The notes under the pieces were generated by a model. The model did not search any database and had not been told where the DNA came from. It saw nothing but the letters and a program-made list of their open reading frames with translations. Made by a program: the position numbers and the translations under genes. Shown here piece after piece: positions 1-37,576 of a DNA stretch of 37,576 nucleotides; position 1 is the first letter of the stretch; each line of letters opens with the position of its first letter. This DNA comes from Halorubrum sp. Boch-26 (GTDB lineage: Archaea; Halobacteriota; Halobacteria; Halobacteriales; Haloferacaceae): assembly GCF_029889805.1 (NCBI RefSeq), contig NZ_JARANT010000018.1:1-37576 (forward strand), written 5' to 3'.

Positions 1-69
1 GGCCCCTCGCCCCCTCCCGTAATTAAACCCTCGGCTCGCGGTCGATCCGTCGGCGAAGCGTCGGCGGCG

Positions 70-651
70 TCACCCGACGCTCGACTCGTCGTCCCCCGCT
101 CCGGCGCCGGTTTCCCGGTCGTCGGTGGCGCCGGAGTCACCCTCGGATCTGTCGCCGCCGTTCGGTCCCGGAGTCCCGCCCGCTTCGAGGTCGGCGCCGC
201 CGCCGCCGAGGAGTCGGTCAGCGATCCCGCCGAGAGCCTGGAGCGCCGTGCTGACGTACAGGCCCGCGAGGAACACCAGCCCGGCGACGGCGCGGTCCCC
301 CGAGACCCCCTGCGCCCCGTCGGCCGCACCGGCGCCGCCGTCGAACCCGGTAAACGCGAACGCGAGCAGGTAGACCCCGGCCGCGAGCGGGAGCGCGGCG
401 ACCGTCCGGCTGAACACCTTCAGGCGGTACCGGCCGCTCTCGTCGAACCGCTTCGCGAAGCTCGTGAACGCGTAGACGGTGGCCCCGAGGAAGCCGAACA
501 GGTACACTCCCGGCGGGATCGCGGGGGTAGTGCCGAGGACCGTCGTCGACGAGAGGACGACGGCGACCAGCGTCGCGACGATCAGTCCCCAGTAGAGGAC
601 CCGCCCGATGCGCGAGTCGTACCACGACTCCCGTTCGCTTTCGGTCGCCAT
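70..651 (-). CDS. Small multi-pass membrane protein of unknown function
   Basis: 193 residues. About four hydrophobic segments are visible, at roughly residues 19-37, 48-63, 83-101 and 120-137. They are followed by a soluble tail of about 50 residues rich in Gly, Asp and Glu and of low complexity. No catalytic motif is recognisable and I do not know the family by name. The ATG start is supported by a TATA-like box on the minus strand about 28 bases upstream, which suggests a leaderless transcript. The gene is divergent from the acyl-CoA synthetase gene, and the two promoters lie in a gap of just over 110 bases. Real coding is well supported by composition and promoter placement; function is unknown. 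Confidence 0.75.
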   Translation of the reverse strand: MATESERESWYDSRIGRVLYWGLIVATLVAVVLSSTTVLGTTPAIPPGVYLFGFLGATVYAFTSFAKRFDESGRYRLKVFSRTVAALPLAAGVYLLAFAFTGFDGGAGAADGAQGVSGDRAVAGLVFLAGLYVSTALQALGGIADRLLGGGGADLEAGGTPGPNGGDRSEGDSGATDDRETGAGAGDDESSVG

Positions 652-675
652 GCGCCGCCGTACGTGTCAATGGGT

Positions 676-682
676 CATAAAG
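676..682 (-). promoter_or_regulatory. TATA box for the small membrane protein
   Basis: CTTTATG on the minus strand, centred about 28 bases before the ATG at 651, the spacing expected for a leaderless haloarchaeal transcript. Confidence 0.5.
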
Positions 683-733
683 TGCTCCACTGAGCCGCTT
701 CGCGCGCCGAATGAACTCGAAACTACCCGATCG

Positions 734-740
734 TTTATGC
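734..740 (+). promoter_or_regulatory. TATA box for the acyl-CoA synthetase
   Basis: TTTATGC centred about 27 bases before the ATG at 764. A GGAGG stretch also lies just before that ATG, so either leaderless or Shine-Dalgarno initiation is possible. Confidence 0.45.
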
Positions 741-763
741 TGTTTGGGCGGGTCGGAGGGGGT

Positions 764-2809
764 ATGCACTGGCAGGAGGCGGAACGGGAGTTCGCGGACG
801 ACATCACCGCCCGGGAGGCGCTCCCGCGCACCTTCGAGCGGTCCAGCGAGCGGAACGCCGACCGGACCGCCCAGCGGTACAAAGGCGGTATCTACGACCG
901 ATCGATGGTCACCGAGGGCGCCCTCCCGGCCGCGCCCGACGGCGAGTACGCCGGCGTGACCTACGCCGAGATGCGCGACGTCGTCCGGCGCCTCGCCGCC
1001 GGATTCCGCGAGATCGGCGTCGACGGCGACACCCGGGTCGCCATCTACGCTGAGACGCGGATGGAGTGGGCCCAGACCGACTTCGCGGCGCTGGCCGCGG
1101 GCGCGGTCGTGACGACAGTCTACGCCTCCTCGTCGCCGAGTCAGGTCCGGTACCTACTGGAGGACCCCGGCGCGACCGTCGTCGTCGTCGAGGACCGCGA
1201 CCTCCTCGACGAGGTGATCGCCGTCGCCGACGACCTCTCGCACGATCTCGACGCGGTCGTCTCGTTCGACGACGTGGACGTCGAGGAACTGCAGTTCGAT
1301 AGCGAGACCCTCGGCGCCGACGACGTGTACACGCTCGGCGAGCTCCACGGCCTCGGAGCCGACGCCTTCGACGCGGACGCCTACGAAGGGTGGATCGACG
1401 CGGTCGACGTGGACGACCTCGCCAGTCTCATCTACACCTCGGGAACGACCGGGAAGCCGAAGGGCGTCCGGCTCACGCATGCGAACTTCCGGGAGAACGT
1501 CTCGCAGTGTTACCGCCGGTTCGCTGACCGGCCGGACCGCGACCCCGACGTGCCGGGGATCTCGGCCGAGTCGACGACGCTCTCCTTCCTCCCGCTCGCG
1601 CACGTCTTCGAGCGCATGGCGGGCCACTACATGATGTTCGCGGCGGGCGCGACGGTCGGGTACGCCGAGAGCCCCGACACCCTCCGCGAGGACTTCGGAC
1701 TGGTGCGGCCGACGACGACCACCAGCGTCCCGCGCGTCTACGAGAAGCTGTACGACGCGATCCGCGAACAGGCGAGCGAGTCGCCGGTGAAAGAGCGGAT
1801 CTTCGAGTGGGCGGTCGGCGTCGGGCGCGCCCACCACGAGGCCGACAACCCGGGCCCCCTGCTCGACGCGAAGCGCGCGGCCGCCGACCGACTGGTGTTC
1901 TCGTCGGTCCGGGAGGCGATCGGCGGTAACGTCGACTTCTTCATCTCGGGCGGCGGGTCGCTGTCGGCCGAGCTGTGCGCGCTGTATCACGCGATGGACC
2001 TCCCCATCTTGGAGGGGTACGGGCTCACGGAGACCTCGCCCGTCATCAGCGTCAACCCCCCGGAGGCGCCGAAGGTCGGCACCATCGGTCCGCCGGTCGT
2101 CGACACCGAGATCGCGATCGACGGCACCGTCGTCGGCGAGGAGGTCGCCGACCTCGCGGGCGACGCGGGCGAACTGCTCGTGCGCGGCCCGCAGGTGACC
2201 GACGGCTACTGGAACCGGCCGGAGGCGACCGCGGAGGCGTTCACCGAGCCCGACCGGCTCCCCGAGGACAGCACCCTCGCCGGCACGCCGCCGGAAGAGC
2301 GCGACGGCGACCCGGACGCGCCGTGGTTCCGCACGGGCGACATCGTGCAGCTCCGGCCGGACGGGTACGTCGCGTTCCGCGAGCGCGCGAAGCAGCTGCT
2401 CGTGCTCTCGACCGGAAAGAACGTCGCTCCGGGACCGATCGAAGACCGGTTCGCTGCGAACGAGTTCGTCGAGCAGTGCGTCGTGCTCGGCGACTCGCAG
2501 AAGTTCGTTTCCGCGCTGATCGTCCCGAACTTCGAGCGGCTTGCGGCGTGGGCGGAGGCGCGGGGGATCGACCTCCCCGACGACCGGAGCGGGGTCTGTG
2601 GAGACGACCGGGTCCGTGAACGGATCCAAGAGGAGGTCGACCACGTGAACGAGGAGTTCGAGTCGTACGAGCGTATCAAGCGGTTCAGGCTCGTGGCCGA
2701 GGAGTTCACCGAAGAGAACGACCTTCTCACGCCGACGATGAAAAAGAAGCGACGGAACATCCTCGACCGCTTCGCCGACGAGGTCAAACTGATCTACGAC
2801 GGTGCGTGA
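764..2809 (+). CDS. Long-chain fatty acyl-CoA synthetase (AMP-forming)
   Basis: 681 residues, usual for long-chain acyl-CoA synthetases (FadD15/FAA type). It would activate fatty acids to acyl-AMP and then acyl-CoA with ATP and CoA. The AMP-binding P-loop YTSGTTGKPKGV lies near residues 223-234. The adenylation motif GYGLTET, the hinge-region WFRTGD motif and the C-terminal KNVAPGPIE segment follow in the family's order. The ATG at 764 is chosen over an upstream in-frame start at 608 because a TATA box sits 27 bases before it and GGAGG lies just upstream. The next gene, a histidine kinase, begins at or just after this stop. Haloarchaeal membranes use isoprenoid lipids, so the likely role is fatty acid degradation; that is inference. 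Substrate chain length cannot be read from the sequence. Confidence 0.93.
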   Translation: MHWQEAEREFADDITAREALPRTFERSSERNADRTAQRYKGGIYDRSMVTEGALPAAPDGEYAGVTYAEMRDVVRRLAAGFREIGVDGDTRVAIYAETRMEWAQTDFAALAAGAVVTTVYASSSPSQVRYLLEDPGATVVVVEDRDLLDEVIAVADDLSHDLDAVVSFDDVDVEELQFDSETLGADDVYTLGELHGLGADAFDADAYEGWIDAVDVDDLASLIYTSGTTGKPKGVRLTHANFRENVSQCYRRFADRPDRDPDVPGISAESTTLSFLPLAHVFERMAGHYMMFAAGATVGYAESPDTLREDFGLVRPTTTTSVPRVYEKLYDAIREQASESPVKERIFEWAVGVGRAHHEADNPGPLLDAKRAAADRLVFSSVREAIGGNVDFFISGGGSLSAELCALYHAMDLPILEGYGLTETSPVISVNPPEAPKVGTIGPPVVDTEIAIDGTVVGEEVADLAGDAGELLVRGPQVTDGYWNRPEATAEAFTEPDRLPEDSTLAGTPPEERDGDPDAPWFRTGDIVQLRPDGYVAFRERAKQLLVLSTGKNVAPGPIEDRFAANEFVEQCVVLGDSQKFVSALIVPNFERLAAWAEARGIDLPDDRSGVCGDDRVRERIQEEVDHVNEEFESYERIKRFRLVAEEFTEENDLLTPTMKKKRRNILDRFADEVKLIYDGA

Positions 2810-2839
2810 CGGGCTCAGAACCCGTCGAAACTGAAACGG

Positions 2840-2844
2840 ATATA
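2840..2844 (+). promoter_or_regulatory. TATA box for the first histidine kinase
   Basis: ATATA centred about 27 bases before the ATG at 2869. It supports that start over the GTG at 2806, which overlaps the preceding stop codon. Confidence 0.45.
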
Positions 2845-2868
2845 CGTCGCGGCAGAGTAGATCCGTCG

Positions 2869-3957
2869 ATGTGGTACCGGATCCCCCCTCAGTACGGCTT
2901 CGCCGCTCTGGGAGGGATCTGCGCCGGTCTCGGCGTGGGACACCTAGCGTTCGGTCACTGGGGAATAGGGACGCTGCTCGAGTTCGCGCTGATCCTCTCG
3001 CTCTCGGGAGTTGCCTTTTACACCGCGCGCGACCTCTCCCGGTGGGGTATCTCCCGGTCCGGACGGTGGCGGGCGGTGCGAATCAGCGCGATGGCCGCCC
3101 TCACGTTCACCGCGCTCGCCGCAATCGTCTGGTTCATCTGGCTGCTCGGACACCACGCGTTCAAGCTCTCCTTCCTGCTGACGTTCGCCGCCAGCCTCGG
3201 GGCGGCGGTCGGATCGCGGGCGAGTCTGTACGCGGTGAAAGCCGACGAACAGCTCACCGAGGCACAGGAGCTCGCGACGCTCCTTTCGATCAACGACCGC
3301 GTGTTGCGGCACAACATCCGAAACGAGCTCTCGGTCGCGATCGGTTACCTCGAAGGGATCGGAGAGACGGACGACAGGGCGGAGGTCTCGGAGCGGGCGG
3401 AGATCGTTCGAACCCACTTGGCCGAGCTCGTCGAAACGAGCGATCGAACGCGCCGAATCGCGTCGATCTGGCGGACTGAGGCGCTCCAAGCGTTCGATCT
3501 CGTCACCGTCGTCGAAGACCGGGTAACCCAGTTGACCGCGGAGACGCCCGGGGTCACGATCCGGACGGAGACCCCGGACGACTGCGTCGTTCAGACGCAT
3601 CCGGCGCTCCCGGTCGCGATCGAGGAGGCGCTTCGGAACGCGGTCGAACACAACGACGACGACGTGACGATTACGGTGCGTGTGCGACGGCACGAGGACG
3701 ACGCAACGAGCGTCGTCATCGCGGACACCGGACGGGGGATCCCACAGGTAGAACGACGGGCGCTTCGAAACGCCGAGGAGACGCCGCTCGAACACACCGA
3801 AGGCCTCGGTCTGTGGCTGATGTACTGGGCCGTGACGCGGTCGGGCGGAACAGTCGAGTTCGCCGACAACGATCCGCAGGGGACCGTCGTCCGGATCCGA
3901 CTCCCCGGCCACCGCGAATCGGATAACCCGGGCGGTGCGTCGGACGACGCGGGATAA
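2869..3957 (+). CDS. Membrane-bound sensor histidine kinase
   Basis: 362 residues from this start. Four hydrophobic segments (roughly residues 7-28, 35-51, 72-93 and 99-115) are followed by a dimerisation/phosphoacceptor helix with RVLRHNIRNEL (His148) and a HATPase domain. The N-box is EALRNAVEHND, the G1 box is ADTGRGIP and the G2 region is EGLGLWL. No extracellular sensor domain is visible, so the membrane segments may themselves sense. A GTG at 2806 overlapping the previous stop is the alternative start. The ATG is preferred because a TATA box lies 27 bases upstream and because the alignment with the paralogue at 34732-35796 begins close to it. No response regulator lies beside it, so the target is unknown. 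Confidence 0.88.
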   Translation: MWYRIPPQYGFAALGGICAGLGVGHLAFGHWGIGTLLEFALILSLSGVAFYTARDLSRWGISRSGRWRAVRISAMAALTFTALAAIVWFIWLLGHHAFKLSFLLTFAASLGAAVGSRASLYAVKADEQLTEAQELATLLSINDRVLRHNIRNELSVAIGYLEGIGETDDRAEVSERAEIVRTHLAELVETSDRTRRIASIWRTEALQAFDLVTVVEDRVTQLTAETPGVTIRTETPDDCVVQTHPALPVAIEEALRNAVEHNDDDVTITVRVRRHEDDATSVVIADTGRGIPQVERRALRNAEETPLEHTEGLGLWLMYWAVTRSGGTVEFADNDPQGTVVRIRLPGHRESDNPGGASDDAG

Positions 3958-4075
3958 GGCGGCTCGGAGACAGGCGGTTCGGAACCCCACGGGCCCGATG
4001 ATTCCGGGTGCGTCGGGCGCACGTGTCGCCGGCGCCGCTCGGTGCGGACGGTTCGCCTCGGCACCGCCGGAGTCG

Positions 4076-5413
4076 CTACACCGAGGAGGCCGTCGATTCC
4101 GGAGGGTCGTCGCGTTCGACGGGATCGCCGTCGACCGAATCGCGATCGGTCGCCGCGTCCGCCGCCGTCGGCTCGCCGAACGCGTACACGGTGTTGTGGC
4201 CGGTCACTTCGACCGCTAGGAAGTCGCCCACGTCGACGCCGCGTTCGGCGGCGTTCTGGACGATGATCTGCCGGTACGCGGAGTCGCGGCACTTCACGGA
4301 GTCGCCGGTTCCCTCCTCGACGACGAGCACCTCGAAGGTCTCGCCGACCATCGACTCGTACGCCTCGCCGACGACCGCCATCTTCAGCTCCGACATCGCC
4401 TTCGAGCGCTCCTTCTTGAGGGTCCCGCCGAGCCCCTTCATCTCTGCGGCGTCGGTACCGGGGCGCTTCGAGAACCGGGTGACGTTGATCTTCTCCGGGC
4501 GGACCTCGTCGAGGAGATCCATCGACCGCTCGTGGTCGGCCTCGCTCTCGGTCGGGAAGCCGACGATGAAGTCGGTCGAGAGCGTCCAGTGGTCGAGCCG
4601 GTCGTCGAACGTCTCCACGACCTCCCGGAACTTCTCGACGCGGTGCTGCCGGCGCATGTCTTCGAGCACGTCGTCGGAGCCGGACTGGACCGGCGCGTGG
4701 ATGAAGTCGTACAGCTCCTCGTTCGCGGCGAACACCTCGGCCAACTCCTCGTGGATGCCGTGGATGCCGCCGGGGTTCGCCATGCCGAGCCGGACCCGGA
4801 ACTCGCCGTCGATGTCGCAGATGCGGTCGAGCAGCTCCGGGAGCTTGCGGTCGCCGTTATCCCAGCCGTAGACGCCGGTGTCCTGCCCCGTGACGCGGAT
4901 CTCCTTCGCGCCGGCGTGGACCAGCGCGCGGGCCTTCTCGACGTTCTCCTCGACGGAGGGGGAGTCGACCCGACCCGTCGCGAACTTCGTGATGCAGTAC
5001 GAGCAGTTGCTCATGCAGCCGCGCGCGATGGGCAGGAGGCCGACCACGCCGTCGAGGACCGGCTCGGCGTCGGGCGTGGTCGTCGGGCACTCGCCGTTGA
5101 GCGCGTACGTCGGTACCTCGTCCCAGTGGAGGATCTCGGCGTCGATGCCGGCATCGCGGAACGCGTCGCCCTGCGCGAGCGCCATGCAGCCGGTGACGAC
5201 GAGATCTGCCGTCGTCTCCTGGAGCTCCTCGGCGCGCCGGAGCATGTTCCGTTCCGTCTTCTCGACGACCGTGCAGGTGTTGAGAATGGCGACATCGGCG
5301 TCCTCGGGTTTATCCACCGGGCGATGACCGCCGTCGCGGAGCGCGCGCTCTATCTCCCGGCTCTCACCCCGGTTCGAACTACAGCCGTAGGTTTCGATGT
5401 GATACGTCGCCAT
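4076..5413 (-). CDS. tRNA t6A37 methylthiotransferase (e-MtaB type, MiaB family)
   Basis: 445 residues. Radical-SAM enzyme expected to convert t6A to ms2t6A at position 37 of ANN-decoding tRNAs. The N-terminal methylthiotransferase domain has the three cluster-binding cysteines Cys11 (IETYGCSSN), Cys47 (LNTCTV) and Cys76 (VTGCMA). The radical-SAM CxxxCxxC is Cys133, Cys137 and Cys140 (RGCMSNCSYC). A TRAM-like segment follows near the C-terminus (about residues 365-420), then an acidic tail. The ATG at 5413 directly precedes the conserved ATYHIETYGC start. The reading frame stays open upstream through the tRNA gene, and that part is rejected. The gene lies downstream of tRNA-Ser on the same strand and could share its transcript. 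Confidence 0.93.
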   Translation of the reverse strand: MATYHIETYGCSSNRGESREIERALRDGGHRPVDKPEDADVAILNTCTVVEKTERNMLRRAEELQETTADLVVTGCMALAQGDAFRDAGIDAEILHWDEVPTYALNGECPTTTPDAEPVLDGVVGLLPIARGCMSNCSYCITKFATGRVDSPSVEENVEKARALVHAGAKEIRVTGQDTGVYGWDNGDRKLPELLDRICDIDGEFRVRLGMANPGGIHGIHEELAEVFAANEELYDFIHAPVQSGSDDVLEDMRRQHRVEKFREVVETFDDRLDHWTLSTDFIVGFPTESEADHERSMDLLDEVRPEKINVTRFSKRPGTDAAEMKGLGGTLKKERSKAMSELKMAVVGEAYESMVGETFEVLVVEEGTGDSVKCRDSAYRQIIVQNAAERGVDVGDFLAVEVTGHNTVYAFGEPTAADAATDRDSVDGDPVERDDPPESTASSV

Positions 5414-5480
5414 CGAGTGTGTACGGTAGCTGACGCGCGGCCAAAAGGACGGCGGATCGGGGTCGACTGCGTCGAAGGCG

Positions 5481-5556
5481 GCGGGATTCGAACCGATTCG
5501 AGACGGTCCCCCTCGCCCCGCTCGGGCGCTGCGACTCGTAGGCTTCGAATCCCCGC
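5481..5556 (-). ncRNA. Candidate structured RNA between tRNA-Ser and e-MtaB
   Basis: The flanks form an imperfect inverted repeat: GCGGGATTCGAACC at 5481-5494 against GGCTTCGAATCCCCGC at 5541-5556. Inside it CGAG (5499-5502) can pair with CTCG (5535-5538), and a further CGCCC/GGGCG hairpin lies at about 5514-5527. The outer arms resemble tRNA T-arms, but no complete tRNA can be folded. A run of four T on the minus strand at 5443-5446 follows. It could be a small RNA, a processing element in the tRNA-Ser/e-MtaB transcript, or a relic of a tRNA. Strand is assumed from the neighbours. Caution: TTCGAA is itself palindromic, which inflates the apparent pairing. Confidence 0.35.
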
Positions 5557-5562
5557 ACGAGA

Positions 5563-5591
5563 CGCCCGCGGCGCGGAGTGCGCCGCGGGCG
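5563..5591 (-). terminator. Perfect 12-bp GC hairpin directly 3' of tRNA-Ser
   Basis: CGCCCGCGGCGC at 5563-5574 and GCGCCGCGGGCG at 5580-5591 are perfect complements around a 5-base loop. The hairpin lies 2 bases beyond the 3' end of the tRNA. There is no T-run directly after it, so it may be a processing or stability element rather than a classical archaeal terminator. Confidence 0.45.
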
Positions 5592-5593
5592 TA

Positions 5594-5677
5594 CGGTGGG
5601 AGTGGGATTCGAACCCACGAGGCCTTTCGGCCACCTGCTTTCCAGGCAGGCACGATCGTCCACTCCGTCATCCCACC
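5594..5677 (-). tRNA. tRNA-Ser (anticodon GGA)
   Basis: 84-base class II tRNA. The 7-bp acceptor stem is GGTGGGA with TCCCACC, and the discriminator is G. The anticodon arm CCTGC-CTGGAAA-GCAGG gives anticodon GGA, reading UCC and UCU. The long variable arm GGCCGAAAGGCC is typical of tRNA-Ser. The T-arm is GTGGG-TTCGAAT-CCCAC. CCA is not encoded and no intron is visible. Confidence 0.96.
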
Positions 5678-5756
5678 AGCCGACCTCTCCCGATCGGAGA
5701 ACGGAGCGCGAAAGCGCACTGGGGGCCTCGCCGGTCGACGCGCCGGGAGACTCGCC

Positions 5757-6164
5757 TCAGTTCTCGGCGTCGACGAGCTCGAAGAGGCTCCCCCAGTCTT
5801 CGGTGTCTTCGCTTTCGGGAAGCAGGTCTCGGAGCTGATGGAAGTCCGATTCGGGGACCTGCGACCGGACGACATCCATGACGACCCGGGCGTGATAGGC
5901 CGCGTCGGCCGGGTCCGCTCGCTCGATATCGCTCACCCGATCGACGAACTCCTGCCAGTCGAAGCGCTGACCGTGCTCGTGGACCGCGCCGGTCAGGTAC
6001 CACTTGATCTCGATCGGCAGCGACGCGGCGAGGTCCTCCGCGTTCCCCTCGGGGATCCGCTGGCCGAGCGTCATGAGCGTCGCCCGTATCGCCCGTACCG
6101 TCTCGCCCGTCCCGGGCGTCTCGATCCGGTGCTGGACGTGACCGGTGAATTCGTCGAAGTTCAT
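5757..6164 (-). CDS. DUF2267 family protein
   Basis: 135 residues, all-helical in appearance. The N-terminus MNFDEFTGHVQHR and the following ETVRAIRATLMTLGQRI segment, then LPIEIKWYL, are characteristic of DUF2267 proteins, which are widespread in haloarchaea and bacteria and have no firmly established function. The ATG at 6164 is preferred over an upstream in-frame start at 6200 because the conserved family begins with NFDEF. The gene sits upstream of the tRNA on the same strand and is divergent from the CBS-domain gene. The C-terminus is acidic. Confidence 0.88.
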   Translation of the reverse strand: MNFDEFTGHVQHRIETPGTGETVRAIRATLMTLGQRIPEGNAEDLAASLPIEIKWYLTGAVHEHGQRFDWQEFVDRVSDIERADPADAAYHARVVMDVVRSQVPESDFHQLRDLLPESEDTEDWGSLFELVDAEN

Positions 6165-6382
6165 AGGCGAGCGTACTTCCCGAACGCATGTCAACAGCAC
6201 TGATTGTTCTCACCGCGTGGAAACGGACACGCCGACGCGCCCGGGACCGCCGGTGAACCGCGGTTTGCCGGGTGCCGAGAACGGGCAGCAGGTACTTGTG
6301 ACCGAATGACAGTTATCGAACCGTAGAGAGGGCGGCGTCGGCGGTCGAACAGCCCCTTCCGACAACGCGAAACACCCAACCC

Positions 6383-7606
6383 ATGGAGATCACAGACATC
6401 GTTTCAAGCGAGTACGTGAAGCTGTCTCCCGACACGCCGGTCTCGAAGCTCGTCGGGACGTTCGACGACCCGGCCGTTGCCGGGGTCGTCGTGCACGGAA
6501 CGGAGTTCGAGGGCGTCGTCACGAGGCGGCAGCTCGCGAGCTCACATCATCCGCCGGACGAACGGCTCGACTCGGTGGTCTGGAACGTCCCCCGCGTCAC
6601 GCCCGACGAAGACATCCGGCGGGTTGCTCGGCTCATGATCGACGGGGGCTCGCGCTTGCTCCCCGTGTTCGAGGACGACGAGTTGATCGGGGTGGTCACC
6701 GCCGACGACGTGCTGGAGGGTGTCAAGCCGTTTCTCGACGCCGCCACGGTCGGCGAGGCGTATTCGACCGACGTCATCGCCATCGAACCGGAGTCGAGCG
6801 TCGGTGAGGCGCTCAACGTCTTCCGCGAGAACCGGATTACGCACATCCCGGTCGTCGAGGACGACGCGGCGGTCGGCATCCTGAGCCTCTACGACCTGAT
6901 GGATCTGACGGTGCGGGATTCGGCCCGGAGTCAGGGCGGAGACGCGGGCGATCCGCAGGCGGACACCGACGGCGCGGCCGTCGGCGACGGGCGCACGCGC
7001 CGGGGCGGCTTCGGGGCCCGAGAAGGGGAACTGGCGCGAGTCATCGATCTCCCGGTTCGAGACGTCATGGTTTCGCCGGTGCGAACGATCTCGCCCGACC
7101 GGACGCTCGAAGCCGCCGTGGAGGAGCTGTTCGAGATGGGCGGATCGTCGCTGGTCGTCGAGCGGGACGGTGAGTTGGCGGGGATCGTCACGAAAACGGA
7201 TATTCTCGACTCGCTGACGTGGGAGACCGACGAGACTCGCGCCGTCCAAGTGTACAATTCGGACCTCCTCGACGACGTGGAGTACGACGAGATCGTGGAG
7301 ATGATCGAGAAGTTCGACGACAGGGACCACGGGATGGACATCCTCGACGCGAAGGTGCACCTCCACGAACACGACGAGAGGCTCCGGGGCACTCCCCTGT
7401 TGCTCGCCCGGGTCCGGCTCTACACGAACCGGGGCCTGTACATCGCTTCGGGGGAGGGGTACGGAGCGAGCCACGCGCTCAACGAGGCACGGGACGTTCT
7501 CGAGCGCCAGATCCGCGATAGAAAGACGCACGGACGGAGCAAGAAGCCCCGAAACGAGGAGTTCTGGGAGAAGCGCTTCGGCTGGATACTCGAAGGCGAG
7601 GAGTGA
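6383..7606 (+). CDS. Four-CBS-domain protein with a hibernation-factor-like C-terminus
   Basis: 407 residues. Four CBS repeats are visible, at about residues 1-55, 64-115, 123-178 and 222-280. Each ends in a pattern like LIGVVTADDV or LAGIVTKTDIL. CBS pairs usually bind adenine nucleotides and act as energy sensors. A low-complexity linker lies at residues 181-215. The C-terminal segment (about 287-383) has a pattern of LDAKVHLHEHDERLRG, then VRLYTNRGLYIASGEGYG, then a helix ALNEARDVLERQIRDRK. This resembles the fold of HPF/RaiA ribosome hibernation factors. The tail is basic and aromatic. CBS assignment is firm; the hibernation-factor resemblance is my reading of the pattern. The upstream 200 bases show no convincing TATA box. 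Confidence 0.85.
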   Translation: MEITDIVSSEYVKLSPDTPVSKLVGTFDDPAVAGVVVHGTEFEGVVTRRQLASSHHPPDERLDSVVWNVPRVTPDEDIRRVARLMIDGGSRLLPVFEDDELIGVVTADDVLEGVKPFLDAATVGEAYSTDVIAIEPESSVGEALNVFRENRITHIPVVEDDAAVGILSLYDLMDLTVRDSARSQGGDAGDPQADTDGAAVGDGRTRRGGFGAREGELARVIDLPVRDVMVSPVRTISPDRTLEAAVEELFEMGGSSLVVERDGELAGIVTKTDILDSLTWETDETRAVQVYNSDLLDDVEYDEIVEMIEKFDDRDHGMDILDAKVHLHEHDERLRGTPLLLARVRLYTNRGLYIASGEGYGASHALNEARDVLERQIRDRKTHGRSKKPRNEEFWEKRFGWILEGEE

Positions 7607-7685
7607 TCGGCCCGGCGCCGCTCTGAGCGCGGGGCCCCCGTCGCGACCGAATCCGCCGACGGGGGTGCGAACCGGAACCGGTGTG

Positions 7686-8357
7686 CTACCGCGTCGTTTC
7701 GCAGATCGCCACCCCCGAGGAGGCGCCGATCCGGGTCGCCCCCGCGGTCACCATTTCGAGCGCCTCGTCGAAGGTAGAGATCCCGCCCGACGCCTTGATC
7801 TCGGTGTCCGAACTGACCGCTTCTCGGATCGCCGCTACCTCCTCGGTATCCGTCGGCCCGTCGTACCCGACGGCCGTCTTGACGAAGTCCGCGCCGCCCG
7901 CTTCGACGAGTTCGGCGGCCCGCCGTATCTCCGGTGACGTCAGGGCGGGGGATTCGATGATGCACTTCAGCGTCTTCTCGCCGACCGCGTCTTTGACCGC
8001 CTCGACGTCGTCGACGACGGACTCGTGATCGCCGTTCGCGAACGCCGTTCTGTTCATGACCATGTCGAACTCGTCGACGTGCTCGAGAAGCGCTCCGACC
8101 TCGTCTCGTTTGGCCGTCGAGTTCTGTATTCCGTACGGGAACCCGATCACCGCGACGACGTTCGCGTCGCCGGCGAGCAGTTCGCTCGCGAGCGCCGCGT
8201 GGTACGGAACGACGACGGCCGAACGGAACCCGTAGTCGAGAACCTCCTCACAGAGGGTTCGGATCGCTGCTTCGGTCGCGGTCGGGTCGACGTTGGTGTG
8301 ATCGATGATCGACGCGATTCGTTCCGGATCGTCTCGGAGGGTGCGCTCCAGGGACAT
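7686..8357 (-). CDS. deoC: Deoxyribose-phosphate aldolase
   Basis: 223 residues, normal for the short archaeal DeoC. It catalyses reversible cleavage of 2-deoxyribose 5-phosphate to glyceraldehyde 3-phosphate and acetaldehyde in nucleoside breakdown. Key residues are visible: the Schiff-base lysine Lys160 in DFVKTAVGY, Lys188 in EIKASGGI, and Asp98 in EFDMVMNR. The start codon has a TATA-like box 28 bases upstream on the minus strand, so the transcript is probably leaderless. It is convergent with the CBS gene. Confidence 0.95.
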   Translation of the reverse strand: MSLERTLRDDPERIASIIDHTNVDPTATEAAIRTLCEEVLDYGFRSAVVVPYHAALASELLAGDANVVAVIGFPYGIQNSTAKRDEVGALLEHVDEFDMVMNRTAFANGDHESVVDDVEAVKDAVGEKTLKCIIESPALTSPEIRRAAELVEAGGADFVKTAVGYDGPTDTEEVAAIREAVSSDTEIKASGGISTFDEALEMVTAGATRIGASSGVAICETTR

Positions 8358-8380
8358 GCCTCACGCTACTGCACGAAGCG

Positions 8381-8390
8381 GTAAATACGT
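8381..8390 (-). promoter_or_regulatory. TATA box for deoC
   Basis: ACGTATTTAC on the minus strand, centred 28 bases before the deoC ATG. Confidence 0.5.
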
Positions 8391-8513
8391 CCGCCGCCGA
8401 GGCGTCCCGGCGCGTCGTCCCCGGACGTGTCGTTTCGAGACCGGCGATCGCATCGGCCCGGTTCACCGGAACCGACCGACTACGCCGTGGTGAGAGCCGG
8501 GGCGCTCCCGCCG

Positions 8514-8831
8514 TCAGTCCTCGGCGACCGCGGCCGCGGTGGGCGCTTCGGCGTCGGGGTCCGAGGCGACCTCCGGGTCGGATTCCGCCGAGCGCTCCGA
8601 CTCGGGGACCGGCGCGTACACCGACCGACGGGCGTCGCGGGGGCACAGCCCCTCCTCGACGAGCCCGACCTCGGTGAGCTTCTCGATCGCGAACCGGACG
8701 GTCCGGGTCGAAAGGCGGGTCTCCTCGGCGAGCCCGGTCTGGTCGAACCGGCCCTCCTCGTCGAGAACGTAGTAGACCAGTTTGGCGCTCGGCGGGAGCG
8801 GCGAGAGCAGGTCGCGGGCACTGTCGTCCAT
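8514..8831 (-). CDS. Winged-helix transcriptional regulator (MarR-like)
   Basis: 105 residues. A winged helix-turn-helix spans about residues 12-70: PSAKLVYYVLDEEGRFDQTGLAEETRLSTR is read as helix 1 to the recognition helix, followed by AIEKLTEVGLVEE. The C-terminal 30 residues are acidic and low in complexity. It resembles small haloarchaeal MarR-like regulators. Its targets are unknown. A strong TATA-like sequence on the minus strand at 8903-8910 would give a 5' leader of roughly 45 bases. Confidence 0.82.
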   Translation of the reverse strand: MDDSARDLLSPLPPSAKLVYYVLDEEGRFDQTGLAEETRLSTRTVRFAIEKLTEVGLVEEGLCPRDARRSVYAPVPESERSAESDPEVASDPDAEAPTAAAVAED

Positions 8832-8954
8832 ACTAAACCATTACGGGCGAGTCGTCAATAACCGTGGCCCGGGTGTGCGCTCGGCCCACACAGCTCCCCA
8901 GTAATTTATATACGGTGTCGGTATCGCCGCCGCGACGACCGGAAGGCAGAGCGG

Positions 8955-9031
8955 GTCGCCGGCGCAGAACCGCCTCAGTCGCCGGTACAGAACCGTCTCA
9001 GTCGCCGGCACAGAACCGTCTCAGTCGCCGG
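8955..9031. repeat. 23-bp tandem repeat, 3.4 copies
   Basis: The unit GTCGCCGGNNCAGAACCGYCTCA occurs at 8955-8977, 8978-9000 and 9001-9023, with a partial fourth copy (GTCGCCGG) to 9031. Copies differ only at the NN and Y positions. It begins 13 bases beyond the stop of the large histidine kinase. It is not a CRISPR array, since there are no spacers. Confidence 0.9.
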
Positions 9032-9043
9032 CGGGACGCGTCT

Positions 9044-11575
9044 TCACTCGCCCGTTCGGAACTCGAACCGCGCTCCGTCGGCGTCGTCGATCGAGAGCGT
9101 CCACCCGTGTGCGGTCGCGATCTCGCGGACGATCGCGAGCCCGAAGCCGGTGCCGTGCGGGTCGCCCGAGGTGCCGTACTCGGTCGCCTTCACGGGGTCG
9201 ATGTCGAACCCGTTGCCGTCGTCCGCGACGTAGAACCCGTCCGACAGCGCGCCGACGGTGACGCCGGGGTCGGCGTCGGCCGGCCCGTGCTCGACGCTAT
9301 TTGTGAACAAGTTCTCAAACAGCGTGCGGAGCCGCTCCGGATCGGCGTCGACCGTGATCGGCCGATCGGGGACGTCAAGCGTCGCGTCGGCGGTTTCGAC
9401 GGTGCGCCACGCCTGCGTCGCCGCCTCGCCGAGATCGACCGGCTCCGGCTCGTCGACGGTCTGGCCCTGCCGTGCCAGCACGAGGAGGTCTTCGATGAGC
9501 TGGCACATTCGGTCGTGGGCGTCGTCGATCCGGTCGAGTTCGGCGAGCGCGTCCGGATCGTCGACGAGCCCCCGAACGAGTTCGAGGCGTCCGGCCGCGA
9601 CGTTGAGCGGGTTCCGGAGATCGTGCGAGACGAGCCCGGCGAACCGCTCCAGTCGGTCGATCTCGCGCTGGAGCGCGGCGTCGCGGTTCCGAAGCTGCGC
9701 CGTGCGCTCGGCCCCGTCGAGCGCGACGGTGACGTTGGCGGCGAGCACCAGCGCCAGCTGGGTCGACGTGTCGTCGAAGAAGCCCGGCTCGCGGGAGCCC
9801 AGCGGCATCACGCCGTGGTCGCCGAGCGGGACGACGAGCAGGCTCCGGTGGCCGCCGTAGCCGACCGCGGTGTCGACCGCGTCGAGGTCGTTGACGCGGA
9901 TCGGCTCGCCGGTTTCGAACGCCTCCCAAACGCGGCCGTCACCGGGACCGAACGCCGGGCGCTCGCCGAGCGCGGCCGTCGCCTCCTCGCTGATCGCGGT
10001 CGGCAACAGCACCCCGGCGTCGGGGTCGTACAGCCGAACGCCGCTGCTGGGGTACCCGAGAATGTCGATGGCCGCGCGTGTCGCGAGCGCGGCGATCTCC
10101 TCTCGGCTCTCACCGCGGAACATCTCGCGGGTCGTCTCGTGGAGGTTCCGGAGGGTCCGCTCGACCCGCTTCTGCTCGCCGATATCGGCGTAGACGCTGT
10201 AGACGACCGTTTCCTCCGGGCGTCGCACGGGGACCACGTGCAGGATGAAGTCCCGGAGCCCGTCGGTCGTACGGCGGCGCACTTCGAGGCGCGGCACGTT
10301 CTCCACTTCGAGGACCGGTTCCGGGTCGTGTTGGTCGGCCCCCTCCGGGATGATCGCGTCGCGGATCTCGTGGTAGTCGTGGTCGGCAGCCGAGTAGCCG
10401 AACGTCCGCTCGAACGCCTCGTTCGTGGCGTCGAGGCGCCGCTCGCCGTCGCCGAGAACGACCGTCCGAGCGGTCGGCAGCGGGAGGTCGTCGAACAGCG
10501 CCGTCAGCCGGTCGCGCTCGGCCCGTAGCGTGTTTTCCGTCTCGATCTGTTCGATCGCGTCCGCGGCGTGGGCGGCCAGCAGCTCCGCGAACTCGACGTC
10601 GCGGTCGTCGAACGCGGCGTATCCGTCTGAGACGGCCTGTAACACGCCGTACGACCCGATCGGAACGCTGATGGCCGAACGGATGTCGTCGGCGATCGGA
10701 TCGGCGACCACGCACCCGTCGGCGCGGTCGCTGTCCCCGGTTCGGTCGGCGTCATCGAGGCGGACGACCTTCAGGTAGTCGCAGTTCTCCGAGTCCTCCA
10801 ACTGGTCCGGGTCCGCGGAGTCGACGCTGACGTTGTCGACGACGATCGTCCGCTCCTCGGCGGCCGTGGTGCCGACGACTCCTTCGCCGACCTCGAACAC
10901 GCGGACCTCGTCTTCCGCGACGCTCTCTGAGAGCACCGCGGGGACGAGCACGTCCTCCCGGCGGCGGACAGCGACGCACCGGTCGAACTCCAGGATGCCC
11001 TCCGCGGCGGCGACGGTCCGCTCGAGCACGTCGTCGACGCGATCGCAGGCTGCGACGTCCGTCGCGAACTCGTGGAGCGCGGTCACCTTCGCGTTCACCT
11101 CCCGGAGGTCCCGCTCGGCCCGTTGCCGCTCCAGCGCGTTCGCGACGCTGTTCGCGAGCATCTCGTACCGGTCCCGACCCGCGCCCTTCTGGAGGTAGTC
11201 CGTCACGCCGGCGGAGATCGCCTCGCTGGCGATCTCTTCGGAGCCTTTCCCCGTGAACAGCACGAACGGGATCTCGGGGGCGACCGCGCGGACCGCGGTG
11301 AGCAGTTCGAGCCCGTCGCTGCCGGGCATATCGAAGTCGCTGACGACGCAGTCGACGCGGTCCGTCTCGACCGCCGCGAGCGCGTCGTCGGGGGAGGTGT
11401 ACGTCGTCGTTTCGACCCCCTCGACCAGCCGCTCGACGTGGGTCGCCGCGAGGTCGGCGGCGCCGGGCTCGTCGTCGACGAAGAGCACCTGTCGCGGACC
11501 GTCGCCGGCCGCCTCGGATCCACGGAAGGCGTCGACAGCCGGTCCCTCGCCGGCGTCCTCCGGAGCGCGGTTCAT
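9044..11575 (-). CDS. Hybrid signal-transduction histidine kinase (receiver-GAF-PAS-GAF-kinase)
   Basis: 843 residues. Domains in order: an N-terminal receiver (about 28-145) with phosphoacceptor Asp80 in CVVSDFDMPG and the conserved Thr/Lys in LFTGKG; a GAF domain (about 165-345); a PAS domain (about 355-470); a second GAF (about 490-620); a phosphoacceptor helix with SHDLRNPLN (His651); and a HATPase with N-box FENLFTNSVEHG and G1 box DDGNGFD. No membrane segments are seen, so it is probably cytoplasmic. Receiver-first hybrid kinases are common in haloarchaea. TAAATTTA centred 25 bases upstream supports the ATG at 11575 and a leaderless transcript. No partner regulator is adjacent. Confidence 0.93.
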   Translation of the reverse strand: MNRAPEDAGEGPAVDAFRGSEAAGDGPRQVLFVDDEPGAADLAATHVERLVEGVETTTYTSPDDALAAVETDRVDCVVSDFDMPGSDGLELLTAVRAVAPEIPFVLFTGKGSEEIASEAISAGVTDYLQKGAGRDRYEMLANSVANALERQRAERDLREVNAKVTALHEFATDVAACDRVDDVLERTVAAAEGILEFDRCVAVRRREDVLVPAVLSESVAEDEVRVFEVGEGVVGTTAAEERTIVVDNVSVDSADPDQLEDSENCDYLKVVRLDDADRTGDSDRADGCVVADPIADDIRSAISVPIGSYGVLQAVSDGYAAFDDRDVEFAELLAAHAADAIEQIETENTLRAERDRLTALFDDLPLPTARTVVLGDGERRLDATNEAFERTFGYSAADHDYHEIRDAIIPEGADQHDPEPVLEVENVPRLEVRRRTTDGLRDFILHVVPVRRPEETVVYSVYADIGEQKRVERTLRNLHETTREMFRGESREEIAALATRAAIDILGYPSSGVRLYDPDAGVLLPTAISEEATAALGERPAFGPGDGRVWEAFETGEPIRVNDLDAVDTAVGYGGHRSLLVVPLGDHGVMPLGSREPGFFDDTSTQLALVLAANVTVALDGAERTAQLRNRDAALQREIDRLERFAGLVSHDLRNPLNVAAGRLELVRGLVDDPDALAELDRIDDAHDRMCQLIEDLLVLARQGQTVDEPEPVDLGEAATQAWRTVETADATLDVPDRPITVDADPERLRTLFENLFTNSVEHGPADADPGVTVGALSDGFYVADDGNGFDIDPVKATEYGTSGDPHGTGFGLAIVREIATAHGWTLSIDDADGARFEFRTGE

Positions 11576-11596
11576 ACGTTCCCGTCGTCACGCCGG

Positions 11597-11604
11597 TAAA
11601 TTTA
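11597..11604 (-). promoter_or_regulatory. TATA box for the hybrid histidine kinase
   Basis: TAAATTTA centred about 25 bases before the start codon at 11575. Confidence 0.5.
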
Positions 11605-11675
11605 GCTTACGCTCCGATGGTCAATACTGAGAAGCGGTGCGGCGAAGATCGCGGATCGATCCGCCCCGTCGCCGC

Positions 11676-12541
11676 CTACAGGAAGTCCTCGACGTGGTCG
11701 GCGACCTCCTCGGGGGTGTCGCCGACGGGGACGCCCGCGTCGTTGAGCGCGTCGATCTTCGACTGGGCGGTGCCCGTGCCGGAGCCGGAGACGATGGCGC
11801 CCGCGTGGCCCATGCGCTTGCCCGGCGGCGCCGTACGCCCGGCGATGAACCCGGCGACCGGCGTGTCCATGTGCTCGCCGATGAACCGCGCGGCCTGCTC
11901 CTCGTCCTCGCCGCCGATCTCGCCGCACATCACGACCGCGTCGGTCTCGGTGTCGGCCTCGAACGCCTCGAGGGCGTCGATGAAGGAGGTCCCGATGATC
12001 GGGTCGCCGCCGATACCGATGGCGGTCGTCTGACCGATCCCGCGCTCGGTGAGGTTATCGACGACCTGGTAGGTGAGCGTGCCGGACCGGGAGACGAGCC
12101 CAACGTTGCCGTCGGCGAAGATGTTGCCGGGCAGGATGCCGAGCTTCGCCTCGCCGGGCGTGATGATCCCGGGGCAGTTCGGACCGAGCAGGCGCGTGTC
12201 GGTCTCGCTCAGGCGCTTGTTCACCTTCGCCATGTCCTGGGTCGGGATTCCCTCGGTGATCGCGACGGCCAGGTCGAGGTCGGTGTCGAGCGCCTCGAAG
12301 ATCGCGTCGCCGGCGAACGCCGGCGGGACGAACACAACGGAGGCGTCGGCGTCCTCGGCCTCGACGGCCTCGTCCACGGTGTCGTAGACGGGGACGCCGG
12401 CGACCTCTTGGCCGCCCTTGCCGGGCACCGCGCCGGCGACGACGTTCGTGCCGTACTCGATCATCTGGCCGGCGTGGAACTTCCCTTCCCCGCCGGTGAT
12501 CCCCTGGACTACCACCCTGGTGTCGTCGTCGACGAAAATGC

Positions 12542-12545
<4 letters not shown>
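11676..12545 (-). CDS. sucD: Succinyl-CoA synthetase (ADP-forming), alpha subunit
   Basis: 289 residues, full length. It carries the CoA-binding Rossmann domain at the N-terminus ([12 protein letters not shown]) and the phosphohistidine loop with His247 in [10 protein letters not shown]. With SucC it interconverts succinyl-CoA and succinate with nucleotide phosphorylation in the TCA cycle. Its ATG overlaps the sucC stop by 4 bases (ATGA), so the two are translated from one message with a fixed ratio. The last residues DHVEDFL match the family's end. Confidence 0.97.
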
Positions 12546-13687
<1,142 letters not shown>

Positions 13688-13714
13688 CCGTTTCGATGGG
13701 GGACCGATAGCGGC

Positions 13715-13720
13715 TTAAAT
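13715..13720 (-). promoter_or_regulatory. TATA box for sucC-sucD
   Basis: ATTTAA on the minus strand, centred about 30 bases before the sucC start. Confidence 0.45.
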
Positions 13721-13853
13721 GGTTCCGATTCGGCGCGAGCGGTGGGTACGGGGGTCGAGAGGGAAACGACGGTTGCGAGGCTCGGAGCGCGTTCGGCGAT
13801 CGGGTCTTGTCCGGTGATCGGACGGCGTATTCGGTCGGCGCTTCGGGAGATTA

Positions 13854-13930
13854 CTTATAAATCGGTGACGGCCGTCCGACGGTGAACCACTCCAAAAGCC
13901 CCAGTCGCTCGCTTATAAATCGGTGACGGC
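13854..13930. repeat. Direct 19-bp repeat containing TATA boxes
   Basis: CTTATAAATCGGTGACGGC occurs exactly at 13854-13872 and again at 13912-13930, 58 bases apart. Each copy holds a near-symmetrical TTATAA element that could act as a promoter on either strand. It lies in the 289-base gap between the fumC stop and the sucC promoter, where no gene was found. No start codon with a plausible reading frame follows either copy at leaderless spacing. Confidence 0.85.
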
Positions 13931-13976
13931 GGTTCAGCGGTAGATGACCGGGGAGCGCACTCCGGAGTCCCGTCGT

Positions 13977-15386
13977 TCAGTCGTCGTCGCCGAGGATGAC
14001 GCGGTGAGTCATCGCCTCGGGGTCGAGCACCTCGTCGGCCTCCGCCTCGGTGAGGTAGCCGGCCTCGACGGCGGCCTCGCGGACGCTTTTGTCCTCTTTG
14101 AGCGCCGTCTTCGCGACCTTGCTCGCCTTGTCGTAGCCGATCGCGGGGTTCAGCGCGGTCGCGAGCGCCATCGACTGCTCGACGCGGGTCTCGCAGTGCT
14201 CCTCGTTGGCTTCCAGCTTCGCGACGAAGCGCTCGCCGAACGTCTCGGCGGCGTTCGAGAGCAGCTCGGCGGATTCGAGGAAGTTGTGCGCGATCACCGG
14301 TTTATACAGGTTCAGGTCGATCTCGCCGCGGGCGGCGCCGGCCGAGACCGCGGCGTCGTTCCCGACGACCTGCTTGTGGACCTGATTGACGGTCTCGGCG
14401 ACGACCGGGTTGATCTTGCCGGGCATGATCGAGGAGCCGGGCTGGTTCTCCGGCTGTTCGATCTCGCCGAGGCCGTTGCGCGGGCCGGAGGCGAGCAGCC
14501 GCAGGTCGTTGGCCATCTTGTTCATGCTGCCGGCGATCGTCCGGAGCGCGCCGTGCGCCTCGGCCATCGCGTCGTGGGCCGCCTGCGCCTCGAAGTGGTT
14601 GTCGGCCTCGCGGAACGTCGTGTTCGTCTCGTCGGAGATGTACTCCGCGGCGAGCTCCGGGAAGTCGGGGTGGGTGTTGAGCCCGGTGCCGACCGCGGTG
14701 CCGCCCAGGGCGAGCTCCCGGAGGCTCGACTGCGCGCGCTCGGCGCGCTCGATCCCCTTTGCGGCCTGCGTCCGGTAGCCGCCGAACTCCTGGCCGAGCC
14801 GGATCGGGGTCGCGTCCTGCAGGTGGGTGCGGCCGGTCTTGACGACGCCGTCGAACTCGGTCTCCTTCGCCTCTAACTCGGCGTGAAGCGTTTCGAGGGC
14901 GGGCACGAGGTCCTTCTCGACCGCTTCGAGCGCGGCGATGTGCATCGCGGTCGGGATCACGTCGTTGCTCGACTGCCCGTAGTTGACGTGGTCGTTCGGG
15001 TGGACGACGCGGTCGCCGATCTCGGCGCCGGCGATCTCGGCTGCGCGGTTGGCGATCACCTCGTTGGCGTTCATGTTCGAGGAGGTGCCCGAACCCGTCT
15101 GGAACACGTCGACCGGGAACTGGTCGTCGTGCTCGCCGGCGATCACCTCGTCGGCGGCGGCGACGATCGCCGATGCGGTGTCCTCGTCGACGAGCCCCAG
15201 GTCGCGGTTCGCCTGCGCGGCCGCCTTCTTCACGACGCCGAGCGCGCGGATGAACCGCCGGCTCATCGGAATTCCCGAGATCGGGAAGTTCTCGACGGCG
15301 CGCTGGGTCTGTGCGCCCCAGTACGCCTCCGCCGGCACCTGCATCTCGCCGAGGCTGTCCTCCTCCGTGCGGTAGTCATTGCCCAT
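13977..15386 (-). CDS. fumC: Fumarate hydratase, class II
   Basis: 469 residues, the usual class II length. It reversibly hydrates fumarate to malate. The fumarase/aspartase signature GSSIMPGKINPV is intact, as is the earlier active-site block GSGTSSNMNANEV and the TGRTHLQDATPI motif. Together with its overall match to FumC rather than aspartate ammonia-lyase, this favours fumarase. It lies just beyond sucC-sucD on the same strand but 290 bases away with its own promoter-like element at about 15411-15418. Three TCA cycle genes are therefore neighbours. Confidence 0.95.
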   Translation of the reverse strand: MGNDYRTEEDSLGEMQVPAEAYWGAQTQRAVENFPISGIPMSRRFIRALGVVKKAAAQANRDLGLVDEDTASAIVAAADEVIAGEHDDQFPVDVFQTGSGTSSNMNANEVIANRAAEIAGAEIGDRVVHPNDHVNYGQSSNDVIPTAMHIAALEAVEKDLVPALETLHAELEAKETEFDGVVKTGRTHLQDATPIRLGQEFGGYRTQAAKGIERAERAQSSLRELALGGTAVGTGLNTHPDFPELAAEYISDETNTTFREADNHFEAQAAHDAMAEAHGALRTIAGSMNKMANDLRLLASGPRNGLGEIEQPENQPGSSIMPGKINPVVAETVNQVHKQVVGNDAAVSAGAARGEIDLNLYKPVIAHNFLESAELLSNAAETFGERFVAKLEANEEHCETRVEQSMALATALNPAIGYDKASKVAKTALKEDKSVREAAVEAGYLTEAEADEVLDPEAMTHRVILGDDD

Positions 15387-15518
15387 GCGTGCGCGTTCCC
15401 GCGAGACCCGGTAAAAGCTATTGGATGCGGGCCACCCCGCCGGAACGACCGCGCTCGCGAGCGCGGACGGGGTCGGAGACCGCGTTCCGGTCGCAGACCG
15501 GCGCGTCGCGGCCGCCGG

Positions 15519-15932
15519 TCAGTACGCGATGAGCGCCACGGCGACGACCGCTGCGGCGATGCCGGCGACGTCGCTGACGGCCAGCGGTTCGCCCAACACC
15601 GCGACGCCGAGCCCCGCGGCGACGACGAAGTACAGCGCCGTGATCGTCGTCGCGACCCCCGCCGCCCCGACCTGGAGCGCGGCGTAGTACGCGACCGCGC
15701 CGATCCCGGACGCGACGCCCGCGAGCGCCGCGACCCCGATCGCGGTCGGGTCGTTCCCGAGGACGCTCGTCCCTCGGTGGAAGAGGTACAGCCCGGCGAC
15801 GCCGATCCCGACGGCGTACGAGACGATCATCGCCGCCTCCGGCGCCATCGACCGCGTCGCGATGTCGGCGAACACCGCCCAGAACCCCCACGCGACCGCG
15901 CCGATCAGCGCGAGCCCGACGACGTGGTTCAC
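15519..15932 (-). CDS. Half-size EamA/DMT family transporter
   Basis: 137 residues with five hydrophobic segments at about 4-24, 33-51, 66-84, 88-108 and 116-136. The pattern (VAWGFWAVFADIATRS, then VAYYAALQVGAAGVATTITALYFVVAAGLGVAVLGEPL, split across segments) is one EamA repeat; full transporters have two. Single-repeat members are thought to dimerise. Substrate cannot be predicted. The stop is followed by fumC and the BolA gene lies just upstream (9 bases), so BolA and EamA may be co-transcribed. Confidence 0.85.
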   Translation of the reverse strand: MNHVVGLALIGAVAWGFWAVFADIATRSMAPEAAMIVSYAVGIGVAGLYLFHRGTSVLGNDPTAIGVAALAGVASGIGAVAYYAALQVGAAGVATTITALYFVVAAGLGVAVLGEPLAVSDVAGIAAAVVAVALIAY

Positions 15933-15941
15933 GGCCCCCCC

Positions 15942-16265
15942 TCACTCCCCCTCAATCGGGAACAGCCCGGCCTCGCGGAGCGCCGGCGCGAGGCTTCCGT
16001 CGCCGTGTTCCGCGTACTCCTCGGGAGTGTACGTCTTGATCTCCAAGGCGTGCACCGACTGGGTCATGTGGTCGCCGACGGCGTCGTACACGCGCTGGTG
16101 CTGGTCCACGAGCGACTCCCCGTCGAAGGCGGGCGAGACGACCCACGCCGCGAAGTGCGCGTCCTCGTCCTCGTCGTCGTGGATCCGCGGGTTCGTCACC
16201 CGGGCGACGGCGTCCGGGATCTCCGCCTCGATGAGGTCCTCGATTTCGGCCGGCTCGATGGTCAT
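15942..16265 (-). CDS. BolA family protein
   Basis: 107 residues. The BolA core is clear: QHQRVYDAVGDHM, then SVHALEIKTYTPEEY with the near-invariant His72. BolA proteins usually act with monothiol glutaredoxins in iron-sulfur handling; no glutaredoxin is seen nearby. An acidic insertion DDEDEDAHFAAW fits a halophile. The ATG at 16265 is chosen because MTIEPAEIEDLI aligns with family starts; an in-frame start at 16304 would add 13 residues without conservation. Confidence 0.88.
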   Translation of the reverse strand: MTIEPAEIEDLIEAEIPDAVARVTNPRIHDDEDEDAHFAAWVVSPAFDGESLVDQHQRVYDAVGDHMTQSVHALEIKTYTPEEYAEHGDGSLAPALREAGLFPIEGE

Positions 16266-16317
16266 ACCCCGTCTCGGGTCCGCCTCGGCAAAAAGCGATT
16301 GCATGGTCGCCGTCCGC

Positions 16318-16911
16318 TCAGCGCTCGAAGACGAGCCCGTAGTGGAACGGCGGGAGGTCGACCTCGCGGACGAGCCGCAGGTCGCTCGCGTCCTCGACCG
16401 CGCGCCGCGTCTCAGCCGGTCCCACCCGCAGTTCGGTCGGCGGGCCGCGGGGCTCGCCGGCGATCGCCGTCTCCTCGCGCGGTCTGTCGTGCCAGTTCAC
16501 GACGACGAACCGGCCGTCGACGGCGAGCGCGGCGGCGACACCCTCGACGAACGCCGCTCGGTCGTTGATCCCGTGAAAAGCGTTCGCGAGCAGCGCCGCG
16601 TCGACCGGCTCGGGGAGGAGGCCGGCGAGGTCCCGGGCGTCGCCGCGGACCGGTACGACGTTGTCGATCCCGTGGGCCTCCGCGAGGCCCTCCAGCTCCG
16701 CGAGCAGCGACTCGTCGAGATCGACGGCGTACACCGACGCCGGATCGGCGATTCGCGCGGCCGGTAGAGCGAAGTAGCCGTTGCCGCAGCCGATCTCGGC
16801 GACGCGGTCGCCCGGCGCCACGCCGAGTCGTCGGAGGGTGTCGCCCGGCGTCGGCCAGAGCCGCCCCCACCAGTCCCAGTCCGGCTGTCCCGTGTTCCGG
16901 AAACGGTCCAT
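16318..16911 (-). CDS. Class I SAM-dependent methyltransferase
   Basis: 197 residues. SAM-binding motif I is RVAEIGCGNGYFALP, followed by the acidic residue of motif II in VYAVDLDESLL and motif III-like GRFVVVNWHD. It starts MDRFRNTGQPDWDWWGRLWP, which is typical of a haloarchaeal small-molecule methyltransferase group. The substrate is unknown. It is divergent from the FtsZ-like gene across a gap of 146 bases. Confidence 0.88.
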   Translation of the reverse strand: MDRFRNTGQPDWDWWGRLWPTPGDTLRRLGVAPGDRVAEIGCGNGYFALPAARIADPASVYAVDLDESLLAELEGLAEAHGIDNVVPVRGDARDLAGLLPEPVDAALLANAFHGINDRAAFVEGVAAALAVDGRFVVVNWHDRPREETAIAGEPRGPPTELRVGPAETRRAVEDASDLRLVREVDLPPFHYGLVFER

Positions 16912-17057
16912 ACGGGTCAGTTGCGATCGACCGGGTTTACCGGTTGGGATCCGTCCGGCGGCGCGGCCGGATAGACGATCGGCCGCCCGCGATCGGCCGT
17001 CCGCCCGACTCGCGAGTGGGAAAGGGTTTGTCGACGGAGGCGAAACGGCCCTTCCAG

Positions 17058-17972
17058 ATGTCTCACCGGGACGATCTACGCGAGGCGGCCGACGCCCTCG
17101 GCGGCTCCGTCGCCGTCTGCGGCCTCGGCGCCTACGCCGACCGGCTCGCCGGCGCCGAGTTTCGCGACGCCCGGTGCGCGACGGCCGCGGAGTTGCTCGC
17201 CGAGGGGCCCTCCGTGGGCGATCGCGGCCCCGCGTCGGAGGGCGCCGGGGCGCCCGCGTCGCCGACCGAGCCCGCGGCGGTCGTCGTCGCCCTCGACCCC
17301 GACGACGTCGACGGCGTCGGCGAAGTGAGCGAGACGCTCCGCGCGCTCGCGGACCGCGACGCGTTCGCGGTCGCGGTCGTCCCGGCGGCCGCCGCCGATG
17401 AGGACGCGCTCTCACCGGTCCGGGAGTCCGTCGGCGCCGTGGTGGTCGCCGAGGACGACGCCGTCGAGGCGGCGATTCGCGCGTTCCTCGCGACGGTCCA
17501 AGAGCCCGGGTTCGTCAACCTCGACCTCACCGACGCCGAGACGGTGCTCTCGGCCGGCGTCGCCGCGCTGGGAACCGGGACCGCCGACCGCGACGCGCCG
17601 GCGGCCGCGGTCGCGGGGGCCTTCGACGGGCTCCCCGCCGGAGTCGACGCGACCGACGCGAGCGCGGTGCTCGTGGACGTGGTCGTCGACCCCGACACGA
17701 GCGTCACGGCCGCGACCGACGTGATCGCGGCGGTCAGAGGGCGGATCGGCGCCGACGCCAACGTGATCTGGGGCGGCGCGGTCGACGAGGCGGCCGCGGA
17801 CGAGCTCGCCGTCCGGCTCGTCGTCGCCGGCGTCCGCCACGCCCCGCCGCTCACCGCGGGCGATCCGTGCCCGCGCTGTGGCGCGTCGCTGTCGGCGTAC
17901 GAGTTCGGCGCGCGGGAGACGCTCTCGTGTGACGGCTGCGGCTACTCCGGTATCGCGGTGCGGCGCGGGTGA
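17058..17972 (+). CDS. Degenerate FtsZ-like protein with C-terminal zinc ribbon
   Basis: 304 residues. From about residue 139 it aligns by eye with the second half of FtsZ. QEPGFVNLDLTD matches the synergy (T7) loop, with Asn154, Asp156 and Asp159 in the positions of the FtsZ NxDxxD catalytic residues. VLVDVVVDPDTS and DANVIWGGAVDE, then DELAVRLVVAGV, match the FtsZ C-terminal domain. The N-terminal half (about 15-135) is shortened and has only a weak VAVCGLGAY in place of loop T1. The GGGTGTG tubulin signature is absent, replaced by an acidic DPDDVDGVGE stretch. A zinc ribbon follows with Cys271, Cys274, Cys291 and Cys294. It probably cannot bind GTP normally. The ATG at 17058 is chosen over 16944 because the upstream part lacks conservation. 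Role unknown; a modulator of FtsZ filaments is one inference. Confidence 0.75.
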   Translation: MSHRDDLREAADALGGSVAVCGLGAYADRLAGAEFRDARCATAAELLAEGPSVGDRGPASEGAGAPASPTEPAAVVVALDPDDVDGVGEVSETLRALADRDAFAVAVVPAAAADEDALSPVRESVGAVVVAEDDAVEAAIRAFLATVQEPGFVNLDLTDAETVLSAGVAALGTGTADRDAPAAAVAGAFDGLPAGVDATDASAVLVDVVVDPDTSVTAATDVIAAVRGRIGADANVIWGGAVDEAAADELAVRLVVAGVRHAPPLTAGDPCPRCGASLSAYEFGARETLSCDGCGYSGIAVRRG

Positions 17973-18002
17973 GTCGGCCGGATGTACCGGCCGCGGGCGC
18001 GG

Positions 18003-18455
18003 TCAGCGCTGCGGTTCGTCCGGTGCGGCGCGCGGCTCTCGGTTCGGAGCGGCTTCCCGGGGCGGGGGGGTCGCCTCCTCGCGGTACAGCCGGAGGAGCT
18101 CTTCGAGGACGACCGCGTGCCGGTCGCCCGGGACGTACTGGTGGTCGATGAAGTCCTCGGCGTCGCTGAAGTTCCCGCGGAGCGCCAGCTTCCTGACGAA
18201 GGCGACGGAATCGAAGAACGGCGGGTGGTCCGCGTCGGCGTCGACCCCGAGCTCGCGATCCGCCTGCGGCATGACCTCCGCCCTGATATCCTCGTAGTCG
18301 ATGGTCTCCGGCTCGTACTCGTCGAGCACCTGATTCAGCACGTAATCGGTCGAGAACCGGTAGAACTCGGATTTGCTCTCGAACTGGCCGCTCTCGACCA
18401 GCGACTCGATCTCGCCGACCACAGACTCGGGAAACCGAACCGTGCTCTTCACCAT
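18003..18455 (-). CDS. Ribbon-helix-helix transcriptional regulator
   Basis: 150 residues. The N-terminus KSTVRFPESVVGEIESL with SKSEFYRFSTDYVLNQV is a classic RHH (CopG/MetJ-like) DNA-binding domain (about 2-45). The central part (about 75-130) is a helical conserved extension of unknown role, and the tail is Pro/Arg-rich. RHH regulators such as CdrS control ftsZ2 in haloarchaea; this protein may belong to that broad group, but I cannot prove it. It is convergent with the FtsZ-like gene (30 bases between stops) and divergent from the V4R-like gene. A TATA box about 43 bases upstream suggests a short leader. Confidence 0.87.
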   Translation of the reverse strand: MVKSTVRFPESVVGEIESLVESGQFESKSEFYRFSTDYVLNQVLDEYEPETIDYEDIRAEVMPQADRELGVDADADHPPFFDSVAFVRKLALRGNFSDAEDFIDHQYVPGDRHAVVLEELLRLYREEATPPPREAAPNREPRAAPDEPQR

Positions 18456-18493
18456 GCGCTCACGAGACGCTCCCGAGGTATTACGTTTTTGTC

Positions 18494-18501
18494 AGATATA
18501 C
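18494..18501 (-). promoter_or_regulatory. TATA box for the RHH regulator
   Basis: GTATATCT on the minus strand, about 43 bases before the start at 18455. Confidence 0.45.
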
Positions 18502-18583
18502 TGAAACATGTCTACGGGCGACGGCCGTCACGAGCGCCGCGCCGCGGCCCGGAGCCGGCCGCCCGGTCACCCGATGTGCTGGA

Positions 18584-18590
18584 TTTATAT
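18584..18590 (+). promoter_or_regulatory. TATA box for the V4R-like gene
   Basis: TTTATAT centred 28 bases before the ATG at 18615; leaderless spacing. Confidence 0.55.
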
Positions 18591-18614
18591 CTCCGAATCC
18601 GTAAGACGGCTATC

Positions 18615-19187
18615 ATGACTCCGTACGAGGCGTTCGACCGCGGCGTGGAGGTGAACGGTCGGACGGTCCTGTCGGTCGTCGAGGAGGGGATGGGGCGGTT
18701 CTCCGACGCGTACCGCGAACGGGCGATCGCCGCGCTCGCGGAGGAGGGAATCCGGGACCCGTCCCCAGACGAGTGGTATCCGCAGCAGGCGTGGCTGGAG
18801 GCGTTCGAGACCATCGCGACGGACCTCCAGCCACACGTCCTCGACCGCCTCGGCGAGCAGCTTCCCGACATCGCCGACTGGCCGGACGAGTCGGAGCCCG
18901 TCCCGAACGAGTCGGAGCCCGTCCCGGACGGGCTTCGCGGGATCGACGACGCCTACCGTCGGAACCACCGCGGCGGGGAGATCGGCGAGTACCGCTTCGA
19001 GCGGACCGACGACCGCGCCGGCGAGGTGACGTGTCACACACCGTATCCGTGCCCGTTCGACCGCGGGCTGATCCGCGGCGTGGCGAAGGAACACGCCCCG
19101 GTCGACTCGTTCGTGTTCATCGAGGAGACCGGGTCGAGCTGTCGACGCGAGGGCGGCGACGCGTGTACGTACACGGTGTACTGGTAG
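18615..19187 (+). CDS. V4R/heme-NO-binding-like sensor protein
   Basis: 190 residues. An N-terminal helical region with WYPQQAWLEAFETI is followed by an acidic linker containing a tandem ESEPVP duplication (about residues 92-105). The C-terminal part includes TCHTPYPCPFDRGLI and ends SSCRREGGDACTYTVYW. The closing C-x-G-x-C-hydrophobic pattern is typical of V4R (4-vinyl reductase-like) small-molecule-binding domains and related heme-NO-binding-like folds. No enzyme residues can be named. The start is fixed by a TATA box 28 bases upstream. It is divergent from the RHH regulator, which may regulate it or be regulated by the same signal (inference). Confidence 0.75.
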   Translation: MTPYEAFDRGVEVNGRTVLSVVEEGMGRFSDAYRERAIAALAEEGIRDPSPDEWYPQQAWLEAFETIATDLQPHVLDRLGEQLPDIADWPDESEPVPNESEPVPDGLRGIDDAYRRNHRGGEIGEYRFERTDDRAGEVTCHTPYPCPFDRGLIRGVAKEHAPVDSFVFIEETGSSCRREGGDACTYTVYW

Positions 19188-19298
19188 CACGAGGTGCAGG
19201 CACTGATAGCACGAGGAGCGGGCGGTAGCGGGGTTCGATCGGGAGGGCGGTCCGTCGGAAAGCGGGCTCGACCGCGTCCCCGACGGGGGCGGTGAGCG

Positions 19299-19802
19299 CT
19301 ACCGCTCGTAGGACTCCAGCGCGTCGCGAAGCTCCGCGGCGGAGAGGTCCGACGCGAGCTCGACGATCTCTTGGAGGTCCTCGTACGTCTCTCGGAGCTC
19401 GCGGATTCGCTCGGCCTCGCGACCGTCCGCGTCGTCGAGCCCGCGTTCCGCGCGTCGGATCGTTCGGTGGGTGGTCTGGAGCTCGCGTTGGACGTACTGC
19501 TGGAACACGTCCTGCAGGATGAACCAGATCTCTCGCTCGGCGGTGAACCGGACCCGCCGCCCGCCGCCGTCGGACGACCGTCGATGGATCAGGCCGACGC
19601 GCGTGAGCGTTCGGGTGACGTTGCTGACGGTCGACTTCGCGTACCCCGTCCGGTCGACGAGCTCGGGGATCGACAGAGGGCCGTCCGCGAAGTAGAGGAC
19701 GCCGTAGATCCGGCCGGCGCTGCGGCTCAGCCCGTACACCTCGGCCGACTGTTCGAGCGATTCGATGACGCGCTCGCGGACGGCCTCGGCGTCCTCACTC
19801 AT
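19299..19802 (-). CDS. GbsR/MarR-type winged-helix regulator
   Basis: 167 residues. The region GLSRSAGRIYGVLYFADGPL with SIPELVDRTGYAKSTVSNVT and LTRVGLIHRR is the GbsR-type winged helix (about 20-85). It is followed by a helical dimerisation region to the end. GbsR members repress osmolyte (glycine betaine) genes in Bacillus; no such genes lie here. An alternative ATG at 19829 would add 9 residues. A TATTAAAT-type element lies near 19872-19880. It is divergent from the ArsR-like regulator. Confidence 0.85.
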   Translation of the reverse strand: MSEDAEAVRERVIESLEQSAEVYGLSRSAGRIYGVLYFADGPLSIPELVDRTGYAKSTVSNVTRTLTRVGLIHRRSSDGGGRRVRFTAEREIWFILQDVFQQYVQRELQTTHRTIRRAERGLDDADGREAERIRELRETYEDLQEIVELASDLSAAELRDALESYER

Positions 19803-19941
19803 ACGGGAGCCCTCGTCGCTCCGACCCATGAACGTGTCGAACGGCCATACGCGAGGGTGACGTTTCGTAAGTATTAAATTGTTTGATTCGTTCGTTCGAC
19901 TCGAACCGAACAGACAAAACAACTGTTCGCCCTCCACACCC

Positions 19942-20313
19942 ATGGCAAGCGCGCTTCCACACCGACCGACAGTCGACCACGCCCCCCGAGAGCAGACGGA
20001 CGTCGTGATCGGGCGCGACGAGCCGACCGACGCGCTGCGCGTCCTCTCGTGTGACACCGCCCAGCGGATCCTCGCGGCGCTCGCGGACGAACCCGGCACG
20101 GCCTCCGACGTCGCGGCCGACGTCGACGCGTCGCTCCAGAACGTCACCTACCACCTCGACCGGCTCCGCGACGCTGAGCTGATCACGCCGATCAACACGT
20201 GGTACTCCGAGAAGGGAAAAGAGATGACCGTGTACGCCCCGACGACCGAGCGGCTCGTCGTGCGCTTCGACGCGACCGCCGACCGGTCGCCGACGGAGCG
20301 CGACCCGCCCTGA
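19942..20313 (+). CDS. ArsR-like helix-turn-helix regulator
   Basis: 123 residues. The winged helix (about 30-100) shows DALRVLSCDTAQRILAALAD, then GTASDVAADVDASLQ and NVTYHLDRLRDAELI, followed by a wing with GKEMTVYAP. This is the ArsR-type pattern. No metal-binding Cys motif is present, so it is not an arsenic sensor. The ATG at 19942 is preferred over an earlier in-frame start at 19879, which overlaps promoter-like AT-rich sequence. The divergent arrangement with the GbsR-type gene suggests shared control. Confidence 0.85.
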   Translation: MASALPHRPTVDHAPREQTDVVIGRDEPTDALRVLSCDTAQRILAALADEPGTASDVAADVDASLQNVTYHLDRLRDAELITPINTWYSEKGKEMTVYAPTTERLVVRFDATADRSPTERDPP

Positions 20314-20379
20314 GCGGTCCGGGGGCGCCACGATCGGTCGGCCCTCGGTCCGTTGTTGACGGCCGATGCGTGTCGCCCG

Positions 20380-20467
20380 GACGACCGGCCGAACGGCCAG
20401 CCTGACGACCGGCCGAACGGCCAGCCGGACGACCGGCCGAACGGCCAGCCTGACGACCGGCCGAACG
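20380..20467. repeat. 24-bp tandem repeat, 3.7 copies, in a 324-base gap
   Basis: The unit GACGACCGGCCGAACGGCCAGCCT/G occurs at 20380-20403, 20404-20427 and 20428-20451, with a partial copy to about 20467. Each unit holds the palindrome-like CCGGCCGAACGGCC. The length is a multiple of 3, and in the Rieske gene's frame it would encode DDRPNGQP repeats, but the gene is taken to start at 20638. The rest of the gap 20314-20637 shows nothing else I can support. Confidence 0.9.
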
Positions 20468-20637
20468 ACCGTGGATCGCGGCCGGTTCGTGCGACCGAGC
20501 GCGTCCGCGAGACCGACGGAGACCGAACGCGCCGGCGAGGTCAGTCGCCCTCGAACGCGCCAGCGAGGTCGCCGGCGACGCTCCCGAGCAGGGATCCGCC
20601 GCGACGCTTTTCAACGGGGGAATCGTGGACTCGGTCG

Positions 20638-21051
20638 ATGCCCGACGGGACGAAGCTCACCGACGTCGAGACCGTCACCGAGCGCGGGTCGTACCGCTTC
20701 ACGGCGGCGGACCCGTTCACGAACGACCGGGAGGTCGTCCTCGTACCCTGCGAGGAGGCGCCCGGGGCCCGGGCGTGGATCAACACCTGCCCGCACGAGA
20801 GGCAGCGGTTCGACACGGGCGACGGCGTCCCGATGCGGGACGGCGAGGTGATCTGCCCGCGGCACGGCTCGCTGTTCGACGCCTGCTCCGGCGACTGCGA
20901 CAACGGTCCGGCGGCCGGGACGACGCTCCGTGACGTCGAGGTCACCGTCGACGACGGGGCCGTCTACCTGACCGACGACGACTACGCGTTCCGACACGAG
21001 GGCGGCACGGACGACGACGACCCCGGGTCGACCTCGCACCTCTCGCTCTGA
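20638..21051 (+). CDS. Rieske [2Fe-2S] ferredoxin-like protein
   Basis: 137 residues. The Rieske cluster ligands are visible: Cys51 and His53 in NTCPHERQRF, and Cys73 and His76 in ICPRHGSLFD. Two more cysteines (Cys83, Cys87) follow in DACSGDCDNGP. No signal peptide or membrane anchor is seen, so it is a soluble electron carrier or a small Rieske protein rather than a bc1 subunit. The start at 20638 was chosen because the upstream open frame consists of low-complexity repeats. It converges on the 3' end of the cox operon (24 bases between stops), which may be coincidence. Confidence 0.9.
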   Translation: MPDGTKLTDVETVTERGSYRFTAADPFTNDREVVLVPCEEAPGARAWINTCPHERQRFDTGDGVPMRDGEVICPRHGSLFDACSGDCDNGPAAGTTLRDVEVTVDDGAVYLTDDDYAFRHEGGTDDDDPGSTSHLSL

Positions 21052-21075
21052 CCGATTCTCTCTCCCCTGTCGCCG

Positions 21076-22305
21076 CTACCGGCTCGGTGCTCCGGGCTCC
21101 GAGCGCGCCTCGATGTCGACGCGGTCGTGAATGTGCCCCTCGCGCTCGCGCAGGTGGCGCGGCGTCCGGTCGTTGCTGACGGCGAGGACCTCCCCGACGA
21201 TGCTGTGAGCGATCTGGTACGGTGAGCCGCCGCCCAGATCGAGCCCGATCGGGGTGTACAGCGACGCGAGCTCCGATTCGTCGAACGTCGTCTCCTCGTC
21301 GTCGTACGCCTCCAGCATCTCCTCGAACCGCTCCCGCGGCCCCATCAGTCCGACGTACGGCGCCGGCGAGCGGAGCAGCTGCTCCACGGCGATTCGGTCG
21401 TCGACGAAGTTGTGCGTCATCACGACCGCGTGCGTCCGCGCGTCGAGGTCGAGCACGTCGTCGAGCCCCGCCGGCGACGTCGTCACGGTCCGGTGGGCCT
21501 CGGGGAACCGCGCGTCGAGGTCGACCCCGCCGCGGAAGCCGACGACGGTGACGCGGAAGTCGTTCCGTTCGCCGAGTTCGACCACCGGTCCGACGTCGTG
21601 GCCGGTGCCGAAGACGACGAGGTCGTCCGGGGCGGCGAGTCCGTCGACGAACACCTCCAGCGTCTCCCCCGTCCCGTCCTCGACGGTGACGATGTCGGCG
21701 GCGCCGCGCCCGGCGAGATCGGCCGCCGGCCCCGCGAGCGCCTCGACCGGCCACCCGTCCGCGGACGACTCGGTAGGGAGGGTCAGCCGGTCCTCGTCGG
21801 GGTGGTAGTACGAACGCTCGCCGAGGCGGCTTCGGTCGGCCTGCGAACCGTCGCCGGCGTCTCCCGCGCCGCCCTCGCCCCCCTCACCGCCGGCGGAGAG
21901 CACCGTGAGCACCGCCACGTCGCGGCCGGCGCCGAACGCCTCGACGGCCGGGCGGTACGTCTGGTCTAAGGGTTCCAACAGGACGTCGATCACGCCGTTA
22001 CAGCCGACGCCGAGCCCCCAGACGTCGTCGTCGTCCTCCATCAGGTCGTACGTGACCCGATCGGGGCGGCCCGTCTCGCGGACCGCTTCCGCGGCGGCGA
22101 GCAGGTCGTCCTCGATACAGCCCGCCGTGATCGAGCCGACGCCCGTCCCGTCGTCGTCGAGGAGCATCTTCGCCCCCGGCCGACGGTAGGCGTTCCCCTC
22201 GACGTCGACGATCGTCGCGAGCACGTCGATGCCGTCGGCGTCGAGTCGGTCGCGAACGCGCTGTACCACCTCGGTCTCCGGTACGCTCCAGTTGCTTGCT
22301 GACAT
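21076..22305 (-). CDS. XdhC/CoxI family molybdenum-enzyme maturation protein
   Basis: 409 residues, long for the family because of acidic inserts (about 140-180). The N-terminal XdhC domain has ATIVDVEGNAYRRPGAKML and GSITAGCIEDDL (with the conserved Cys). The Rossmann-like C-terminal XdhC_C domain has LVVFGTGHDVGPVVEL, AVVMTHNF and PYVGLMGPRERF. It ends with the IGLDLGGGSPYQIAHSIVGE block. Family members insert a sulfurated molybdenum cofactor into xanthine or CO dehydrogenases. It is the last gene of the cox operon: its ATG lies 1 base after the DUF364 stop. It corresponds to bacterial CoxF/CoxI. Confidence 0.93.
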   Translation of the reverse strand: MSASNWSVPETEVVQRVRDRLDADGIDVLATIVDVEGNAYRRPGAKMLLDDDGTGVGSITAGCIEDDLLAAAEAVRETGRPDRVTYDLMEDDDDVWGLGVGCNGVIDVLLEPLDQTYRPAVEAFGAGRDVAVLTVLSAGGEGGEGGAGDAGDGSQADRSRLGERSYYHPDEDRLTLPTESSADGWPVEALAGPAADLAGRGAADIVTVEDGTGETLEVFVDGLAAPDDLVVFGTGHDVGPVVELGERNDFRVTVVGFRGGVDLDARFPEAHRTVTTSPAGLDDVLDLDARTHAVVMTHNFVDDRIAVEQLLRSPAPYVGLMGPRERFEEMLEAYDDEETTFDESELASLYTPIGLDLGGGSPYQIAHSIVGEVLAVSNDRTPRHLREREGHIHDRVDIEARSEPGAPSR

Positions 22306-22306
22306 A

Positions 22307-23218
22307 TCAGGGTTGTAGGTCGATAGTCGACGGCGCGTCGCGCGCCGCGTATACTTTTCGAACGCCGCGGTCGTGCAGGTCCGTGCCGCAGGCGCCGCCC
22401 GCGACCGCGTCTCGCGCCCGGCCCGGGTCGTCCACGGCCGCGCCGGCGACGACGTCGACGCCGCGCTCGAACAGCGGGTCCGGGAGCGACGAGGCGGTCG
22501 CGCCGACCACGACGACCGTCGCCGACGCGGGGGCCGCGTCGAGGTATCGCTCGATCCCGCCGTACACGAGCGTCGAGCCGGTGACGAAGGCCACGTCCGT
22601 CCCGTCCATCGCGGTTGCGGTCTCCGCCGGAGTGAACGACCGGAAGGCGACGCCGGCGGGCGTCGATACCGTCGCCGGGTCGACGGGTTCGCGTTCGATG
22701 GCGCGGACCTCCACGCCGTCGAACTTCCGGAAAGCGGGCCGGAACAGCCCGACCGTGACGACCGTCTCGACCGACGGGTCGAGCAGGGCCATCGGGTCAC
22801 CGTCCCGCCAGTCGAGCAGCGGCGCCGCGCAGGCGTTCAGCGTCGCCACCGCGAGCGCGCGAGCGCCGAGCGCGACCGCGTCGGTCGTACCTTCGGGGCC
22901 GTCCTCGGCCGCCGGAACCGGCGCCAGCAGTCCGTCGACGTCGGTGGGGGCGGTCGGCGCGGCCCCCTCGGGAAGGTGCGCGAGTCCGGCCGCGGGTCGC
23001 CGTCCGTCCCGGCACTCCCGTCCGTCTTCGCCCGATAGCTCCACGAGTACGACGGAATCCCCGACCGTGACGCGATCGAGGCGGACTCCCGAGAGCGCGC
23101 CGCGGTCGCGGAGCGCGTCGAGCGTCGCCCGCAGGGTCGGACCGGGCCACTCCGGGACGGAGCCATCGCGGTCGTCGTCAGCGGTCCCCCCATCGACGCG
23201 CCCGCCGGCGCCGGTCAT
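22307..23218 (-). CDS. DUF364 protein (putative heavy-metal chelation domain)
   Basis: 303 residues. It has the two-part DUF364 layout: an N-terminal region with the VAVATLNACAAPLLDW segment, and a C-terminal Rossmann-like region with VTVGLFRPAF, DVAFVTGSTLVYGGIERYL and VVVGATASSLPDPLF. Such proteins are annotated as metal-chelation domains without much experimental proof. In this locus it lies between coxE and xdhC, with a 4-base overlap to coxE (ATGA), so it is almost certainly co-expressed with the CO dehydrogenase. A role in copper or molybdenum handling for the active site is inference. Confidence 0.85.
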   Translation of the reverse strand: MTGAGGRVDGGTADDDRDGSVPEWPGPTLRATLDALRDRGALSGVRLDRVTVGDSVVLVELSGEDGRECRDGRRPAAGLAHLPEGAAPTAPTDVDGLLAPVPAAEDGPEGTTDAVALGARALAVATLNACAAPLLDWRDGDPMALLDPSVETVVTVGLFRPAFRKFDGVEVRAIEREPVDPATVSTPAGVAFRSFTPAETATAMDGTDVAFVTGSTLVYGGIERYLDAAPASATVVVVGATASSLPDPLFERGVDVVAGAAVDDPGRARDAVAGGACGTDLHDRGVRKVYAARDAPSTIDLQP

Positions 23219-24645
23219 ACGACGCCCCCTTCGCCGTGGTCGCCGCTCTCCGTCTCGTCGCCGGCGCGGCCGCGCCCGCCCTCGGGCTCGCCGCCGGTCC
23301 GGCGCGGGTCGTGCTCGTAGCCGATCGGCCCGCCGAGCCCGTGCCGCTCGATCTGGCGGGCCGCCTCCGCGAGGTCGCGCGCCTCGGCGAACCCGAACAG
23401 CCCGTCGACGTAGGGGGCCGCGTCTCCCATGCCGCGGGACGCCGGCTCGAACGACGGGGAGACGGCGAGCGGGTTGAGCCAGACGACGCCGTCGGCCCGG
23501 TCCGCGAGCCACGTGATCCCGTCGGTGAACAGGTCGGGATCGCCCACGTCGAGCCCGTCGCTCGCGACGACGACGACCGTCCGCCGGTCGACGGCGTGCG
23601 GGGCGGTCCGGCGAAGCTCGTCGAGCGCGTGACCGATCCTGGTGCCGCCGCCCCACTCGATCTCGGCGGCGCGGAGCGCGTCGGCCGGCGAGCGGGCGGG
23701 GTCCGAGAACGCCGCCGTCGCCTCGGCGAAGTCGGTGTCGAAGAGGAAGACGCGGGCGTCCCGGGCGCTCGTCGCGACGCGTTCCCCGAGCGCGAGCAGC
23801 GCGCTCCGGTCGACGGTGTCGAGCACCGACCCGCTGACGTCGACGAGCAGACAGCACCGCAGCTCGCTCGGCGTCGGCGCGTCGCGCGGGAGGTCGATCG
23901 GCGCGCCCCCGGTCTGGAGGCTCGCCCGTAGCGCGCCGCGCGCGTCGACGAGCGGTCCGGTCGGCGACCGGCGGCGGCGCCGGCCGGGCAGCGACGAGAG
24001 CGCGTCGACGAACCGCTCGGCGGCCGCGTGCTCCGCCTTCGAGGGGACCGGGACGTCCGCTTCGACGAGCGCGCTCTCGCCGACCGCGCTGTACCGCCGC
24101 CCGTCCCGCTCGTCGCGCTGCTCGTCGGTCGGCCGGTCCCCGGCGGCGTGGCGACGGTCGGTCGGAATCCTGACCGTCGGGTCGCCGTCGCCGTCGGCGT
24201 CCATCTCCGGCGGCTCCGCGTCGTCGAGCAGTCCCGGGTCCTCCGCGTCGGCGTCGCCGGAGTCGTCGGCCGGCGCCGCGTCGTCCGTCCCTCGGTCCTC
24301 GCCGTCCTCACCGCCCTCCGGCGACGGCCCGTCGTGGGCGGTGGCGATCCGGTCGAGCCCGCTTCGGAGCCGGTGCCAGAACGTCGGGAACGCCTCGTCG
24401 AAGGCGTCGCCGTCGGCGGTCTCGGAGAGCAGGCTCGCGCGGAGCGCCGCCTCGACCCGTCGCTCGTCGGCGAGCCCGACCGCGGCGAGCGCGCGGGCGG
24501 CGTCGAGGGTGCCGGAGGCCGGCACGGCGACGCCGTCTCGGCGGAGCACGGCCGCGAACCGGATCAGCTCCGTCACGAGGTGCTGTCTCGCCGCCGGGAA
24601 ATCGGGGGTCTCCGTCTCGGTGCCGTCGGATCGCGCCACGGTCAC
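23215..24645 (-). CDS. coxE: CoxE-like von Willebrand factor A protein
   Basis: 476 residues from a GTG that overlaps the moxR stop (GTGA). A second GTG two codons later is possible. An N-terminal helical region (about 15-105) precedes a long acidic linker (about 105-195). The VWA domain has the MIDAS motif DVSGS at 269-273, preceded by ELRCCLLV. Later there is WGGGTRIGHAL and VVVVASDGLDVGDPDLF. Bacterial CoxE works with the MoxR-type ATPase CoxD in assembling the Mo-Cu-S cluster of CO dehydrogenase. The C-terminus is Gly/Glu-rich. Confidence 0.92.
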   Translation of the reverse strand: MTVARSDGTETETPDFPAARQHLVTELIRFAAVLRRDGVAVPASGTLDAARALAAVGLADERRVEAALRASLLSETADGDAFDEAFPTFWHRLRSGLDRIATAHDGPSPEGGEDGEDRGTDDAAPADDSGDADAEDPGLLDDAEPPEMDADGDGDPTVRIPTDRRHAAGDRPTDEQRDERDGRRYSAVGESALVEADVPVPSKAEHAAAERFVDALSSLPGRRRRRSPTGPLVDARGALRASLQTGGAPIDLPRDAPTPSELRCCLLVDVSGSVLDTVDRSALLALGERVATSARDARVFLFDTDFAEATAAFSDPARSPADALRAAEIEWGGGTRIGHALDELRRTAPHAVDRRTVVVVASDGLDVGDPDLFTDGITWLADRADGVVWLNPLAVSPSFEPASRGMGDAAPYVDGLFGFAEARDLAEAARQIERHGLGGPIGYEHDPRRTGGEPEGGRGRAGDETESGDHGEGGVV

Positions 24646-25631
24646 TCGACCCGCTCTGGGGCCGCGCTCGCGGCGTCGCGGAGCCGTTCGAGCAGTTCCG
24701 CGTCGACGCGACCGACGTCTTCCGCCTCCTTCAGCAGGCAACCGATCGTCCGCTCGATCTCGTCGGCCGCGAGGGGTTCGTCGGCGTCCTCGTGGCGCAG
24801 CGCGGCGACCGCGCGGGCCCAGTCCAGCGTCTCGGCGACGCCCGGGCGCTTGAGGAACGACTCCTCGCGCAGCCGCTCGACCACCGAGCACACCTCCGCG
24901 GCGACGGCGGCGTCGAGCTCCGGTACCTTCCGGCGGACGATCTCGTACTCCGTCTCGAACGACGGCGGCTCGACGTGGAGGTAGAGGCACCGGCGCTTCA
25001 GCGCGTCGCTCAGCCCTCGGGTCCGGTTCGACGTGAGGATCACGACCGGCGGCGTCGACGCGCTCACGGTGCCGTACTCCGGGATCGACACCTGGAAGTC
25101 CGAGAGCAGCTCCAGTAGGAACGCCTCGAACTCCTCGTCGGCGCGGTCGATCTCGTCGATCAGCAGCACCGGGGGCCGTCCCTCGGCGCTCCGGAGCGCG
25201 CGCAACAGGGGGCGTTCGAGGAGGTACTCCTCGCCGAACACGGAGCCGGTGTCCGGCTCGCCGCTGTGCCCGCCCGCCGCTCCGGCGGCGCCGTTCGTCC
25301 CGGCGCCGCCGGCGACGGTCCCCTCGTCGGCCTGCACGGCGAGCAGCTGCTTCGTGTAGTTCCACTCGTAGAGCGCGTTCTCCGCGGTGAGCCCCTCGTA
25401 GCACTGGAGCCGGATCAGCTCCGTGTCGAACCCCTCGGCGAGCGTCTTGCCGAGCTCCGTCTTGCCGCTGCCGGGCGGCCCCTCGACGAGCAGCGGGCGC
25501 CCCAGTCGGAGCGCGAGGTCGACCGTCGTCACCGTGCGGTCGTCGGCGACGTAGTCGGCCGCCTCGAACCGCTCGCGGAGCTCCGCCTCGGTGAGCGAGG
25601 CGAAGGGCCCCCCGTCGAGCTCCCCGCTCAC
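24642..25631 (-). CDS. coxD: MoxR-type AAA+ ATPase (CoxD)
   Basis: 329 residues from a GTG that overlaps the upstream xdhC stop (GTGA). Walker A is GPPGSGKT at 51-58, Walker B is VLLIDEIDRAD, and the sensor region is VILTSNRTR with the DALKRRCLYLHV arginine-finger region. A Gly/Ala-rich insert lies at about 85-115. CoxD in Oligotropha (Afipia) is needed to convert the inactive molybdenum site to the sulfur- and copper-containing one. Paired here with coxE. Confidence 0.92.
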   Translation of the reverse strand: MSGELDGGPFASLTEAELRERFEAADYVADDRTVTTVDLALRLGRPLLVEGPPGSGKTELGKTLAEGFDTELIRLQCYEGLTAENALYEWNYTKQLLAVQADEGTVAGGAGTNGAAGAAGGHSGEPDTGSVFGEEYLLERPLLRALRSAEGRPPVLLIDEIDRADEEFEAFLLELLSDFQVSIPEYGTVSASTPPVVILTSNRTRGLSDALKRRCLYLHVEPPSFETEYEIVRRKVPELDAAVAAEVCSVVERLREESFLKRPGVAETLDWARAVAALRHEDADEPLAADEIERTIGCLLKEAEDVGRVDAELLERLRDAASAAPERVE

Positions 25632-26788
25632 GCCTCGGCCCCCTCGTCGAGGTACGACGCCGGGTCGTTCGCGAACGAGTCGGCGCAGCCGCGACAGCAG
25701 AAGTGGTACGTCTCGCCGTCGTGCTCGACCGACGCGTCGGCCGTCGCCGGGTCGACGGTCATGCCGCAGACCGGGTCGATCGCGGTCTCGCCCTCGTCGT
25801 CGCCATCCTCGGAGAGGTCGCCCGCGTCGTCGGCGCCGGCCTCGCTGTCGTCGCCCTCGCTTCCACCGGCCGTCCCGCCCGCGGCCGCCGGACTCGCCGT
25901 CGACCGCTCGTCGACGACCTCGGCGAGCAGGCTCGCCGCGATCGCCGCCGGCGTGTAGGCTGCCACGTCGACGCCCGCGGGGTTCGTCACCGCGGCGACG
26001 ACCTCCCCCACGTCGCGGTCGAGCAGCCCCGCGGCGCGCTCGGTCACCTCGGCCGCCCGCTCGTCGCTGGCGACGAGGCCGACGTAGGTCGCGTCCGCGA
26101 GGACGCCGGCGGCGACGCCGCGCGCGTCGTACTCGCCCATCGAGGCGACGACGACGAGCGGCGCGCGGCCCACGGCGTCGGAGATCTCCCCGTGGTCGAC
26201 CGTGTCGAGCACCCGCGTCGACGCGGGCACGTCGCGGTCCGCGTCGCCGTCGGCGACGACGAGCGTCACGTCGACCGCGAGCTCGTCGGCCAGCCGCGCG
26301 AGCGAGCGAGTCACCGGGGAGTCGCCGACGACGACGAGCTCGGTCGTCGGCGTCACCGGTTCGATGAAGAGTTCGAGGACGCCCTCGCTGTGACACGTCA
26401 TCGGAAAGGCGTCGAGCCCGGGACGGTCGAGGGCCTCGGGGTCGGGCGCGATCCCGACGAGCCGCGGGCTCCCCGCCTCTATCGCCGCGACGCCCTGCGT
26501 CGCCACGACCGACTGAGCGCAGGCCGCGCCGCCGACCCAGCCGTGGATCTCGCCGTCGGCGGTGACGACCGCGCGGTCGCCGACGTTGGCCGACACCGGC
26601 GGCTCGCGGCGGACGATCGTCGCCCGCGCGTACGGCTCGCGGCGCTCGGCGAGCGTCGCCTCCAAGTCGGAGACGTCGCCGTCGTCGATCCTCGTATCGG
26701 TCCCGGTCGAGTCGTCGGTTTCGGGCCTACCGGTTCCGTCGTGTGCGGGCTCGTCGGTCCCGTCGTGTTGGGTCTCGTCGTGTGTCAT
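25628..26788 (-). CDS. XdhC family maturation protein fused to a YHS metal-binding domain
   Basis: 386 residues. An acidic leader (about 1-40) is followed by the XdhC domain with ATIVRREPPVSANVGDRAVV and GWVGGAACAQSVV (conserved Cys). A Rossmann-like XdhC_C domain follows with LVVVGDSPVTRSLARLA, VVVASMGEYD and YVGLVASDERA. A long acidic linker (about 300-335) leads to a C-terminal YHS domain (about 337-380) with DPVCGMTVDP and YHFCCRGCADSF. YHS domains are often joined to copper ATPases or oxygenases. It is the second XdhC in this operon. It begins 103 bases after coxL; the gap has two near-identical GATCGGGG-AGTCG stretches. Confidence 0.92.
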   Translation of the reverse strand: MTHDETQHDGTDEPAHDGTGRPETDDSTGTDTRIDDGDVSDLEATLAERREPYARATIVRREPPVSANVGDRAVVTADGEIHGWVGGAACAQSVVATQGVAAIEAGSPRLVGIAPDPEALDRPGLDAFPMTCHSEGVLELFIEPVTPTTELVVVGDSPVTRSLARLADELAVDVTLVVADGDADRDVPASTRVLDTVDHGEISDAVGRAPLVVVASMGEYDARGVAAGVLADATYVGLVASDERAAEVTERAAGLLDRDVGEVVAAVTNPAGVDVAAYTPAAIAASLLAEVVDERSTASPAAAGGTAGGSEGDDSEAGADDAGDLSEDGDDEGETAIDPVCGMTVDPATADASVEHDGETYHFCCRGCADSFANDPASYLDEGAEA

Positions 26789-26891
26789 CTGTTGGGTGGA
26801 AACGGTCCCGTCGACTCGGCCGGCGCGGCCGATCGGGGAGTCGGAACGGCGTCCGATCGGGGGAGTCGAAACGGGGGCGGCTGCGTGCGGC

Positions 26892-29387
26892 TCAGTCGTC
26901 GGCCGGCTCGGCGTCGTCGCCGAGATCGAACTCGACGTTGTGGGCGGGCTGGTGGGCCAGTCCGACCTCGTCGAGCGTCTCCCAGACGACGTCCGGCGTC
27001 ATCGGCATCTCCACGTGGGTGACGCCGGCGTGGCTCATCGCGTCGACGACGGCGTTGACGATCGCCGGCGGCGACCCGACGGTGGGCGACTCGCCGACGC
27101 CCTTCGCTCCGATCGGGTGGTGCGGCGACGGCGTGACGGTGTGGCCCGTGTCGAAGTTCGGGATCTCGTTGGCCGTCGGCAGCAGGTAGTTCATGAAGTC
27201 ACCGCCGGTGACGTTGCCGTTGTCGTCGTAGGTGACCTTCTCTAACATCGCGGTGCCGATCCCCTGGGCGAGCCCGCCGTGGATCTGCCCCTCGATGATC
27301 ATCGGGTTGATGCGGTTGCCGCAGTCGTCGACCGCCACGAACTTCTCGAAGTCGACTTCGCCGGTCTCGCGGTCGATCTCGACGATCACGATGTACGAAC
27401 CGAACGGGTACGTCATCTCCGGCGGGTCGTAGTAGTTCACGGCCTCCAGCCCGGGCTCCTCGTCGCCGGGGTGGTTCATGTAGGCGCCCGCGGCGATCTC
27501 CGTGATGGTGATCGAGCGGTCGGGCGCGCCGGCGACGTGGAACTCGCCGGACTCGCGCTCCCACTCGATGTCCTCCTCGGCGGCCTCCAGCTCGTTTGCG
27601 GCGATCGACTTCGCCTTGTCGCGCACCTTACGCGCGGCGACGGCGGCGGCCGCGCCCGCGACGGGCGTCGACCGCGAGCCGTACGTCCCGAGCCCGTACG
27701 GCTCGGTGTCGGTGTCGCCGTGCTCGACCGTAATCGAGTCCACGTCCATCCCGAGCTCCTCGGCGACGATCTGCGCGAACGTGGTCTCGTGGCCCTGCCC
27801 CTGCGTCTGGACGCCGACCCGCAACACCGCGTTGCCGGTCGGGTTCACGCGCAGGTCCGCGGAGTCGAACATCTCGATGCCGGCGATGTCGCACTGCTTG
27901 CCGGGACCGGCGCCGACGACCTCGGTGAACGAGGAGATGCCGATGCCGATCAGCTTGTCGGCGTCCTCCTCGATCCGGCGCTGCTGCTCCTCGCGGTAGT
28001 GGTCGTAGTCGGCCATCTCTAAGGCCTTATCCAGCGCCTTCTCGTAGTCGCCGGAGTCGTAGTTCCAGCCCGTCGCGGACTCGTACGGGAACGCGTCCGA
28101 GGGGATGAAGTTCCGCCGGCGGATCTCCGCCGGGTCCATCTCCAGTTCGTCGGCGAGCACCTTCACCATGCGCTCGATGAGGTACACCGCCTCGGTGACG
28201 CGGAACGAGCACCGATAGGCGACCCCGCCGGGCGCGGTGTTCGTGAACGCGGCCGTCAGCGAGCCGTACGCGGCCTCGATGTCGTACGACCCGGTGAAGA
28301 TGTTGAAGAAGCCGGCCGGGAACTTCGACGGCTGGGCCGCCGCGTTGTACGCGCCGTGATTGGCGAGCACGTCGACTTTGACGCCCTCGATCACGCCGTC
28401 CTCGGTGGCGGCGAGCTCGCCGGTCATGTCGTAGTCGCGGGCGAACCCGGTCGTCTGAATGTTCTCGGAGCGCTCTTCGATCCACTTCACCGGCTCTTCG
28501 AGGACGTACGACGCCGCCGCGGCGACGACGTAGCCCGGGTAGATCGGCACCTTGTTGCCGAACCCGCCCCCGACGTCGGGGCTCACGATACGGACCTTAT
28601 GCTCCGGGATCCCCGACACCTGCGAGAACAGGGTGCGGTGGGCGTGGGGCGCCTGCGAAGTCATGTGGACCGTCATCTTGTCCATGCCCGGGTCCCAGTC
28701 GGCGACCGCGCCGCACGTCTCGATGGGGGCGGGGTGGAGCCGCTGGTACAGCATGTCCTCCTCGACGGTGACCGCGGCCTCGTCGAAGACCGTCTCGGTG
28801 GCCTCCTTGTCGCCGGTGTCCCAGTCGAAGATGTGGTTGTCCTCCTGGTCCTCGAGCTCGTCGCGGACCAGCGGCGCGTCCTCCTCCAGCGCCTCCTCGG
28901 CGTCGACGACGGGGTCGAGCACGTCGTAGTCGACTTCGACCTTCTGGGCGCCGTCCTTCGCCGCGTACCGGTCCGTCGCGATGACGGCCGCGACCTCCTG
29001 CGACTGGAACTTCACCTTCTCGTTGACGAGCACGTCCTGCGTGTCGTCCATCAGCGTCGGCATCGTCGCGAGGTCGTGCTCCAGTAAGTCCTCGGCCGTC
29101 AGCACGGCGACGACGCCGTCCATCGCCTCGGCGCGGGAGCCGTCGATCTCCTCGATCCGGGCGTGTGCGTGCGGGCTCCGGACGATCTCGCAGTGGAGCA
29201 TGCCCGGCTTCTTGATGTCGTCGACGTAGTTGCCGCGACCGGTGATGAAGCGCTTGTCCTCCTTGCGCGTCACCTCCTCGCCCATGCCGCCGCGGCCGTG
29301 GCCGCAGTGCTTCTCCGGATCGGGACCGCCGTCGTCGTCGTGCTGATACTCCGTTTCCGCGTCGGGCGTGTCTGGTTCGCTACTCAT
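26892..29387 (-). CDS. coxL: Aerobic CO dehydrogenase, large (molybdenum) subunit, form I
   Basis: 831 residues. It oxidises CO to CO2 at a Mo-Cu site. The form I active-site loop AYRCSFR is present at 390-396, with Cys393 as the copper ligand. Other family blocks are [39 protein letters not shown] and, near the C-terminus, [16 protein letters not shown], which holds the catalytic Glu. An N-terminal leader with an odd CGHGRGG segment (about residues 26-34) is specific to this group as far as I can tell. Its ATG overlaps the coxS stop (ATGA). The motif separates it from xanthine dehydrogenases and form II proteins. Confidence 0.96.
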
Positions 29388-30127
29388 TTGGTGTCACCTC
29401 GGTCGTTCGCATCGGTGCCCGCGTCGGCGTCGGCCGTGTCGTCCGCGTCGCCCGCGTCGTCGAGGAGCGCGTCGCGGTCGAACGGGTCGGCCCCGTCGGG
29501 ACCGCCGCAGCAGTCCTCGCGGCCGCAGAACGTGTCCGCGTCGCCGCCGAACTCAGGGGCCGCGTGGCCGCCCTCGGGCGACGCCGCGGGCCCCCCGTCC
29601 GTCGCACCGTCGGCCGCGACCGCGCCGCCGTCGGCGGCGGCCCGGTTCTCCAGCTCCTCGGCCGCGTACTCGATCGAGCGGACGATGTTCTGGTAGCCGG
29701 TACACCGACAGAGGTTGCCGCTGATCGCGTCGCGGATCGTCTCCTCGTCCGGATCCGGATGCTCGTCGAGCAGCGCCTTCCCCGCCATCAGCATCCCCGG
29801 GGTGCAGTAGCCGCACTGCAGGCCGTGCTCCTCTCGGAACCCCTCCTGAAGCGGGTGGATGTCGTCGGCCTCGGGAAGGTCCTCCATTCCCTCGACGGTG
29901 AGGATCTCCGCCCCGTCGGCCTGCGCCGCGAACATCAGGCAGGACTTGATCGGCTCGCCGTCCTTCAGCACGGTGCAGGCGCCGCAGTTGCCCGTGTCAC
30001 AGCCGATGTGCGTGCCAGTCATGTCCAAGTCCTCTCGGATCGCGTGGACGAGGAGCCGGCGCGGCTCGACCTCGATCGTGTGTTCGGTGCCGTTGACCGT
30101 CAGCGTGATTTCGCGTTCGTCAGTCAC
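29384..30127 (-). CDS. coxS: CO dehydrogenase small [2Fe-2S] subunit with Cys-rich tail
   Basis: 247 residues; normal CoxS is about 160. Two [2Fe-2S] clusters are bound by Cys43, Cys48, Cys51 and Cys63, and by Cys105, Cys108, Cys140 and Cys142 ([19 protein letters not shown]). After about residue 162 comes an extra tail of some 85 residues, acidic and Gly/Ala-rich, with CGREDCC at 201-207. The start is GTG, overlapping the coxM stop (GTGA). The subunit passes electrons from the Mo site to the FAD subunit. Confidence 0.95.
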
Positions 30128-31017
30128 TGTGTTACCCTCCGTTGGACCGTCACCGTCCCCGCGCGCTCCGCGGCGTCGCTCAGCGCGCGCTGGGTGAGGA
30201 CGTCGACCATCCGCTCTTTGTAATCGGCGCCGCCGTGTTCGTCCGACTCCGGATTCGACTGCTCGGCGGCCAGCTCGCCCGCCGTCGCGAACAGGTCGGG
30301 ACTGGGCCGCTCGCCTTCGAGGTGCTCCTCTGCGTCCGTCGCCCGGGCGTTGGTGATGTCGACGGCGGTCATCCCGATCCCGGCCGACTCGATGACGCCG
30401 TCGTCGTCGAAGACGAGCCGAACGCCGACGCCCGCCATCGCGTAGTCGCCGGTCTTCCGCTTCAGCTTGTGGTACGCGCTCCCCTCGGTCGGCGCCGGCT
30501 CGGGGACGCGGATCTCGGTGATCAGCTCCTGCTCGCCGAGCGTCGTGTCGTACGGCAGGAGGAAGAACTCGTCCGCGGGGATCGCCCGGTCGCCGTCCGG
30601 GCCGGTGGCGATCACCTCGCCCTCGTGGGCGAGGAGGATGCTCCCCCAGTCGCCCTTCGGATCGGCCTGCGCGACGGAGCCGACGACCGTGCCGCGGTTC
30701 CGGATCTGCGGGTCGGCGACCAGCGGCGCGGCGTCGGCGAAGCTGCCGTACTTCTCGTCGATCAGATCGGAGTCCTCCACGTCGGCGTGGCGGGCGAGCG
30801 CGCCCAGACGGAGGTGGCCGTCCCCCTCGTCGAGGTAGTCGAGCGAGTCGATGCCGTTGATGTCGACGACCACGTCGGGGTTCGCGAGCCGGAACCGGAG
30901 CATCGGCACGAGGCTCTGTCCCCCGGCGAGGATCGTCGGGTCGTCGAGGCTCTCCAGCAGGCTGACCGCCTCGTCGACCGTGTCCGGTTCGTGGTGCTCG
31001 AACGGTGCCGACTTCAT
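30124..31017 (-). CDS. coxM: CO dehydrogenase medium (FAD) subunit
   Basis: 297 residues. FAD-binding motifs [14 protein letters not shown] (near 36-49) and, further on, [19 protein letters not shown] are the AGGQS- and TIGG-type signatures of the family. It takes electrons from CoxS to the quinone pool. It overlaps coxG and coxS by 4 bases each. The N-terminus [20 protein letters not shown] is the typical family start. Confidence 0.95.
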
Positions 31018-31610
31018 CCGAACATCCCCCGAATCTTATCGGTGACCCCGGAGTCGGTCTCCTCGACGTCGGTCATCTGCGACTCGATGGAAGTGAAGAA
31101 GTTATTGACGATCTTGTTGGCGACCGGGTTGATGACGCGGCCGCCGAGCTGGGCGATGCGACCGGAGATGTCGGCCTCGGTCCACCACTCGATGCGGGAG
31201 CCGTCGCCGTCCTCCTGCGGATGGATATGCATGCCGGACTCCATACTGAAGCTGCTTCCGCTCGCGGAGCCGGAGCCGGTGGCCGTCATGATGAACTCCT
31301 CCTCGTCGCGGTCCTCGATGGTCACGGTCGTCTCGAACTTCGGCTTCACGCTGCCGACGCCGACCTGCATCAGCGCCGCGTAGTCCTGTCCGGACCGGAA
31401 CGCGCGCGCGGCGACGTCGTCCGCCTCCGCCTCCGGCAGCGTCGGAATGTCCGCTTCCGGCTCGTACGTGTCCCACTCGAACTCGTCGTCCATCGGGGTG
31501 ATGTACTGACATCCCTTCAACGAGTCGCGCACCGCGATCGGGTCCGAGAGCACGACCCACGCCTTCTCGGGCGGGACGCCGTCGAGCTCGAACTCGCCGT
31601 CGAACTTCAT
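31014..31610 (-). CDS. coxG: CoxG family protein (SRPBCC fold)
   Basis: 198 residues. The start [23 protein letters not shown], split over the first 23 residues, and DSLKGCQYI are the CoxG pattern (SRPBCC fold). The C-terminal part ([16 protein letters not shown]) would form the membrane-contacting helix. In bacteria CoxG helps anchor CO dehydrogenase at the membrane. Here it is the first gene of the operon, unlike the bacterial order in which it is usually near the end. A TATA box lies about 50 bases upstream. Confidence 0.9.
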
Positions 31611-31657
31611 CTGCGCTCCTCCGCGTCCGCAGTTGTTCGTCCGTTCGTCACCGTCAT

Positions 31658-31667
31658 CTTTTATACC
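31658..31667 (-). promoter_or_regulatory. TATA box for the cox operon
   Basis: GGTATAAAAG on the minus strand, about 50 bases before the coxG ATG, predicting a leader of roughly 25 bases. Confidence 0.6.
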
Positions 31668-31671
31668 CCCC

Positions 31672-31733
31672 TACTATGAGCATACTATTACCACAAGGTG
31701 TGTTATTTCATAGCACCATAATAAACGTTATTG
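31672..31733. promoter_or_regulatory. AT-rich divergent control region between cox and moeA
   Basis: This stretch is strikingly AT-rich in a GC-rich window. TACTAT occurs twice 11 bases apart (31672-31677 and 31683-31688), one turn of the helix, next to the cox TATA box. GTTATT occurs at 31702 and 31727, with ATAATAAA between them that could be the moeA TATA element. These are candidate binding sites for a regulator of both arms; no specific regulator can be named. Confidence 0.4.
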
Positions 31734-31791
31734 ACCATGACAGACATCCCGAATACGAGCCGATCGGCGCTGAGAGCCCCGGAGGACACAG

Positions 31792-33066
31792 ATGAGTCGC
31801 GATAGAGGCGGATCGGAGGGGGGTGAGAGCCACCACTCCGACGGAGACCGCGGCCACGACCACGGGGAGATAACTCCCCTTGAGGCGGCCGCGGAGCGCG
31901 TCCGCGACCTCCGCGACGAGTGGTCTGACCGGTGGGCGGTCGAGACCGCGTCGTTGGATCGGATCGCGGGGCGCACCCTGGCCGAGCCGATCGACGCACC
32001 GAGCGACGTGCCCGCCCGGAGCCACGCGACGATGGACGGCTACGCGTTCGACGCCACCGAGGGGTACCCCTACGAGCTGGTCGACCGAGAGGTGTTCCCG
32101 GAGTCCGACCCGCCGGCGATCGCCGACGGCGAGGCAGTTCGGATCTTCACGGGCGCGCCGCTTCCCGCCGGGGCGAACGCCGTCCTCAAACAGGAGGAGG
32201 CGACGGTGGAGGACGGCCGGCTCGACGGGTCACCGACCGAGCCCGGCACGTACGTCTACGAGCGCGGCAGCAACGTCGCGGCCGGCGAGCGGCTGTTCGC
32301 GGCCGGCGAGCGACTCGGCGCGAAGGACGCGATCCTGCTCGGCGATCTCGGGATCGACGAGGTGCCCGTGACCGAGCGGCTCTCCGTCGGCCTGCTGGCG
32401 ACCGGGACGGAGATCCACGAGGGGCGCCACGACGACCTCGACTCGCCGATGCTCGCGGGGCTCGTCCGCGGGTGGGGCGGCGAGGCGACGTACGAAGGCA
32501 CTGTTCCGGACGAGTACGAGCGCGTTCGGGACCGGATCGCCGGGGTGGCCGCCGACCACGACGTCGTGATGACGACCGGGGGCACGAGCGTCGGCGACAA
32601 GGACTACGTCGTCCGCGCGCTCCGCGACCTCGGCACCGTGCACTTCCACCGGGTCGCGCTGCGTCCGGGCAAGCCGATCGCGGTCGCGACGCTCGACGAC
32701 AGCGACGCCGTCGCCTTCGCGATCCCAGGCAAGCCGGTCGGCGCGCACGCCGTGACCGCGCTGGTCGCGCGTCCGTTCTTCACCGGAAGCACCGCGCTCC
32801 CGACCGTCGACGCCGCGGTGGCGAGCGACGTGGGCATCTCCGTCCCGGGGTTCACCTACGCCGTCCCGGTGACGCTCGACGGCGACGAGGCGACGCCGCT
32901 CGGTCACGTCGACTCGCCGCTGGCCGTGTACGAGGAGACGTTCGACCCGAGCGTGCTCTCGTCGAGCACGCGGGCGACGCGCGCCGACGGGTTCGTGCTC
33001 ACCGAGTCGGCGCTGTCGGCCGGCGAGGCGGTCGCCGTCGTCCCGTACCCCGTGGTCGAGCGATGA
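31792..33066 (+). CDS. moeA: Molybdopterin molybdotransferase
   Basis: 424 residues. It inserts molybdate into adenylated molybdopterin. The conserved SHATMDGYAFDA, RIFTGAPLPAGANAV, GLLATGTEI, TTGGTSVGDKDYV and RPGKPIAVA blocks are all present in order. The Asp/Gly/His-rich N-terminus is typical of halophiles. It is divergent from the cox operon and overlaps the nucleotidyltransferase gene by 4 bases (ATGA), so the two form a cofactor operon. The ATG at 31792 also overlaps a 22-codon upstream open frame. Confidence 0.94.
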   Translation: MSRDRGGSEGGESHHSDGDRGHDHGEITPLEAAAERVRDLRDEWSDRWAVETASLDRIAGRTLAEPIDAPSDVPARSHATMDGYAFDATEGYPYELVDREVFPESDPPAIADGEAVRIFTGAPLPAGANAVLKQEEATVEDGRLDGSPTEPGTYVYERGSNVAAGERLFAAGERLGAKDAILLGDLGIDEVPVTERLSVGLLATGTEIHEGRHDDLDSPMLAGLVRGWGGEATYEGTVPDEYERVRDRIAGVAADHDVVMTTGGTSVGDKDYVVRALRDLGTVHFHRVALRPGKPIAVATLDDSDAVAFAIPGKPVGAHAVTALVARPFFTGSTALPTVDAAVASDVGISVPGFTYAVPVTLDGDEATPLGHVDSPLAVYEETFDPSVLSSSTRATRADGFVLTESALSAGEAVAVVPYPVVER

Positions 33067-33770
33067 CCGGCGAGGAGCTTCCGATCGCGGCGCCGCCGTT
33101 CGAAGGGGGCGACGCCGTCCCGCCCCGAGTCGCCGGCGTGCTGCTCGCGGCGGGGACCGGCAGCCGCTTCGGCGACGCCAACAAGCTCCTCGCGAGCGCG
33201 GACGGGGAGCCGGTCGTGCGCCGCGCCGCCCGGACGCTGGTCGACGCCGGACTGGACCCGGTGGTCGTCGTCGTCGGTCACGAGGCGGAGCGAGTCCGGG
33301 CCGCCGTCGCCGACCTCCCGGTGGAGACCGTCGACAACGACGCGTACGAGACGGGACAGTCGACCTCGGTCAGGGCCGGGATCGACGCGGTTCGGGAGGG
33401 CGCCGGCGGGGGCGGTGCGAGCGCGGGCCGCGACGGAACGGGCCCGGCGGTCGACGCCGCGGTCGTCGGACTGGGCGACATGCCGTTCGTCGACCCGGAG
33501 ACCGTCGAGTCGCTCGTCGCGGCGTACGCCGCCGGCGTCGGCGACGCCGTCGCGGCCGCCTACGAGGGGGACCGCGGGAACCCGGTGCTGTTCGATCGGC
33601 GCTTCTTCGACCGGCTCGCCGACGTCGACGGCGACGTTGGGGGGCGGGAGATACTGCTCAAGGACGACGCGAGCGCGCTCGTCGCCGTCGACGACCCGGG
33701 GGTCCGCCGCGACGTGGACCGTCCGGAGGACCTCCCGGGGGACGGTGCGGGAGACGCGGGCGACGACTGA
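33063..33770 (+). CDS. mocA: MocA-type molybdenum cofactor nucleotidyltransferase
   Basis: 235 residues. The nucleotidyltransferase signature VLLAAGTGSRFGDANKLL is at the N-terminus, with VVGLGDMPFVDP for metal binding and YEGDRGNPVLFDRR. MocA/MobA-like enzymes join CMP or GMP to molybdopterin. CO dehydrogenase needs the cytosine dinucleotide form, so the CTP-specific role is inferred from the neighbouring cox operon. Gly/Ala-rich insert at about 118-130. Confidence 0.87.
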   Translation: MTGEELPIAAPPFEGGDAVPPRVAGVLLAAGTGSRFGDANKLLASADGEPVVRRAARTLVDAGLDPVVVVVGHEAERVRAAVADLPVETVDNDAYETGQSTSVRAGIDAVREGAGGGGASAGRDGTGPAVDAAVVGLGDMPFVDPETVESLVAAYAAGVGDAVAAAYEGDRGNPVLFDRRFFDRLADVDGDVGGREILLKDDASALVAVDDPGVRRDVDRPEDLPGDGAGDAGDD

Positions 33771-33794
33771 GCGGTGGGTGTCGGGCGGCGACTC

Positions 33795-33926
33795 GCTCAC
33801 CGGACGCCGCTGGGACGCTCACCGGACGCCGCTGGGACGCTCACCGGACGCCGCTGGGACGCTCACCGGACGCCGCTGGGACGCTCACCGGACGCCGCTG
33901 GGACGCTCACCGAACATCGCCTGGGC
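33795..33926. repeat. 22-bp tandem repeat, five perfect copies plus one degenerate
   Basis: GCTCACCGGACGCCGCTGGGAC repeats exactly at 33795, 33817, 33839, 33861 and 33883, with a diverged copy at 33905-33926. Copies are contiguous without spacers, so this is not CRISPR. It lies between the convergent ends of mocA and the AbrB-like gene. The perfect identity suggests recent expansion. Confidence 0.95.
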
Positions 33927-33940
33927 GCCCGCCCGGCGAC

Positions 33941-34096
33941 TCACTCCTCGGGCGTCGCCTTCCGAACGACGATGTTCCCGTCCTCGACGTGCCACTCCAC
34001 GCGGTCACCGGCGCCGACGTTGAGGAAGTTACGCACGGGCTTGGGGACCGTCGTCAGATTCTTTTCCGAGACTTTGGTGTCCGTGAGATTACCCAT
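33941..34096 (-). CDS. AbrB/SpoVT-like swapped-hairpin DNA-binding protein
   Basis: 51 residues. The sequence TKVSEKNLTTVPKPVRNFL followed by NVGAGDRVEWHVEDGNIVV is a clear AbrB/MazE swapped-hairpin domain, essentially the whole protein. Such proteins are antitoxins or global regulators. No toxin gene is adjacent, so it is an orphan or a regulator. A TATA-like GTAAACTA at about 34127-34134 lies some 33 bases upstream. Confidence 0.85.
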   Translation of the reverse strand: MGNLTDTKVSEKNLTTVPKPVRNFLNVGAGDRVEWHVEDGNIVVRKATPEE

Positions 34097-34198
34097 CGAT
34101 CCGCTCTTTACGGCGTAGCAGGGACATAGTTTACGCTATGGAGGCGCATAGCGACAACGACGGAAGATCGGTCGGACGCTACCGGAACTCACCGGGAG

Positions 34199-34492
34199 TC
34201 AGACGGCGGAGTTCCAGCGGTGGGCGCCGCCGTCGGAGGCCCGGTCGAAGTCCAGGTCGAATCGGTCGGACTCGATCAGCACTGGCCCCGGAACGTAACC
34301 GTCGACGTCGCCGCCGACGGCAGTGAGCAGGTCGCGCTCGCGCATCGTCTCCAACACGTCGCAGACGGTACGCTCCCGACCCTCGATCAGGTTCGCCTCC
34401 TCGATCACGGCCTCGACGGTGACGCGCCCCTCTAGCATCGCCAGCCGGATCGCTGACACCCACGCCGGCTCTCGTCTCATCTCCCGACACAC
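34199..34492 (-). CDS. Small winged-helix-like haloarchaeal protein
   Basis: 97 residues from a GTG start. The region WVSAIRLAMLEGRVTVEAVI with EEANLIEGRERTVCDVLETM and RERDLL looks like a winged helix-turn-helix. The rest is acidic. A strong TATA box (TTTATAAATA) centred 28 bases upstream favours the GTG as a leaderless start; an ATG at 34480 would shorten it by 4 residues. Function is unknown; a transcription regulator is likely. Confidence 0.7.
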   Translation of the reverse strand: MCREMRREPAWVSAIRLAMLEGRVTVEAVIEEANLIEGRERTVCDVLETMRERDLLTAVGGDVDGYVPGPVLIESDRFDLDFDRASDGGAHRWNSAV

Positions 34493-34515
34493 GATAGATA
34501 ACCATATGCGATGGG

Positions 34516-34525
34516 TATTTATAAA
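34516..34525 (-). promoter_or_regulatory. TATA box for the small winged-helix-like gene
   Basis: TTTATAAATA on the minus strand, centred 28 bases before the GTG at 34492. Confidence 0.6.
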
Positions 34526-34704
34526 AAGCTCTCGCTTGAGCGATACGATCGATCGGACGGCGCGGCCGCGGCTGGCTCGGCGGGCGGGGTCGGTCCGGCG
34601 GGCTCAAAGGAGCCGTGACGGACTGGTTCGACGCCGACGAGAGCGACCGGGAAGCGGGCGAGCGAACGCTCCAAGCCAGCGTGACCGGGCGATTGGCGAA
34701 GCCC

Positions 34705-34710
34705 TTTATC
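34705..34710 (+). promoter_or_regulatory. TATA box for the second histidine kinase
   Basis: TTTATC centred about 25 bases before the GTG at 34732. Confidence 0.45.
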
Positions 34711-34731
34711 TCCTTATCCGTATGTCCATCC

Positions 34732-35796
34732 GTGTCGTTCTCACATCGCCGGGTCCGTCCGCAACACGGGGTCTACGCGCTGGGAACGTTCTGCGTCGGG
34801 CTCGGGATCGGCCATCTCGTCACCGAGGGCGAGGGGCTGGGAACGGGGTTAGAGGCGTTCGTGATCTGCGGCATCTCCCTCCTCGTCGTCGCCACCGGAT
34901 ACCGGCTCCCGGACCGGCCGATCTCCCGGTCCGGACAGTGGCGGGCGCTCCGAACGGCGGTCGGCGTGGCCGGATCGTTCGCGCTCCTCGCGCTCGCCGT
35001 CTGGCTGATATGGGCGCTGGAGGGGAACCAGACGGAGTTCACCTTCCTCCTCGCGTTCGCGACCGCCCTCGGCTCTGCGGTCGGTATCCGCAGCGGGCTG
35101 TACGCGGTCGAGGCCGACGAGCGGCTCAACGAAGCCCGCGACCTGACCAAGCTGTTGACGATCAACCAGCGCGTGCTGCGGCACAACCTCCGGAACGAAC
35201 TCGCCGTCGCGCTCGGCAACCTCGACAACATCGATCGGCGCGATCACGGCCCGGAGACGGCCGAGGACGTGCGGACCGCACAGACCCACCTGGAGAGCCT
35301 CCTCGAAACGACCGACCGCACGCGCGAGATCGTCTCGATCTGGAACACCGACAAGCGCGAGACGTTTCGCCTCCAAGCGCTGTTAGAGAGGCGGGTCGAG
35401 GCGGTCGGGGAGACGTATCCGGACGTGTCGATAGAGACGGAGTTCGACGGCGACCCCCGCGTGGAGTCGCATCCGACGCTGCCGACGGCGATCGAGGAGG
35501 CGCTCCGCAACGCGGCCGAGCACACGCCGACCGACGTCGCGGTGAGCGTCACGCTCCGCAGGGACCAGACTGGAGCGGCGGTCGTCGATATCGCCGACAC
35601 CGGGGCCGGGATCCCGAAGTTCAACGTGGACGCGATCGAGAGCCCGGAGGAGACGCCGCTCGTCCACACGCAGGGACTCGGGCTCTGGATCATCTACTGG
35701 ACCGTCGAGACGTCGGACGGACTGTTCGAGCTGCTTGAGAACGACCCCACCGGGACCGTCATCCGAATCACGCTGGAGACCGTCGAGGAGCCCTGA
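34732..35796 (+). CDS. Membrane-bound sensor histidine kinase, paralogue of the one at 2.9 kb
   Basis: 354 residues from a GTG start. Four hydrophobic segments (about 13-30, 40-56, 78-95 and 103-118) are followed by RVLRHNLRNEL with His151, N-box EALRNAAEHTP, G1 box ADTGAGIP and G2 region QGLGLWI. It shares the same architecture and many exact stretches (RSGxWRA, LYAVxADExL, SHPTLPTAIEEAL-like) with the first kinase in this window. The in-frame GTG at 34615 would add 39 residues not present in the paralogue; the TATA box 25 bases upstream of 34732 decides the start. No response regulator adjoins it. Confidence 0.87.
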   Translation: MSFSHRRVRPQHGVYALGTFCVGLGIGHLVTEGEGLGTGLEAFVICGISLLVVATGYRLPDRPISRSGQWRALRTAVGVAGSFALLALAVWLIWALEGNQTEFTFLLAFATALGSAVGIRSGLYAVEADERLNEARDLTKLLTINQRVLRHNLRNELAVALGNLDNIDRRDHGPETAEDVRTAQTHLESLLETTDRTREIVSIWNTDKRETFRLQALLERRVEAVGETYPDVSIETEFDGDPRVESHPTLPTAIEEALRNAAEHTPTDVAVSVTLRRDQTGAAVVDIADTGAGIPKFNVDAIESPEETPLVHTQGLGLWIIYWTVETSDGLFELLENDPTGTVIRITLETVEEP

Positions 35797-35930
35797 ACGA
35801 GACGCCGATCGTCTGATCGTCTGTCGCCCGGACGACGGGAGCGTCCGCTTCGTTCCGGGCGGCGATCGAGACTCCGGGACTCGTGGCGATCGCCCTGCCG
35901 AGAGACAGTATTGCATAACGCATACAAACA

Positions 35931-35937
35931 CATAAGT
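35931..35937 (+). promoter_or_regulatory. TATA box for the thioredoxin gene
   Basis: CATAAGT centred 28 bases before the ATG at 35962. Confidence 0.4.
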
Positions 35938-35961
35938 CGGCGCGGTCCGTACGAGAAGCCG

Positions 35962-36393
35962 ATGCCTGAGGAAATCGAAGAGATCCGGCGGCAGAAACTC
36001 GAGGAGCTGCGGAACCGAGACGGGACGGACGAGACCGGCGAGGCGAACGCGACCGACGAGACGGAGCCGCGAAGTCCGTCCGAACCGATCCCGGTCGACG
36101 GGAAGGCGGAACTGACCGAGACCGTCGCCGAGCACGACGTCGTGTTGGTCGACTTCTACGCCGACTGGTGCGGCCCGTGTCAGATGCTCGAACCGGTCGT
36201 CGAAACGGTCGCCGCCGAGACGGACGCGGCCGTGGCGAAGGTCGACGTCGACGCGGACCAAGGGCTCGCCGCCGAGCACGGCGTCCGAGGGGTCCCGACG
36301 CTGCTCCTGTTCGCCGACGGGCAACCGGCCGAGCGCCTCGTGGGGATGCAGGACGAAGCGCGGCTCCGCTCCGTGATCGAGGAGCACGCCTGA
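35962..36393 (+). CDS. Thioredoxin with an N-terminal helical extension
   Basis: 143 residues. The thioredoxin fold begins at about residue 45, with the redox motif WCGPC at 69-73 in DFYADWCGPCQML and the cis-proline in RGVPTLLLF. The first 45 residues are a charged extension (IEEIRRQKLEEL, then acidic), a common haloarchaeal variant. It reduces protein disulfides using a thioredoxin reductase not present here. The ATG at 35962 is set by a TATA-like box 28 bases upstream; an earlier in-frame start at 35911 overlaps that box. Confidence 0.94.
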   Translation: MPEEIEEIRRQKLEELRNRDGTDETGEANATDETEPRSPSEPIPVDGKAELTETVAEHDVVLVDFYADWCGPCQMLEPVVETVAAETDAAVAKVDVDADQGLAAEHGVRGVPTLLLFADGQPAERLVGMQDEARLRSVIEEHA

Positions 36394-36444
36394 TCCGCCC
36401 GAACGCATGAAAGGACCCGAATCGACGCCGCGCGCCGACCGCAG

Positions 36445-37576
36445 ATGAGCGACGCGACCCCGGTCGAGTACGTCCGGAATCACCGGGAGGAGCTGACTGC
36501 TCTCGCCCTCGACCTCCTCGCGATCGACACGTCGAACCCGCCGGGCGACACGCGCGAGATCGTCGGCGCGATCGAGGCGTTCCTCGACCCGCTCCCGGTC
36601 GAGGTCGAGCGCGTCGCGGTCGACCCGGCGAAGCCGAACCTCCTCGTTCGGCTCGCCGGCGAGTCAGACCGAGCCCTGCTGTACAACGGCCACCTCGACA
36701 CGGTGCCGTTCGACGCCGACGCGTGGACGCGCGATCCGCTCGGCGAACGCGTCGATGACCGGGTCTACGGCCGCGGCGCGACCGACATGAAGGGCGCCGT
36801 GGCGTCGATGCTGTTCGCGGTCAGGGCGTTCGCGGCGACCGACACGGAGCCGCCGGCCGACCTGCTGTTCGCGCTCGTGAGCGACGAGGAGGTCGGAGGC
36901 GACGCCGGGCTGCCGGCGCTCCTGGAGGCGGATCGGCTCGAGGCGGACGCCTGCGTGATCGGCGAGCCGACCTGCGAGGCGGACCGCCACTCAGTCACGG
37001 TCGCCGACCGCGGCAGCATCTGGCTGACCCTCGAGGCGACCGGCGAGGGGGCGCACGGCTCGCGCCCGACGCTCGGCGTGAACGCGATCGACCGCCTCTA
37101 CGGCGCAGTCGAGGTGTTTCGCGACCGCTTCGGGTCCGATCGACTGGACATCGACGCCGACGTCGAGCCGATCGTCGAGGAGTCGGTCGAGTACTACGCT
37201 CCGACGATGGGCGTGGAAGCCGCCCGAGACCTGTTCCGGTACCCCTCGATCAACCTCGGCGTCTTCGAGGGCGGCGACGCGGTGAACAGCGTTCCGGAGT
37301 CGGCCCGCGCCGAGATCGACGTGCGACTGACCGCGGGCGTCCGGACGCCGGACGTGCTCTCGCGGATCCGGAGCTGCGTCGCCGACTGCGAGGGGATCGC
37401 GATCACCGACGTCTCGTGGAGCGTCGGCACCGCGGAGGCGCCCGACAGCCCGCTGGTCGAAGCGGTGGCGTCGACCGCGGCCGACGTCACGGGCGACCGC
37501 GTCTTCCGACGGAGCGCGACGGGCGGCGGCGACGCGAAGACGCTCCGGAACGCCGGCGTGCCGCCCGTCGAGTACG
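36445..37576 (+). CDS. M20 family metallopeptidase (ArgE/DapE/ACY1 type), truncated by window end
   Basis: At least 377 residues are in the window; no stop is reached. The zinc ligands and catalytic residues are visible: LLYNGHLDTVPF (metal His and Asp), YGRGATDMKG (bridging Asp) and LVSDEEVGGD (catalytic and metal Glu). The family's lid/dimerisation domain follows from GSIWLTLEATGEGAHGSRP. Substrate cannot be decided: acetylornithine, succinyl-diaminopimelate and acylamino acids are all possible. The ATG at 36445 precedes a typical family start (VEYVRNHREELTALALDLL). Confidence 0.92.
   Translation, partial: MSDATPVEYVRNHREELTALALDLLAIDTSNPPGDTREIVGAIEAFLDPLPVEVERVAVDPAKPNLLVRLAGESDRALLYNGHLDTVPFDADAWTRDPLGERVDDRVYGRGATDMKGAVASMLFAVRAFAATDTEPPADLLFALVSDEEVGGDAGLPALLEADRLEADACVIGEPTCEADRHSVTVADRGSIWLTLEATGEGAHGSRPTLGVNAIDRLYGAVEVFRDRFGSDRLDIDADVEPIVEESVEYYAPTMGVEAARDLFRYPSINLGVFEGGDAVNSVPESARAEIDVRLTAGVRTPDVLSRIRSCVADCEGIAITDVSWSVGTAEAPDSPLVEAVASTAADVTGDRVFRRSATGGGDAKTLRNAGVPPVEY

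Follow-up and report, generated by a model that had tools for sequence, protein, structure and literature searches.

The window analysed here, a stretch of 37,576 nucleotides from Halorubrum sp. Boch-26 (contig NZ_JARANT010000018.1), carries an uninterrupted frame for a strongly acidic protein (net -31), the stop codon of which lies at 17970-17972 (table 1). The FtsZ C-terminal domain (Pfam FtsZ_C, PF12327) is recognized at residues 167-259 with an E value that passes the cutoff (1.7e-9), and residues 131-261 match both M. jannaschii FtsZ in a phmmer search of the PDB (E 1.5e-13) and the NCBIfam model TIGR00065 (ftsZ; E 3e-13), the latter at 49.8 bits, far under its cutoff of 295.2. Pfam zinc-ribbon matches at residues 268-296 are weak, coming only near the cutoff. 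An earlier note, made from the letters of this DNA, had described an FtsZ second half with the T7 motif NxDxxD at N154, D156 and D159, a short N-terminal half devoid of GGGTGTG, and a four-cysteine ribbon (C271, C274, C291 and C294). The T7 residue numbers are right, the cysteine positions are exact and GGGTGTG is indeed missing; the N-terminal half, however, is not merely short, being a reduced FtsZ N-domain that has lost its nucleotide-contacting segments.

Upstream of the gene, a GAAnnGGTTTGTCG-like or TATA-like GTTTGTCG element, kept among Halorubrum orthologues (upstream regions L005-L015), is found about 25-31 bases 5' of the ATG and, from its position, is probably the promoter of a leaderless transcript.

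Table 1. Features of the locus (window coordinates; residues of the encoded protein).
Feature	Coordinates	Strand	Basis or remark
Probable promoter of a leaderless transcript: TATA-like GTTTGTCG preceded by a BRE-like, purine-rich stretch	17020..17033	+	conserved in aligned Halorubrum orthologues
FtsZ-like pseudo-GTPase CDS, 304 aa	17058..17972	+	ATG backed by conserved N-terminus and upstream conservation
Residues 1-49: H0, S1, H1 of reduced FtsZ N-domain, without the T1 loop GxGGxG	17058..17204	+	
Residues 51-73: linker replacing FtsZ S2-H2-S3-H3 (T2, T3)	17208..17276	+	low confidence, high dN/dS
Residues 74-131: S4, S5, S6 core; T4 GGGTGTG and T6 lost	17277..17450	+	
Residues 136-159: H7 and T7 loop N154-L-D156-L-T-D159 (loop 17517-17534)	17463..17534	+	N, D and D kept by 27/27 members
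Residues 160-260: FtsZ C-terminal (GTPase-activating) domain, invariant IWG 237-239	17535..17837	+	PF12327 in 27/27, Foldseek
Residues 268-300: zinc ribbon C271-x2-C274-x16-C291-x2-C294, replacing FtsZ tail	17859..17957	+	Cys in 27/27, weak Pfam matches, hairpin in model

The retention of T7, the loss of the nucleotide pocket and the addition of a ribbon, first suggested for this single protein, turned out to be common to all 27 members of an aligned family. Each of them has the NxDxxD motif and the four ribbon cysteines, canonical FtsZ1 and FtsZ2 being without the ribbon. In a motif count, the T1, T2, T4, T6 and H7 nucleotide motifs were found in none of the 27, as against 20-25 of 25 FtsZ1 and all 14 FtsZ2 sequences; likewise absent from every member are the end of the FtsZ tail, ID[YF]V, and the CetZ/tubulin signature GGGTG[ST]G. 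PF00091 matches no member and PF12327 matches all (best E 5.9e-15). When the family profile is aligned with that of FtsZ1 (probability 100, E 2e-40), the alignment spans the N-terminal helix, S1, S4, S5, S6, H7 and the C-domain, while two parts of FtsZ1 are deleted, the H6/T6 region and the segment with T2 and T3.

The AlphaFold model of the window protein (P0001, built with an alignment) has a pLDDT of 87, with 56-61 for linker residues 51-70, and a pTM of 0.82. FtsZ fills the entire top 50 of its Foldseek matches, with M. jannaschii FtsZ first (E 1.3e-14), and also comes first for the model of a protein of a divergent clade (L028; pLDDT 81, E 2.6e-15). As modelled, the fold is that of a complete but reduced FtsZ, the N-domain being a shortened Rossmann core without nucleotide loops rather than missing, and the ribbon is a putative beta hairpin (strands 277-283 and 286-291) that bears two CxxC knuckles. 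The FtsZ C-domain expected from the sequence is thus present in the model; neither of the outcomes named in advance as contrary, the lack of a tubulin-like fold or membership of an unrelated family, occurred.

The profile derived from the 27-row alignment was run on 391 Halobacteria genomes, 29 of which encode full-length homologues at 229-369 bits, the top canonical FtsZ scoring 141 bits. The orthologues lie in six genera and three taxonomic families: the window's genus, represented by 46 genomes, accounts for 14 of the carriers, the named relatives being Halorubrum species, and the remainder belong to five other genera. In a single-sequence search of Halobacteria, the close relatives came from within the genus and the distant ones from elsewhere in the class. 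Such recurrence of the same architecture in 29 of 391 genomes is more than chance. Among 295 genomes sampled across the phylum, none from outside Halobacteria exceeded 144.4 bits and no members were found there. Collections of plasmids, phages and viral contigs also gave no match, and a mobile or viral origin was rejected. Because most Halobacteria lack the family, its role is accessory.

A tree that includes canonical FtsZ1 and FtsZ2 shows the family as monophyletic (support 100/99) and, with FtsZ2 as root, places it tentatively with FtsZ1, its branch being long; CetZ is excluded from the final tree, a CetZ-rooted version having been set aside because the CetZ branch is too long. A decaying pseudogene or an annotation artefact might be invoked, and one Halorubrum genome (G204) does contain a decayed fragment (L029:814-1056), in which IWG has become VRG and two ribbon cysteines are gone, changes in keeping with a loss of function. 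Since 29 genomes from six genera have intact copies, dN/dS is well under 1 and both start and promoter are conserved, this explanation is very improbable for the family and is refuted for the window copy by its conservation. Five Halorubrum genomes that lack the gene still have the neighbouring methyltransferase, with no relic within 1.5 kb. The family is a paralogue of archaeal FtsZ, FtsZ1-like, and not a broken gene.

Gene neighbourhoods, compared at 25 loci, fall into at least four different contexts, with no shared division gene and no conserved partner. Within Halorubrum, one group has a methyltransferase and BolA next to the gene and another has a type II/IV secretion ATPase; a third clade has a MatE transporter and a fourth a levansucrase-like enzyme near salactin. 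In one clade (L055-L058, e.g. L055:2833-3933 on the + strand), salactin (PF25229, E 1e-187) and an archaellum FlaD/E-like gene (L056) are found only a few genes away from the family gene, so that cytoskeletal and motility genes share one region. Genome G287, unlike the other loci examined, has the family gene and ftsZ1 about 4.5 kb apart (L046:8359-9237 and L046:13751-14926). In the window, a ribbon-helix-helix-like protein (MVKSTVRFPESVVGEIESLVESGQFESKSEFYR...) is encoded convergently at 18003-18455 on the - strand, and several Halorubrum keep it, not always adjacent. A link of this gene to CdrS/CdrL was considered and rejected: the CdrS match is weak, restricted to residues 1-36 and far below the cutoff, and a second genome from this clade has the gene about 3 kb away from the family gene.

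Across the 27 members, 18 alignment columns are invariant (M1, V20, N154, D156, D159, T162, V206, I237, W238, G239, C271, P272, R273, C274, Y281, C291, C294 and G295). In the part from H7 to the C-domain, compared among 13 representatives at a median identity of 35%, eight of 132 residues are invariant, and the probability that all three T7 residues fall among these eight by chance is 1.5e-4. When the window gene is compared with six relatives, dN/dS is 0.20-0.45 over residues 131-262 (T7 and C-domain) and 0.06-0.31 in the ribbon, the linker having the highest values of the protein (about 0.5-2.4). By these rates, purifying selection acts on the family and is strong on the ribbon. It might be argued that the protein is a structural remnant with a role unrelated to FtsZ, in which T7 persists only for capping helix H8 and packing the C-domain; T162, IWG and other residues nearby are likewise invariant, neighbourhoods vary by clade and the distribution is patchy. 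We find this rather unlikely, in that the three catalytic polar residues stay exact despite drift to 35% median identity and that in thaumarchaeal FtsZ the GTP-binding motif did not go alone but T7 was lost with it (PMC3684127), a contrast that suggests that T7 is here kept for a reason.

The cysteines of the ribbon are as invariant as T7 and under strong purifying selection, and the ribbon stands in for the FtsZ tail, of which ID[YF]V is gone. These features, together with the fact that placement of the FtsZ ring in archaea is an open question (PMC7617429), would also suit a regulator linked to the division site or the nucleoid, the ribbon binding DNA or protein and the FtsZ part recruiting it there or keeping FtsZ away, by a logic comparable to that of SlmA or ARC3. 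Zinc ribbons, however, bind many things and the protein carries a net -31; such a regulator, in effect a spatial version of the reading preferred below, seems rather improbable. Elsewhere in the same genome a 60-aa zinc-ribbon protein (L004:1489-1671) has a ribbon 45% identical to that of the FtsZ-like protein and is possibly the donor or a sister of this domain; an ORF similar to it occurs near the FtsZ-like gene of H. aidingense (L035:8254-8463).

The window's genome and the other member genomes tested encode both FtsZ1 and FtsZ2, and all FtsZ1 and FtsZ2 sequences compared keep the T2 motif. CetZ-like proteins coexist with the family in the same genomes and the logic of a T7 face would be applicable to them, so that the partner might be CetZ or another tubulin-superfamily protein instead of FtsZ; the family is FtsZ1-like by sequence and in its N-terminal helix, however, and the T7 segment differs in the CetZ-like protein of the window's genome, which makes such a partner distinctly improbable.

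Filaments of FtsZ and tubulin have composite active sites, the pocket coming from one subunit and the T7 loop from the next. In FtsZ, the GTP bound by the lower subunit is reached by residues N208, D210 and D213 from the subunit above: N208 touches the neighbour's D46 and Q48, and the catalytic water is held by D210 and D213; in a polarity model monomers add via the GTP-bound top face, the assignment of filament polarity, and hence of the end that would be capped, being tentative in the literature (PMC8936486). The family appears to have lost the nucleotide (top) face and kept the T7 (bottom) face. Its T7 loop would be placed, in the manner of an FtsZ subunit, on the GTP bound by FtsZ1, FtsZ2 or both, giving a dead-end, one-sided subunit which donates a T7 loop and accepts none and behind which, because its nucleotide face is missing, no further subunit would add. 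GTP-bound monomers would be sequestered, or the GTP-exposing end of a filament capped, and GTP hydrolysis might be triggered at the capped end; the ribbon, in place of the tail, probably provides a contact for localization or partner binding. It is the invariance of T7, together with the presence in FtsZ1 and FtsZ2 of the T2 that it contacts and its absence from the family itself, that suggests a donor-only subunit. Our main reading, to which we assign a probability of about 0.5, is thus of a pseudo-GTPase paralogue of FtsZ whose T7 face would dock on GTP-bound FtsZ and cap or sequester it. The pattern of conservation fits the proposal of the earlier note that such a protein could cap, stimulate or terminate FtsZ1/FtsZ2 filaments. 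Points that count against our reading are that no conserved neighbourhood ties the family to division genes, that its role is accessory and that the T7 residues may be retained for folding. More tentatively, the family may be a new branch of the tubulin superfamily in which the one-sided, ribbon-tethered subunit, offering T7 in trans, would be a GTPase-activating cap that controls ring assembly.

Surveys of archaeal tubulin-superfamily proteins mention non-canonical members, and no description of such anatomy was found in them (PMC9856176, PMC9871819 and PMC7617429; main texts of open-access papers), which agrees with the view of the earlier note that this is not a described branch. The protein may be a previously undescribed, built-in regulator of cell division in some salt-loving archaea, and the family offers a concrete, testable candidate regulator for the placement of the haloarchaeal FtsZ ring, itself an open question (PMC7617429). 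A natural protein that keeps one half of an active site and deletes the other would also be a tool by which binding, hydrolysis and filament polarity could be separated. If the proposal were true, ring assembly in haloarchaea would be controlled by an FtsZ-derived, one-sided branch of the superfamily.

Among known systems, archaeal FtsZ1 (PF00091 and PF12327) has in common with the family the C-domain, the T7 NxDxxD motif, the IWG strand, the overall fold and helix H0 (MTDDEL... in FtsZ1, MTTDEEL... in the family), but the family is without the T1, T2, T4, T6 and H7 motifs, has S2-H2-S3-H3 and the H6 region deleted and ends in a zinc ribbon. The thaumarchaeal FtsZ-like protein Nmar_1262 is likewise an archaeal FtsZ homologue without the conserved GTP-binding motif, but it has also lost T7, invariant in the family, and a zinc ribbon is unreported for it (PMC3684127). 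CetZ is, like the family, a haloarchaeal paralogue in the tubulin superfamily; it keeps GGGTG[ST]G, whereas the family lacks this signature and has a T7 of the FtsZ type. Chloroplast ARC3 is chimeric, joining an FtsZ-derived part to a further domain, and acts as an inhibitor of FtsZ assembly, so that it provides a working precedent for the proposed role (PMC8646090), although it belongs to another lineage and its added domain is MORN. Finally, regulators of the MciZ/SulA type bind one-sidedly to an FtsZ assembly face, as predicted for the family, but are not FtsZ homologues and bind the T7 (bottom) face, whereas the predicted target of the family is the nucleotide (top) face.
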